In this document: positions 1 to 64,000 of the stretch, piece after piece
Numbering within the stretch: the stretch's first letter is position 1
Layout: each line of letters begins with the position of its first letter
Origin: Formivibrio sp.
GTDB taxonomy: Bacteria > Pseudomonadota > Gammaproteobacteria > Burkholderiales > Chitinibacteraceae
Length of the DNA stretch: 64,000 nt
Reading direction: 5' to 3'
Assembly: GCA_031291275.1 (NCBI GenBank)
Contig: JARLJJ010000435.1
Span: forward strand, 1-64,000
Notes under the pieces: model-generated
Database searches by the model: none
What the model was told of the DNA's origin: nothing
Seen by the model: the letters and a program-made list of their open reading frames with translations, nothing else
Program-made: the position numbers and the translations under genes

Positions 1-50
1 CCGACGCGTAGTCTGGCGCTGTCTTTCGATAACACAGCCAAGGAAACGCC

Positions 51-1427
51 GTGGACCAATCCAACCGTTATGCCCGTCTTGATCTCAATGAAGCCGACCT
101 GATCGCCGCGGGCCGCCATGTCTTGTGCGCCTACATCATGAAGCCCAAGAGCGGCCATGGCTATCTGGAAACGGCTGCGCACTTCGCCGCCGAATCCTCG
201 ACCGGCACCAACGTGGAAGTCTGTACCACCGACGATTTCACCAAGGGCGTGGATGCGCTGGTGTACGAGATCGATCCGGCCAACGAGCTGATGAAGATTG
301 CCTTCCCGGTCGAGCTGTTCGATCGCAACATCATCGACGGCCGCGCCATGATGGCGTCTTTCCTGACCCTGACCATCGGCAACAACCAGGGCATGGGCGA
401 TGTGGAATACGCCAAGATGTATGATTTCTACGTGCCGCCGGTGTATCTGCAACTGTTCGACGGCCCGGCCATGAATATCGTCGACCTGTGGCGCGTACTG
501 GGTCGCCCGGTGGTCAACGGCGGCATGATCGTCGGCACCATCATCAAGCCCAAGCTCGGCCTGCGCCCGCAGCCGTTCGCCGATGCCTGCCACGAATTCT
601 GGCTCGGCGGCGATTTCATCAAGAACGACGAACCGCAAGGCAATCAAACCTTTGCGCCGCTGAAAGACACCATGCGCCGCGTGGCCGATGCCATGCGCCG
701 CGCGCAGGATGCCACCGGCGAAGTGAAGCTCTTCTCGGCCAACATCACCGCCGACGATCCCTTCGAAATGATCGCGCGGGGCGAGGCGATTCTCGACATC
801 TTCGGCGAGAACGCCAACCACGTCGCCTTCCTGGTCGATGGCTACGTGGCCGGCCCGACCGCCGTCACCACCTGCCGCCGCCAGTTTCCGAACCAGTTCC
901 TGCACTATCATCGCGCCGGCCATGGCGCCGTGACCAGCCCGCAAAGCCAGCGAGGCTATAGCGCTTTTGTACTTGGCAAGATGAGCCGCCTGCTCGGCGC
1001 GTCGGGCATCCATACCGGCACCATGGGTTTCGGCAAGATGGAAGGCGAAGGCCGAGACAAGGAAATCGCCTACATGCTGGAGCAGGATTCGGCGCAAGGC
1101 CCTTACTACCGGCAGGAATGGCTGGCGATGAAGGCCACCACGCCGATCATTTCCGGCGGCATGAATGCGCTGCGCCTGCCGGCCTTCTTCGACAATCTCG
1201 GCCATTCCAACGTAATCCAGACTTCCGGCGGCGGTGCCTTCGGTCATCGTGACGGCGGCACCGCTGGAGCCAAATCCCTGCGCCAGGCACAGGATGCCTG
1301 GCAACAGGGCATCCATCTGGTCGAGTACGCCAAGAGCCATGCCGAACTGCTCGGTGCGTTCTTCTCGTTCCAGGCCGATGCCGACCATTTCTACCCGGGC
1401 TGGCGCGACCAGCTCGGCGCCGCCTGA
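51..1427 (+). CDS. cbbM: Form II RubisCO large subunit
   Basis: Ribulose-1,5-bisphosphate carboxylase/oxygenase, form II: adds CO2 to RuBP in the cytosol, the carboxylation step of the Calvin cycle. The 458-residue product is full length and colinear with the Rhodospirillum rubrum enzyme (from memory). Visible active-site elements are Lys166 in GTIIKPKLG, the carbamylated Lys191 with metal ligands Asp193 and Glu194 in DFIKNDEP, the HYHRAGHGA segment, and loop 6 Lys329 in GFGKMEGE. The start is GTG, preceded by AAGGAA five bases upstream. No small subunit gene follows, as expected for form II. No cbbQ/cbbO activase genes lie downstream; the sequence upstream of base 1 is not visible. First gene of the visible cbb operon, 81 bp before cbbF. 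Confidence 0.98.
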
Positions 1428-1508
1428 TTCCACCGCGAACCCGCGCATAACAACAGTGATTCCCGGTGTGGCACCCGCCCGCCGGGGTATTCGATCGAGG
1501 AGAGAAAC

Positions 1509-2582
1509 ATGCTGTCCGGACGTACGACATTAGCAAAATTCCTGGTAGAACAACTGCGGGGGCATACCGGCCAGCATGATCTGGTCTCCCTGCTCAACAA
1601 CGTGGCCAATGCGGTCAAAACCATTTCATCCATGGTTTCCAAGGGTGCGCTGGACGGCAATCTGGGCTCGCTGGGCACGGAAAACGCGCAAGGGGAAATC
1701 CAGAAAAAACTGGATGTCCTCACCAACGAAGTGATGCTGGGCAATTGCGAATGGAGCGGCCAGCTTTGCGGCATGGCCTCCGAAGAAATGGCTACGCCCT
1801 ACCCGATTCCGCAGCAGTACCCGCAAGGCGAATACCTGCTGGTCTTCGATCCGCTCGATGGCTCGTCCAACATCGACATCAACATGTCGGTGGGCACGAT
1901 TTTCTCGATTCTGCGCAATGCCACGGATGCCGCGCCATCGGAACAGAGCTATCTGCAAGCGGGCGCGAAACAGCTCGCCGCCGGCTATGCGTTGTATGGC
2001 CCCGCCACCATGCTGGTGCTGACGCTGGGCCAAGGTACGCACTGCTTCACCCTGAACCGGGAATCGGGCCATTTCGTCTTGACCCACCCCAACCTGAAGA
2101 TGCCGGCCCATACCAGCGAATTTGCCATCAATACCTCCAATGCGCGCTTCTGGGAGCCGCCCGTGGCGCGTTACGTGAAGGAATGCAAGGAAGGCGCGAG
2201 CGGCCCGATGGGGCGCGATTTCAATATGCGCTGGATTGCTTCGATGGTGGCCGAAGTCCATCGCATCCTGATGCGCGGCGGCATTTTCATGTACCCGCGC
2301 GGCGGCAAGGATGCCGCGCTGCCCGACCGCCTGCGCCTGCTGTACGAAGCCAATCCGATGGCCATGCTGATCGAGCAGGCCGGCGGCATGGCCACGACCG
2401 GTCGCCAGCGCATTCTCGATATTCCGCCGCAGCAACTGCACCAGCGCGTACCGGTCATCCTCGGTTCCAGTAATGAAGTGAAGCGCATCATTCGCTATCA
2501 CACCGAACACGACAACGGTATCGATCGTCCCTTCGTTTCACCCCTGTTCCAGGAACGCAGCCTGTTCACCCAGGATTGCTGA
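1509..2582 (+). CDS. cbbF: Class I fructose-1,6-bisphosphatase
   Basis: Hydrolyses fructose-1,6-bisphosphate (and in autotrophs often sedoheptulose-1,7-bisphosphate) to regenerate RuBP precursors. The 357-residue protein has the class I metal-binding motif FDPLDGSSN (Asp114 and Asp117) and the preceding GxxASEE segment. A C-terminal GG(K)DAA-type region and a MLIEQAGG motif are typical of the family. The ATG is preceded by GGAGAGAAAC, a good ribosome site. It sits between RubisCO and phosphoribulokinase, so the Calvin-cycle role is well supported. It could equally serve gluconeogenesis if it is the only FBPase in the genome. Confidence 0.96.
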
Positions 2583-2609
2583 GACCCATTTTCACTGGAG
2601 AAATATTGC

Positions 2610-3485
2610 ATGTCCGCCAAACATCCCGTCGTAGCGGTGACCGGCTCGTCCGGTGCGGGAACAACGTCCGTCCTGAACAGTTTTGCCCATATCTTCCGGC
2701 GCGAGGGCTTCAAGGCCCAGTTCGTGCAAGGCGATGCCTTCCACCGTTTCGACCGGCAGGCGTTGCGAACCGCAATGAAAGAAGCCGAAGACGGCGGCAA
2801 TCGCCACCTGAGCCTGTTCGGCCCGCAAACCAATCTGCTCGATGCGCTGGAAGCGCTGTTTACCCGCTATGGCCAGTCGGCCAATGGCAAAACCCGGCGC
2901 TATCTGCACGACGAGGTGGAAGCCGAGCCCTACGGCCAGGCGCCCGGCACCTTCACCCAGTGGGAAGAGATCGAAGCGGCGACCGATCTGATGCTGTATG
3001 AAGGGCTGCACGGCGGTTACGTGGATGAAAAAGTGAATATCGCCCGGCATGTCGACTTGCTGGTGGGCGTGGTACCGATCATCAATCTGGAATGGATCCA
3101 GAAACTGCATCGCGACCAGAAAATGCGCGGCTATTCTCAAGAAGCCGTGACCGACACCATCCTGCGCCGCATGCCGGATTATGTGGACCACATCTGTCCG
3201 CAGTTTTCCCGCACCCATGTGAACTTCCAGCGCGTGCCCACCGTGGATACTTCCAATCCGTTCATCGCCAAATCGATTCCTACGGCGGACGAAAGCATGG
3301 TGGTCATCCGCTTCGACAATCCCAAGGGGATCGATTTCCCCTACCTTCTCTCGATGCTGCACGACTCCTGGATGAGCCGGCCCAATACCATCGTGGTCCC
3401 GGGCGGCAAGATGGAACTGGCCATGGAATTGATCTTCACGCCGATGATCCTGCAATTGATGCACCGGGCAAAGCGCCAGCCATGA
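2610..3485 (+). CDS. cbbP: Phosphoribulokinase
   Basis: Phosphorylates ribulose-5-phosphate with ATP to form RuBP, the other reaction diagnostic of the Calvin cycle besides RubisCO. The 291-residue length fits the bacterial class I enzyme. The P-loop is the family-specific GSSGAGTTS at residues 12-20, which lacks the usual Lys of Walker A. The segment FVQGDAFHRFDR follows, and ILTPMIL-type C-terminal helices are present. The stop codon overlaps the ATG of the next gene (ATGA), so translation is probably coupled to cbbY. Confidence 0.97.
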   Translation: MSAKHPVVAVTGSSGAGTTSVLNSFAHIFRREGFKAQFVQGDAFHRFDRQALRTAMKEAEDGGNRHLSLFGPQTNLLDALEALFTRYGQSANGKTRRYLHDEVEAEPYGQAPGTFTQWEEIEAATDLMLYEGLHGGYVDEKVNIARHVDLLVGVVPIINLEWIQKLHRDQKMRGYSQEAVTDTILRRMPDYVDHICPQFSRTHVNFQRVPTVDTSNPFIAKSIPTADESMVVIRFDNPKGIDFPYLLSMLHDSWMSRPNTIVVPGGKMELAMELIFTPMILQLMHRAKRQP

Positions 3486-4237
3486 CGAACATTTCCAACA
3501 GGCTGGATAAACCACCGCGACTACGCGCCCTGCTTTGGGACGTCGACGGCACGCTGGCCGAAACCGAGCCTCATGGCCACTTGCCGGCATTCAACCATGC
3601 CTTTCGGGAAACAGGCTTGCCTTGGCATTGGAGCGACGAGGAATATGAGCGGCTGCTGGATATCACCGGCGGCAGGGAACGTATCCAGCGCTACGCCGAG
3701 GAAAACGATCCGGCGCGCACCCGGCATCCGGACTGGCCACGCCAGCTCGATCAGCTGTATCGGCTGAAAACGCAGCGCTATGCCGTTACCGTTGCCTGCG
3801 GGGCCATCACCCTGCGCCCCGGCGTATTGAATCTGATACGCGAAGCGCATCAAGCCGGCTGCAAGCAGGCCATCGTGACCACGACGGCCGCCAGTAATGT
3901 CGCGGCGCTGTTGTCACACCATATCGGCACGCACTGGCGCGACCTGTTTTCCTGCTTGGTATGCGGGGAGGATGTGGCCGAGAAAAAACCGCACCCGGAA
4001 GCTTATCTGAAGGCGCTGCAGGAACTGGCCCTGCCGGCAGAGTCCTGCCTGGCCATCGAGGATTCTCCCAACGGATTCATCGCCGCGCGGAAAGCCGGAT
4101 TGGCCTGCCTGATCACCCGCAGCCACTTCTTTCCCGGCAATGACTATGACGATGCGTTGGTCGTTTGCGAGCAATTGCCGGTGAAAATCTCGTTTGCCGA
4201 GCTGGCGCAGACGTTTTCGTCGCACGTTACAATCTGA
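3482..4237 (+). CDS. cbbY: CbbY-type HAD sugar phosphatase
   Basis: HAD-superfamily phosphatase of 251 residues. It carries the nucleophile motif DVDGT (Asp20 nucleophile, Asp22 acid/base), a helical cap (about residues 33-110), a VTTTAAS motif II and EDSPNG motif IV. Characterised CbbY enzymes dephosphorylate xylulose-1,5-bisphosphate, an inhibitory RubisCO by-product. Phosphoglycolate phosphatase (CbbZ) is the main alternative, but the [15 protein letters not shown] stretch resembles CbbY. The start was chosen at the ATG overlapping the cbbP stop by four bases, because the longer reading frame upstream runs through cbbP. The operon position supports a role in RubisCO metabolite repair. Confidence 0.88.
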
Positions 4238-4250
4238 TCAGGAAATTACC

Positions 4251-4925
4251 ATGCCGAATTTTCGCATTGCTCCCAGCCTGCTTGCTGCCGATTTTTCCCG
4301 TCTGGGCGAGGAAATGAACAGCGTGGTCGCCGCCGGCGCCGATTTGATCCATTTCGATGTCATGGACAACCACTACGTGCCGAACCTGAGTTTCGGTCCG
4401 CGGGTATGCGAGGCGATCCGCCCGCACACCCGCGTTCCCATCGATGTGCACCTGATGGTGACACCAGTAGATCGCATCATTCCCGATTTCGTCCGGGCGG
4501 GCGCCGATATCATCACCTTCCACCCGGAAGCCGCCGACCACGTTGACCGCAGCCTGGGCTTGATCCGCGATTGCGGCTGCAAGGCCGGGCTCGTGTTCAA
4601 CCCGGCTACCTCGCTGCATCATCTCAATTACGTGATGGACAAGATCGATGTGATCCTGCTGATGTCGGTCAATCCGGGTTTCGGTGGTCAGTCGTTCACT
4701 CCCGCCACGCTGGAAAAAGCCCGCGCCGCGCGTGCCCGCATCGACGAATACACGGCGCGCACCGGGCGGGAAATCTGGCTGGAGATCGACGGCGGGGTCA
4801 AGGTGGAGAATATTCGTGCCATTGCCGCCGCCGGCGTGGATACTTTCGTCGCCGGCTCGGCCATTTTCGGCCAGTCCGATTACACTGCCATCATCAATGC
4901 CATGCGGGAGGAGCTCAAAGAATGA
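4251..4925 (+). CDS. rpe: Ribulose-phosphate 3-epimerase
   Basis: Interconverts ribulose-5-phosphate and xylulose-5-phosphate in the Calvin and pentose phosphate pathways; cytosolic TIM barrel. The 224-residue protein begins [11 protein letters not shown] and contains [12 protein letters not shown] with metal-binding His/Asp. [11 protein letters not shown] and the phosphate-binding [11 protein letters not shown] are also present. The start ATG at this position gives the usual family length and follows AGGAAATTACC. An upstream in-frame start would add 19 residues overlapping cbbY. The stop overlaps the next ATG (ATGA). Confidence 0.96.
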
Positions 4926-5617
4926 AAGGTTTTTTCGACGCCTCGCAGGACGAAGTCGCCCGGCTGATCCTGATCCGCCACGGTCGTACCGTTTCCAACC
5001 AGGAAGGCCGCATCCTGGGCACGACCGATGATCCGCTCGAAGCACACGGCCTGCTGCAAGCCGAAGCGCTGGCAGAACGGATGACCGAGTACGGGGTCAA
5101 TGCGCTCTACGCCAGCCCGCTGTCCCGCGCCCGGCAAACTGCCGCGGCCATCAGCCGGTGCGTGGGTGTCGATGTCCAGATCGACCCGGACCTGATCGAA
5201 TACGATTTCGGTGAACTGTCCGATTTCACGATCCATGCGCTCAAGGAACAGAAACCCGTGTTATTCGAAGAGATCAATGTCTGGATCAACATGGGGCCGG
5301 TCGCCAGCATGCCCCGGCCGGTCCTGCAAAATGCGGAAAGCATGGCGCAATTGGCCACGCGCGCATTGCGTTTTGGCGAGAAGATCGTGACCCAACATCA
5401 GGGCAACGTGGTCGCTGCCGTGGCACATGCCGGCATCATCCGCGCCATGCTGACGCTGTGGGCCGGCGGTTCGCTGGAAAACCGCTTCCCGTTCCGCTCC
5501 GACAACGCCTCGATCAGCGTGGTGGATTTCTATCACGGCGTACCCTGCATCCGCTTGTTCAACGACATCACCCACCTGAAAACAAAACTGGGATTCGGTC
5601 GGCCGGTGGTTTTATAG
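4922..5617 (+). CDS. Histidine phosphatase family protein (phosphoglycerate mutase-like)
   Basis: Branch-1 histidine phosphatase of 231 residues with the RHG motif (LIRHGRT, catalytic His20), the [11 protein letters not shown] box and the second His in [10 protein letters not shown]. The short N-terminal [11 protein letters not shown] extension precedes the fold. The family includes cofactor-dependent phosphoglycerate mutases and many sugar-phosphate phosphatases. The sequence alone does not decide the substrate. Because it is the last gene of the cbb operon and translationally coupled to rpe (ATGA overlap), a Calvin-cycle substrate is likely. A mutase role on 3-phosphoglycerate or a clean-up phosphatase role are both possible. 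Confidence 0.85.
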
Positions 5618-5711
5618 GCCCCCGGCCAAACCGTTATTGCATGTGGTTCAGAAACTGGGACTCAGGAGTCCATCGAACTCATTGCCGAGTGGGTTACTGA
5701 TATTTCCAGAC

Positions 5712-5984
5712 TCAAGAACGGGCACCAAACAGATATCGTTGCTCAATGGCCGCCGGTATAGCAGAACCTTTTCCTGGTTGATATGGGAGCAACATTTCGC
5801 GCAGACGCAGAACGTTGATCAACACTTCTTCATCCGTCGTACTTTCTTCAATCTCATCCAGACGAGCGCGTGCATATTGCGAGTCATTTTTCAAACGCTC
5901 CAGATCCACACTTTGATCCAGTTCCCGTCGAACCTGTAGTTTAAGGCGCGCCAAGAGGCGCAATAGTTCGATGTGTTCGTCCAT
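5712..5984 (-). CDS. Small hypothetical protein, helical
   Basis: A 90-residue protein I do not recognise. It is rich in Leu, Arg, Glu and Asp and looks helical throughout (a run of heptad-like leucines in residues 6-30), ending in a basic ARS tail. There is no signal peptide and no membrane segment. The ATG is preceded on the minus strand by GTGGAGAT, a plausible ribosome site. It is convergent with the cbb operon and lies in an otherwise sparse region, so it is probably monocistronic. Real coding status is likely but unproven. Confidence 0.55.
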   Translation of the reverse strand: MDEHIELLRLLARLKLQVRRELDQSVDLERLKNDSQYARARLDEIEESTTDEEVLINVLRLREMLLPYQPGKGSAIPAAIEQRYLFGARS

Positions 5985-6286
5985 ATCTCCACTTCTCTCT
6001 TATTAAAGTCATTAGGTCATAGCAAGCAGCAAGCGGCGTGCCAACTCCGCCCTGGTTTAGTGAGGCCATATTTCATCAAGCACCGACACAAGATCGGCAA
6101 TCAAGCCTCACAACAGTGCATCAGCCAACGCCTTGATGGTGCATTTAATTACAGTTTTACAGAAAAGATGACATCACAGTTGTTCATTGTTTTGCGCTGT
6201 TTGCATAAATAACCTAACTGTCTGGCTCTGTCGCACTTGCGAGTGGCGCGAGAAAATGGCAACAGTATAAACAAGGGGACGCAATC
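5985..6286. other. Intergenic region between divergent small genes
   Basis: About 300 bp, AT-richer than the cbb operon, between the divergent hypothetical gene and the DUF2917 gene. No open frame with a credible start, no tRNA and no strong inverted repeat was seen. A TATAAA hexamer at 6266-6271, about 16 bases before the DUF2917 leader's ribosome site, could be the -10 of that gene. Confidence 0.5.
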
Positions 6287-6583
6287 ATGAAGACAACTAC
6301 CCGACCATCTCGCTCTGTCATACAGCTGACCGAACAACAAGGTGCATTCATCGTCTGCGAAGAAGGCCAGCTGTGGTTGACCGACAATGGCGATGATATT
6401 GTGCTCACACATGGTGAACGCCATCAGATTCAGGGACAGCAAGCCGTGGTGATCGAGTCGCTACGCCTTAACAGCCGTTTTCGCTTGGACGGGGTACAGG
6501 AACAACCGACCGGCTGGCTCGGAAAACTGCACAGCGCCCTGCACCATTTACACACCACCCGCCAGCCGCACGCCCACGCCTGA
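6287..6583 (+). CDS. DUF2917 domain protein
   Basis: A 98-residue protein with a small beta-rich core (IVCEEGQLWLTDNGDDIVL, then HGERHQIQGQQAVVIESL). This matches my memory of DUF2917, a short cupin-like family of unknown function common in Betaproteobacteria. The C-terminus is His-rich (HHLHTTRQPHAHA) and could bind metal, though this is speculative. AGGGGA lies 8 bases before the ATG. It stands alone, 140 bp upstream of the PhzF-family gene on the same strand. Confidence 0.65.
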   Translation: MKTTTRPSRSVIQLTEQQGAFIVCEEGQLWLTDNGDDIVLTHGERHQIQGQQAVVIESLRLNSRFRLDGVQEQPTGWLGKLHSALHHLHTTRQPHAHA

Positions 6584-6722
6584 TTCCAGGGTGATATCTT
6601 TCCAACCACAGCAAGGCTCACGATAGCCTTGCTGTTCTTGTTGCCTGCTTTTGTCTCTTGACATACTCTTGGCACAATAACTGCCATCCAACACTTGTTT
6701 CCTCTTGCCAAGTCAATCACCC

Positions 6723-7508
6723 ATGAAAATTCCGATCTATCAGGTTGACGCCTTTACTCAAGGCCCGTTTACCGGCAACCCTGCTGCAGTCTGCCTACTG
6801 GACAGTTGGCCCAGCGCCGTATTGATGCAGCAAATTGCCGTCGAGAACAACCACTCTGAAACTGCTTTTGTGGTTCGGGAAGGCACTGCATTCAGAATCC
6901 GTTGGTTCACCACCACCACAGAGATTGATCTTTGTGGCCATGCCACACTGGCAGCGGCTTTTATTCTGTTTATGGAAAAATTGGTCGATGGCAATCGCTG
7001 CCTATTTTTCTCGGCATCCGGTGAATTGCCCGTTTTCCTGGAACTTGATGGCTCGCTCAGCATGCTTTTCCCGACGATGGAAGCCATGCCCTGCAAAGCG
7101 CCGGCACTGTTGGAAGCGGCATTAGGCGTGGATGCGCAAGCCATTCTTGTCGCACGCGACTATCTGGTTATTTTGAAAGACGAAGAACAGGTTGCTGCGT
7201 TGACACCCAGCATGGCGCTTCTTGCAGAAATCCGTGACTGCCTGGGCGTGATCGTGACAGCACCAGGGAAGAACGTTGATTTCGTTTCACGCTTTTTTTC
7301 GCCCAATGCCGGCAATCCGGAAGATCCGGCTACCGGATCGGCACACTGCACGCTGACACCGTATTGGGCCAAGCGACTGAATAAAAACCGCCTTCAGGCG
7401 CAGCAGCTATCTTTACGCGGCGGCACCATCAATTGCGAACTGCGCGAAGATGGCATCATGATCAATGGCAAAGCCGTGCTGTATATGAAGGGCGAAATAT
7501 TTGTCTGA
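6723..7508 (+). CDS. PhzF-family isomerase/epimerase
   Basis: Member of the PhzF phenazine-biosynthesis-like fold, which resembles diaminopimelate epimerase but is cofactor-free. The 261-residue protein begins IPIYQVDAFTQGPFTGNPAAVC. It has the family Glu in NNHSETAFV, the CGHATLAAA motif and the GSAHCTL motif near the C-terminus. Most relatives are of unknown substrate; no phenazine genes are nearby, so a phenazine role is not supported. The start was chosen at the ATG beginning MKIPIYQ rather than an upstream in-frame start. It is convergent with the MocR regulator, the two stop codons lying only about 6 bp apart. Confidence 0.88.
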   Translation: MKIPIYQVDAFTQGPFTGNPAAVCLLDSWPSAVLMQQIAVENNHSETAFVVREGTAFRIRWFTTTTEIDLCGHATLAAAFILFMEKLVDGNRCLFFSASGELPVFLELDGSLSMLFPTMEAMPCKAPALLEAALGVDAQAILVARDYLVILKDEEQVAALTPSMALLAEIRDCLGVIVTAPGKNVDFVSRFFSPNAGNPEDPATGSAHCTLTPYWAKRLNKNRLQAQQLSLRGGTINCELREDGIMINGKAVLYMKGEIFV

Positions 7509-7514
7509 CCGCGA

Positions 7515-8975
7515 TCAGTCGCCTTGGATAATACCGGCAGCCAGATCGCCAAGGCGCTGAATAGCCCGTTCATGCCGCATGGTCCACGGCTCGACACAGC
7601 AGATCCGCAGGCAATTGCGGTAGCTATGGCTAGGAGAAAATAACGGGCCTGGCGTAAAGCTGATGCCTTCAGCCAGTGCCTTTTGCAGCAGAATAAGTAC
7701 ATCTACCGCTGGATTCAACTCCAGCCACAATACATACCCGCCTTGTGGAACATGGAGCCGGCTGTCCGCAGGGAAGAAACGCTGGATCGCCGCCACCGCA
7801 CTGGCCACCTGTTCGGCACACGCCTTGCGCAAGCGGCGCAAATGATGTTCATAACCGCCGCTTTCCAGAAAACGGGCAATCGTCCGCTGCAACAGCATCG
7901 AGGTTGAATAGGTATTGATGAACTTGAGCGATTCCAGCTCACGCTGAAAGCGCCCAGCCACGACCCAGCCCACACGGAAACCGGGTGCAACCACTTTGGT
8001 AAATGAAGCGATTTGCATCACGTTGCCATCACGATCAAAGGCCTTGGCCGGGCGTGGTCGATCGCCGTGGTAACAGAACTCACCGTAGATATCGTCCTCA
8101 ATCAACGGTATCCGCCGCTCAGAAAGCATTTCCACCAGCCGCTTTTTATTTTCATCCGGCATCAAGCTCCCCAAAGGATTGGAGAAATTTGGCAAAAGCA
8201 CGCATGCCTTGACAGCATTGTCACGCGTGGCCAATTCCAGAGCCTCGATCGAGATACCCGTCTGCGGATGCGTTGGGATTTCCAGCGCCTTGAGGCGGAA
8301 ACTTTCCAGTATCTGCAATAATCCAAAATACGCAGGGGATTCAATGGCGACCACATCACCGGGCTGAGTCACGGCGCGCAAACACAGATTGAGCGCCTCC
8401 AAGCCACCGTGGGTGATCAGGATATCCTCGGCATCGATATGACCGCCCCAAGCCAAAGCACGCCGTGCAATCTGCCGACGAAGCTCCAGATCGCCCACCG
8501 GCTTGCCGTAATCGGACAACATCTCTGGATCCTGACGAGTCACCTGCGCCAAAATTCTTTGTAACTGTTGATTGGGATAGAGTTTGGGTGAAAGGATCGC
8601 CAGGCCAAAATCCACCTTGATATCGTGCAATCGCGCCAGCTCGGATGGCTGCAGCAAGGGATCGATCACGACTTCAGACGGATTTTTCGGTGGCTGGGTT
8701 AAATCCGGGACAGCAAAGCCTCGTTGCGCCCGCACATAGAAGCCAGATTGTGGGCGCGCTTCAATATAGCCACGATCTTCAAGCTCACGATAGGCTTCCA
8801 TCACCGTGGTCAAACTGACTTGACGCTGTGATGACAGTTTGCGTATCGATGGCAACTTCTCTCCGGCCTGTAATACGCCAGAGGTAATAGCCTGCGCCAA
8901 TTCCTCAGCCATCTTGTAATAGAGCGTCCCGGTACGGCGAGACGGCTGAGCAGACATAATAGAGAGATCGGTCAT
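7515..8975 (-). CDS. MocR/PdxR-type GntR regulator with aminotransferase domain
   Basis: A 486-residue chimera. An N-terminal GntR winged helix-turn-helix (about residues 15-85: LPSIRKLSSQ, TTVMEAYRELEDRGYIEARP) is joined to a class I aminotransferase-like domain that should bind PLP. The domain includes THGGLEALNL, DDIYGEF and the Schiff-base Lys in SFTKVVAPGFRVGW. MocR regulators sense PLP or amino compounds; the target here is unknown. The ATG at 8975 has AAGG five bases upstream. A strong dyad covers the promoter (see 8986-9026), suggesting autoregulation. No pyridoxal biosynthesis or transport gene is adjacent. Confidence 0.9.
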   Translation of the reverse strand: MTDLSIMSAQPSRRTGTLYYKMAEELAQAITSGVLQAGEKLPSIRKLSSQRQVSLTTVMEAYRELEDRGYIEARPQSGFYVRAQRGFAVPDLTQPPKNPSEVVIDPLLQPSELARLHDIKVDFGLAILSPKLYPNQQLQRILAQVTRQDPEMLSDYGKPVGDLELRRQIARRALAWGGHIDAEDILITHGGLEALNLCLRAVTQPGDVVAIESPAYFGLLQILESFRLKALEIPTHPQTGISIEALELATRDNAVKACVLLPNFSNPLGSLMPDENKKRLVEMLSERRIPLIEDDIYGEFCYHGDRPRPAKAFDRDGNVMQIASFTKVVAPGFRVGWVVAGRFQRELESLKFINTYSTSMLLQRTIARFLESGGYEHHLRRLRKACAEQVASAVAAIQRFFPADSRLHVPQGGYVLWLELNPAVDVLILLQKALAEGISFTPGPLFSPSHSYRNCLRICCVEPWTMRHERAIQRLGDLAAGIIQGD

Positions 8976-8985
8976 AGTACCTTCA

Positions 8986-9026
8986 TGTTATCCCGTGACT
9001 ATAGCTGAGTCACATTAGGGATAACA
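8986..9026 (-). promoter_or_regulatory. Dyad operator/promoter of the MocR gene
   Basis: Two nested inverted repeats lie 11 bp upstream of the MocR start. The outer arms are TGTTATCCC (8986-8994) and GGGATAACA (9018-9026). The inner arms are GTGACT (8995-9000) and AGTCAC (9008-9013). On the minus strand TATAGT (9003-8998) inside the dyad looks like a -10 hexamer. The arrangement suggests an autoregulatory operator; binding is inferred. Confidence 0.6.
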
Positions 9027-9065
9027 GGAACACTCAACCAGAAGGTTTGCTGAAAACTGTTATGG

Positions 9066-9437
9066 TCAGCGACTAGCAGCAGAGACGTCATTGACCTGAC
9101 TAGCCACTCCGGGCGCGGAAGCATCCGCTTGGCTGGCATTGATCGATGAGGAAATCGAAGGTTTGTGTTTATCGAGAATTTGGAAAAATATTTCGTCAGA
9201 CTTTACCATGCCCAGCTCGTTCCGAGCCCGCTCTTCAATGGCATCAGTGCCCGTTTTCAAATCACTGACTTCCGCTTCCAGCGCATCATTGCGTTCTTGC
9301 AATTTGCCGTTATTTGCTTTGCTCTCGGCAACCTGCTGATCCAGCTGCCAAACCCGCAGCCAGCCCCCTTTACCGACCCAGAGCGGCCATTGCAGCGCAG
9401 CGATCAACACAGCAAAAATAATGGCAAGCAAACGCAT
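9066..9437 (-). CDS. ftsB: Cell division protein FtsB
   Basis: Bitopic inner-membrane divisome protein that works with FtsL and FtsQ. The 123-residue product has an N-terminal membrane helix (about residues 2-22, [18 protein letters not shown]). A periplasmic coiled coil follows ([24 protein letters not shown]), then the ARNELGMVK motif characteristic of FtsB, and a Ser/Ala-rich tail longer than in E. coli. The start is the ATG giving MRLLAII; a TTG six codons upstream is possible but lies close to the eno terminator. It follows eno, the standard neighbourhood in Beta- and Gammaproteobacteria. Confidence 0.92.
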
Positions 9438-9452
9438 GTAGTGGAATCCAGA

Positions 9453-9482
9453 CAAAAGAAAACCGGAGCCTAGGCTCCGGTT
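9453..9482 (-). terminator. Intrinsic terminator after eno
   Basis: Perfect palindrome AACCGGAGCC-TA-GGCTCCGGTT (9461-9482), followed on the minus strand by TTTTCTTTT. It lies 33 bp after the eno stop and before ftsB, so ftsB expression may depend on readthrough or its own promoter. Confidence 0.8.
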
Positions 9483-9515
9483 CGCATGTTACACCATCCA
9501 ATGCTTGGCGTCGTC

Positions 9516-10829
<1,314 letters not shown>

Positions 10830-10898
10830 TTAAAACAAGCCTAGCTACAAAAAATAACCGTAGGAAAGTAACACAGTCCAGTTAAAAAAATCGTGCGC

Positions 10899-11726
10899 TC
10901 AGTCAATGCAATGTAATTTCGTCACATCATCCAGCATTTTTAAAACCGTGAGCAACTCACGCATTTTAGACAAAGGCCATGCATTGGGACCATCGGACAG
11001 CGCTTTTGCCGGATCCGGGTGCGTTTCCATAAACAAGCCGGCGATCCCCACAGCAACGGCTGCACGTGCCAGCACTGGCACAAATTCACGCTGACCGCCC
11101 GACGAAGTCCCCTGCCCGCCCGGCAACTGCACCGAGTGTGTCGCATCAAAAACCACGGGGCAACCAGTTTCACGCATGATAGCCAGACTGCGCATATCAC
11201 TGACCAGATTGTTATAACCAAAAGAAGCGCCGCGCTCGCAAACCAGAATGGTGTCCTTACCGCCGCAGGCCTCCTTGGCCTTATCAACCACATTTTTCAT
11301 ATCACCAGGGGCCATAAATTGGCCCTTCTTGATATTTACCGGTTTGCCGGATGCCGCCACAGCATGGATAAAATCGGTCTGCCGACAGAGAAACGCCGGG
11401 GTTTGCAACACATCCACCACCGCCGCGACCTGCGGAATTTCTTCTTCGGTATGCACATCCGTCAATACAGGCACGCCAATTTCTCGCCGAACTCGAGCCA
11501 ATATTTCCAGGCCTTTTTCCATACCAGGTCCACGGAACGATTTACCCGAACTGCGATTGGCCTTGTCAAAGCTGGCCTTGAAAATATAGGGGATTGCCAA
11601 TGCATCGGTGATCATTTTCATCTCACCGGCGATATCGAGACACATTTGTTCGCTCTCGATGACACACGGGCCAGCGATCAGGAAGAAAGGTTTGTCGAGA
11701 CCAACATCAAAACCGCAAAGCTTCAA
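10899..11726 (-). CDS. kdsA: 3-deoxy-D-manno-octulosonate 8-phosphate synthase
   Basis: Condenses phosphoenolpyruvate with arabinose-5-phosphate to make KDO-8-phosphate for lipopolysaccharide inner core, so the cell is Gram-negative with LPS. The 275-residue protein has [29 protein letters not shown], the MKNVVDK loop and [11 protein letters not shown]. The Asn in KNVVDK is typical of the metal-independent class. It lies between pyrG and eno, a conserved arrangement that puts its PEP-consuming step beside enolase. Confidence 0.97.
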
Positions 11727-11774
11727 TTTAGTTTCCTTTACAACATACCCAAAGCGTACATCCTTCGGGAAGAA

Positions 11775-11824
11775 GGCACAGAAACACGGAAACAGCGTTT
11801 CTCCCGAAATTCCGGGTCTGTGCC
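11775..11824. other. Inverted repeat in the pyrG-kdsA gap
   Basis: GGCACAGA (11775-11782) and TCTGTGCC (11817-11824) flank a 34-nt interior that contains a smaller CCGGAA/TTCGGG dyad. It lies in the 109-bp gap between pyrG and kdsA. There is no T-tract, so this is not a convincing terminator; a transcript structure or processing site is possible. Confidence 0.35.
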
Positions 11825-11835
11825 ATTCTAAAGAT

Positions 11836-13781
<1,946 letters not shown>

Positions 13782-14516
13782 ATGAAACGAGTAGCACTCG
13801 TCACCGGCGGCATTGGCGGCATCGGTACAGCAATCTGCAAGAAACTCGCAGACAGCGGTCATACCGTTGTCACCTGCGACATTCAGGCGGAACGCGCCCA
13901 CTCCTGGGTCGCCGACATGAAAACACAAGGATACGATTTCAAAGTATATATCTGCGACGTAACCGACTTTGACCAATGCGCACGCATGGCCGAACAAATC
14001 ACCTCCGAAGTCGGCCCTGTGGATGTGTTGGTCAATAACGCCGGCATCACTCGTGATGCCGTGTTCAAAAAACTCGCCAAAGTCGATTGGGATGCCGTAC
14101 TCGGCACCAACCTCGATTCAGTTTTCAATATCACCAAACAGTTTTGCGAAGGGATGACTGAACGCGGGTGGGGCCGTATCATCAATATGTCTTCGGTGAA
14201 CGGACAAAAAGGACAGTTTGGACAGACCAACTATTCTGCCGCCAAGGCTGGGATGCATGGCTTTACCAAAGCGTTGGCACAGGAAGTCGCCAAAAAAGGC
14301 GTGACCGTCAACACCATCAGCCCAGGTTATATTGGCACTGAAATGGTCATGGCAATCAAGGAAGAGGTTCGCAACCAAATCATCTCGACCATTCCGGTTG
14401 GACGCCTTGGAAAACCAGAGGAAATCGGCGATCTGGTCGCCTATCTTGCCAGCGAATCCGGCGCATTTATCACGGGATCCAACATTGCAATCAACGGTGG
14501 CCTGCACATGTTCTAA
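13782..14516 (+). CDS. phaB: Acetoacetyl-CoA reductase (PhaB type)
   Basis: NADPH-dependent reduction of acetoacetyl-CoA to (R)-3-hydroxybutyryl-CoA, the second step of polyhydroxybutyrate synthesis. The 244-residue short-chain dehydrogenase has VTGGIGGIGTAICKKLA for cofactor binding, NNAGITRD, the catalytic Tyr151/Lys155 in YSAAKAG, and SPGYIGTEMV. The GGIGGIG variant and the TVVTCDI strand fit PhaB better than FabG. AGGAG lies six bases before the ATG. No phaA or phaC is adjacent, so the assignment rests on similarity. Confidence 0.88.
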   Translation: MKRVALVTGGIGGIGTAICKKLADSGHTVVTCDIQAERAHSWVADMKTQGYDFKVYICDVTDFDQCARMAEQITSEVGPVDVLVNNAGITRDAVFKKLAKVDWDAVLGTNLDSVFNITKQFCEGMTERGWGRIINMSSVNGQKGQFGQTNYSAAKAGMHGFTKALAQEVAKKGVTVNTISPGYIGTEMVMAIKEEVRNQIISTIPVGRLGKPEEIGDLVAYLASESGAFITGSNIAINGGLHMF

Positions 14517-14540
14517 CCGGTAAAATCCCTCCAACACGCA

Positions 14541-14574
14541 ACGCCGGCCAATCGGAAGCCGGCGTTTCTTTTTG
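14541..14574 (+). terminator. Intrinsic terminator after phaB
   Basis: ACGCCGGC (14541-14548) and GCCGGCGT (14558-14565) form an 8-bp stem with a 9-nt loop, followed by TTTCTTTTT. It lies 24 bp after the phaB stop. Confidence 0.85.
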
Positions 14575-14593
14575 CATGCAAAGGAACAACGTA

Positions 14594-15544
14594 ATGCAAC
14601 CGCAAATCGTCTTTCTGGATAGAGACACTCTGAATGTTCCGCTGCGCCCTGTCAGCAACCGACACCAATGGGTGGGTTATACCCAGACACGTCCAGAGGA
14701 AACGGCCGAGCGACTGAAAGACGCCACCGTAGCAATTACAAACAAGGTTGCTATTAACGCTGCCATTTTGCAGCACACCCCAAAACTCAAGCTGATCGCC
14801 GTCGCTGCTACGGGATACAACAATATCGATATTGCTGCATGCAAGAAGCATGGCGTGACTGTCTGCAACGTACGGGATTACGCACTAACCGGAGTTGCCG
14901 AACATGCACTCATGCTGATGCTGGCATTGCGCCGCCAGCTACTGGCATATCGTGCTGACCTGCAAGCAGGTGCCTGGCAAAAAGCCACAGGATTCTGCTT
15001 GCTTGACCATCCGATTCACGATCTGAACGGCAGTACATTGACCCTTATTGGCGGCGGCGCTCTGGGTCGGTCCTTGGCGAATATGGCGAAAGGGTTAGGC
15101 ATGCGCATCATCTTTGCCGAGCACAAGAACGTTCCAACCGTGCGCCCTGGCTATGTATTGTTCAACGATGCCTTGGCAAAAGCGGATGTCGTGAGCCTGC
15201 ACTGCCCGCTCACCGAAGAAACCCGTCATCTTATTGGCGCAAAAGAATTTGCCCTGATGAAACCTTCCGCCATCTTGATCAACACGGCACGTGGCGGCAT
15301 TGTGGATGAAAAGGCGCTATTGGCAGCATTGCAAAACCATCAATTGGCCGGCGCAGGCGTCGATGTACTGGCGGAAGAGCCTCCTCGCCATGGCAACCTC
15401 CTGTTGGACGTCGACCTGCCCAACTTGATTGTCACTCCGCACATTGCCTGGGCCGGCGAAGAAACCATGCTGCAGCTTGCCGAGCAATTAATAGGCAACG
15501 TGGAAGCGTTCCTGAATGGAGAGGCAAGGAATATCGTGAGTTAA
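14594..15544 (+). CDS. D-2-hydroxyacid dehydrogenase (hydroxypyruvate/glycerate type)
   Basis: NAD(P)-dependent D-isomer-specific 2-hydroxyacid dehydrogenase of 316 residues. The catalytic domain begins with IVFLDRDTL and the substrate-binding VAATGYNNID. The Rossmann motif is GGGALGRSL. Catalytic residues sit in INTARGGIVDE (Arg), VDVLAEEPP (Glu) and TPHIAWAGEE (His). It resembles glycerate dehydrogenases/hydroxypyruvate reductases, which could serve 2-phosphoglycolate salvage in a RubisCO-bearing cell (inference). The start chosen has AAGGA nine bases upstream; an ATG six codons earlier overlaps the phaB terminator tail. Confidence 0.88.
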   Translation: MQPQIVFLDRDTLNVPLRPVSNRHQWVGYTQTRPEETAERLKDATVAITNKVAINAAILQHTPKLKLIAVAATGYNNIDIAACKKHGVTVCNVRDYALTGVAEHALMLMLALRRQLLAYRADLQAGAWQKATGFCLLDHPIHDLNGSTLTLIGGGALGRSLANMAKGLGMRIIFAEHKNVPTVRPGYVLFNDALAKADVVSLHCPLTEETRHLIGAKEFALMKPSAILINTARGGIVDEKALLAALQNHQLAGAGVDVLAEEPPRHGNLLLDVDLPNLIVTPHIAWAGEETMLQLAEQLIGNVEAFLNGEARNIVS

Positions 15545-15627
15545 AAGGCACAAGCCCATGACAAGCCATTTTCCAAACCGCTAACTGAAGCCCGGTAACG
15601 AACTGATCACAGCCTGATGCTTCACGC

Positions 15628-15633
15628 TACAAT
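15628..15633 (+). promoter_or_regulatory. Candidate -10 hexamer of ccoI, 6 nt before ATG
   Basis: TACAAT ends six bases before the ccoI ATG. There is no Shine-Dalgarno in between, so a transcript starting here would be leaderless. No clear -35 is visible. Confidence 0.4.
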
Positions 15634-15639
15634 GAACTG

Positions 15640-18060
15640 ATGAATACGATCTGTTTTCATTGTGGTGATATCGTGCCGTCAGGGGCGCACTATCCGATTC
15701 ACTACCAAGGGCAGGAATACCCGGCTTGCTGCGCCGGCTGCCAGGCAGTCGCCCGAACCATTATTGATGGGGGCTTGGGTCAGTATTACGCGCAACGCGA
15801 TCATTTTGCGAATCGAAATGACCCTCTGCCCTCAGACATCCTTGAACAAATTAGCCTTTATGACTCCCCGTCATTGCAGCAGGGTTTTGTCCACACAGAA
15901 TCAGCCAACATCCGAGAAGGCGTACTGTTGCTGGAAGGCATTAGTTGCGCTGCATGCATCTGGCTGAACGAGCAACATATCGCACGGCTTCCTGGCGTAC
16001 TTTCCGCCAGCATCAATTACACCACGCATCGGGCCCGGGTTCGCTGGGATGAATCACGCATCCATCTCTCCGAAATCCTCAAGGCGGTCGCTGCTATCGG
16101 CTACCGTGCCCAACCCTACAACCAGGTAGAAGAAGAAGCTTCCTGGCAGAAACGGCGTAAAACTGCACTGTTCCGCTTATGGGTGGCCGGTCTCTCGATG
16201 ATGCAGGTGATGATGTTTGCCATCCCGAGCTACCTTGCAACGGCCGGTGAAATAGAAGTACGCTGGCAAAGGTTGATGAACTGGTCCAGCTTGCTTCTCA
16301 CGCTGCCGGTGGTCGTCTACTCCTGCTGGCCATTTTTCCAGACTAGCTGGCGCGAGCTTCGCCTGGGCCGTACCGGAATGGACTTGCCTGTCAGCATAGG
16401 TGTTTTGGCGGCATTTTCTGCCAGTTGCTGGACCACCATTACCGGCCACGGCGATGTTTACTTTGACTCAATCAGCATGTTTGTTTTTTTGCTGCTACTG
16501 GGCCGCTTTTGGGAAGAAAGCGCCCGACGTAAAGCAGGAGATGCAACAGAGCGTCTGGTTAAACTCATCCCGGCCTTCGCGCACCGCCTCGACGAGGATG
16601 GTGCGACGCACGAAGCTCCTGTCATTAGCCTTGTGCCTGGTGTACGCATTCTGGTTAAACCCGGCGAAACTATCCCGATCGATGGCACGATTGAAAACGG
16701 CACCAGTGAAGTCAGCGAAGCACTGATCACCGGTGAAAGCCGTGGGCTACAGCGCAAAACCGGTGAAAGTGTGACAGGAGGATCGATCAACCTGGCCTCA
16801 CCCATTATTATTCGGGTTGAGAAGGTTGGCGAATCCACACACTTGGCAGCAATTGTGCGCCTGCTGGATAGGGCACTGACAGAAAAGCCACGACTGACTC
16901 AGCTGGTCGATAGGATAGCCAGCCGATTTGTCACGGCGTTATTATTTTTTGCAGGGATGACCTGGCTGGCATGGCACAGCATCGATCCAGCAAGAGCATT
17001 GCCGATCACTGTCGCCGTACTGGTCATTTCCTGCCCTTGCGCCCTGTCTCTTGCCACGCCCTCGGCGCTTACCGCAGCCACAGGACGCCTCGCCCGACTG
17101 GGCTTAATGGTCACACGTAGCCATGCACTGGAGGCATTGGCCAATATCACCGATGTGGTATTCGACAAAACCGGCACGCTGACACAGGGCAAACCCAGAA
17201 TTGAATCAGTCGAATCGCTGTCAATTCCGGAAGCACAGGCACGCCAGATTGCGGCGGCACTGGAAGCCAGTTCATCCCACCCCCTTGCCCACGCCTTTGC
17301 ATTGGAAGGAATCAGCGCAGCCAGTGGTTGTGCCATGTATCCAGGCAACGGGATCAGCGGCTGGATCGACAACACCGAGTATGCGATCGGCCATCCTGCA
17401 TTCATTGCTACGTTCTGCACAGCGCCGGCACCTTCAGAAATCAACGATCAAGTACTCGCTCTCGCTTCCCGTCAGCAATGGCTGGCCACGTTCACGCTGG
17501 CCGACAGCATTCGCCCCGGCGCGCAGCAATGCATCACAGAATTGGAACAACTCGGAATTGCACCTCAACTATTATCCGGCGACCAAAATGCCAATGTGGC
17601 TGCACTTGCCACGCAGCTTGGCCTATCGACTTTCCGATCGGATGCAACGCCCGACGCCAAACTCACCCACTTGCATCATCTGCAACAGAACGGCCAGCTG
17701 GCGTTGATGGTCGGTGACGGCGTTAATGATGCGCCCGTCCTTGCCGCAGCCAGTGTTTCCATTGCGATGGGCGGTGGCGTAGATGTAGCACATGCGGCTG
17801 GTGATATGGTGCTACTGGGCAATCGTCTCGAAACCATACCTGCAGCCGTGCGCATCGCCCGTTTCACTCGCCACATCACCCGTCAAAATCTGGCCTGGGC
17901 CTTGATTTACAATCTTATTGCCATTCCCTTGGCTATTTCAGGTCTCGTCACGCCGTGGCTGGCAAGCTTGGGCATGGCATGCAGTTCGCTACTGGTGGTA
18001 CTCAACGCACTGCGCATTGCCCGCATAAAGGATGATCAATGGAAAGCCTCTATTTATTGA
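15640..18060 (+). CDS. ccoI: Copper-transporting P-type ATPase CcoI (FixI)
   Basis: Inner-membrane P1B-type ATPase of 806 residues that supplies copper for cbb3 oxidase assembly. It starts with a Cys-rich N-terminal domain (CFHCGDIV, CCAGCQ) typical of CcoI/FixI. A heavy-metal-associated domain has Cys103-x-x-Cys106. The remaining landmarks are the CPC transport motif (Cys465-Pro-Cys467), the phosphorylation motif DKTGT (Asp509) and GDGVNDAP. About eight membrane helices are expected. No Shine-Dalgarno precedes the ATG, which follows a -10-like hexamer by six bases. It overlaps ccoS by 22 bp. Confidence 0.95.
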   Translation: MNTICFHCGDIVPSGAHYPIHYQGQEYPACCAGCQAVARTIIDGGLGQYYAQRDHFANRNDPLPSDILEQISLYDSPSLQQGFVHTESANIREGVLLLEGISCAACIWLNEQHIARLPGVLSASINYTTHRARVRWDESRIHLSEILKAVAAIGYRAQPYNQVEEEASWQKRRKTALFRLWVAGLSMMQVMMFAIPSYLATAGEIEVRWQRLMNWSSLLLTLPVVVYSCWPFFQTSWRELRLGRTGMDLPVSIGVLAAFSASCWTTITGHGDVYFDSISMFVFLLLLGRFWEESARRKAGDATERLVKLIPAFAHRLDEDGATHEAPVISLVPGVRILVKPGETIPIDGTIENGTSEVSEALITGESRGLQRKTGESVTGGSINLASPIIIRVEKVGESTHLAAIVRLLDRALTEKPRLTQLVDRIASRFVTALLFFAGMTWLAWHSIDPARALPITVAVLVISCPCALSLATPSALTAATGRLARLGLMVTRSHALEALANITDVVFDKTGTLTQGKPRIESVESLSIPEAQARQIAAALEASSSHPLAHAFALEGISAASGCAMYPGNGISGWIDNTEYAIGHPAFIATFCTAPAPSEINDQVLALASRQQWLATFTLADSIRPGAQQCITELEQLGIAPQLLSGDQNANVAALATQLGLSTFRSDATPDAKLTHLHHLQQNGQLALMVGDGVNDAPVLAAASVSIAMGGGVDVAHAAGDMVLLGNRLETIPAAVRIARFTRHITRQNLAWALIYNLIAIPLAISGLVTPWLASLGMACSSLLVVLNALRIARIKDDQWKASIY

Positions 18061-18227
18061 TTCCACTTTCGGTCTTACTGGCTTTCATCATCGGACTGGT
18101 ATTTTGGTGGGCAAGTAAAGATGGCCAATTCGATGACATGGAAGGCCCGGCATGGCGCATCCTGCAAGACGATGATCGAGGTATTCCACGCAAATCCAAT
18201 GAGAATGAGAAAAACCATCCGGACTGA
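18039..18227 (+). CDS. ccoS: cbb3 oxidase maturation protein CcoS
   Basis: A 62-residue single-pass membrane protein (helix about residues 4-26, with the FIIGLVFWWASKDGQFDD motif characteristic of CcoS/FixS) followed by an acidic cytoplasmic tail. It is required for cofactor insertion during cbb3 oxidase assembly in other bacteria. The start overlaps the end of ccoI by 22 bp, so translation is probably coupled. It precedes ccoN by about 175 bp. Confidence 0.93.
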   Translation: MESLYLLIPLSVLLAFIIGLVFWWASKDGQFDDMEGPAWRILQDDDRGIPRKSNENEKNHPD

Positions 18228-18266
18228 CTGTATATGCCAAGCTAAAATCCAATCGATCACAACGGA

Positions 18267-18280
18267 TTGACTGAAACCAA
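18267..18280 (+). promoter_or_regulatory. FNR/ANR-like half-matched site upstream of ccoN
   Basis: TTGACTGAAACCAA matches TTGAT-N4-ATCAA at 8 of 10 defined positions. TATAGT at 18319-18324 could be the matching -10, which would put the site near -58. cbb3 operons are commonly FNR/ANR-activated, but this match is imperfect. Confidence 0.35.
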
Positions 18281-18401
18281 ACATCTGATGTCAATCTAGG
18301 CAGAAATCGCTGACCAGCTATAGTAGAGAAATGCAATTTGACCGGCGCACGCAATTTGCCGGAATTCATATTTCTTTGGGGATAACCGGAGCGCATCTCT
18401 C

Positions 18402-19826
18402 ATGGAAAACCAGGCCACTGCCTACAACTACACCGTGATTCGACAATTTGCCCTGATGACGGTTATCTGGGGAATTGTGGGTATGCTGATCGGCGTCATC
18501 ATTGCCTCTCAAATGTACTGGCCTGAGCTGAATTTTGGACCGTACTTTCATTTCGGTCGACTGCGTCCGCTGCATACCAATGCCGTCATCTTTGCCTTTG
18601 GCGGCTGCGGTTTGTTTTCCACCTCCTATTACGTGGTGCAGCGCACCTGCAATGTGCGGTTGTTCAGCGACAAACTGGCTGCTTTTACCTTCTGGGGATG
18701 GCAAGCCGTGATTGTCTCGGCAGCGATCACCTTGCCGCTCGGAATAACCAGCGGCAAGGAATATGCTGAGCTTGAATGGCCTATCGATATTCTGATCACA
18801 CTGGTGTGGGTCGCTTATGCCATCGTGTTCTTCGGCACCATCGCCAAACGCAAAGTCAAGCACATCTACGTGGCAAACTGGTTCTACGGGGCATTCATTC
18901 TGGCTATAGCACTGCTCCACGTGGTCAATAGCGCCGAAATCCCGGTAACGCTGACCAAGTCCTACTCCGCCTATGCGGGCGCCGTCGATGCCATGGTGCA
19001 ATGGTGGTATGGGCATAATGCCGTGGGTTTTTTCCTGACTGCCGGTTTCCTGGGCATGATGTACTACTTTGTCCCCAAACAGGCCGAACGCCCGATCTAC
19101 TCCTACCGGCTTTCCGTGGTTCATTTCTGGGCACTGATCTTCACTTATATGTGGGCAGGTCCGCATCACCTGCACTACACCGCCATGCCCGACTGGACCC
19201 AATCTCTTGGCATGGTGTTTTCGCTGATTCTGCTTGCGCCAAGCTGGGGCGGGATGATCAACGGCATCATGACGCTCTCCGGCGCATGGCATAAATTGCG
19301 CGATGATCCGATCCTGAAGTTTCTGATCTGTGCGCTGTCGTTCTATGGCATGTCGACGTTTGAAGGCCCGATGATGGCAATCAAAACAGTCAACGCGCTC
19401 AGTCACTACACCGACTGGACCATTGGCCATGTGCACTCAGGCGCCCTTGGCTGGGTCGGCATGATCACGATTGGATCGCTTTACTACATGATCCCGCGTC
19501 TCTTCGGCCAGGAAAAAATGTGGAGCATCAAGCTGATTACCGCACATTTCTGGATCGCCACCCTCGGCATTGTGCTTTACATTTCTTCGATGTGGATTGC
19601 CGGTGTTATGCAGGGACAGATGTGGCGCGCGGTGAACAACGACGGCACCCTCACCTATGCGTTCATTGATGCGGTCAAAGCAACTTATCCGTACTACTTT
19701 ATCCGCATCATCGGTGGATTGTGCTACCTCAGTGGCATGTTGCTGATGCTCTACAATGTGCTGCGTACTGTTCAGGAAGGGCGTGCCGTTGACGCCCTCG
19801 TCCCGGCCATTCCCGCCCACGCTTGA
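18402..19826 (+). CDS. ccoN: cbb3-type cytochrome c oxidase subunit I
   Basis: Catalytic haem-copper subunit of the high-affinity oxidase, reducing O2 to water and pumping protons in the inner membrane. 474 residues with about 12 membrane helices. Conserved His-bearing segments include [11 protein letters not shown], the [12 protein letters not shown] copper site helix, [14 protein letters not shown] and [17 protein letters not shown]. The length is normal. It is the first structural gene of ccoNOQP, 16 bp before ccoO. Confidence 0.97.
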
Positions 19827-19842
19827 GGCCCGGAGAACAACG

Positions 19843-20457
19843 ATGAGCAAAATTCAGAAACTGATTGAAGAAAATGTCTTCTGGTTGATTGTCTTGACAT
19901 TGCTAACCGTCAGCGTGGCCATGTTCGTTGAAATTCTTCCGCTGATGTTCTCCAAATCGGTGACACAGCCGGTCTCTGGCGTAAAGCCCTACACGGCACT
20001 GCAACTGGCTGGACGTGATATCTATGTACGCGAAGGCTGCTACAACTGCCATTCACAGATGATTCGCCCCTTCCGGGCCGAAACCGAACGCTACGGACAT
20101 TATTCCGTTGCCGGTGAGTCAGTCTACGACCACCCATTTCAGTGGGGTTCCAAGCGCACGGGCCCCGATCTGGCCCGTGTCGGAGGTCGCTACTCCGACA
20201 CTTGGCATATCGCCCACCTGACCAATCCGCGCGATGTCGTTCCCGAATCCAACATGCCCGCATTTCCCTGGCTTGCCGCCAACAAAGTGGATGCCGCCGG
20301 TATCCCGGCCCGCATGAGGGCACTTCGTACCGTTGGCGTTCCTTATACCGACACAGATATTGCCAACGCAGTAAAAGCGACCGAAGGAAAAACCGAGATG
20401 GAGGCCGTCATTGCCTACCTGCAAGGGCTGGGCTTGGCGCTAAAGGACAAAAGGTAA
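19843..20457 (+). CDS. ccoO: cbb3-type cytochrome c oxidase subunit II (monohaem)
   Basis: Membrane-anchored cytochrome c subunit passing electrons from CcoP to CcoN. The 204-residue product has an N-terminal membrane helix (about residues 11-35) and a single haem-binding motif Cys66-Tyr-Asn-Cys69-His70 ([14 protein letters not shown]). [10 protein letters not shown], containing the axial Met, comes later. CGGAGAAC lies before the ATG. The reading frame could be extended into ccoN but this start gives the standard N-terminus. Confidence 0.96.
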
Positions 20458-20462
20458 GTGCT

Positions 20463-20633
20463 ATGGAATGGTTAACCGAATTACGTCCCTTGATTGCTGT
20501 CCTGAGCTTTGTATGTTTCATCGCCATCTGCCTATGGGCTTGGAGCAAACGCAGTCGCAGCGAATTTGACGACGCTGCCATGATCCCTTTTCGGGAAAAC
20601 GACCAGCCCGAGACTGGTAATAAACAACTCTGA
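20463..20633 (+). CDS. ccoQ: cbb3 oxidase subunit CcoQ
   Basis: A 56-residue membrane peptide with one helix (about residues 9-28, LIAVLSFVCFIAICLWAW) followed by a basic KRSRSEFDDAA segment, as in CcoQ/FixQ. It stabilises the oxidase complex. The gene starts five bases after the ccoO stop and ends 20 bp before ccoP. A longer reading frame in the same phase runs back into ccoO and is not the real start. Confidence 0.9.
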   Translation: MEWLTELRPLIAVLSFVCFIAICLWAWSKRSRSEFDDAAMIPFRENDQPETGNKQL

Positions 20634-20653
20634 ATCTGGCGGAGCATTACAAC

Positions 20654-21568
20654 ATGACTGACTTCACCAGCAATTTCTGGGGATTTTACATTGCTGTAAT
20701 CGTGCTGATCTCGATTATCGCAGTCGCGCTTCTGCTCAGAAGCAATAGCACTGTCCGCGTCAAAAAAGGCGAAAAAGTCGAACTGATGGGCCATACCTGG
20801 GATGGCGATCTTGCCGAATACAACAATCCGCTACCAGGCTGGTGGGTTGCACTGTTCTACCTCCTGATCGCATTCGCACTGGGTTATCTACTCCTGTATC
20901 CAGGACTTGTTGCGTTTGGCAACGCCCGCCATTGGTCGTCCGCCAGCCAGCACAGTGAAGAAGTCAAACAGGCAAACAATCAGTTTGGCCCGCTCTATGA
21001 CAAATATCTCAACATGCCGGTTGCGGAAGTCGCCAAGGATGCGACAGCCCGTGAAATGGGCCAGCGTCTTTTTCTAACCTACTGTATGCAATGCCACGGA
21101 GCCAACGCACAGGGTGCCAAAGGGTTTCCGAACCTGACCGACAATGATTGGTTGCACGGGGGCAGCCCGGAAAAAATCAAGGAAACCATCAACAAAGGAC
21201 GCCAGGGACAAATGCCAGCGTTTGGTGCTGCTTTCGGCGAAGAAAAGGTCAAGGATGTCGCGAACTACGTATTGAAGATTTCCGGACGTAAACATAACGA
21301 TCTGCGCGCGGAACGGGGTGCAGCCACGTTTCAACAGGTTTGCATCGCCTGCCACGGACCAGAAGGCAAAGGCAATCAGGATATCGGCGCGCCCAATCTG
21401 ACTGACAAAATTTGGTTATACGGGGGTTCCGAACAAACCATTATCGAAACCATCACCAACGGTCGGATCAATGTCATGCCAAGCTGGCAAGCATTTCTTG
21501 GCGATGCCAAGGTACAACTGCTGACCGCTTATGTTTATGGATTATCGCAAAACGTAGTAGCAAAATAG
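20654..21568 (+). CDS. ccoP: cbb3-type cytochrome c oxidase subunit III (dihaem)
   Basis: Dihaem cytochrome c that receives electrons for the oxidase. The 304-residue protein has two N-terminal membrane helices (about residues 10-30 and 60-82). Two periplasmic haem motifs follow: Cys144-Met-Gln-Cys147-His148 and Cys230-Ile-Ala-Cys233-His234. Axial-Met candidates lie in GQMPAFG and NVMPSW. The length matches the family. ccoG follows after 72 bp. Confidence 0.96.
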   Translation: MTDFTSNFWGFYIAVIVLISIIAVALLLRSNSTVRVKKGEKVELMGHTWDGDLAEYNNPLPGWWVALFYLLIAFALGYLLLYPGLVAFGNARHWSSASQHSEEVKQANNQFGPLYDKYLNMPVAEVAKDATAREMGQRLFLTYCMQCHGANAQGAKGFPNLTDNDWLHGGSPEKIKETINKGRQGQMPAFGAAFGEEKVKDVANYVLKISGRKHNDLRAERGAATFQQVCIACHGPEGKGNQDIGAPNLTDKIWLYGGSEQTIIETITNGRINVMPSWQAFLGDAKVQLLTAYVYGLSQNVVAK

Positions 21569-21640
21569 AAACAGGGCATTGCGTAGTGCCAGCGGGCGAG
21601 GTTTCTCACCCGCATTTCCGCCGAAGTCGGAGTAGTCGCG

Positions 21641-23086
21641 ATGAGCAAGCACAAGCTGGAAGAAATCCCGGTCAATGTGGTCAACGATCAGGGAGAATTC
21701 GAGGAAATCAGCCTTTACGCCAAGCATCGCAAGGTCTACCCACGTTGGATCAACGGATTATTCAACAAGTGGCGAATCTTTTTTGTTATTGGCACCCAGC
21801 TTTTTTTTTACGGCATGCCCTGGCTGACCATCCATGGGCGGCAGGCATTGTTGTTCGACCTTGCCCAACACAAGTTCTACATCTTTTGGTTAGTCTTTTT
21901 CCCGCAAGATTTCATTTATCTCACTGCGATTCTGCTGCTGTCAGCAATAGGTTTGTTTGTCTGGACCAGCGTGGGTGGACGCCTGTGGTGTGGTTACGCC
22001 TGCCCGCAAACGGTCTACACCGAAATCTTCCTCTGGATCGAAAAATGGGTGGAAGGAGATCGCCCAGCCAGAATAAAACTCGATAACGGCACACTAAACG
22101 CACGCAAATTACGCCTGAAAACTTTCAAACACACCCTTTGGCTGGCGCTGTCGCTTTGGACTGGCTTTACTTTTGTTGGCTTCTTTACCCCTATCAAAGA
22201 TTTATGGGCAGAAACGTGGCTATTGAACCTAAGTCCATGGGAAATTTTCTGGGTGTTTTTTTATGGTTTTGCCACCTACGGCAACGCAGGATGGCTGCGC
22301 GAACAGGTCTGCAAATACATGTGTCCGTATGCTCGCTTCCAGAGCGCGATGTTCGACGCCGACACCTTGATCATTTCCTACGATACCGAACGGGGAGAGC
22401 CTAGAGGTGCCCACAAGCGAAATGTCATACCCAAAACGACAGGCGACTGCATCGACTGTACGCTTTGCGTTCAGGTCTGCCCTACCGGTATCGATATCCG
22501 CGATGGCCTGCAATATGAATGCATCGGCTGCGCAGCCTGTATTGACGCTTGCGATGAAGTCATGGTCAAGGTCGGCACACCCAAGGGACTGATCCGTTAC
22601 ACCACCGAAAATGCGCTCAAGCACGATTACCCAGAAAGCGATTTCTGGGTACACATTCGCCGCCCGCGCGTATTACTTTACGGTGGAGTGCTATTGCTGA
22701 TCGCACTGGCTACCACTATTTCACTCTTCTTGCGTCAACCGCTCAAACTGGATGTCGATCGTGATCGCGGCTCACTTTCGCGTGAAACGCCTGATGGCCT
22801 GATTGAAAACAGTTACCGGCTGAAATTGGAAAATGCCACAGAAACCCCGCGGGAATTCATTATTCGGGCAGAAGGCCTACCTCATTTACAAATCATCGCC
22901 CCCAATGGAGGACGATTGAAAGTCGAAGCCGCCGGCATGGCCGATCTAGGATTTACGCTGCAAACTGAACCAGAAAACACCCACTCTGGCAGTCAACCAG
23001 TCAAAATCATCGCCATAGCTGCAGACGATCCCACCACGCGCATCGAAGCCAAAACCAGCTTCTACGGAAAATCAGTTCAACCATGA
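21641..23086 (+). CDS. ccoG: cbb3 oxidase accessory ferredoxin-like protein CcoG
   Basis: Membrane iron-sulfur protein of 481 residues, implicated elsewhere in reducing Cu(II) for delivery to the oxidase. Several membrane helices (about residues 40-60, 85-105, 160-185, 200-220) precede two 4Fe-4S clusters. The clusters are bound by Cys270-x2-Cys273-x2-Cys276-x3-Cys280 and Cys294-x2-Cys297-x2-Cys300-x3-Cys304. Another helix (about 345-365) and a periplasmic Ig-like domain complete the protein. The last four bases overlap ccoH. Confidence 0.95.
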   Translation: MSKHKLEEIPVNVVNDQGEFEEISLYAKHRKVYPRWINGLFNKWRIFFVIGTQLFFYGMPWLTIHGRQALLFDLAQHKFYIFWLVFFPQDFIYLTAILLLSAIGLFVWTSVGGRLWCGYACPQTVYTEIFLWIEKWVEGDRPARIKLDNGTLNARKLRLKTFKHTLWLALSLWTGFTFVGFFTPIKDLWAETWLLNLSPWEIFWVFFYGFATYGNAGWLREQVCKYMCPYARFQSAMFDADTLIISYDTERGEPRGAHKRNVIPKTTGDCIDCTLCVQVCPTGIDIRDGLQYECIGCAACIDACDEVMVKVGTPKGLIRYTTENALKHDYPESDFWVHIRRPRVLLYGGVLLLIALATTISLFLRQPLKLDVDRDRGSLSRETPDGLIENSYRLKLENATETPREFIIRAEGLPHLQIIAPNGGRLKVEAAGMADLGFTLQTEPENTHSGSQPVKIIAIAADDPTTRIEAKTSFYGKSVQP

Positions 23087-23586
23087 AAAACTCCGACATC
23101 CCCAGTAAACCGTGGTATTGCTACCCCTTCGTCTGGTTGCTGATCGCCTTGCCGCTATCGGCTGTCATTGCCAGCTTTATAAGCTTCTTTCTTGCGGTAC
23201 ATACCGATGATGGACTGGTGGCTGATGATTACTACGTGCGGGGACAAGAGATCAACCTTGATATACATCGCGACCAGACAGCTCGTGCACGCGGCATAAG
23301 CGCCCAAATCCTGCTGGGGGACAATCAGCGTACGCTACGTGTATTGCTGAATCAGCCAGTTACGGGCACTTTGCAACTTAAATTCATGCACCCAACCCGC
23401 GCGGGTTTCGATCAAACAGCCGAACTCACGCCTCAAGGCGCTCAAATGTGGGTTGCCAACCTACCCCAGCCACTGAAGCAATCGACATGGCAGGTCGAAC
23501 TCAGCGATACCAATGGACAATGGCGTCTTTACGGAGAATGGACAATCCAACCAGACCAAGCGCTTATCCTGCCAGCCAAACGATAA
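23083..23586 (+). CDS. ccoH: cbb3 oxidase assembly protein CcoH (FixH)
   Basis: Single-pass inner-membrane protein of 167 residues (helix about residues 13-38). A periplasmic beta-domain containing DDYYVRGQEIN follows, the usual FixH signature. It binds CcoI and the assembling oxidase in other bacteria. The ATGA overlap with ccoG indicates translational coupling. It is the last gene of the cco locus; no fnr-type regulator follows. Confidence 0.92.
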   Translation: MKNSDIPSKPWYCYPFVWLLIALPLSAVIASFISFFLAVHTDDGLVADDYYVRGQEINLDIHRDQTARARGISAQILLGDNQRTLRVLLNQPVTGTLQLKFMHPTRAGFDQTAELTPQGAQMWVANLPQPLKQSTWQVELSDTNGQWRLYGEWTIQPDQALILPAKR

Positions 23587-23785
23587 TCTGACAGCGGGTG
23601 CCATAAAAACCCGGCTCAATCAATTGCTAATGTTTGACCAATACTCCCCACGTCTGCCCATACATCCGTTGATCAACTTCTTTTGATTCAATTGCCTTCC
23701 AACATGAAAAATTCCTTACACCTCTTCAGTTGGATCATCAGTACATAAGTTGCATGCTCCACAATCAGTCGGCCCCCTCCAGTGT

Positions 23786-23791
23786 TAAAAT
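23786..23791 (+). promoter_or_regulatory. Candidate -10 hexamer of dnaE
   Basis: TAAAAT ends three bases before the first dnaE ATG and six bases before the second ATG at 23798. No Shine-Dalgarno is visible between. A leaderless transcript beginning at the second ATG is possible. Confidence 0.35.
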
Positions 23792-23794
23792 CTC

Positions 23795-26700
23795 ATGATG
23801 AACTCACCCGCCTTTATCCATCTGCGCCTGCACTCCGAATTTTCCGTCACTGACGGTATCGTGCGCGTCAGCGAAAAACCCAAATACAACGCCGCCGTCA
23901 GTCGCGCCCAGAAGCTGGGCATGCCTGCACTGGGACTTTCGGATTTAATGAACCTGTTTGGCATGGTCAAGCATTACAAGGCCTGTCGCGAAGTGGGCAT
24001 CAAGCCGATCATCGGCATTGATGCCTGGATCAGCAATGAAGAAGACCCGGACAAACCTTTTCGCACCCTGCTGATTGCCCGCAACCGCGCCGGTTATGGC
24101 CGGCTTTGCGAGCTGATGACGCAAGCCTACCGCACCAACCAGCATCGCGGCCGAGCGGAAATTCGCAAGGAATGGATCGCCGCTGCCAGCAATACCGATC
24201 TGATCGCTCTCTCCGGCGCACATCTGGGCGAAATCGGCCAGGCAATCCTCAACAACAATCCGGACGCAGCCCATGCAGCTGCCCGATGGTGGTCGGAACA
24301 ATTCCCGGGCAACTTTTACCTGGAGCTGCAGCGCACGGGCCAGAACGAATGCGAAACCAGCATTGCCGGACATCTCGACCTCGCCCAGACCTTTGACTTG
24401 CCCGTCGTTGCCACCCACCCGATCCAGTTCATGGACCGCGATGACTTTGAGGCGCACGAAGCCAGAACCTGTATTGCCGACGGCTACATGGTGGCCGACA
24501 AGCGCCGCCCGCGCCGCTTCACCGAAGATCAGTATTTCAAGTCGCCCGACGAGATGGCGGAGCTATTTCACGACATTCCCGAGGCGCTGGCAAACTCGGT
24601 GGGAATCGCCCAACGCTGCAATGTAGCCATCACGCTGGGCAAGAACTACCTGCCGCTGTTCCCGACACCGGACGGCATGACGCTGGATGACTTCCTGGTT
24701 TACGAAGCCAAGCGCGGCCTGGAAGAGCGCCTGGAGCACCTCTACCCCGACACTGCCGTGCGTGAAGCGCAACGTCCCGCCTACGAGGCAAGGCTGAAGT
24801 TCGAAAACGATACGATCATCAAGATGGGCTTTCCCGGCTACTTCCTGATTGTGGCGGACTTTATCAACTGGGGTAAAAAGAATGGTTGCCCGGTCGGTCC
24901 GGGCCGAGGTTCGGGCGCAGGCTCGCTGGTAGCCTATTCGCTCAAGATTACTGATCTCGACCCGCTCAAATATGCCTTGCTGTTCGAACGTTTCCTGAAT
25001 CCGGAACGGGTTTCCATGCCCGACTTTGACGTGGACTTCTGCCAGGAAAACCGTTGGCGCGTGATCGAATACACTCGGCAGAAGTACGGCGAAGAGGCAG
25101 TGAGCCAGATCGCCACCTTTGGCACCATGTCATCCAAGGCCGTGGTGCGCGACGTCGGCCGCGTGCTCGACCTGCCTTTTTTTCTGTGCGACCGGCTGTC
25201 CAAGCTCATCCCGCTTGAAGCCAACAAACCTGTACCGCTGGCCAAGGCCATGGAGATGGAACCGCAGATCATGGAACTGATCGACGCGGAAGATGCCGGC
25301 CAGTTGCTCGATCTGGCGCTTAAGCTCGAAGATCTGACGCGCGGCATCGGTATGCATGCCGGCGGCGTATTGATTGCACCCGGCAGGATCACCGATTTCT
25401 GCCCGGTTTATCTCGCCAGCGGTGACGAAGCCAGTCCGGTTTCCATGCTTGACAAGGACGACGTGGAACAGATCGGACTGGTGAAGTTCGACTTCTTGGG
25501 CCTGCGCAACCTGACCATCATTGAGCTCGCCCAACGTTATATTAAACGGGTTAATGACGAAGATATCGATGTCGCCAAGCTGCCGCTGGATGATGCAGCG
25601 GCATATCGGGTATTTGCCAGCGGCAACACCACTGCCGTGTTCCAGTTTGAATCCTCCGGCATGAAGAAGATGCTGATCGAAGCGCGACCCAAGCAATTCG
25701 AGGAAATTATTGCGTTCGTTGCACTCTACCGTCCAGGCCCAATGGACCTGATTCCGGACTTCACCAAGCGGATGCATGGCGAACGTTTTGAATACCTGCA
25801 CCCGCTGCTGGAACCCGTACTCGCACCCACCTACGGCATCATGGTGTATCAAGAGCAGGTGATGCAGGCCGCCCAGGTTTGCGGCGGCTACTCGCTCGGC
25901 GGCGCCGACTTGCTGCGCCGTGCCATGGGTAAGAAGAAAGTCGAGGAAATGGTCGCCCAGCGCGCCATGTTCGTTGAAGGGGCAGCAACAAAAAATATTT
26001 CTGAAGCCAAAGCCAACGAAATCTTCGATTACATGGAGAAATTCGCCGGTTACGGCTTCAACAAGTCGCACGCTGCGGCTTATGCACTGGTGGCCTATCA
26101 CACCGCTTGGCTCAAAGCACATCATTGCGCGGCTTATATGGCCGCCACCATGTCGACGGAATTGAACGATACCGATCAGCTAAAGGTCTTTTACGACGAT
26201 TGTGTCGATCTTAACGGGCTGACAATTCTGCCGCCCGACGTGAATCACAGCTTCTATCGCTTCGTCCCGGTCTCTCGCAAGGAAATCCGTTATGCCTTGG
26301 GCGCAATCAAGGGGGTGGGCGAAAGCGCTGTGGACATGATCGTTGCCGTGCGTGAAGCTGATGGTCCATTCAAGGATATCTATGATTTCTGTCGCCGTAC
26401 CGACAAGAAGGAAGTCAACAAGCGCGTAATCGAAGCATTGATCCGCGGCGGGGCTTTTGATGCCATTGACGATCATCGTGCGCGACTATTAGCCAATGTC
26501 GAACAAGCCATGCAATTGGCAGAAGCAGAAGCCGCCAACGCCAACCAAATCAGTTTATTTGATGTCTTTGAGCCGTCAGCCACGCCCGGCGTAGAAGTTA
26601 TTGAAGTTCCTCGTTGGGATGAGCGGCAACAGCTGGCTGAAGAAAAAACCGCTATTGGCTTCTTCCTGTCCGGCCATCCTTTCGCTGCGCACGCAGAAAC

Positions 26701-27244
26701 GATCAAACGTTTCATCAAGACCCGCCTGGACCGACTGGAGCCAAGAAGAGAACCACAAATCATTGCCGGCATTGTCACGGCACTCCGGGTCAAGAATGGC
26801 GAACGCGGTCGCATGGCCTTTGTGCAACTGGATGATGGCAATGGCAAGCAGGAAGTCGCCGTTTACAGCGAAGCATTTGAAGCCAACAGGGCAAAGTTGA
26901 AGGAAGACGCCTTGCTGATCGTTGAAGGAAAAATCAGCGAAGACCGATTCAACGGGGGCGGCGTTCGCGTGATCGCCGACAAGATTCATGATATTGGCGA
27001 AGCCAGAAGCCTGTTTGCGCAAGCCCTTATGCTCAAGATTACCGATTTGACTGAAACACAAGAATTACGCGCGATATTGAACAACTGGCGAGAGGGCACC
27101 TGTCAAATTGAAATTGATTATCACAACCATTCCGCGCAATGTCTGCTACGCTTGAGTGACGCATGGCGCGTAACACTACATGATGATTTATTGATTAAGC
27201 TCAAAAATGTTCTGGGCGACAATCATGTTGCAGTGCGGTACTAA
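23795..27244 (+). CDS. dnaE: DNA polymerase III alpha subunit
   Basis: Replicative polymerase catalytic subunit of 1149 residues. Domains in order: PHP domain (starts FIHLRLHSEFSVTDG, about residues 5-270) and C-family polymerase palm with the catalytic Asp pair in MPDFDVDFCQ (about residue 410) plus GPGRGSGAGSLVAY. Finger and thumb regions and helix-hairpin-helix follow (KGVGESAVDMI). An OB-fold (IIAGIVTALRVKNGERG) and a short C-terminal tail complete it. A QISLFDVF motif resembles a clamp-binding sequence. Two adjacent ATGs (23795, 23798) could start translation; no Shine-Dalgarno favours either. Confidence 0.97.
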   Translation: MMNSPAFIHLRLHSEFSVTDGIVRVSEKPKYNAAVSRAQKLGMPALGLSDLMNLFGMVKHYKACREVGIKPIIGIDAWISNEEDPDKPFRTLLIARNRAGYGRLCELMTQAYRTNQHRGRAEIRKEWIAAASNTDLIALSGAHLGEIGQAILNNNPDAAHAAARWWSEQFPGNFYLELQRTGQNECETSIAGHLDLAQTFDLPVVATHPIQFMDRDDFEAHEARTCIADGYMVADKRRPRRFTEDQYFKSPDEMAELFHDIPEALANSVGIAQRCNVAITLGKNYLPLFPTPDGMTLDDFLVYEAKRGLEERLEHLYPDTAVREAQRPAYEARLKFENDTIIKMGFPGYFLIVADFINWGKKNGCPVGPGRGSGAGSLVAYSLKITDLDPLKYALLFERFLNPERVSMPDFDVDFCQENRWRVIEYTRQKYGEEAVSQIATFGTMSSKAVVRDVGRVLDLPFFLCDRLSKLIPLEANKPVPLAKAMEMEPQIMELIDAEDAGQLLDLALKLEDLTRGIGMHAGGVLIAPGRITDFCPVYLASGDEASPVSMLDKDDVEQIGLVKFDFLGLRNLTIIELAQRYIKRVNDEDIDVAKLPLDDAAAYRVFASGNTTAVFQFESSGMKKMLIEARPKQFEEIIAFVALYRPGPMDLIPDFTKRMHGERFEYLHPLLEPVLAPTYGIMVYQEQVMQAAQVCGGYSLGGADLLRRAMGKKKVEEMVAQRAMFVEGAATKNISEAKANEIFDYMEKFAGYGFNKSHAAAYALVAYHTAWLKAHHCAAYMAATMSTELNDTDQLKVFYDDCVDLNGLTILPPDVNHSFYRFVPVSRKEIRYALGAIKGVGESAVDMIVAVREADGPFKDIYDFCRRTDKKEVNKRVIEALIRGGAFDAIDDHRARLLANVEQAMQLAEAEAANANQISLFDVFEPSATPGVEVIEVPRWDERQQLAEEKTAIGFFLSGHPFAAHAETIKRFIKTRLDRLEPRREPQIIAGIVTALRVKNGERGRMAFVQLDDGNGKQEVAVYSEAFEANRAKLKEDALLIVEGKISEDRFNGGGVRVIADKIHDIGEARSLFAQALMLKITDLTETQELRAILNNWREGTCQIEIDYHNHSAQCLLRLSDAWRVTLHDDLLIKLKNVLGDNHVAVRY

Positions 27245-27260
27245 CTGCAGAAAAAGCAAT

Positions 27261-27294
27261 AAAAAAAAGCGCCTGAAATAGGGGCTTTTTTTTT
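27261..27294 (+). terminator. Intrinsic terminator after dnaE
   Basis: A-tract plus AGCGCCT, a 5-nt GAAAT loop, AGGGGCT and nine T. One mismatch in the stem. Located 17 bp after the dnaE stop. Confidence 0.8.
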
Positions 27295-27445
27295 AACATT
27301 TCGTCCCAACGTAATTTAAATATCCTTTAAAATCAAAAGGAAATAATTTTATTACCTAGCATTAATTCATTGCACTGCAACAAATTATTTTTCGCAACTT
27401 TAGAAATAAACTTTTTATATATACGCCAATGTTTGATGTTAAATA

Positions 27446-27459
27446 TTGATTAATATCAA
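27446..27459 (+). promoter_or_regulatory. Perfect FNR/ANR-binding site upstream of pflB
   Basis: TTGATTAATATCAA matches the TTGAT-N4-ATCAA consensus at every defined position and is fully palindromic. It lies 171 bp upstream of the pflB ATG. Anaerobic activation of pflB by an FNR/ANR protein is inferred from known practice in other bacteria. A clear -10 is not certain; CATTAT at 27488-27493 is a candidate. Confidence 0.8.
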
Positions 27460-27629
27460 ACAATATGGCTGGATGAATTGCCAGTTCCATTATGAATTAA
27501 TTACAAAGCTTCCGGATTACCCCGGTGTTAACCTAGTACCAATCCCAGTGCGCCACCGCGGCAAACCGCGAGGGCCAGCAGACTGGCAAGGAATCGTCAA
27601 ACAGACATTTCGCAACGAGGAGCTCCACC

Positions 27630-29882
27630 ATGAACGCACCCGAAGTTAAAGTAGGTCTCGAAGCTTGGCGCGGTTTTGCCGGCGGTGAATGGCAGACCAA
27701 AGTAGATGTTCGCGGCTTTATCCAAAAAAACTATTCCGAATACACCGGCGATGACACGTTCTTGGCTGGTCCAACTGAGCGCACCACCAAGCTGTGGGAA
27801 GAACTCTCCGTCCTATTGAAAGAAGAACGCGCTAAAGGCGTTCTGGATGTATCCGCCGACATCGGCGCATCCATTGTTTCCCACGGCCCTGGCTACATCA
27901 ACAAAGACAAAGAAGTGATCGTCGGCCTGCAAACCGATGCTCCACTGAAACGCGCCATCGTTCCGAACGGCGGCCTGCGCATGGTGCAAAATGGCTTGGA
28001 AGCCTACGGTTTCAAATTGGACCCAAAGGTTGAAGAAGCCTATCGCCTGTATCGTAAAGATCACAACATGGGCGTGTTTGATGCCTATAGCCCGGACATC
28101 CTGGCATGCCGCAAGTCCGGCGTGATTACCGGTTTGCCTGATGCTTACGGTCGCGGTCGCATTATTGGTGACTATCGCCGTGTTGCCCTGTACGGTATTG
28201 ATTTCCTGATCAAGGACAAGAAGCGCGAAAAAGCCGAACTCGATTATGTCGACTTCACAGAAGATGTGCTGCGCACCCGTGAAGAGTTGTCCGAACAAAT
28301 CAAGGCACTGAACGAATTGAAGCAAATGGCTGCATCCTACGGCTGCGATATCAGCCGCCCGGCCACCACTGGCAAGGAAGCCGTTCAGTGGACCTACTTT
28401 GGTTACCTGGGTGCCGTGAAGGAACAAAACGGTGCTGCCATGTCGATCGGCCGTATCTCTACCTTCCTTGACGCCTACATCGAACGCGACTTGAAGGACG
28501 GTGTGATTACCGAATCCCAAGCCCAGGAAATGATCGATGACTTGGTAATGAAGCTGCGAATCGTGCGCTTCCTGCGCACCCCGGAATACGACCAACTGTT
28601 CTCGGGCGATCCGACCTGGGTAACTGAATCTATCGGCGGCATGTCCGAAGATGGCCGTTCGTTGGTTACGAAAAACAGCTTCCGTTTCCTACACACCCTG
28701 TACAACCTGGGCCCGGCACCGGAACCTAACCTGACCGTTCTGTGGTCGACCAAGTTGCCTAAGGGCTTCAAGGACTTCTGCTCCAAGGTTTCAATTGAAA
28801 CCAGCGCGATTCAATACGAATCCGACGACGTGATGCTGCCGCACTGGGGTGATGATTACGCAATCGCCTGCTGTGTTTCCGCCATGCGCGTTGGCAAGCA
28901 AATGCAATTCTTCGGTGCCCGTGCCAATTTGGCCAAGGCCATGTTGTATGCCATCAATGGCGGCGTAGACGAAAAGCTGGGCATCAAGGTAGCTGAAGGC
29001 TTCGAGCCAATCACTTCGGAATACCTCGAGTACGACGAACTGGTTGCCAAGTTTGACAAGATGATGGACTGGCTGGCCACGACTTACATCAAGGCACTGA
29101 ACGCCATTCACTACATGCACGACAAGTACCACTACGAACGCATTGAAATGGCATTGCATGATCGCGACATCCTGCGCACCATGGCTTGCGGTATTGCTGG
29201 CTTGTCGGTTGCTGCGGATTCGCTGTCTGCTGTGAAGTACGCCAAGGTCAAGATTCTTCGTGACGATAAAGGTCTGGCTACCGACTTTGTAATCGAAGGT
29301 GAATATCCAGCTTTCGGTAACAACGATGATCGCGTTGACCAAATCGCCGTGTGGCTGGTTGAAGAGTTCATGAACAAGATCCGCAAGCACAAGACCTATC
29401 GCAACAGCTTGCCGACCCAATCCGTGCTGACTATCACCTCCAACGTGGTGTACGGCAAGAAGACCGGCAACACGCCGGATGGTCGCCGCGCTGGCGAACC
29501 GTTCGCTCCGGGTGCAAATCCGATGAACGGCCGCGATAAGTCGGGCTTTGTGGCTGCCGGTGCGTCAGTTGCCAAGCTTCCGTACGATGCTGCACTGGAT
29601 GGCATTTCTTGGACAGCTACCTCCACGCCGGATTCGCTGGGCCACACATTGACTGACCGTGTGAACAACCTGACAAACTGCCTGGATGGCTTCTGCTCGG
29701 CTTCCGGTTTCCACATCAACGTGAATGTGCTGAACAAAGATACCTTACTGGATGCCATGGAGCACCCGGAAAAGTATCCGCAACTGACCATCCGCGTTTC
29801 GGGCTATGCCGTGAACTTCATCAAGCTCACCCGCGAACAGCAACTTGACGTGATCAACCGTACGTTCCACGTCCACTGCTAA
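27630..29882 (+). CDS. pflB: Pyruvate formate-lyase (formate C-acetyltransferase)
   Basis: Glycyl-radical enzyme converting pyruvate and CoA to acetyl-CoA and formate under anoxia. The 750-residue protein is close in length to the E. coli enzyme. The adjacent catalytic cysteines are Cys414-Cys415 in [10 protein letters not shown]. The radical Gly725 lies in RVSGYAVNF near the C-terminus. [16 protein letters not shown] and [16 protein letters not shown] are typical. GAGGAG lies before the ATG. An FNR site upstream and the activase gene downstream fit anaerobic expression. No formate channel gene (focA) is beside it. Confidence 0.98.
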
Positions 29883-29891
29883 TCGCCTGGC

Positions 29892-29911
29892 CCCATCAGG
29901 GGCCTGATGGG
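29892..29911 (+). terminator. Palindromic hairpin after pflB
   Basis: CCCATCAGG (29892-29900), GG, CCTGATGGG (29903-29911): perfect 9-bp arms with a 2-nt centre, ten bases after the pflB stop. No T-tract directly follows; it may protect the pflB 3' end or assist the second hairpin. Confidence 0.5.
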
Positions 29912-29919
29912 CAAGCATC

Positions 29920-29957
29920 ACGGGTTAATAGCTTCGGCTGTTAACCCGTTTTTTTTA
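29920..29957 (+). terminator. Intrinsic terminator with TTCG loop between pflB and pflA
   Basis: ACGGGTTAA (29920-29928) pairs with TTAACCCGT (29941-29949). The inner AGC-TTCG-GCT forms a stable tetraloop, followed by a run of eight T. This is a strong intrinsic terminator. Confidence 0.88.
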
Positions 29958-29963
29958 TATAAT
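29958..29963 (+). promoter_or_regulatory. Candidate -10 hexamer of pflA
   Basis: A consensus TATAAT directly follows the terminator T-run, 30 bases before the pflA ATG. No convincing -35 was seen, as the expected position lies in the terminator stem. Confidence 0.35.
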
Positions 29964-29993
29964 AAAAATCAAAATTTACATCCTGGAACCATC

Positions 29994-30788
29994 ATGAGCG
30001 AAACCATTCCCATCAAACCTCTGGGTGAAATTGCCCCGGCTTGCGTTGACGAAAACGGCAAATTATCCGGTTTTGTCCACTCGATCGAAACCGGTGCTGC
30101 AGTCGATGGCCCCGGCATGCGTTTTGTGCTGTTTGTTTCCGGCTGCCAGTTTCGCTGCCTGTATTGCCATAACCCAGACACCTGGAAAATGCGCAACGGC
30201 ACGCTGATGTCCGTCGATGAGGTATTAAAAGAAATTGGCAAATATGCCAATTTCCTACGCTTTGCCGGCGGCGTGACCATTTCCGGCGGCGAACCGCTAA
30301 TGCAGGCTCATTACGTGGGCGAAATTCTCTACCGAATCAAGACGGAACTGAAACTGCATACTGCGCTGGATACTCAGGGCTTCCTGGCTGCACATCTGGA
30401 AGATGACTGGTTCGACAATGTTGATCTGGTGCTGCTCGATATCAAACAGATCAATCCTGAAAAATATGAACGCCTGACTGGCAAACCTTTGCAACCCACA
30501 CTTGATTTCGCCGAGCGACTAACGCGCATGGGCAAGAAAATGTGGATTCGCTACGTGTTGGTACCGGGATGGACCGATGACTACGATGATGTGGAAAAAC
30601 TGGCGGAGTACTTGACTACCCTCAAGGGGATCGAGCGGGTCGAAGTATTGCCTTTCCACAAAATGGGCGAGCATAAGTGGGAAGAACTGGGTCAAGAGTA
30701 CGAACTAACCAATGTGTCACCCCCTTCGCAGGAACTCATTGAAAGAGTACGCGCCCAATTCAGATCTCGTGGATTCTTTGTTTGCTAA
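29994..30788 (+). CDS. pflA: Pyruvate formate-lyase activating enzyme
   Basis: Radical SAM enzyme that installs the glycyl radical on PflB. The 264-residue protein has the cluster motif Cys51-x3-Cys55-x2-Cys58 (GCQFRCLYCHNPDTW), the GGVTISGGEPLMQ SAM-binding segment, and WIRYVLVPGWTD. The start chosen is the ATG giving MSETIPI with GGAACC upstream. An earlier in-frame start would lie inside the terminator. It is separated from pflB by two hairpins and may have its own promoter. Confidence 0.95.
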   Translation: MSETIPIKPLGEIAPACVDENGKLSGFVHSIETGAAVDGPGMRFVLFVSGCQFRCLYCHNPDTWKMRNGTLMSVDEVLKEIGKYANFLRFAGGVTISGGEPLMQAHYVGEILYRIKTELKLHTALDTQGFLAAHLEDDWFDNVDLVLLDIKQINPEKYERLTGKPLQPTLDFAERLTRMGKKMWIRYVLVPGWTDDYDDVEKLAEYLTTLKGIERVEVLPFHKMGEHKWEELGQEYELTNVSPPSQELIERVRAQFRSRGFFVC

Positions 30789-30798
30789 GTCACCATTG

Positions 30799-30824
30799 AA
30801 GGGCCATCTTCACGGATGGCCCTT
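30799..30824 (+). terminator. Hairpin after pflA
   Basis: AAGGGCCATC (30799-30808), a 6-nt loop TTCACG, GATGGCCCTT (30815-30824), then TCTC. Perfect 10-bp stem, weak T-tract, between convergent pflA and rmuC. Confidence 0.65.
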
Positions 30825-30884
30825 TCTCAGCAATATAGTTGCTTATATTCCAGCATTGTTCATGACAAACTGGCTAAGTGAACT

Positions 30885-32408
30885 TCACTCGCCAAGTTCA
30901 TTGACCTCTTCATCCGCTACAGCAACAATGGCCTCATCAGCCAGCATGGGTACAGTCTCGATCTCATCAAGTCGCACCTGCTCAATCTCAATGAAGCGGC
31001 GCGAGATTTTTTCACTGGTAATGGTAACCTGCTGCACATCGTCGTGCGCTTGACGAATGTGTGTTGCCAATTTTTTCATGCGATCATCGAAACGGCCAAA
31101 CTCCTGGCTCAGCTTGCCCAGTGCATCCTTGATAATGTGAACTTGTCGCCTGGTTTCCACATCCTTGATCACCGCGCGCGCAGTATTAAGTACAGCCATT
31201 AATGTCGTCGGCGAAACAATCCACACTCGACGAGACATCGCCAGTTGCACAAGCTCCGGATGGTAGGCGTGGATTTCGGCGAAAACAGCCTCCGCCGGAA
31301 TAAACATCACAGCTCCGTCGGCCGTGACATTTGGGATGATGTATTTGTTGGCAATATCGTCGATATGCTTCTTCACATCGGCCTTGAATGCACGCGTGGC
31401 TGCGATCTTGTCCACGGTCGAGTCGAACATGCGGTGATAGTTTTCCAGCGGAAACTTGGAATCCACAGCCACCGTGCCAGTCGGTTCAGGCAACTTCAAT
31501 AGGCAATCTACACGTGCACCATTGGGCAGTGTCGCCTGCAATTCATAAACTTGTGCCGGCAGCATATTGCTGATCAAGTGCTCCAGTTGCACCTCGCCGA
31601 ACGCGCCACGCGAACGTTTATCACCGAGCAGCTCCTGCAAACTCACCACATTACTGGTCAGTCCATCGATCTTCTTTTGCGCTTCATCGATTGTGGCCAG
31701 ACGTGCCATCACACTTGCGAAGGTTTCATTGGTTTTCTTGAAGCCCTCCTCAAGGCGCTCAGTCACTTTGCCCGAAATCTCGGCCAGACGGTCATCCGCA
31801 GTCTTGGTCAACTCGCTCACGCGCGTGGTGAGCTGCAGGGTAGACTGGCTCAAAGCGCTCTGTAGCAACTCCATTTCGCGAGTGGATTGCTCTGTCAGCA
31901 TTTGCGCCAATTTAAGCAACACTTCTTCGCGCAGCGCATCTTGTTTGCCCCGTAACTCAGCCGAAATGTCTGTCAATTGTTTGGTGACTTGTTCACGCGA
32001 TTCGGACAGTGTCGAGGTCAAGGCCAAACGTAAATGAGTCAAATTATCTGATTGAGATGCCTGCAGTCGCTCAAGCACATTACGTGTTTCCTTCAGCTCC
32101 ACAGCCACACCCGAACGTTGGCGGTCAAAAGCCATGATCATGCTGTCACGTAAACGTTCGCCTGAACGTGCCACCGCATCGTGCAATAAATCGCCTTGTT
32201 GCGTCAGCGCCCCATGCATGCTTTCGGACTGGCGAGCCAAACCTTCATGCAAACTACTCAACATTGCTCGATGTTTGTCTTCCATCTCCTCAGCCAACAA
32301 CTCCAGCGTCTGCCGCTGCGTAGTAATCAGCGACTGAAGCCGAACCACTACCAACATTCCCGTAAGCAACACCAATAATGTGGTCACACCAAACAACAGA
32401 TCCAACAT
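30885..32408 (-). CDS. rmuC: DNA recombination protein RmuC
   Basis: Predicted nuclease-fold protein that limits DNA inversion/rearrangement in E. coli. The 507-residue protein has an N-terminal membrane helix (about residues 2-22), a long coiled coil (about 30-230, many Gln/Glu/Leu heptads) and the RmuC domain (about 240-450). The domain contains RSRGAFGEVQLEHL, VDSKFPLENY, and FIPAEAVFAEI. GAGGAGAGAG directly precedes the ATG. Divergent from flgA. Confidence 0.93.
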   Translation of the reverse strand: MLDLLFGVTTLLVLLTGMLVVVRLQSLITTQRQTLELLAEEMEDKHRAMLSSLHEGLARQSESMHGALTQQGDLLHDAVARSGERLRDSMIMAFDRQRSGVAVELKETRNVLERLQASQSDNLTHLRLALTSTLSESREQVTKQLTDISAELRGKQDALREEVLLKLAQMLTEQSTREMELLQSALSQSTLQLTTRVSELTKTADDRLAEISGKVTERLEEGFKKTNETFASVMARLATIDEAQKKIDGLTSNVVSLQELLGDKRSRGAFGEVQLEHLISNMLPAQVYELQATLPNGARVDCLLKLPEPTGTVAVDSKFPLENYHRMFDSTVDKIAATRAFKADVKKHIDDIANKYIIPNVTADGAVMFIPAEAVFAEIHAYHPELVQLAMSRRVWIVSPTTLMAVLNTARAVIKDVETRRQVHIIKDALGKLSQEFGRFDDRMKKLATHIRQAHDDVQQVTITSEKISRRFIEIEQVRLDEIETVPMLADEAIVAVADEEVNELGE

Positions 32409-32461
32409 CTCTCTCTCCTCTACCTGATCGCTTGATTGTAGGCGATGGGAGGATGCGCGCC

Positions 32462-32467
32462 TATAAT
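32462..32467 (+). promoter_or_regulatory. Candidate -10 hexamer of flgA, 7 nt before ATG
   Basis: A consensus TATAAT ends seven bases before the flgA ATG, with no Shine-Dalgarno between. This suggests a leaderless transcript. No clear -35. Confidence 0.45.
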
Positions 32468-32474
32468 CATTGCT

Positions 32475-33176
32475 ATGAAGCCATTTACCTTTCCCATTCT
32501 AGGCACACTGACAGCGGTTCTTTTCTGCGCCGCCCCGGTGCTTGCAGCTCAAAAACAGAGCATGGCGGCAATCCAAGAAACGGCGCGCAATTGGCTTGAT
32601 CAATCGCTAGCCAATTCACCCGGTATTGCCTCATATGACATTGGCACACTGGATAACAGACTGCACTTGGATGCCTGCCGCAATATGGAGGTTTCATTGC
32701 CCCCAGGTTATCGCCTGCTAGGTAAAACCATGTTGCACATAAAATGTATTGCCGGTGCGGGTTGGTCAATTTCGCTACCAGTGCAGGTATCTATCACTGT
32801 GACTTATTTCGTTGCCGCTCGTCCTTTGGCCGCAAATCAGGAAATTCGTGACGGCGACATGGCGCCACAGCAAGGTGATTTAGCCAACCTACCCGGCTCG
32901 GTGATTCTTGATCCCGTTCAGGCCTTGGGTCGCACGTTAAACTCGTCCATTGCAGCAGGGAACCCGCTACGCCAGGAAATGCTGCGTAGCCCGGTCGTTA
33001 TCCAACAGCATCAAAAGGTACGGGTAGTATTCCGTGAAAATGGCGTTGAAGTCATCAACGAAGGCACGGCACTTTCAAATGCACAAGAAGGTCAGCCCGT
33101 ACGCGTCAAAGTAAGTAACGGACAGACTGTTCAGGGAATCGCACGCGCCAATGGCATGGTCGATGTTGGAGATTAG
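32475..33176 (+). CDS. flgA: Flagellar P-ring assembly chaperone FlgA
   Basis: Periplasmic protein needed for flagellar P-ring formation. The 233-residue precursor has a signal peptide (about residues 1-24, ending APVLAAQ). A conserved LHLDACRNMEVSLPPGYRLLG core and a C-terminal SAF-like domain (AARPLAANQEIRDGDM to the NGQTVQGIARANGMVDV end) follow. The start used gives a proper signal peptide; an upstream in-frame start would overlap the TATAAT hexamer. No other flagellar gene is in the window. Confidence 0.92.
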   Translation: MKPFTFPILGTLTAVLFCAAPVLAAQKQSMAAIQETARNWLDQSLANSPGIASYDIGTLDNRLHLDACRNMEVSLPPGYRLLGKTMLHIKCIAGAGWSISLPVQVSITVTYFVAARPLAANQEIRDGDMAPQQGDLANLPGSVILDPVQALGRTLNSSIAAGNPLRQEMLRSPVVIQQHQKVRVVFRENGVEVINEGTALSNAQEGQPVRVKVSNGQTVQGIARANGMVDVGD

Positions 33177-33279
33177 CCGCCACAACCTTCATAAGATGGT
33201 CGTAGACAATTCATTTCACCGGATACATCTGTGCGCGGATAGCGTAAAATTGCGCGTTTTTTCCAACACTTAGCCTGCC

Positions 33280-34872
33280 ATGACAGATTTAGCCCGCGAG
33301 GTCGGCCGTCGCCGCACTTTCGCCATCATTTCTCACCCGGATGCCGGTAAAACCACGCTGACCGAAAAGCTCTTGTTATTCTCCGGCGCAATCCTGCTTG
33401 CCGGTGCAGTCAAAGCAAAAAGAGGCGGAAAATCAGCCACGTCCGATTGGATGGAAATCGAAAAGCAACGTGGCATTTCAGTGGCCTCGTCGGTCATGCA
33501 GTTCGATTACCGCGATCACGTGGTGAACCTGCTCGATACCCCGGGCCACCAGGATTTCTCGGAAGACACCTACCGCGTGCTGACCGCCGTCGATTCGGCC
33601 TTGATGGTGATCGATGCCGCCAAGGGCGTGGAAGAACAGACGATCAAACTACTGAACGTCTGCCGTCTGCGCGATACGCCGATCATCACCTTCATGAACA
33701 AATATGATCGCGAAGTACGCGACAGCCTGGAATTGCTGGATGAGGTCGAATCCGTGCTAAAGATCCGTTGCGCCCCGGTTACGTGGCCAATCGGCATGGG
33801 CAAAACCTTCCGTGGCGTGTACCACATCCTGAAAGACGAAGTGCTGCTGTTCAATCCAGGCAAGGATCGCGTGAGCGATGTGGCCGAAGTCATCAAGGGC
33901 CTCGACAACCCGCGCTTGGATGAACTATTCCCGCTAGAAATCGGCCAGACCCGCATGGAACTGGAACTGGTTCAAGGAGCAAGTCACCCGTTTGTGCTGG
34001 AAGAATTTCTCGCCGGCGAGCTGACGCCTGTGTTCTTTGGCTCGGCAATCAACAATTTCGGCGTGCGCGAGATTCTGAACGCACTCGTGGATTGGGCTCC
34101 CGCACCGGACGAGCGCGATGCCACCAGCCGCATGGTCGCGCCAACAGAAGAGAAGTTTTCAGCCTTCGTATTCAAGATCCAGGCCAACATGGACCCGAAG
34201 CACCGCGACCGCATCGCCTTTATGCGCGTGTGTTCGGGTGAGTTTTCGCGCGGCATGAAACTCAAGCATCTGCGCCTGGGGCGTGAAATCGCGGCAAACT
34301 CCGTCGTCACCTTTATGGCGCAAGGGCGCGAGCAGGTCGAGGAAGCCTATGCCGGTGACATCATTGGCTTGCCCAATCACGGCAATATTCAGATCGGCGA
34401 TTCTTTCTCTGAGGGCGAAGTGCTCGCTTTTACGGGTATTCCTTACTTTGCGCCGGAAATGTTCCGCATCGTGCGCATCAGGAATCCGCTCAGGGTCAAG
34501 CAACTGCAGAAAGGTCTGCAACAGTTGGGCGAAGAAGGTGCAGTACAAGTATTCAAACCACTCAATGGTGCAGACCTGATTCTGGGTGCCGTTGGCGTGT
34601 TGCAGTTTGAAGTGGTCGCCAGCCGGCTCGCCAATGAATACGGCGTGGAGGCAATTTTTGAATCGACCACCATTTACACCGCGCGCTGGGTTACCTGCGA
34701 CGACGCAAAAATGTTGGCTGAGTTTGAAAAGCAGCTAGTCAATAATTTGGGCCGGGATGCTGCCGACAGCTTGGCCTACCTTGCTACCAGCCGTGTCAAT
34801 CTGCAACTCACGCAGGAACGTTGGCCAAAGATTGTTTTCCACGAAACAAGAGAGCACGCGGTAACGCTGTAA
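33280..34872 (+). CDS. prfC: Peptide chain release factor 3
   Basis: GTPase that recycles RF1/RF2 after termination of translation. The 530-residue protein has G1 [14 protein letters not shown], the [12 protein letters not shown] switch region, G3 DTPGHQDF, G4 NKYDRE and the EF-G-like domains II and III ([12 protein letters not shown] type: [15 protein letters not shown]). A TAAAAT hexamer about 30 bases upstream may be its -10. It follows flgA after 103 bp. Confidence 0.97.
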
Positions 34873-34897
34873 CCATTTCCATATTGTGGATCGCCAA

Positions 34898-34938
34898 CAA
34901 CGCCCAGCGAATTTCGTTGGGCGTTGCTGCATAAGCAG
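34898..34938 (+). terminator. Hairpin after prfC
   Basis: CAACGCCCA (34898-34906) and TGGGCGTTG (34918-34926) form a 9-bp stem, followed by a small CTGC-ATAA-GCAG hairpin instead of a T-tract. Termination activity is uncertain. Confidence 0.4.
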
Positions 34939-35067
34939 TAAAAAATCCACGCTTCCCGTTCCAAAATGAACCACAAACCAGCCGGAAGAGATAGACTTGT
35001 CGGCAAACGCACATGTCCAGCAACAAGGGCAGCGCACCAGATGATCACTGCACAGAGGAGCTTAGCC

Positions 35068-35757
35068 ATGTCTCAATTGAGCAACGAAGAACTCGACCAA
35101 TTGGATCACTATCTGATGTCCGATGCGACACCAGAGGAAACCATGGACTTGGAAATGTTGGACGGTTTTCTGGTGGCCCTTGCCATCGGACCGGATGACA
35201 CACCAATCGAGCAATGGATGCCGGAAATCTTTGGCGGGCACTTGCCAGACAATTTCGATCCCGCCATTCGCGATCTGATCGTGCGCCAATCCGACTATGT
35301 TGCCACCAATTTCGCGGCGCCTGCTCGGGAAAAACAAACTGAAGATGAACCGCTTTATTTTCCTCTCGTTCTGCAAGAAGATACCGGCGATGACAAGTGG
35401 ATGGATACGCTTGGGCAGTATTGGTCAGGCGGTTTTCGTGCCGGCCTGATGTTGCGAGAGGAAGAATGGATGGATGCCATGGACGTGGACGAAGAGATGT
35501 CCGATCTTGTTTGTGACATCATGACCCTGGAACTGGGTCGCCACCCTGAACGCACCAGTGAAGTCCTCAATCGTCGCGAACGCGAAGAGCGCGTGGACGA
35601 ACTGCCCTGGCTAGTGGAAGGTGTTCTGTATCGCTGGCTGGAACGCAAATTTGGGCATGTAGAAACCGTGGTCAACGATGGGCCCAAAGTTGGCCGTAAT
35701 GACCCCTGCCCGTGCGGTAGTGGAAAAAAATACAAGAAGTGCTGCGGCGCAGATTAA
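35068..35757 (+). CDS. YecA/UPF0149 family protein with SEC-C motif
   Basis: A 229-residue protein. The N-terminal UPF0149/YgfB-like helical domain (about residues 5-190, with [14 protein letters not shown] and [13 protein letters not shown]) is followed by a C-terminal zinc-binding SEC-C motif [13 protein letters not shown] (Cys214, Cys216, Cys225, Cys226). YecA-type proteins have been linked to ribosome or nascent-chain contact, but the role is not settled. GAGGAG is seven bases before the ATG. The upstream gap holds the prfC hairpin. Confidence 0.85.
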
Positions 35758-35774
35758 TCTTATCTTCTTCCCCC

Positions 35775-35804
35775 ACAGCCAATCCTAACGATTGGCTGTT
35801 TTTT
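35775..35804 (+). terminator. Intrinsic terminator after the YecA-like gene
   Basis: ACAGCCAAT, a 7-nt loop, ATTGGCTGT, then TTTTTG, starting 18 bp after the stop codon. Confidence 0.8.
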
Positions 35805-35814
35805 GTTGCGAACC

Positions 35815-36306
35815 ATGAAACGTTTTTTTCTCTTTGACTGGGGCGATACGCTGATGCGTGACGACCTCACCCAAACCGGCCCGATGTGGCAATGGCCGCG
35901 TGTATCCGCCCTGCCCGGTGCATGGGACGTACTACAATGGTCACAGGCTCATGGAGAGGTCGGCATAGCCACAGGCGCGGCGGTATCCAATGAAGAAGAT
36001 ATCCGCTCAGCTTTGGCTCGGGTCGATCTTGCCCAATTCATCGATGTCATATTCTGCAAAAACAACCTGGGCTTCTCCAAGACCGACCCGCGCTTCTGGC
36101 AAAGCATCATCGCCAGACTGAATCTGCCTCCTCAACAAATCATCATGATTGGCGACAGTTTCGAATCCGATGTCGTCGCAGCGCAGGCTGCCGGCATTCA
36201 CGCCGTCTGGTTCAATTGGCGCGACCTGCCGGCCCAACCCTGCCCAACGATCAAGACTTTGCAAGAATTGCCACGGCTGATCGAGCCTGATTTGCTAGAA
36301 TCTTGA
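35815..36306 (+). CDS. HAD-family hydrolase
   Basis: Small (163-residue) HAD-like hydrolase with the motif I FDWGDTL (nucleophile Asp, acid Asp, with Trp between them), motif II-like GIATGAAVSNE and motif IV MIGDSFESDVVAAQAAG. It lacks an obvious cap domain, so it probably acts on a larger or phosphoprotein-like substrate, or a small phosphate ester; the substrate is unknown. The start gives MKRFFLFDWGD. It sits between the YecA-like gene and the DUF1015 gene on the same strand. Confidence 0.75.
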   Translation: MKRFFLFDWGDTLMRDDLTQTGPMWQWPRVSALPGAWDVLQWSQAHGEVGIATGAAVSNEEDIRSALARVDLAQFIDVIFCKNNLGFSKTDPRFWQSIIARLNLPPQQIIMIGDSFESDVVAAQAAGIHAVWFNWRDLPAQPCPTIKTLQELPRLIEPDLLES

Positions 36307-36339
36307 TCTTTGCGACTTTACTGACCCACCGGAGCCTCC

Positions 36340-37692
36340 ATGCCGACTCTCAACGAACAATTCGCCAGTCGCCTTGCGCGTCTGGGCATCCATATTCCCG
36401 AAGCGCTACTGCCCAAGACCGGCGTCGATCTGGCCAAGTGGTCGGTTGTCGCCTGTGATCAGTACACCTCCGATCACGCCTACTGGAACAAGGTAGACAG
36501 CCTCGTCGGCACAGCGCCGTCAACACTGTGCATCACCCTGCCCGAAATTTTCCTGGAGCAACCCGGCATTGACGACCGTATCGGCGCGATCCACAGCAAG
36601 ATGGCCGAATATCTGGCGCAAGGCATCCTGGAAAACCCCGGCGAAGCCATCACCTACATCAAGCGCACCACGGCGCATTCTGGCACCCGCGAAGGCCTGT
36701 TGTTCGCGATGGACCTGGAACGCTACAGCTATGCACGCGATTCCAAGAGCCTGATCCGCGCCACTGAAGGCACCATCGTCGACCGTATCCCGCCGCGCTT
36801 GGCCGTGCGCCGCGCAGCGCCCTTGGAACTACCGCACATCATGATCCTGATCGCTGATCCGGCGCGCGAGTTGATCGAAGGGCTGGCGGGCAAGGTAGCC
36901 GACTTCGAACCCGCTTACGACGTGGAACTGATGCAGCATGGCGGTCATCTGCAAGGCTGGCGCATCAACAAACCCGAACAGGTGGAAAGCATCATTGCCG
37001 GTCTGGAAAAACTGCTTGATGCCACCATCGCTGCACAAAACAGCCAGGAACCGCTGTTCTTTGCCATGGGCGACGGCAACCACAGTCTAGCCACCGCCAA
37101 GGCACGTTGGGAAGAAACCAAGACCGAGCTCGCTGCGGCCGGTCAATCGCAGGAAGAAATCCTCGCCCATCCAGCACGTTATGCGCTGGCAGAAATCGTC
37201 AACATCCACAGCCCGGGCCTGATGTTCGAGCCAATCCACCGCGTGGTATTCACCCGGAATGTACCCGCCCTCGCCGCTGCACTGAAAACCAGCAGCGAAG
37301 TTGCCGCCATCACCCCGATCACAGAGGCCGACCTGCAAGCACTGCTCGCAGGCTCCGATGGCCAGGACAAAGCCGGCTTCTTCGACGGTCAGCAATACTT
37401 TGCCATCGCCTACAAACCTGAAGTGAAGAAACTGCCCCCGGCACTGGTCGACGAACTCTATGCGCGCCACAAGGAATCCGAAGCCAGCGCGCGCGTGGAT
37501 TTCATTCACGGCTGGGAAGACAACAAGAAGCTGGCTCTTGAGGGCGCCGGCTGCTTCTTCCTGCCGGTCATCGCTCGCGAGGCACTGATCGGCTGGGTTC
37601 AGGAAAACGGTCCGCTGCCACGCAAATCGTTCAGCATGGGCGATGCCGAAGAAAAACGTTACTACATGGAAGCACGGCGAATCACGCGGTAA
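36340..37692 (+). CDS. DUF1015 family protein
   Basis: A 450-residue soluble protein of the DUF1015 family. Visible conserved pieces are KWSVVACDQYTSDHAYW near residue 35, FAMGDGNHSLATAKARWE (the family's hallmark GDGNHS) near residue 245, and the FIHGWEDN and FFLPVIARE segments near the C-terminus. Some DUF1015 relatives have been compared to ParB/SerK-like nucleotide-handling folds, but the function here is unknown. GGAG lies shortly before the ATG. A strong terminator follows. Confidence 0.82.
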   Translation: MPTLNEQFASRLARLGIHIPEALLPKTGVDLAKWSVVACDQYTSDHAYWNKVDSLVGTAPSTLCITLPEIFLEQPGIDDRIGAIHSKMAEYLAQGILENPGEAITYIKRTTAHSGTREGLLFAMDLERYSYARDSKSLIRATEGTIVDRIPPRLAVRRAAPLELPHIMILIADPARELIEGLAGKVADFEPAYDVELMQHGGHLQGWRINKPEQVESIIAGLEKLLDATIAAQNSQEPLFFAMGDGNHSLATAKARWEETKTELAAAGQSQEEILAHPARYALAEIVNIHSPGLMFEPIHRVVFTRNVPALAAALKTSSEVAAITPITEADLQALLAGSDGQDKAGFFDGQQYFAIAYKPEVKKLPPALVDELYARHKESEASARVDFIHGWEDNKKLALEGAGCFFLPVIAREALIGWVQENGPLPRKSFSMGDAEEKRYYMEARRITR

Positions 37693-37716
37693 GTCAAGAC
37701 AAGACTGATTCGCCAC

Positions 37717-37746
37717 AACGCCAACCCGGACAGGTTGGCGTTTTTA
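37717..37746 (+). terminator. Intrinsic terminator after the DUF1015 gene
   Basis: AACGCCAACC (37717-37726), loop CGGACA, GGTTGGCGTT (37733-37742), then TTTA. Perfect 10-bp stem. Confidence 0.85.
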
Positions 37747-37756
37747 TTAGAGCCTA

Positions 37757-37792
37757 TAAAAAAACGCCAGCCCTTGAGGACTGGCGTTTTTG
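37757..37792 (-). terminator. Intrinsic terminator after pnp, bidirectional
   Basis: AAAAACGCCAG (37760-37770), 10-nt loop, CTGGCGTTTTT (37781-37791). On the minus strand the stem is followed by a T-run, so it ends the pnp transcript. The plus orientation also carries Ts. Confidence 0.85.
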
Positions 37793-37811
37793 TTTACTGC
37801 TTGCCGGTGGC

Positions 37812-39977
37812 TTATTCAGCCGCCGGAGCTTCCGGGGCAACTTCCGGAGCCGGAGCAGCATCAGCAGCAACGGGCGGATTTTCTTCGTTGATTACGGCCT
37901 TGATGGAGAGACGAACGCGACCGCGTTCATCCTGCTCCAGCGCCTTCACGCGAACGATCTGGCCTTCTTTCAGGTAATCGCTCACGTTCTTGACGCGTTC
38001 GTTAGCAATTTGGCTGATATGCACCAGGCCATCCTTGCCAGCCATGATCGAAACGATTGCGCCGACGTTGTTGTCAAGAATCTTGACCACGGGGCCTTCG
38101 TAGATCTTGCCGATTTCCACTTCTGCCGTGATTTCGGAAATCTTCTTGCGCGCAGCTTCGGCACCTTCGGAAGAAACGGAAGCGATAGTGATCGTGCCGT
38201 CTTCCTGGATGTCGATGGTGGTACCAGTTTCTTCGGTAATCGCACGGATCACAGCGCCACCCTTGCCGATCACGTCACGGATTTTTTCCGCATTGATCTT
38301 CATGGTGTAAAGACGCGGAGCATGCGCGCTGACTTCTTCACGAGCAGTACCCATCGATTCTTTCATGATACCGAGGATATGGACACGGCCCTCCTTAGCC
38401 TGATCCAGCGCCACTTTCATGATTTCCTTGGTGATGCCGTTGATCTTGATGTCCATCTGCAGTGCAGTCACACCATTTTCTGTACCGGCCACCTTGAAAT
38501 CCATGTCACCTAGGTGATCTTCATCGCCCAGAATGTCGGTCAGCACGGCAAAGCGGTTGCCATCCTTGATCAGGCCCATGGCGATACCTGCCACGTGGTT
38601 CTTCATCGGCACACCGGCATCCATCAGGGCCAGACAGCCGCCACATACGGACGCCATCGAGCTGGAACCATTGGATTCGGTGATTTCAGAAACCACGCGC
38701 ATGGAATAGCTGAAGTCTTCACGCGCCGGCAGCATGGCGATCAGCGCACGTTTGGCCAGACGACCATGACCGATTTCACGGCGCTTCGGGGTACCTACGC
38801 GGCCGGTTTCACCGGTGGAGTACGGCGGGAAGTTGTAATGCAACATGAAATGGTCGGTAAATTCGCCGGCCAGTGCATCGATGCGTTGTTCGTCGCGGCT
38901 AGTGCCGAGCGTAGCAACAACCAATGCTTGGGTTTCGCCACGGGTAAACAGAGCGGAACCGTGGGTACGCGGCAGCACGCCGGTACGGATAGTGATCGGA
39001 CGCACCGTGCGGGTATCACGACCATCAATACGCGGTTCACCGGCCAGAATCTGGCCACGCACAATCGCGGCTTCCAGATCATGGAAGATGCCCTTGATTT
39101 CATTGGCAGCCAAGGTGCCGGTTTCTTCAGAAATCAGCGCAGCTTTCACGGTGGCCCACACGTCATTAACCGCGTGTGTGCGTAGCTGTTTCTGGTGAAT
39201 CTTGTAGGCAGCATCCAGGCCGGCGGCGGCGATTTCGCGGACTTGCGCAATCAGCGTCTCGTTTTTCTGCGGTTCGGTCCAGTCAAACAACTCAGGATTG
39301 ACTTCATCAGCCAACTCATTGATTGCATTGATCGCAGCTTGCATGTGGTCGTGGCCAAATACCACGGCGCCCAGCATCACGGCTTCGGTCAGCTCATCGG
39401 CTTCCGATTCAACCATCAACACGGCTTGCGAGGTACCGGCAACCACCAGATCCAGACGCGAGCGAGTCAGTTCTTCTGCGGTCGGGCAGAGTACATACTC
39501 ACCATCCACAAAGCCCACACGGGCGGCACCAATCGGACCATCGAACGGCAGACCAGAAATTGCCAGCGCAGCAGAAGCACCGAGAATGGCAGGAATATCG
39601 GAATCAATTTCCGGATCAACCGACAACACGGTCGCAATGATCTGGATGTCGTTATAAAAGCCTTCCGGGAACAGTGGACGGATCGGGCGATCAATCAGAC
39701 GGGAGGTGAGAATTTCTTTTTCGGAAGGACGGCCTTCGCGCTTGAAGAAGCCACCGGGAATCTTGCCGGCAGCGTAGGTACGTTCTTGATAATCCACGGT
39801 CAGCGGGAAGAAATCCTGGCCGGGTTTGACATTTTTTGCAGCAACTACGGTAACGAGCACGACGGTGTCGTCCATGCTGACCATCACAGCGCCACCAGCC
39901 TGACGGGCGATTTCGCCAGTTTCCAGGGTCACGGTGTGCTTGCCATACGGGAAGGTTTTTACGATTCTATTGAACAC
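37812..39977 (-). CDS. pnp: Polyribonucleotide nucleotidyltransferase (PNPase)
   Basis: Phosphorolytic 3'-to-5' exoribonuclease of mRNA decay. The 721-residue product has two RNase PH cores ([28 protein letters not shown]; later [14 protein letters not shown] and [15 protein letters not shown]). A KH domain ([15 protein letters not shown]) and an S1 domain ([19 protein letters not shown]) follow, then a Pro/Ala/Glu-rich tail. I place the start at a GTG ([12 protein letters not shown]) with AAAAGGA upstream. The frame is open 62 codons further, but that region is a structured leader. Downstream of rpsO as in many bacteria. Confidence 0.96.
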
Positions 39978-40165
39978 TATTCTATCCTTTTCATCATTTG
40001 CCCCCAGCCCGGGGCGCGATTGCATTCCGCTGCGATCTGGCCGGTGGGAGCATTTCTCCCGATCGCCGGTTCCGGCACACCACTTACTTCTCCTTGCCGC
40101 CGGAACCGCTGTTTGGGCAGAGAAACTGCGTTTTTTAAACCAGTTTCCGAGGAGAAGGTACAAAC
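39978..40165 (-). promoter_or_regulatory. Structured leader of pnp
   Basis: 188-nt leader with several dyads: CGGTTCCGGC (40067-40076) pairs with GCCGGAACCG (40099-40108), and GAAACTG (40122-40128) pairs with CAGTTTC (40141-40147). In E. coli the pnp leader forms a duplex cut by RNase III for autoregulation. A similar role here is inferred. Confidence 0.5.
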
Positions 40166-40197
40166 AAAAAGGTCGCAGCCTTGGCTGCGACCTTTTT
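40166..40197 (-). terminator. Intrinsic terminator between rpsO and pnp
   Basis: AAAAAGGTCGCAGCC-TT-GGCTGCGACCTTTTT: 15-bp arms with a 2-nt centre, with Ts on either strand. On the minus strand it starts 8 bp after the rpsO stop and could end or attenuate the rpsO transcript before pnp. Confidence 0.8.
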
Positions 40198-40204
40198 GCC
40201 GGTA

Positions 40205-40474
40205 TTACTTACGCAGACCGAGTTTCGCGATCAACTCGCGATAACCTTCCGGATTGGTGCGCTTGAAATAATCCAGCAGACGACGACGACGGCTCACCAT
40301 CTTCAACAGACCACGACGGGAGTGGTGATCCTTCTTGTGTTCTTTGAAGTGAGGGGTCAGATCGTTAATCCGAGCGGTCAACAGAGCCACTTGGACTTCC
40401 GGGCTACCCGTATCGCCTTCAGCGCGTTGGAATTGCTTGAGCAGGTCAGCCTTTTGGGTGACGGTTACAGTCAT
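40205..40474 (-). CDS. rpsO: 30S ribosomal protein S15
   Basis: Primary 16S rRNA-binding protein of the small subunit, 89 residues, normal length. [15 protein letters not shown] and the strongly conserved [12 protein letters not shown] are present, ending in a basic LGLRK. A plausible ribosome site lies upstream of ATG. It lies between truB and pnp on the minus strand, a conserved order; a terminator separates it from pnp. Confidence 0.98.
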
Positions 40475-40573
40475 GGTATTACTCCAATCAATTAAGTGGG
40501 CTTGTGCCCGACAAGCAAAAGGGAGAACACCCCCTGATGCTCCATTAACTCACCGCCTTGCGCATGATTACAA

Positions 40574-41473
40574 TCAGCATAAACCGGAGAGCAGGCGTTT
40601 GGGCCGCAGCAAACTTTCAGCCACATCACCCAAACCAATGAACCGCGCATTATCCTTGCTTTCTCCCGGCGCGTAAAGACGATATTCACCCTCCAGCGCC
40701 AAGCAGTCAACCGTCATGCCGTGGCGCATCCGCGCAAAGTCTGCATCGGCCAGATCGATTCTGGGTAAATCCTGCAACAACACATCCGGCGGCATCAGTA
40801 TGGCATCTCGCTCGGACAGCTCCATGGCTTCGAAATCTGCCAGAGTAATCGCATCTTCAATTCTAAATCCCGCAGTGCGCGTTCGACGCAGGCCAGTAAG
40901 ATAAGCGCCACACCCCAACGCTTTACCGATGTCATCAGCCAGCACCCGGATATAGGTCCCCTTGGAACAACGCACATCGAGGATCAGGCTATCATCAGCA
41001 AAGTCAATCAGATCAAGCGCATAGATTTCAATTTGCCTGGCAGTACGCTCGATTTCCACACCTTCGCGAGCATACTCATACAATGCCTTGCCTTTGAACT
41101 TGAGTGCTGAATACATCGGCGGCATCTGGGTAATCACGCCCATGAATTTCTCAAGCATCAGGCGCAACTGCACTTCGTCACAGATTACTTCACCCGATTT
41201 GCTTATTTCACCCTCACCATCCAGCGTAGTAGAGGTCTCGCCCAACTTGATCGTGGCGCGGTAAGCTTTGTCGGCATCCAGCATGCGCTGGGCAAATTTG
41301 GTCGCCTCGCCAAAACAGAGCGGCAACAGGCCGGTGGCATAGGGATCGAGCACCCCGGTATGACCACCCTTTTCGGCCGACAACAACCAGCGCGCCTTTT
41401 GCAATGCGCCATTGCTGGAAAATCCAAATGGCTTATCCAACAGCAATACGCCATCAACCTTGCGCTTGGCCAT
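40574..41473 (-). CDS. truB: tRNA pseudouridine(55) synthase
   Basis: Makes pseudouridine 55 in the T-arm of tRNAs. The 299-residue protein has DKPFGFSSN, the catalytic Asp in GVLDPYATGLLPL, a KAYRATIKLG strand and a C-terminal PUA-like segment. The start codon shares one base with the stop of rbfA, indicating coupled translation. Confidence 0.96.
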   Translation of the reverse strand: MAKRKVDGVLLLDKPFGFSSNGALQKARWLLSAEKGGHTGVLDPYATGLLPLCFGEATKFAQRMLDADKAYRATIKLGETSTTLDGEGEISKSGEVICDEVQLRLMLEKFMGVITQMPPMYSALKFKGKALYEYAREGVEIERTARQIEIYALDLIDFADDSLILDVRCSKGTYIRVLADDIGKALGCGAYLTGLRRTRTAGFRIEDAITLADFEAMELSERDAILMPPDVLLQDLPRIDLADADFARMRHGMTVDCLALEGEYRLYAPGESKDNARFIGLGDVAESLLRPKRLLSGLC

Positions 41474-41847
41474 CAGTCATCAACATCCGGTGCTTTAGGC
41501 AGGCTGCTTGCTTTTTCAATCAAATTGGACAACTTGACGCCATTTTCAACGGAATAATCGTATTCAAAGTGCAGCTCTGGCATTTTGTAGAGCGAAATAC
41601 CGCGCGACAATCTGCTGCGCAGAAAACCCTTGGCATGTTCGAGTACTGCGGCAATTTCTTTTGCTCCGTCTGCATCGCCAAGAAAGGTATAAAAAACTTT
41701 AGCGTGAGAGTAATCGCGGGTAACGTCCACATCAGTAATGGTGACAAGCTTGGCATTGGAATGGTCCAATTCGCCGCGAATCAGCTCTGCAATATCGCGC
41801 TGGATTTGCTGCGCCACACGATCAGCGCGGGTGAAATTTTTGGGCAT
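41473..41847 (-). CDS. rbfA: 30S ribosome-binding factor A
   Basis: Ribosome maturation factor of 124 residues with a single KH-like domain (ADRVAQQIQRDIAELI, DVDVTRDYSHAKVFYTFLG, MPELHFEYDYSVENG). It acts on 16S rRNA 5'-end processing in cold-shock and normal growth. It overlaps truB by one base and is separated from infB by a strong palindrome. Confidence 0.96.
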   Translation of the reverse strand: MPKNFTRADRVAQQIQRDIAELIRGELDHSNAKLVTITDVDVTRDYSHAKVFYTFLGDADGAKEIAAVLEHAKGFLRSRLSRGISLYKMPELHFEYDYSVENGVKLSNLIEKASSLPKAPDVDD

Positions 41848-41909
41848 GGTATATCAGGCATCCAAGTATCAGGAGTAAGGTGAACTCCGTCACGATCAAT
41901 CAAAAACGG

Positions 41910-41939
41910 AAAAGGCGCAAGGCATGCCTTGCGCCTTTT
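41910..41939 (-). terminator. Perfect 30-bp palindrome between infB and rbfA
   Basis: AAAAGGCGCAAGGCA joined directly to its complement, with a short T/A run at each end; identical on both strands. It lies 43 bp after the infB stop and 63 bp before rbfA. It would form a terminator or attenuator hairpin in the infB transcript. Confidence 0.75.
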
Positions 41940-41981
41940 GAAACGGGGGAAAGCGAACACCTCACGCTTTCCCTTCGCACA

Positions 41982-44633
41982 TTACAGCGTACGCGCAACT
42001 TCCACGATTTCAAAGGCTTCCAGCTGATCGCCTTCCTTGAGATCGTTGTAGTCTTTCAGTGACAAACCGCATTCGAAGCCAGCCTTCACTTCCTTCACAT
42101 CGTCCTGGTAGCGCTTCAGGCTTTCCAACTCGCCCTGATGGATCACCACATTGTCGCGCAGCAAACGAACGCCAGCTCCACGCTTCACCATGCCATCCAG
42201 CACCAAACAACCCGCGATCGTACCCACCTTCGAGACAACGAACACCTGACGCACTTCGACCATACCGAGGATCTGTTCGCGTTTTTCCGGTGCCAGCATG
42301 CCTGAAAGCGCCGCTTTCACGTCATCCACCACATCGTAAATGATGTTGTAGTAACGGATATCCACACCCTCTGCTTCCGCCAACTTGCGAGCGGCCGCAT
42401 CAGCGCGGGAGTTAAAGCCGATCACGACAGCCTTCGAGGCCAGTGCGAGGTTAATATCGGATTCGGATATCCCACCCACGGCCGAGTGCAGAATCTGCAC
42501 GCGAACTTCGCTGGTGGAAAGCTTTTGCAACGATTGCGCCAGTGCTTCCGCAGAACCTTGTACGTCCGCCTTGATAATCAAAGGCATCGAACGAATTTCG
42601 CCATCGGTCATCTGGGCCATCATATTTTCGAGCTTCGACGCCTGCTGACGCGCCAGTTTCACATCACGGAACTTACCTTGACGGAATAGAGCAATTTCGC
42701 GGGCTTTCTTTTCATCCGACAGCACCATCGAATCTTCGCCAGCACCAGGAACATCCGAAAGACCCAAAATTTCAACAGGAATCGACGGACCAGCCTCATT
42801 GATCGGCTTGCCTTCTTCATCCAGCATCGCACGAACACGACCCCAGACTTGACCGGCAAGCACCACATCGCCCTTACGCAAAGTACCGCTCTGCACCAGC
42901 ATGGAAGCAACCGGGCCACGACCTTTGTCCAAGCGAGCTTCAATAATGATGCCCTTCGCCGGAACATCAGTGGGCGCACGCAGTTCAAGCACTTCAGCCT
43001 GTAGCAGGATCGCATCGAGCAACGCATCGATACCGATACCCTTCTTGGCAGACACCTCAACAAACATGGTATCGCCACCCCAGTCTTCGGAGACCACTTC
43101 GTGCGTCACCAATTCCTGGCGAATACGTTCCGGGCTGGCATCCGGCTTGTCGATCTTGTTGACCGCCACCACCATAGGCACCCCAGCAGCCTTGGCATGG
43201 TGGATAGCCTCAATCGTTTGCGGCATAACACCATCATCAGCAGCCACCACCAACACCACGATATCGGTCAACTGAGCGCCCCGGGCACGCATTGCAGTAA
43301 ACGCTTCGTGACCTGGCGTATCCAGGAAGGTAATCATGCCCTTGCCGGTTTCTACATGGTAAGCACCGATATGCTGGGTAATACCACCCGCTTCACCCGC
43401 CGCCACCTTGGCGCGACGGATATAATCCAGCAACGACGTTTTACCGTGATCGACGTGACCCATCACCGTCACTACCGGTGCTCGCGGCAGATTCGCATGT
43501 TCCAAGCCAGCACTGGTGTCATCCAGATAGGTTTCCGGATCATCCAGCTTGGCAGCAATCGGCGTGTGGCCCATTTCTTCCACCACGATCATGGCGGTTT
43601 CCTGATCCAGCACTTGATTGATGGTCACCATCATGCCCATCTTCATCAACGCTTTGACGACCTCAACACCCTTCACTGCCATCTTGTGGGCAAGATCTGC
43701 CACGGAGATGGTTTCCGGAATAGCAACTTCCTTGATTTGCGGCTCGGTTGGCGCCTGGAAGGCGTGGGCGTTGTCACTTTCCTGGCTGCCACCCTTGTGC
43801 TTGCCACCCGATCTTCTGGACTTCCACTCGCCGCCAGCATCCCCACCGCGGGTCTTGATACCTTTCTTGCCGCGAGTATCGTCAGACCAACTACCTTTCT
43901 TGTCCTTCTTGTCTGCGGTCCGGCCCGGCTGTGCCGCTGGCGATGCGTTCGGCTTGGGCGTCTCTGCCGCTTTGATAGGCGCATTGCTTGGCTTTCTCAG
44001 CTCAACACGCTGGCCAACGCGCGGACGCTCGCCGACTGGTTCGACGCGTGGCTTATGCGGTGTTGCCGCCGCTGGCGTTGCGGCATCGGACACCACAGGG
44101 GCCGACGGCTCAACGACAGGAGCCACTTCTGGCACTGGAGCAACTTCTTTTGCCGGAGCTGCTGCTTCCGCCTTGCGAATTTCACGCTCCTGGCGTGCAC
44201 GCATTTCTGCCGCCTGACGAGCGTACAGCTCATTCTGACGTCGTGCTTCGGATTCACGTGCCAAGCGCTCAGCTTCGTCAATTACAGGCGCGCCGACAGG
44301 AGCTGCACCGTTGTAACCAGATCCAGCATCAGGCGCAACGACCACACGTTTCTTGCGTACCTCAACCTGAATGGTCTTGGCTTTGCCAGTGGCATCCGTC
44401 TTGCGAATTTCGCTGGTTTGCTTGCGTGCCAGCGTAATTTTCGGCTTGTCAGCACCGCCAGCACCGTTACCGTGCTTCTGCTTCAAATGATCAAGCAGGC
44501 GTGATTTATCCTGAGGACTCAGAAGATCGCCTTCGCTTTTCTTCTCCACCCCTGCCGCACGTAACTGTTCCAAGAGCTCATGCGGTGGCATTTTCAGCTC
44601 CAACGCAAACTTGCTCACATTCATTTCACTCAT
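41982..44633 (-). CDS. infB: Translation initiation factor IF-2
   Basis: GTPase that places initiator tRNA on the ribosome. The 883-residue protein has an N-terminal IF2_N domain ([18 protein letters not shown]) and a long charged, Ala/Pro-rich linker. The G domain has GHVDHGKT at 392-399, DTPGHEAF and NKIDKP. Domains II-IV follow and end in [12 protein letters not shown]. It follows nusA after 19 bp on the minus strand. Confidence 0.98.
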
Positions 44634-44652
44634 ACCTTGTCCTCCCTAGCGC

Positions 44653-46128
44653 TCAGACGAACCAGTGTTCGCGCGCCTTTATGATGAGTTGCTTGGCGGA
44701 CTCTTCGTCGATGCCGGTCATTTCCATGAGCTCATCTACGGCCAGTTCGGCAAGGTCGTCACGGGTACGAATCTCGATCTCGGCCAACTTCGCCGCGAGC
44801 TCCGTAGTCATTCCTTCGAGGGATTTCAGCTCCTCGGCCTGGTGTTCGAGCTGTTCTTCCTGCGCAATAGCGCGAGTCAGCAACGCATCACGGGCACGGG
44901 AACGCAGTTCGTTCACCGTTTGCTCGTCAAATGCCTCGATTTCCAGCATTTCGTTCAATGGCACATAGGCCACTTCTTCCAACGTGGTAAAGCCTTCCTG
45001 AACCAGGACATCAGCGACATCCTCATCCACATCGAGTGCTGCAGCAAACATCTGGCGCACACCATCGAATTCTTCCTGATGCTTCAGTTCGGCCTGATCC
45101 ACGGTCATGATATTGAGTTTCCAGCCACTCAACTCCGAGGCAAGCTTCACATTCTGACCGCCGCGCCCGATTGCCATGGCGAGGTTATCCTCATCGACAA
45201 CAACATCCATACTATGGTTGTCTTCGTCGATAATGATCGACGTCACTTCAGCAGGCGACAATGCATTAATTACGAACTGGGCCGGATCACTGGACCAGAG
45301 CACGATATCGACACGCTCGCCCGCCAGTTCATTACTCACCGCATTGACACGCGAGCCTCGCACACCGATACAGGTACCCTGAGGATCAACGCGCTGGTCG
45401 TTCGACTTGACCGCAATCTTGGCACGCATGCCTGGATCGCGCGCAACACCCATGAGCTCGATCAGCTTGTTTTCGATTTCAGGTACTTCAAGCTCAAACA
45501 GCTTGGACATGAATTCAGGCACAGTCCGCGAGAGCACCAGCATCGGGCCGCGGCCCAGGCGGTCGATACGCAACAGGAACGCCTTGGTGCGATCACCCAC
45601 ACGCAGATTTTCCTTTGGAATCATCTGCTCGCGCGGCAACAGGGCTTCCAGCTTGCCATTGATTTCAATAATGGCGCTGCCGCGCTCAATGCGCTTGATC
45701 GTGCCAGAGACAATATGTTCGCGCCGTTGCAGAAAATCATTCAGGTTCTGCTCACGTTCAGCATCGCGAATGCGTTGCAGGATGACCTGCTTGGCAGCTT
45801 GCGCACCGATACGACCGAATTCGATCGGCTCGAGTTCAACTTCCCAAGTATCACCCACCTTGAGATTGGCATCGTAGTCAGGCACATCGGTCAATGCGAT
45901 TTGCCGGGAAGGCTCTTCGTGATCGTTATCCTCCACCACGGTCCAGACACGGAAGGAACGATATTCGCCGCTGTCGCGGTCAATGGCAACGCGGACATCC
46001 ACTTCATCTTCAAAGCGTTTTTTGGTCGCAGAAGCCAAGGCTGACTCCAGCGCACCAAATACAATGTCACGATCCACGTTTTTTTCATGTGCAAGCGCAT
46101 CCACCAGCACCAGAATTTCACGATTCAT
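44653..46128 (-). CDS. nusA: Transcription termination/antitermination factor NusA
   Basis: Binds RNA polymerase and controls pausing, termination and antitermination. 491 residues: N-terminal polymerase-binding domain ([20 protein letters not shown]), an S1 domain ([19 protein letters not shown]), KH domains ([31 protein letters not shown]) and C-terminal acidic repeats. The start is the ATG with GGGAGG about nine bases upstream; a GTG two codons earlier is less likely. Part of the rimP-nusA-infB operon. Confidence 0.97.
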
Positions 46129-46177
46129 TTTCACACACCTCCCGACGGTCTAATTCCGCCTGACTCAACGCTTCTGA

Positions 46178-46636
46178 TTACTTCTTGCGAGCAACCGGCT
46201 TGGCGATTTGCGGTTCCAAACGCACCTTATCTATAGTCTGACGCGGAAAGCGTAAAATTTCGCCATCCACATCCACGACAACGTCGCCATCCACTAATCC
46301 CTCAAGCTTGCCAACAAAATGGCGGCGACGATCAGCCAGAGGAACACGCAACTTGACCTTGACCAGTTCACCGGCAAAGCGCTCGAAATCCACTGGTTTT
46401 TTCAGCGGCCGATCCATGCCAGGCGAAGAAACCTCCAAGCGTTCGTAATCGATGTTTTCCACCATGAAGAGTCGTGTCAGATGATTACTCACCGCAACAC
46501 AGTCATCAATCGTGATCCCTTCGGCCTTATCGATAAAAAGACGCAACAATCCCCGGCTACCGAACTCAACATCAACAAGTTCGTAACCCAGACCTGGTAC
46601 GATTTCTTCCAGCAGCGATTGTAAATTGGTCGCCAT
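46178..46636 (-). CDS. rimP: Ribosome maturation factor RimP
   Basis: 30S subunit assembly factor, 152 residues. It has [25 protein letters not shown], the [13 protein letters not shown] helix and [12 protein letters not shown], all typical of RimP. The C-terminal SH3-like region ends in basic residues. It leads the rimP-nusA-infB operon; no tRNA gene precedes it, unlike in some gammaproteobacteria. Confidence 0.96.
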
Positions 46637-46990
46637 ATTTCACTCGGTCGATACAAACAAAAAATGGGCTGCAAAACTGCGCGCCCATTCGGAAAGCACA
46701 TCCCTGAATTACCGGGATGGCCGGCATTATAGCGAAAAAACCCTTACAGCGAAACACTACAGCAGTCCGCACATCGTTAAGATGATAAATAGCGGCTTTC
46801 CACGAAGATTGGTTAGCCTCCACAGGTACTTAAACTCGAAGGAAACTCTGCGCACCACCTGACACAATAACAACGATTCCACACCGTAGATGGTCAGCGA
46901 GGGCGCTTCTCCATACAATAAGTCCACCCCGAGAGGAGACAGGTAATCTAAAATCCCTCACAGGAAGCCACTTTGATCAGGATTGCATCA
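46637..46990. other. Divergent intergenic region rimP/pilU-like gene
   Basis: 354 bp. On the minus strand TATAAT (46731-46726) is a good -10 for the rimP operon. The resulting leader of about 80 nt carries a CATCCC/GGGATG hairpin (46699-46719). On the plus side no clear promoter for the ATPase gene was identified. No open frame of note. Confidence 0.55.
46726..46731 (-). promoter_or_regulatory. -10 of the rimP-nusA-infB operon
   Basis: A consensus TATAAT on the minus strand, 90 bp before the rimP start; the -35 region is weak. The downstream hairpin at 46699-46719 could modulate expression, as NusA is known to autoregulate this operon in E. coli. Confidence 0.5.
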
Positions 46991-48148
46991 ATGAACCTCT
47001 TGCCTTTTTTCAAACTCATGGCAGAACGTAATGCCTCCGACATTTTTCTTTCGGCCAACTCGCCGATTATCATCAAGATCCAAGGGACATGTTATCCAGT
47101 CAACAATCAGCTGCTGAGTGCCGAGCATGTCAAGCAACTGGTTTATCAACTACTCACCCCCGAACGCATTGCCGCCTTCGAGCGCGATCTTGAACTCAAT
47201 ATGGGTTATGAAATTCCGGGCACGGGCAATTACCGGATCAATATCTTCAAAAGCCGCGGCTCGGTCGCCATGGTCGTGCGCTTTATCCAGCCCAAAGCCC
47301 CCTCGATTGAATCGTTGCGCATGCCGGAAATCCTCAAGAACCTGGTCATGGAAAAACGCGGGATTGTCTTGGTCGTTGGTGCAACAGGCTCGGGCAAATC
47401 CTCAACCGTTTCTGCCATGATCGATTACCGCAATGAAAACCACAACGGCCACATTCTGACCGTGGAAGACCCGGTCGAATTTATCCACTCACACAAAAAA
47501 TCACTGGTTAACCAGCGCGAAATCGGTACTGATACCCGCAGTTATTCCGAAGCATTGAAAAATGCCATGCGTGAAGCGCCCAATGTCCTGATGATTGGCG
47601 AAGTGCGCGATCCCGCCACCATGAGTTATGCGCTGCAATATGCGCTGGCAGGCCATCTGTGCATCAGCACGCTGCACGCCAACAACAGTTATCACTCGCT
47701 ATCGCGGATAGTAAATTTCTTCCCGCTCGATGCGCGGGAAAGCCTGCTTTACGATATGTCCAACGCACTACGCGCCGTGATCTCGCAGCGACTGGTCCGC
47801 AATAAAGCCGGTCAATTGATCCCGGCAGTTGAAATCATGCTCAACACCAGTTATATCGCCGAATTGATCCGCACAGGCGAGCTCTCGAAGATCAAAGAAG
47901 CCATGGAGCAAAGCTTGACCGAAGGTTCGCAAACCTTTGAACAATCGCTTTATCGACTCTATCGCGATGGCGAAATCGACCTGGACGAAGCGCTGCGCAA
48001 TGCGGATTCCGCCACCAACCTCTCCTGGATGGTGAACAACGCTCAAAGCGTACAAGAAAAGGAAGCACAGCATCGCCCCACGGCTACCGCCCCCAAACAA
48101 GACAAGACTGAGGGCGACACATTGATGTTTGATACGTCACTGCATTGA
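46991..48148 (+). CDS. pilU: PilU-like twitching motility ATPase
   Basis: Hexameric retraction ATPase of the type IV pilus, 385 residues. It has an N-terminal PAS-like domain (FFKLMAERNASDIFLSANSP), Walker A GATGSGKSST, the acidic LTVEDPVEFIH box, and an arginine-bearing MIGEVRDPATM. Its YRNENHNGHIL segment and C-terminal extension look like PilU rather than PilT. The start is the ATG with AGGA eight bases upstream; a TTG six codons earlier with AGGAAG is an alternative. No pilT or other pilus gene is adjacent. Confidence 0.9.
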   Translation: MNLLPFFKLMAERNASDIFLSANSPIIIKIQGTCYPVNNQLLSAEHVKQLVYQLLTPERIAAFERDLELNMGYEIPGTGNYRINIFKSRGSVAMVVRFIQPKAPSIESLRMPEILKNLVMEKRGIVLVVGATGSGKSSTVSAMIDYRNENHNGHILTVEDPVEFIHSHKKSLVNQREIGTDTRSYSEALKNAMREAPNVLMIGEVRDPATMSYALQYALAGHLCISTLHANNSYHSLSRIVNFFPLDARESLLYDMSNALRAVISQRLVRNKAGQLIPAVEIMLNTSYIAELIRTGELSKIKEAMEQSLTEGSQTFEQSLYRLYRDGEIDLDEALRNADSATNLSWMVNNAQSVQEKEAQHRPTATAPKQDKTEGDTLMFDTSLH

Positions 48149-48196
48149 ATCAGCCCACACACCCAAGCCAGATGTACTTTTTCTGCGAAAAGACTC

Positions 48197-49667
<1,471 letters not shown>

Positions 49668-49668
<1 letters not shown>

Positions 49669-49697
49669 ACAAAGGCGGCCAAGGCCGCCTTTGTTTT
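49668..49697. terminator. Bidirectional terminator between dapE and apbC
   Basis: AACAAAGGCGGCC-AA-GGCCGCCTTTGTT: 13-bp arms with a 2-nt centre, flanked by T on the plus strand and by A-to-T on the minus strand. It separates convergent genes. Confidence 0.85.
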
Positions 49698-49700
49698 GAC

Positions 49701-50783
49701 TTACTTCTGGATCACAATCGTGGGGAATTTGCTGCTGTAATCGCGTGCCTTTTCTGCCACTTTCACCGCAACCTTGCGCGCAATGGCTTTATACAAGCCG
49801 GCAATTCGGCCATCAGGATCGGCCGCCACACTCGGCTTGCCCGCATCAGCCCCCTCCCGGATAGACAGATCCAAAGGAAGCTGGCCCAGAAGATCGACGT
49901 GATAATCAGCACTCATGCGCGCCGCGCCACCTTCGCCAAAGATCGGTTCGACATGTCCGCAATTTGAGCAGACGTGCATGCTCATATTTTCAACGATACC
50001 CAGGATCGGCACGCCAACCTTGTCGAACATTTTCAGCCCCTTGCGTGCATCGAGCAGCGCAATATCCTGCGGCGTGGTAACAATGATGGCGCCCGTTACG
50101 GGGACTTTCTGCGAAAGGGTCAGTTGAATATCCCCCGTACCTGGCGGCAAATCGATCACCAGATAATCAATCTCGCCCCATTCGGTATCATTGAGAAGCT
50201 GAGTCAAGGCCTGGGTCACCATCGGGCCGCGCCAGACCATTGGCTGTTCCGGATCGATCATGCTGCCGATCGACATCACTTTGACACCGTAATTTTGCAG
50301 CGGCAGGATGTGTTGTCCATCAGTTTCAGGCTGCTGGCCCGCTACACCCATGATCAGCGGCTGGGATGGACCGTAGATATCCGCATCCAACAAACCCACC
50401 TGTGCACCTTCCGCCGCCAAGGCCAGGGCCAGATTAGCCGCCGTCGTGGATTTCCCCACCCCGCCCTTGCCACTGGCCACGGCGATTATGTTCTTCACCC
50501 CCGGCAGCAACTTCACGCCTGGCTGCACGGCATGCGCAATAATCTGGCTCGAGACATCCACACTGACGGAAATCACGCCCGATACACGCAACAATGCACC
50601 CACTACCTGGGCGCGAACCTGATCGAATCGGCTTTGCGCCGGATAGCCCAGTACAATTTCCAGACTAACCTGCCCACCGTCTTGTTTGAGGTTCTTTACG
50701 CACTTGGCAGAAACATAATCCTTGCCGGTTTCCGGATCGATCAAGGAGGCAAGCGCGGACTGAAGGTCATCAAGATTGGGCAT
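49701..50783 (-). CDS. apbC: Iron-sulfur cluster carrier Mrp/ApbC
   Basis: P-loop ATPase that carries and delivers Fe-S clusters. The N-terminal MIP18/DUF59 domain (about residues 1-90) is followed by the deviant Walker A GKGGVGKST, LDADIYGPSQP, DLPPGTGDIQL, and a Cys-x2-Cys pair in HVCSNCGH. I chose the ATG preceded by GGAA; another ATG four codons upstream has no clear ribosome site. Convergent with dapE across a shared terminator. Confidence 0.93.
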   Translation of the reverse strand: MPNLDDLQSALASLIDPETGKDYVSAKCVKNLKQDGGQVSLEIVLGYPAQSRFDQVRAQVVGALLRVSGVISVSVDVSSQIIAHAVQPGVKLLPGVKNIIAVASGKGGVGKSTTAANLALALAAEGAQVGLLDADIYGPSQPLIMGVAGQQPETDGQHILPLQNYGVKVMSIGSMIDPEQPMVWRGPMVTQALTQLLNDTEWGEIDYLVIDLPPGTGDIQLTLSQKVPVTGAIIVTTPQDIALLDARKGLKMFDKVGVPILGIVENMSMHVCSNCGHVEPIFGEGGAARMSADYHVDLLGQLPLDLSIREGADAGKPSVAADPDGRIAGLYKAIARKVAVKVAEKARDYSSKFPTIVIQK

Positions 50784-50895
50784 GTCATGTTCCATATTAT
50801 TGAAAGTTCAGCTTCAGAAATGGCGGCGGGCAGCTATTTTTCAAGCCGCCCGACCGATTCAAGCACAGGAATAACTTGGTTTGCTCAATCGCCTC

Positions 50896-51195
50896 TTATT
50901 TCTTGAGGCACTCACTCATAAACTTCTTGCGCGCATCGCCCTTGAGCATTTTTTCGCCGGCATCCTTGTTGCAGGTCTTCATCTTTTCCTGCTGAGTTGG
51001 TGCAGCCACAGGAGCTGACGCCGGCTTGGCCTTCAGGCAATCACTCATGAATGCCTTACGTGCATCGCCCTTGAGGGCTTTCGCAGTCGCGTCCTTGTTA
51101 CAGGTAGCCATTTTGGTTTGTTGTGCATTGGCGGCATAAACATTACCGGCAAACAGGGCGGCCAAGCCCATTAAGGCAAAACGTGCTGCAATCAT
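50896..51195 (-). CDS. PsiF-repeat protein
   Basis: A 99-residue secreted protein with a signal peptide (about residues 1-22, ending VYAANA). Two PsiF repeats follow, each with Cys and the KALKGDARKAFMSDCLK pattern (second copy KMLKGDARKKFMSECLKK). PsiF is named from phosphate-starvation induction in E. coli; the molecular role is unknown. It is separated by about 70 bp from the SulP gene upstream on the same strand. Confidence 0.85.
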   Translation of the reverse strand: MIAARFALMGLAALFAGNVYAANAQQTKMATCNKDATAKALKGDARKAFMSDCLKAKPASAPVAAPTQQEKMKTCNKDAGEKMLKGDARKKFMSECLKK

Positions 51196-51263
51196 GTGAA
51201 GACTCCTGTCGTAGTTTTGATAGCCGTCAGCGGCACCATGAAGTGTAGACGATACCTATCGGC

Positions 51264-52961
51264 TTAAACACTTATATGCCTCGCAGGTTGCCCACTTTCA
51301 ACGCGAAAATCCTCAATCGCTTCATCCAGATGATCATAAAAATGATCTTGCCCGAGGGCCTCAACGACGCCGAAACGTGCAAACGATATGCGCAATGGTC
51401 TGTTGCAGCGAGCAAAGCGTAAATGAATGCCTTTAGCACGCAGTTCGCGATGGAATGACAACAGCTGCTCGGCAGCCGTTACATCTGTCTCCACCATCGC
51501 TTGCGCGTCAATCACAACCCAGCGCACATCCGGGTTATGCGCCACGAGTTCTCGCAAGCGCTCCACAAAATAATTGGCATTGGCAAACAGCAATGGCGCA
51601 TAGAATCGATAGACAATCAGCCCCGGCAAGGTGCAATAGCTGCCGTCAGCTTCAGCCTCACCGACATCGTGGTAACCGCCACGTCCAGCCACTTCGCACA
51701 GCATGGCATCAAAGGGACGGGAAAACGACTGGATCACCCGGATCAACGAAAGCAGAATACCTACCAATATTCCAGGTACAACCCCAACGAACAGCACGCC
51801 CATGGCCGTTAACACGGCGAACCAGCCTGCCGCACGATCCAGCGTAAAGAGATGGCGCATGGCACGCGGCTCCAGCAGGTGTAGCCCCGCATGAATCAGC
51901 AGAGCAGCCACCGCAACAGCCGGCAGATGGTTAAGCAGCGCAGTCAGAAAGAACAGGAACAATCCGATAAGCAAGGCCGCGACCAGCCCGGCCAATTGAC
52001 TTTTCGCCCCAACTGCATCGTTTAAAGTGGTACGCGACTGACTGGCGCCAAGAGCGAAGCCACCGAACAAGCCCGCCAGCAAGTTCGCTCCGCCTATCCC
52101 CGCCAATTCCTGATTAGCATCACTTTCCTCATGGTTGCGCTCGGCAAAGGCCCGCGCCAGCAAGATTCCCTCGGGCATTGCCAGTAACACGATACCAATC
52201 GCCGCTGGCAATAACAGACTGATTTCATGCAAGCCAATGGTGGGTAGGGAAAAGCCCAGCTCCGGCACAGGCAAGGGCCCAACCATCTGCAGGCCCAAAC
52301 GCCGAAAATCCACAACAAAATCCAGAACGATCAGGATCGCAAACACAATAAGCGGCGCTGGCCATTTGGGGGTAAAGCGGCGCAACAGCCCAAACACCAC
52401 CAGCACGAACAACCCCATCCACACGGTAAAACCATGCCAATGCGGATAGGCCTGAACAAATTCGAGAACACGGGGCAGGAAATCTGTTTGTTGCAATTCG
52501 ACCCGTCCCATTTTGGCGAACTGGGTCACGATCAGTATCAACGCAGCACCTTGCATAAACCCGGTAAGAATAGGCTTGGACAAGAGATCGGCCATGGCAC
52601 CAAGACGGGCCAGCGCGGCCAGCAGCATGAACACACCGACCATTATTGCCAGCAAGCTGGCCAATCCTGCAGCTCGCCAAGGATCGCCACCAGCCAAGGG
52701 CCCCACACCTGCCGCGATCAGCAATGCAATTGCCGCATCCGGCCCGACAATAATCTGGCGCGAAGCCCCGAATAAAGCATAGGCCAGCATCCCGAGTACA
52801 GCCGTCACCAACCCGGTTTGTGGCGGCAAGCCAGCCAATTCGGCATATGCAATCACCGAGGGAATGGCCAGCACGCCGACACTAATGCCGGCCAGCAGAT
52901 CCGCACGCAGCCATTCGTGCCGATAATCTCGCATGACGCGCCACCCGGCATGCACACTCAT
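51264..52961 (-). CDS. SulP family anion transporter with STAS domain
   Basis: Inner-membrane transporter of 565 residues: about 12-14 membrane helices (IPSVIAYAELAGLPPQTGL, GPDAAIALLIAAGVG, GFALGASQSRTTLNDAVGA) followed by a cytoplasmic STAS domain (about residues 440-550, VVIDAQAMVETDVTAAEQLL). SulP members carry sulfate, bicarbonate or dicarboxylates; the substrate is not decided by sequence. In a CO2-fixing cell, bicarbonate import is conceivable (inference). Divergent from the glycerophosphodiesterase gene. Confidence 0.92.
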   Translation of the reverse strand: MSVHAGWRVMRDYRHEWLRADLLAGISVGVLAIPSVIAYAELAGLPPQTGLVTAVLGMLAYALFGASRQIIVGPDAAIALLIAAGVGPLAGGDPWRAAGLASLLAIMVGVFMLLAALARLGAMADLLSKPILTGFMQGAALILIVTQFAKMGRVELQQTDFLPRVLEFVQAYPHWHGFTVWMGLFVLVVFGLLRRFTPKWPAPLIVFAILIVLDFVVDFRRLGLQMVGPLPVPELGFSLPTIGLHEISLLLPAAIGIVLLAMPEGILLARAFAERNHEESDANQELAGIGGANLLAGLFGGFALGASQSRTTLNDAVGAKSQLAGLVAALLIGLFLFFLTALLNHLPAVAVAALLIHAGLHLLEPRAMRHLFTLDRAAGWFAVLTAMGVLFVGVVPGILVGILLSLIRVIQSFSRPFDAMLCEVAGRGGYHDVGEAEADGSYCTLPGLIVYRFYAPLLFANANYFVERLRELVAHNPDVRWVVIDAQAMVETDVTAAEQLLSFHRELRAKGIHLRFARCNRPLRISFARFGVVEALGQDHFYDHLDEAIEDFRVESGQPARHISV

Positions 52962-53042
52962 CGCTTCATCCTGATCATTTCACACCACTCATTTATGGGC
53001 GTTCTATTATGTAAGCATGTGATTAAGAGTGTAGCGTATCTC

Positions 53043-53717
53043 ATGCACCTGATTGCCCATCGTGGCTTATCCCATCTTCTCCCGGAAAATACCTTGGCCG
53101 CCTTTGCCTGCGCCTTGGCTGCAGGTTTTAATGGAATACAAACCGATGTTCGTCTTTCTGCCGATGGAGAATTGGTCCTGTTTCACGACCGTACAACACC
53201 CAACGGTCTACCCGTTGCAGCACTGACGCGCAGTGAACTCTCTATTGAAGTGGGTTATCTGGTTCCGACACTTCAGGAATCATTGGAAGCTTTTCCTGAG
53301 GCCTTCTGGAATATCGAGATCAAAACACCCGCTGCAGCGCCGGCCACTTTTGCTCTTCTGGAAACGCTTGCGGGTCAGCGCAATATTTTACTCACGTCGA
53401 TTCGGCACGAATTGATTATCGAAGCAGCAGAAACCCTGGACGTTGAATGCGGCTTACTCATTGCTCACCGCCCGTCCGCCCTCAATGCAGTCCTCTATCC
53501 AGCCATACCATTCCCACGGTTGCGCACCTTGGTCTGGGACTATGAAGCGCTTGATCCTGGCTTACAACAGCAAGCTTCATTGCTGGGATTCAAAAATTGG
53601 GTATATGGCGCAGAAACTGATTACGAACACATTTTCTGCACCGAGTTTGGCATCCATGGAATCATCACTGATTTCCCTGAATTTGTTGGCCTGACATACT
53701 CCCCTGGCCTGCAATAA
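53043..53717 (+). CDS. Glycerophosphodiester phosphodiesterase
   Basis: Hydrolyses glycerophosphodiesters from phospholipid turnover to glycerol-3-phosphate and alcohol. The 224-residue GDPD-family TIM barrel has IAHRGLSHLLPENT (catalytic His/Arg/Glu), FHDRTT, and NIEIKTP metal-binding Glu. No signal peptide, so it is cytosolic. The start is the ATG giving MHLIAHRG; longer in-frame options upstream have no support. Confidence 0.9.
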   Translation: MHLIAHRGLSHLLPENTLAAFACALAAGFNGIQTDVRLSADGELVLFHDRTTPNGLPVAALTRSELSIEVGYLVPTLQESLEAFPEAFWNIEIKTPAAAPATFALLETLAGQRNILLTSIRHELIIEAAETLDVECGLLIAHRPSALNAVLYPAIPFPRLRTLVWDYEALDPGLQQQASLLGFKNWVYGAETDYEHIFCTEFGIHGIITDFPEFVGLTYSPGLQ

Positions 53718-53741
53718 GCAGGCGACCTTCTTGGGCATAAA

Positions 53742-53768
53742 AAAACCGCCGGTAAATCCGGCGGTTTT
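53742..53768. terminator. Bidirectional terminator between GDPD and hemerythrin genes
   Basis: AAAACCGCCGG, a 5-nt loop, CCGGCGGTTTT (53742-53768). On the minus strand seven Ts follow, ending the hemerythrin transcript. Confidence 0.85.
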
Positions 53769-53785
53769 GACTGGCTCCCGGTTAT

Positions 53786-54190
53786 TCACGAGTGCGCTGC
53801 AACAATTGCTTTGGCCAATTTTTTGTCCAGGCCCTGAATATGGTTGCGCAGCCAGTCGGCCAGGAAATTGCCAACACTGACCGTAATCGTGATAGATCCG
53901 GCCTCGAAACGAGCTTGCAAGTCTTTGACTTCCTTGACCAGCCGCTCGTGCTCTGCCTTGTGCGATTGGAAATCCACGTAGTTGATTTCACGCATAAAGC
54001 CTTCTTCGCGCTCGAAATGGCTCTCGGTACTTTTGATCAGATCATCCAGAATCTGGCCGACGACATCCTTGCCCTTTCCTGCTCGCATGGCTTCATTCAA
54101 GCTTGCAGCCAGATCAATCAGCTGCTTGTGATCATCGTCTATATTCTGATTGCCCACGCTCAGCGTGTCATCCCACTGATACAAAGCCAT
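53786..54190 (-). CDS. Bacteriohemerythrin 1
   Basis: Oxygen-binding non-haem di-iron protein of 134 residues, probably cytosolic. All seven ligands are at the expected places: His21, His58, Glu62, His77, His81, His117 and Asp122. The YQWDDTLSVGN N-terminus is typical. It may store or deliver O2 to the cbb3 oxidase or sense O2 (inference). The second copy lies 18 bp upstream on the same strand. Confidence 0.93.
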   Translation of the reverse strand: MALYQWDDTLSVGNQNIDDDHKQLIDLAASLNEAMRAGKGKDVVGQILDDLIKSTESHFEREEGFMREINYVDFQSHKAEHERLVKEVKDLQARFEAGSITITVSVGNFLADWLRNHIQGLDKKLAKAIVAAHS

Positions 54191-54208
54191 GCTTTCATTA
54201 CTCCCGAG

Positions 54209-54613
54209 TTATTTGTCCGCCCTTGCCACCGCATCAGCGAGCTTTTTATCCGTCGTTACCGTATGAAAATTCAACCATTCAGACAGGTAATCGAACCAAC
54301 TATCCGTGAGTGTAATTGAACCGGAATTGAAACGCACTTGCAACTCGCGCACTTCGTCCAACAACATATCGTGCTCGGCTTTGTGCTTGGCCAAACCTTC
54401 AAAACCCATTTTGCTCATCAGGGCTTCTTCATGTTTGAAGTGGGTTTCGGTGCTGGTAATCAAAGCCTCAAGCAGTCGCGATTGCTCCTCGATACCTGCA
54501 TTTGCCGCCACCGCTGCATACAGCAGGTTCAAATGATTGATCAAGGCTCGATGGTCTGCATCGATCAGCTCATGCCCCACAGTAAAATTTTCGCAGCTCT
54601 CGATCAGCGCCAT
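54209..54613 (-). CDS. Bacteriohemerythrin 2
   Basis: A 134-residue paralogue of the preceding gene with the same seven ligands at identical positions (His21, His58, Glu62, His77, His81, His117, Asp122). It lacks the N-terminal Trp seen in copy 1 and differs widely elsewhere, so it is an old duplication. I chose the ATG preceded by AAGGAGGAG; an earlier in-frame start would add 78 residues without support. The two are probably co-transcribed. Confidence 0.92.
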   Translation of the reverse strand: MALIESCENFTVGHELIDADHRALINHLNLLYAAVAANAGIEEQSRLLEALITSTETHFKHEEALMSKMGFEGLAKHKAEHDMLLDEVRELQVRFNSGSITLTDSWFDYLSEWLNFHTVTTDKKLADAVARADK

Positions 54614-54710
54614 CGCGCTCCTCCTTACAAAGTAATTGGTTTCAGCATGAGCATCACATGCCAATGTCGCTATTATGGCCTTTCCGCGATCAGAACGGAA
54701 AAACCTCTTG

Positions 54711-57026
54711 TCAGTGTTTGTTGCGTAAACCAGCCAATGCAGCGGCCATGGCGCCTTGAGGCTCTGGTTGGCGATTGATCTCTTTGCGAACCTTGGCATT
54801 GCCCGGCTCGCGACGGATCTCGCCACTGCCGGCATGATCGCGAGCACTATCAGATAAACGCATGGTCAGCGCAACCCGTTTGCGCTTGATATCGACTTCA
54901 AGCACCTTGACCTTGACCACGTCGCCAGCCTTGACCACTTCGCGCGGATCCTTCACAAAACGATTGGCCAGTGCCGAAATATGCACCAACCCGTCCTGAT
55001 GCACACCAATATCGACGAATGCACCAAAGTTGGTAACATTGGTCACCACACCTTCGAGCACCATGTCTTCTTTCAGATCGTTCAGCCCTTCCACACCCTC
55101 GGCAAAGCTTGCGGTCTTGAACTCGGGACGCGGGTCCCGACCAGGCTTTTCCAGCTCGGCCAAAATGTCTTTTACCGTCGGCAAACCGAACTTTTCATCG
55201 GTGAACTCTGCCGGATTGAGGGTTCGGACAAATGCACCGTCACCAATGATGGCTTTCACTGCCTTCTGAACGCGCGCCAGAATTTTCTCAACCAATGGAT
55301 AAGCTTCCGGGTGCACGGCCGACGCATCGAGCGGATTATCGCCATCGTTGATACGCATGAATCCGGCAGCCAGCTCGAACGTTTTTTCGCCCATGCGTGG
55401 CACTTTCAAAATATCCCGGCGATTGCGAAAAGCGCCTTGCGCATCGCGGTAACTGACAATATTGGCGGCCAGTGACGCGGTCAGGCCCGATACCCGCGCC
55501 AGCAAGGCAACAGATGCCGTATTCACATCCACGCCCACCGCATTCACGCAATCCTCGACCACCGCATCAAGCATGCGCGCGAGCTCGTTTTGATTCACAT
55601 CGTGCTGGTACTGGCCCACGCCAATCGCTTTCGGATCGATTTTGACGAGCTCGGCCAGCGGATCTTGCAGGCGGCGGGCAATGGAAACCGCGCCGCGCAG
55701 GCTCACATCCAGCTCCGGAAATTCGCGTGCGGCGAGTTCCGAGGCCGAATACACCGAGGCCCCGGCTTCCGACACCACCAGCTTCTGCATGGACAGTTCC
55801 GGGTACTTCTTGATCAGCTCGATCGCCAGCTTGTCGGTTTCGCGGCTGGCCGTGCCATTGCCAATAGCAATCAGTTGTACCCGATGCCTGGCGCAAAGTG
55901 CGGCAAGGATTGCAATCGATTCATCCCACTGCCGACGTGGCTCGTGCGGATAGATAGTTGCGGTATCGACCAGCTTGCCCGTGGTATCGACCACCGCCAC
56001 CTTTACCCCGGTACGCAGACCCGGATCGAGGCCCAGCGTCGCTTTCGGTCCCGCTGGCGCCGCCAGCATCAGATCTTTCAGGTTGGTGGCAAAAACCTTG
56101 ATCGCTTCGGTTTCCGCCGCTTCGCGCACCTGGCCAAGCAGCTCGGTTTCCAGGCTCAGAAAAATCTTGGCGCGCCAGGTCAAACGCACCGTGTCTTGCA
56201 GCCACTTATCGGCGGCACGCCCTGCATTGGCAATCTTGAAGCGTTGGGCAATTCTTTGCTCACATACGCCAGGACTGTTTGGTCTGCCACCCGCTTCGAG
56301 CTCTTCCGGCAAAAGGAGCGCGACATTCAACACGCCTTCGTTGCGACCGCGTAAAACGGCCAGCGCACGGTGAGAAGGCATCTCGCGGATAGGCTCATGG
56401 TAATCGAAGTAGTCGGAGAACTTGGCCCCCTCCTCGGTCTTGCCCTCGGCCACACCCGTTTTCACCAAGGCATTGCTCCAGAGGAAATCGCGCAATTGAC
56501 CAATCAAAGTAGCGTCTTCAGCGAAATGCTCAATCAGGATGGCACGGGCGCCATCCAGTGCCGCCTTGATATCGGCCACGCCTTTTGCCGCATCCACGTA
56601 TGCTGCAGCTTCCGATTCCGGATTCAGTTCCGGATTGGCCAGCAAGCTTTCTGCCAAAGGCGCCAAGCCTGCCTCGCGGGCGATTTGCGCCTTGGTGCGG
56701 CGCTTCTGCTTATACGGCAGGTACAGATCTTCCAGCCGTTGCTTGTTGTCTGCTTCCAGCAACTGGACGTGCAATTCATCCGTCAGTTTTCCCTGCTCGC
56801 GCACGCTCTCTATCACCGCAATGCGCCGCTCTTCCAGCTCACGCAAATAGCGCAGCCGCTCTTCCAGCAAGCGCAACTGCGTATCATCCAAACTCCCCGT
56901 CACTTCTTTGCGGTAGCGGGCAATAAAAGGCACGGTGGCACCTTCGTCCAGCAGTTGTACCGCAGCGAGCACTTGGGCTTCGCGGCAGGCAAGTTCGATG
57001 GCAAGTCGCTGATTGATTGTTTTCAT
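54711..57026 (-). CDS. tex: RNA-binding transcriptional accessory protein Tex
   Basis: Cytosolic nucleic-acid-binding protein of 771 residues, related to eukaryotic Spt6. Domains: N-terminal helical region ([35 protein letters not shown]), a YqgF-like RNase fold ([30 protein letters not shown]), helix-hairpin-helix segments ([21 protein letters not shown]) and a C-terminal S1 domain ([19 protein letters not shown]). The ATG was chosen over a TTG two codons earlier. Divergent from the transglutaminase gene. Confidence 0.95.
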
Positions 57027-57284
57027 GGGCAAAGCTTCGGTAACAGAAACGAGGTGCGGATTGTAACCGGCCCCTCGGCGTTGGTCATGCGTGCATTGAA
57101 ATCAGGCACATTCATTACTACTGTCACACAAACGCGCCAGACTGGTGCCGGTTCATCCGGAATACCCCGTTTTACGCCTGGATTGAGTCTTGCTTAGGTA
57201 GAGAAATGAATTAGTCGCCGACGCAGGCAATAAACCAGCGTTTCCTCCCATCGAGCAAGCATTGCATCATCAGGAGAGCACGCA

Positions 57285-60200
57285 GTGTCTATCCATGTCG
57301 CCCTGAATCACGTCAGTCATTATCTGTACGATCACCCCATCAGCCTCGGACCGCAAATTGTGCGCCTGCGCCCGGCGCCCCATTGCCGCACGCGGATTCT
57401 TTCCTATTCGCTGCGTGCCACGCCGGGCGAGCATTTCGTCAACTGGCAACAAGATCCGCAATCCAATTATCTGGCCCGCTTGGTTTTTCCGGAGAAAACA
57501 CGGGAACTGCGAATCGAAGTCGATCTGATCGTCGAGATGGCCGTACTTAACCCTTTCGATTTCTTCCTGGAAGAGCATGCCCAGACCTTTCCTTTTGCCT
57601 ACCAGAAAGAGGAAAGCAGCGAACTGGCCCCGTATATGCAGCGTGTATCCGTCGGGCCGTTGTTCAACAATTACTTGGCAACCATCGACAAAACACCGCA
57701 ACGCACCATCGATTTCCTGGTAAATCTCAACCGGCGGTTATCGAACGATATTCGTTACCTGATCCGGCTCGAACCGGGCGTGCAAACACCGCAGGAAACA
57801 CTGAGCAATGCGTCGGGCTCGTGCCGGGATTCAGCATGGCTGCTGGTTCAACTTTTGCGCCACGTCGGGCTCGCGGCACGTTTTGTCTCGGGTTACCTGA
57901 TCCAGCTCACCGCCGATGTGAAATCACTGGATGGCCCCAGCGGTCCGGAAGCCGACTTCACTGACCTGCATGCCTGGTGCGAGGTCTATCTGCCAGGCGC
58001 GGGATGGATCGGGTTCGATCCGACATCCGGACTGATGGCAGGCGAAGGCCATATTCCCCTGGCCTGTTCGCCTGAACCCTCCAGCGCAGCCCCAATCAGC
58101 GGCCTGGTGGAACCTTGCGAAAGCACTTTCGAACACACGATGCATGTCAGTCGCATCTGGGAAGCTCCGCGCGTTACCAAACCCTACACCGAGCAGCAAT
58201 GGGCCAAGATTGAAGCATTGGGTCACCAGATCGACGCCGATCTGGCGCGCCTGGATGTCCGTCTGACCATGGGCGGGGAACCGACCTTCATCGGCATCGA
58301 CGAACCGGATGCTGACGAGTGGAATACGGCGGCGCTGGGTCCGACCAAACGCAAATATGCCGTCGACCTCTACCAACGCATGAAGCAGAAATACGGCTCT
58401 GCCGGCCTGGTGCATTTTGGTCAGGGGAAGTGGTATCCCGGCGAACAGCTTCCGCGCTGGTCGCTCAACTGCTTCTGGCGCCGCGACGGAGAAGACATCT
58501 GGCAGAATCCGGCGCTGATTGCCGACGAGAGCAAACCCGGCTATGCCACGACCGCCGATACGGGGCCGTTTTTGATCGAAGTTGCCGAGCGGCTGGGATT
58601 GAACCCGCAATGGGTATTCCCAACGTTCGAAGACGCCTTTTATTACCTGTGGCGCGAACGCCAACTCCCCGTCAACGTTGACCCGCTTGATTCCAAACTG
58701 GACGATCCGCTGGAACGTGCCCGCTTGGCCAAGGTTTTCAGCCAAGGACTCGATGCGGTGGTCGGTCATGTGCTTCCGGTTGGCAGAGATGCCGCCGGCA
58801 AGCGCTGGCAGAGCAGCCCCTGGTTCCAGCGCGGCGACCGCTGTTATCTGGTGCCTGGAGATTCGCCACTGGGTTATCGCCTGCCGCTGGATTCCCAGCC
58901 TTGGGTCAAGGCAGCAGAATATCCTTGGCTGCATGAACCCGATCCGCACCAGGACTTTGCTGCATTGCCTGCGACGAGCACCATTCGCCGAAACGTAGCC
59001 AATCGAAGCCTGGCCGCGAGTACGCCCATCGCTCCGCCACAAGCCGGAGAATCGGCGGCGGAATTGACGCGTACTGCGCTGTGCGCCGAAGTACGCAACG
59101 GTATCCTCTATCTGTTCATGCCGCCGGCCAGTGCGCTGGAAGATTATCTGGCCCTGGTGACTGCGATTGAGGCCACTGCGGCATCAAGAAGCTGCCCGGT
59201 TTTGCTCGAAGGTTATGCGCCACCGCAAGACCCGCGCCTCAATCACTTCAGCATCACGCCCGATCCCGGCGTGATCGAGGTGAACGTTCATCCCGCCAGC
59301 AGTTGGGATGAACTGGTCGAACGCACCACCCATCTTTACGAACAAGCGCATCTATCCAGACTGACCACCGAGAAATTCATGATCGATGGTCGCCATGTGG
59401 GCACCGGCGAAGGCAACCACTTTGTACTGGGTGGCGCCACGCCAGCGGATTCGCCCTGGCTGCGCCGGCCCGATCTGCTCAGGAGCATGATTGCCTATTG
59501 GCACAACCACCCCTCGCTTTCTTACCTGTTTTCCGGACTGTTCATCGGCCCGACCTCACAGGCGCCGCGGGTAGACGAAGCCCGCAACGATGCCCTCTAC
59601 GAGCTGGAAGTCGCTTTTAGCCAATTTCCGCCCGTCGGTCAGGATTGCCCGCCCTGGCTGGTTGACCGGCTGCTGCGCAATCTGCTGGTAGATGTCACCG
59701 GCAATACCCACCGGGCCGAATTCTGTATCGACAAGCTTTACTCGCCCGATGGCCCGACGGGCCGGCTAGGCTTATTGGAACTTCGTGCATTTGAAATGCC
59801 GCCGCATGCGCAAATGAGTCTTGCCCAGCAACTGCTGCTGCGTGCACTCATCGCCCGCTTCTGGCAGGAGCCCTACGCACCAGCCCGACTGGCGCGCTGG
59901 GGCACCGAGCTGCACGACCGCTTCCTGATGCCCTGGTTTGTCGAGCAAGACTTTGCCGATGTCATCACCGAACTCAACGAAAGCGGCTATCCCGTTGACG
60001 GAAGCTGGTTTGCTCCGCATTTTGAATTCAGATTCCCCAAGGTCGGCGATTTTTCCGTCAAAGGCATTGATCTGGAATTGCGCCATGCACTGGAACCCTG
60101 GCATGTCCTGGGCGAGCAAGGCGCACCCGGCGGCACCGTGCGCTATGTCGATTCTTCCCTGGAACGTTTGCAGATATGGGTAAGCGGCTTGACACCGGAT

Positions 60201-60575
60201 CGCTACAGCTTGACCTGTAATGGCAAAACCGTCCCATTGCGCCCCACGGGCAAGGTCGGGGAGTATGTCGGTGCGGTCCGCTATCGGGCCTGGCAACCCG
60301 CTTCGTGCCTGCATCCCACCATTGGCGTCCATGCCCCGTTGACTTTCGATCTGATCGATAGCTGGATGGGGCGCTCGCTCGGCGGCTGCCAGTATCATGT
60401 GCAGCATCCAGGCGGCAGCAATTACGAAGATCTCCCGGTCAATGCCTTTGAAGCAGAAAGCCGCAGACTGGCGCGTTTCTTCCGCATGGGGCATACCCCA
60501 GGCGCATGCGCCACCCCCGAACCTACTAACCCGTCGCTCGAGCACCCATTTACGCTCGATCTACGTCGCACATAA
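57285..60575 (+). CDS. Transglutaminase fused to DUF2126 putative amidoligase
   Basis: A 1096-residue fusion. The N-terminal part (about residues 1-280) is a bacterial transglutaminase-like domain with the triad Cys180 (GSCRDSAW), His229 (DLHAWCEV) and Asp245 (GFDPTSG). The remainder (about 315-1090), beginning LTMGGEPTFIGIDEP, is DUF2126, annotated in Pfam as a putative amidoligase (from memory). The start is GTG with CAGGAGAG eight bases upstream. There is no signal peptide. It is followed after 41 bp by the ATP-grasp gene, and the whole set is GC-rich. The substrate is unknown. Confidence 0.9.
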   Translation: MSIHVALNHVSHYLYDHPISLGPQIVRLRPAPHCRTRILSYSLRATPGEHFVNWQQDPQSNYLARLVFPEKTRELRIEVDLIVEMAVLNPFDFFLEEHAQTFPFAYQKEESSELAPYMQRVSVGPLFNNYLATIDKTPQRTIDFLVNLNRRLSNDIRYLIRLEPGVQTPQETLSNASGSCRDSAWLLVQLLRHVGLAARFVSGYLIQLTADVKSLDGPSGPEADFTDLHAWCEVYLPGAGWIGFDPTSGLMAGEGHIPLACSPEPSSAAPISGLVEPCESTFEHTMHVSRIWEAPRVTKPYTEQQWAKIEALGHQIDADLARLDVRLTMGGEPTFIGIDEPDADEWNTAALGPTKRKYAVDLYQRMKQKYGSAGLVHFGQGKWYPGEQLPRWSLNCFWRRDGEDIWQNPALIADESKPGYATTADTGPFLIEVAERLGLNPQWVFPTFEDAFYYLWRERQLPVNVDPLDSKLDDPLERARLAKVFSQGLDAVVGHVLPVGRDAAGKRWQSSPWFQRGDRCYLVPGDSPLGYRLPLDSQPWVKAAEYPWLHEPDPHQDFAALPATSTIRRNVANRSLAASTPIAPPQAGESAAELTRTALCAEVRNGILYLFMPPASALEDYLALVTAIEATAASRSCPVLLEGYAPPQDPRLNHFSITPDPGVIEVNVHPASSWDELVERTTHLYEQAHLSRLTTEKFMIDGRHVGTGEGNHFVLGGATPADSPWLRRPDLLRSMIAYWHNHPSLSYLFSGLFIGPTSQAPRVDEARNDALYELEVAFSQFPPVGQDCPPWLVDRLLRNLLVDVTGNTHRAEFCIDKLYSPDGPTGRLGLLELRAFEMPPHAQMSLAQQLLLRALIARFWQEPYAPARLARWGTELHDRFLMPWFVEQDFADVITELNESGYPVDGSWFAPHFEFRFPKVGDFSVKGIDLELRHALEPWHVLGEQGAPGGTVRYVDSSLERLQIWVSGLTPDRYSLTCNGKTVPLRPTGKVGEYVGAVRYRAWQPASCLHPTIGVHAPLTFDLIDSWMGRSLGGCQYHVQHPGGSNYEDLPVNAFEAESRRLARFFRMGHTPGACATPEPTNPSLEHPFTLDLRRT

Positions 60576-60604
60576 CCGCAAACGGAATCATCGACGATCT
60601 GCAA

Positions 60605-60610
60605 TATAAT
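60605..60610 (+). promoter_or_regulatory. Candidate -10 hexamer of the ATP-grasp gene, 6 nt before ATG
   Basis: A consensus TATAAT in the 41-bp gap before the ATP-grasp gene, six bases before its ATG and without a Shine-Dalgarno. Its context resembles that of ccoI (TAYAATGARCTGATGA). Confidence 0.45.
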
Positions 60611-60616
60611 GAGCTG

Positions 60617-63046
60617 ATGACGAAGTTAGCCGATTTTTATTCCTACCCGGCATCCAGCCAGCATTACGATGAAATGCTGGATGCCGACCACCAATTGCGC
60701 CCGCATTGGCAGGCCTTGATACAGCCATTGCAAGCCACATCCCCGGCAGACATTACCCGGGGATTGGCCTTGACGCGGCAGATGATCGCCGAGAATGGGG
60801 TGACCTATAACGTCTATGCCGACCCCAAGGGAGCCGATCGCCCCTGGCTGCTCGACCCCCTGCCGCTGGCGCTGCCCGCCGAAGAATGGGCCACGATTGA
60901 AGCAGGTGTGATTCAGCGTGCCGGGCTGCTTGATGCCTTGCTAGCTGATCTTTATGGCCCGCAGCAATTGCTTGCTGATGGCTTGATTCCCGCCGAACTG
61001 GCTTTTGGCCATCCTAATTTTCTTTGGCCCTGTCACGGCATCACACTGCCTGCCGGACATTGGCTACCGGTGTATGCCGTCGATCTCGCCCGTGCCGCCG
61101 ATGGTCGATGGTGGGTATTGTCCGACCGGACGCAAACACCTTCCGGCGCGGGTTATGCACTGGAAAACCGCCAGATATTGAGCCGGGTGTTGCCCGATGC
61201 CATGGCGCGCTTGCGCCCCCCGCCCCTGCTCGATTTTTTTGCCACCTTGCGCGATCACCTGCTTTGCCTGGCACCGCCTGACGAACCTGCGCTGGCCGTG
61301 GTACTGACACCGGGCCATCTCAACGAAACCTATTTCGAACACGCCTATATCGCCCGCCGTCTGGGATTACCGCTGGTGGAAGGCCTTGATCTGACCGTAC
61401 GCGGCGATACGGTCTACCTGAAAACCCTGTCCGGCTTGCATCGGGTACACGGTATTTTGCGCCGGCTGGATGATGACTACTGCGACCCGGTCGAACTGCG
61501 TGGCGATTCCGCCCTCGGCGTTCCCGGCTTACTGACCGCATTGCGCGCCGGCCGCGTGACCCTTTCCAATCCGTTGGGAACGGGCGTGCTGGAATCGCCG
61601 GCATGGCACGGCTTTCTTCCGGGCCTGGCCCAGCACCTGATCGGCCAGGAATTACTGCTCCCTTCCGTCGCCAGTTGGTGGTGTGGAGAGAAGCCAGCCC
61701 GTGAACATGTCCTGGAGCATCTCGACCAGCTTGTCCTCAAGCCCACCTACCCCACCCAGCATTTCGAGCCGGTATTTGGCGCCAACATGGACAAGGCCTT
61801 GCGCGAACAGGTCATCGAACGCCTGCAAAATCGCCCCCATACCCTGGTTGCGCAAGAACGCCTTTCTCTCTCACAAGCGCCAACCTGGCGCGACGATGGC
61901 AAGGGTCTGGTTGCACGCACCTTGGGTTTACGCGTTTACGCTGTCGCCACGCCTGAAGGTTACCGGGTCATGCCCGGGGGACTCGCGCGAATTGCCGGGG
62001 AGGCCGATGTTGATGTGATCTCGATGCAGCGCGGCGGCAGCAGCAAGGATGTATGGATTCAGAATTGGCAGCCCGAGAAATACAAACCCAGCATCAAACA
62101 CCTACCCGTGCGCCATGATGAACTGCCTTCACGCCAGGCTGAAAACCTGTTCTGGCTGGGGCGTTACACCGAACGTTGCGAAGACAAGATCCGACTGTTA
62201 CGCGCGACATTTGCCAACCCCCAAGGCAATCAAACCGACAACCCGATCCAGCCGGAGGCAGAGGCCATCTGCCGGGAATTCGGTTTATTGCCTGAAGATG
62301 GGCACAATTTCCTGGATGCGACGCTGCCTTACGGCTTGGTGGCCAATATGCAAAGCTTGCTCTGGTGCGGCGGACAGGTACGCAGCCGGCTTTCGGCCGA
62401 GAACTGGCATGCGTTGATGAATGTGAATCGTCGCTTCAACGAACAGATCAGCCAGGACGTGGACTCAGGCGAGATTCTGGATGAACTGGTTCTGGCCATG
62501 GCGGGCTTGGCAGGTTTTGCGCTGGACAATATGACGCGTGAAAACAGTTGGCGTCTGCTGATGTTGGGGCGACGCCTGGAGCGACTGCATTTCTTTGCCA
62601 GCCTGATGGCAAAATGCCTGACCGAAGGCAAACAGCTCTCGCAACCGGTGCTGGAATGGCTGCTCGACGTGGGCGACTGCACGATCACCTACCGTACCCG
62701 CTACCTGTCGATTCCGCAGACCAGCAGCACGCTCGATCTCTTGATCCGTGATCGCTCCAACCCGCGGGCGCTGGCTTTCCAATGCCATGTCATCCGCATG
62801 ATGTATGGCGAAATGGCTGAATCCTTGGGCATCCCCGTCGAGCAGGATCTATTGCCCGTATTGCCGGTCATCGATGCCGTAGACCTGGCCGAGCTCGATG
62901 GGGAAAGCGACCGGGCGCAACTTGAACGAGAGCGCCTGTCAAATCAACTACAAGCCCTGGCGCACGCGGCAGGACGCTGCTCTGACCGCATATCGCTCAA
63001 GCTGTTTACGCATACCGATCCGCCATTGCAGGCCATCCTGACATGA
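60617..63046 (+). CDS. Circularly permuted ATP-grasp protein fused to alpha-E domain
   Basis: An 809-residue fusion. Residues about 1-480 match the circularly permuted ATP-grasp family (COG2308, DUF404/407 type). They include NVYADPKGADRPWLLDP, ALENRQILSR, an LPLVEGLDLTVRG strand and a Lys-bearing LVLKPTYPTQ. Residues about 490-805 are the alpha-E domain (DUF403/COG2307), starting SRQAENLFWLGRYTERCED. In many genomes these are two separate genes. It ends with an ATGA overlap to the next gene. The reaction is predicted to be ATP-dependent ligation of an amide; substrates are not known. Confidence 0.9.
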   Translation: MTKLADFYSYPASSQHYDEMLDADHQLRPHWQALIQPLQATSPADITRGLALTRQMIAENGVTYNVYADPKGADRPWLLDPLPLALPAEEWATIEAGVIQRAGLLDALLADLYGPQQLLADGLIPAELAFGHPNFLWPCHGITLPAGHWLPVYAVDLARAADGRWWVLSDRTQTPSGAGYALENRQILSRVLPDAMARLRPPPLLDFFATLRDHLLCLAPPDEPALAVVLTPGHLNETYFEHAYIARRLGLPLVEGLDLTVRGDTVYLKTLSGLHRVHGILRRLDDDYCDPVELRGDSALGVPGLLTALRAGRVTLSNPLGTGVLESPAWHGFLPGLAQHLIGQELLLPSVASWWCGEKPAREHVLEHLDQLVLKPTYPTQHFEPVFGANMDKALREQVIERLQNRPHTLVAQERLSLSQAPTWRDDGKGLVARTLGLRVYAVATPEGYRVMPGGLARIAGEADVDVISMQRGGSSKDVWIQNWQPEKYKPSIKHLPVRHDELPSRQAENLFWLGRYTERCEDKIRLLRATFANPQGNQTDNPIQPEAEAICREFGLLPEDGHNFLDATLPYGLVANMQSLLWCGGQVRSRLSAENWHALMNVNRRFNEQISQDVDSGEILDELVLAMAGLAGFALDNMTRENSWRLLMLGRRLERLHFFASLMAKCLTEGKQLSQPVLEWLLDVGDCTITYRTRYLSIPQTSSTLDLLIRDRSNPRALAFQCHVIRMMYGEMAESLGIPVEQDLLPVLPVIDAVDLAELDGESDRAQLERERLSNQLQALAHAAGRCSDRISLKLFTHTDPPLQAILT

Positions 63047-63954
63047 ACCGCTACGTTTACCGGATTGAACACCAGACAACCTACCACTATCTTGGCCCGG
63101 TGACGCTGTCGCGCCATCTCTTGCACATGACGCCACGCGCCACCGATTGGCAGGAGAGGCTGGCCCACACGCTGCATTTTTCCACCGAACCAAGCCTGCT
63201 GGACAACAGCTTCGATGCCTTCGGCAACCCGGTGTGCCGGGCCGAAATCGACACCCCCTATAAGCATCTCACGGTATCGACCGATATGCAGGTACGCATC
63301 GTACCGCGCAGCCAGTTTACCTATTCAGCGTCTTTACCCTGGGAAACCGTGCGCGACATGCTGGCCTACCAGGGCAAGCCGCGGCGTGCAGAACAGCTCA
63401 ATGCACTGCGCTACCGGACCGAATCGCCCTACGTACGCATCAAACATGAGCTGAGCCAGTACGCTGCAGACTGCTTCACCCCGGGCCTTCCGCTGCTGGC
63501 CGGAGCCGAAGCCTTGATGCAGAAAATCCACCACGAGTTCACCTATTCGCCGGGCAGCACCGCCGTGGCCACGCCGATGCTGACCGCATTTCACCAGCGC
63601 CAGGGCGTCTGCCAGGACTTCGCCCACATCATGATCGGCTGCCTGCGCTCGCTCGGACTGGCCGCGCACTATGTGAGCGGCTACCTGCGCACCGATCCGC
63701 CCCCCGGCCAGCCGAGGCTGACAGGCGCCGATGCCTCGCATGCCTGGGTCGCCGTGTATTGCCCGCCGCAAGGCTGGGTGGAACTCGATCCAACCAACAA
63801 TTTGCGCGTCGACACCCATCACATTACCCTGGCCTGGGGGCGCGATTTCGGCGATGTCTCTCCCCTGCGCGGCATCCTCGCCGGGGCTTCGCTCGACAAG
63901 ATGGAAGTCAAGGTGACGGTGACGCCGCTGGCTGATGCAATTGTCGCTAATTAG
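63043..63954 (+). CDS. Transglutaminase-like family protein
   Basis: A 303-residue protein with an N-terminal bacterial transglutaminase beta-domain (VYRIEHQTTYHYLGPVTLSRH) and a transglutaminase core. The core has an intact triad of Cys190 (GVCQDFAH), His233 (SHAWVAVY) and Asp249 (ELDPTNN). It is short of a signal peptide, so probably cytosolic. The start overlaps the stop of the ATP-grasp gene by four bases, so the two are co-translated. The window ends 46 bp later, so a possible fourth gene is not visible. Confidence 0.92.
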   Translation: MNRYVYRIEHQTTYHYLGPVTLSRHLLHMTPRATDWQERLAHTLHFSTEPSLLDNSFDAFGNPVCRAEIDTPYKHLTVSTDMQVRIVPRSQFTYSASLPWETVRDMLAYQGKPRRAEQLNALRYRTESPYVRIKHELSQYAADCFTPGLPLLAGAEALMQKIHHEFTYSPGSTAVATPMLTAFHQRQGVCQDFAHIMIGCLRSLGLAAHYVSGYLRTDPPPGQPRLTGADASHAWVAVYCPPQGWVELDPTNNLRVDTHHITLAWGRDFGDVSPLRGILAGASLDKMEVKVTVTPLADAIVAN

Positions 63955-64000
63955 CATCGCGGGATAGTGAATCTGGCGCGGCGCGGGCCTGCGAAATGGA

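Follow-up and report, generated by a model that had tools for sequence, protein, structure and literature searches.

Within the window (the whole stretch of DNA that was analysed, 64,000 nucleotides) one gene joins a circularly permuted ATP-grasp domain to an Alpha-E domain in a single polypeptide, and this raises the question of whether Alpha-E acts here directly with a ligase. The original prediction took the fusion to strengthen the case that it does, reasoning that where the two domains are separate genes elsewhere, their fusion implies that they act as one complex. In the excerpts available to us, an operon of ATP-grasp, Alpha-E, transglutaminase and Anbu genes is described as a system predicted to serve in peptide synthesis or tagging (Iyer et al. 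2009; PMC5666114, PMC6376114, PMC3597751), and in 2013 Pfam architectures placed Alpha-E instances near both CP_ATPgrasp_1 and Bact_transglu_N (PMC3597751). These excerpts contain no proven function for the widespread ATP-grasp/Alpha-E/transglutaminase systems.

Organization of the fused gene and its neighbors

The fused gene (60617–63046, + strand) is a single ATG-to-stop frame of 809 codons with zero internal stops, and the 809-residue product contains both Pfam domains in the predicted order. CP_ATPgrasp_2 matches at residues 83–460 (E 1.5e-145, 485 bits against a cut-off of 32) and Alpha-E (PF04168) at residues 503–794 (E 1.1e-48, 167 bits against a cut-off of 20.8), the former being a whole-domain match to the circularly permuted ATP-grasp family (PF14403 / PF04174). 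Both matches are far above the curated cut-offs and chance is therefore ruled out, including the possibility that this is a chance open frame. From Pfam, a predicted model and its fold matches, we place the ATP-grasp domain, with a glutathione-synthetase-like fold, at about residues 14–484 (60656–62068, +); a linker occupies residues 485–502 (62069–62122, +) as judged from blocks of low pLDDT and the Pfam boundaries, and the Alpha-E domain, also found by an Alpha-E search of the genome, residues 503–794 (62123–62998, +). A join near residue 485 had been proposed and agrees with the end of the ATP-grasp domain near 484, but the sequence quoted for it, HDELPSRQAENLF, sits at residues 500–512, which is the start of Alpha-E.

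The predicted full-length model has a pLDDT of 88.8 and a pTM of 0.89, the latter suggesting a defined mutual placement of the two domains within the chain; the linker of ~18 residues is of low confidence (pLDDT 68 in block 481–490 and 57 in block 491–500). The ATP-grasp half of the model has the ATP-grasp/glutathione-synthetase fold, aligning with 3n6x at a Z score of 42.4 (rmsd 3.1, 446 aligned residues, 33% identity) and with yeast glutathione synthetase 1m0w at a Z score of 24.8 (rmsd 3.9, 412 aligned). Modelled alone, the Alpha-E domain has a pLDDT of 91.4 and a pTM of 0.90. Foldseek gave no match of this model to solved structures at E < 0.001, a sequence search of solved structures with Alpha-E gave no match, and the best Z scores of 9.4 (cytochrome bd) and 9.1 (NasR) are within the background for helical models.

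The fusion is the second of three genes in the order transglutaminase-DUF2126 / fusion / transglutaminase. The first gene (57285–60575, +; 1096 aa, GTG start) encodes a transglutaminase-like protein joined to DUF2126, a putative amidoligase (Pfam Bact_transglu_N 7.6e-23, Transglut_core 8.6e-17, DUF2126 E 0); Cys180, His229 and Asp245 are present in its transglutaminase part, and its DUF2126 is the sole DUF2126 match in the genome. The third (63043–63954, +; 303 aa) encodes a transglutaminase-like protein by Pfam, in which a residue check finds Cys190, His233 and Asp249, and its start shares four bases with the fusion stop (63043–63046). A transglutaminase gene lies downstream in 91/102 fused-clade loci and DUF2126 upstream in 71/102, both counts being depressed by contig ends and start-calling. 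Among the fetched loci the catalytic Cys and His are kept in 112/112 single transglutaminases and in 80/80 of those joined to DUF2126, and the Asp in 110/112 and 80/80 respectively. Neither the window nor the 2.9 kb of contig past its end contains an Anbu-like frame, and NCBIfam profiles at E 0.001 assign no family to any of the three genes. At one other locus (L113) the DUF2126 gene is in two frames of 399 and 702 aa, which is either a broken gene or a sequencing error. Just past the window end (contig C175, 64347–64940) the cluster is followed by a frame that by eye resembles a REP-associated transposase.

Distribution and origins of the fusion

Both domains occur in this order and in a single frame in 122 proteins of the fused clade, including that of the window, and no two of these are ≥99.5% identical; the hidden frameshift against which the locus was checked, and an assembly artefact likewise, are thereby ruled out. 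These 122 comprise 102 proteins from the fused-clade loci and the window together with 20 new ones, and leave out an independent fusion at locus L034, described below. Among 274 sampled genomes of the class, Alpha-E is present in 79 and fused in 22 including this genome, as judged by open frame, and besides the window 21 of the class fusion loci were read. The comparison of domain architectures suggested by the original prediction was extended across 398 genomes of one phylum, of which 212 have Alpha-E and 118 the fusion (114 top rows plus G013, G437, G677 and G473); in two of the 118 (G575 and G618) the match is interrupted by a stop codon, and the best stretch of G385 runs out within the ATP-grasp portion of a long open frame. 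Alpha-E without a fusion among the matches listed is found in 94/212, some of which may still contain a weak fusion.

When one genome per species was scanned, at least 586 confirmed relatives were returned. The best 80 of these were kept, a set biased towards the query, and they include members of the Pseudomonadota, Acidobacteriota, Planctomycetota, Verrucomicrobiota, Kiritimatiellota, Myxococcota and Bacteroidota. NCBI records of two relatives (H9 and H11, from a plasmid search used for names only) carry the name 'circularly permuted type 2 ATP-grasp protein' and cover 99–100% of the fused protein. Both domains, their cluster and the fusion itself were already known or annotated, and since the fusion is both frequent and annotated, the architecture is an ordinary one.

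A tree of 125 ATP-grasp domains, built by a quick method with SH-aLRT support only and omitting 18 near-duplicate or partial rows of 143, resolves two groups, one of 85 fused rows (support 100) and one of 39 separate rows. The single exception is a fused protein (L034 8741–11377, +, in genome G258) that is nested among the separate ATP-grasps and keeps 13/13 of the signature residues described below; it adjoins a degenerate fusion, such that both kinds stand side by side in this genome. Placement of single long branches, such as L034 5330–7930, is unsure. The nested position of L034 8741–11377 indicates that the domains have been joined at least twice, and two origins favour a physical association of ATP-grasp with Alpha-E. 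To this extent the proposal that fusion implies one complex gains support, although the fusion is common and is no telling exception. On its residues, L034 8741–11377 appears to be a natural single-chain form of the active pair, and is a possible object for studying Alpha-E.

Loss of signature residues in the ATP-grasp half

We aligned 103 fused ATP-grasp domains (the 102 of the fused clade including the window, and the independent fusion of L034) with 40 separate ones, and picked 13 signature positions as invariant in the latter, such that a score of 13 for the separate genes is true by construction. Numbered as in L003, the separate ATP-grasp from the window's own genome, these are E188-x-N190-x-R192, D346-D347-K348, K395, G401-G402-Y403-G404, D455 and N486, each present in 100% of the 40. 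At the E-x-N-x-R (ExN) motif the window protein has S169-D170-R171-T172-Q173 (61121–61135, +), and the invariant D-D-K reads E326-S327-P328, with P328 at the site of the first phosphate lysine (61592–61600, +). K375 is retained but is followed by QHFE (residues 381–384) where the separate proteins have the GGYG glycine loop (61739–61768, +); G437 replaces the invariant Asp of V-D-L-R (61925–61927, +), and S469 is found at the N486 site. The 102 fused-clade proteins keep none of the 13 residues in 11 instances, one in 68, two in 21 and three in 2.

Because the positions had been selected for invariance, we examined sequences outside the alignment, in which 12/12 separate genes are intact and 20/20 fused genes have lost the signature. 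The 12 derive from 31 rows labelled separate, of which one was dropped (L019, a fused gene clipped by the locus end) and 18 were already aligned, giving 40 + 12 = 52 distinct separate ATP-grasp genes. The separate homologue of solved structure, 3n6x, also has all 13 residues. The ExN motif is thus present in 52/52 distinct separate genes and in 0/122 fused-clade proteins, where no protein keeps the ExN Asn or the D-L-R Asp, two keep the ExN Glu and one the DDK Lys.

Typical catalytic residues of the ATP-grasp superfamily are, in the available text of one account, two lysines, an acidic residue and the ExN motif (PMC4431377). The accessible part of a study of yeast glutathione synthetase assigns K324 and K382 as phosphate-binding lysines, has the glycine-rich loop contact the phosphates, and has D130, E146, E386 and E442 serve two Mg ions (PMC2845819). 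By motif, order and spacing we infer that yeast D130, E146, K324, K382 and E442 correspond to L003 D175, E188, K348, K395 and D455, and on this mapping the fusion would keep one acidic residue and one lysine, and would have lost two Mg ligands, one lysine and the loop. The window protein lacks the ExN motif, one of the two phosphate lysines (positions taken from order and spacing) and the glycine loop that mark an active ligase.

These losses are accompanied by near-fixation of other residues. Among the 102 aligned fused-clade proteins, N190 has become R in 95% and R192 has become Q in 96%, the last Ser of PSGVS is replaced by Gly in 100% after rounding, a Ser of NSSQGG by Gln in 91%, and the first Asp of DDK by Glu in 90% (92/102; E326 in the window). 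Together with the intact Cys and His of the neighbouring transglutaminases, the fixation on new letters indicates that the loss is specific and that the pocket is still constrained.

Could the fused protein nonetheless be a working ATP-grasp amide ligase whose site has been rebuilt from other residues, with Alpha-E as a covalently attached helper? The fold is predicted with high confidence to be intact, glutamate is newly conserved at positions 326 and 237, and E326 could compensate for the lost residues; for another ATP-grasp clade, the available part of the same superfamily account proposes that residues from other positions have taken over from the catalytic ones (PMC4431377). Moreover, the second lysine (the K375 site) is retained in 82/122, the first acidic residue in 112/122 and the D-L-R Arg in 122/122, such that some nucleotide binding may remain, which would count against a pseudo-ligase. 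However, the ExN motif is lost in 122/122 and the linker lysine in 121/122, no substitute glycine loop is present, and the separate enzymes never vary at these sites (52/52 distinct genes). Judged by these residues the ATP-grasp half is probably not a working ligase, and we consider a rebuilt catalytic site improbable. An ordinary fusion of a working ligase was dropped as first choice on the same residue losses. In searches for inactive or pseudo ATP-grasps we found no paper on this family.

In some pseudokinases the pocket has been repurposed for another ligand or reaction. The fused ATP-grasp half might similarly bind another ligand or carry out another reaction through Arg171, Gln173, Glu326 and Gln471. 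Selection for a new pocket looks likelier than decay given that these sites are 90–96% fixed in the 102 fused-clade proteins, on letters unlike those of the separate clade, but no ligand or reaction is known, and the 20 new fused sequences vary at some of the sites (R, H or Q at 171); a repurposed pocket by itself seems to us a rather unlikely account.

Conservation and loss in the Alpha-E half

A comparison of 99 fused with 44 separate Alpha-E domains shows that the ER motifs are common to both sets. In the window the first motif, R516-Y-T-E519-R520 (62162–62176, +), and the second ER pair, E655-R656 (62579–62584, +), are kept, and the residues concerned (R516, E519, R520, G651, E655 and R656) are found in 91–100% of fused rows. 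The window domain thus belongs to Alpha-E (PF04168) by both the profile match and the conserved ER motif. Another set of residues (R100, E101, N102, E116, N119, D179, R183 and W207 in L003 Alpha-E) is 93–100% fixed in the separate domains and missing from most fused ones, N119 being kept in 35% of fused rows. The window Alpha-E lacks R100, E101, N102, E116, N119, D179 and R183, a set defined by this analysis rather than by any published definition.

The residue losses in ATP-grasp and Alpha-E together indicate that both halves have diverged from the active pair. That Alpha-E acts here with the ligase, as had been proposed, finds no support on either side of the join: the ATP-grasp half is without ExN, one phosphate lysine, the glycine loop and an acidic residue, with nearly all of the 122 proteins alike, and the fused Alpha-E has itself lost most of the polar residues near-fixed in separate Alpha-E. 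Another possibility is that the domains were joined for co-expression only and act independently, which would make the join uninformative about a complex. The predicted low confidence of the linker at 485–502 would fit this, but the two fusion origins, the whole-chain pTM and the departure of both halves from their separate forms all speak against it, and we regard it as very improbable.

Co-occurrence of the fusion with a separate pair

As expected from the original prediction, the two domains are encoded elsewhere by adjacent separate genes, and this is so in the same genome. Its one other Alpha-E match, on contig C477, is a separate gene between ATP-grasp and transglutaminase genes, within an ATP-grasp / Alpha-E / transglutaminase / Anbu-like operon (L003 6798–10898, − strand), the Anbu-like frame being named from its size, its place and its matches to like-placed frames of other loci. 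The fused cluster thus shares its genome with a four-gene operon of the classical kind.

All 118 fusion genomes of the surveyed phylum have at least two Alpha-E matches (118/118), the second being known for most of them as a match count and not as an individual match; in one (G460) it is a contig-end fragment. Among the 94 genomes with Alpha-E and no listed fusion, five have two Alpha-E matches (G364, G623, G649, G704 and G390). Another Alpha-E match is present in 22/22 fusion genomes of the class sample, and a second Alpha-E in 48/50 genomes found by way of fusion loci in several phyla, these being the genomes of 50 among the 80 loci kept (the best 80 of at least 586 relatives); for those of the 50 outside the surveyed phylum the count is 10/12. 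The two fusion genomes without a second Alpha-E (G295 and G304) are metagenome bins, and G295 has an ATP-grasp fragment. One of the 50, from Azospirillum brasilense (locus L110), has the fusion as well as the separate pair. The separate pair lies inside the fetched stretch of the fusion in 11/21 class loci and a fused intact pair in a twelfth (L034). In the window's own genome the fusion and the separate pair are on different contigs, and linkage alone therefore fails to explain the co-occurrence. The surveyed genomes share ancestry and are not independent samples, and we give no p-value.

Two loci show other arrangements. In G437 (L178) a separate pair is directly upstream of a degenerate fusion, the whole tandem array fitting into 5.3 kb. 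In G081 (L039 7514–9132, −) broken pieces of a separate ATP-grasp and Alpha-E are near the fusion, and an intact Alpha-E gene is elsewhere in the genome.

A probable non-catalytic partner of an intact pair

We think it reasonably probable that the fusion is an ancient pseudo-ligase/Alpha-E paralogue that serves as a non-catalytic partner of an intact pair and of DUF2126. This reading draws on the residue losses and their specificity, the co-occurrence with a second Alpha-E, the continued constraint on the pocket, the gene order and the single group formed in the tree; from these we infer a loss of activity, formation of a complex and a scaffold role. The fusion would be an ancient and widespread paralogue of the two-gene pair of circularly permuted ATP-grasp and Alpha-E. 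The losses would date to the ancestor of the clade: from the ATP-grasp half the glycine loop, the linker lysine, the ExN motif that binds metal and one more acidic residue would have gone, and from the Alpha-E half several polar residues. The fold and the ER motifs would have been kept, and conservation would have settled on different residues in the pocket. Such a protein most likely no longer makes acyl-phosphates. Instead it may replace the active pair as one chain without catalysis, a subunit that acts as a scaffold or binds substrate and would connect the intact ATP-grasp/Alpha-E pair, whose genes lie elsewhere in the genome, with the DUF2126 ligase and both transglutaminases from its own cluster.

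Several observations weigh against a partner role. For a related system, a co-expression pull-down with Anbu as bait gave no complex, with ATP-grasp against Alpha-E not among the pairs tested in the available account (PMC6376114), and the second Alpha-E is missing from G295 and G304 and is a fragment only in G460. At three loci (L055, L062 and L066) the transglutaminase-DUF2126 gene adjoins a separate pair and Anbu with no fusion at that place, which shows that DUF2126 is not bound to the fusion alone.

A more elaborate version of the partner role, in which a phylum-crossing clade of pseudo-ligases has a pocket rebuilt on the fixed Arg, Gln and Glu for a new ligand or reaction, and works only as a pseudoenzyme-enzyme heteromer with the intact pair of ATP-grasp and Alpha-E, as part of a peptide-tagging pathway in bacteria, strikes us as doubtful if conceivable.

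If the fusion is a pseudo-ligase, then ligase assays on the fused protein would be misdirected, and DUF2126 and the separate ATP-grasp would be the ligases to test. The co-occurrence also gives a testable prediction, namely that the fusion needs the separate pair. In the available part of one study, the Yersinia bercovieri ATP-grasp, which a separate gene of an Anbu operon encodes, released phosphate from ATP (PMC6376114), and this is the activity that the fusion is expected to lack. We found no report of activity for a fused protein in the portions of the literature accessible to us, nor in these portions the loss of the ATP-grasp active site together with a second Alpha-E in the fused lineage, which Iyer et al. 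2009 may state.

Comparison with known systems

The name 'circularly permuted type 2 ATP-grasp protein' in database records describes the fusion as an ATP-grasp, whereas its residues argue against a working ligase. Eukaryotic glutathione synthetases (1m0w, 2hgs) have a fold colinear with its ATP-grasp half (Z about 25), but at about 11% identity most catalytic residues are not in common. That half also shares its fold with 3n6x, a putative glutathionylspermidine synthase of Methylobacillus flagellatus, which differs in being a 474-residue chain without Alpha-E and in carrying the full signature. The Anbu operon system has the same two domain families and the same transglutaminase neighbours as the fused cluster; the fused cluster differs from it in that the two domains form one chain, a DUF2126 protein rather than Anbu lies alongside, and the ATP-grasp residues are lost.
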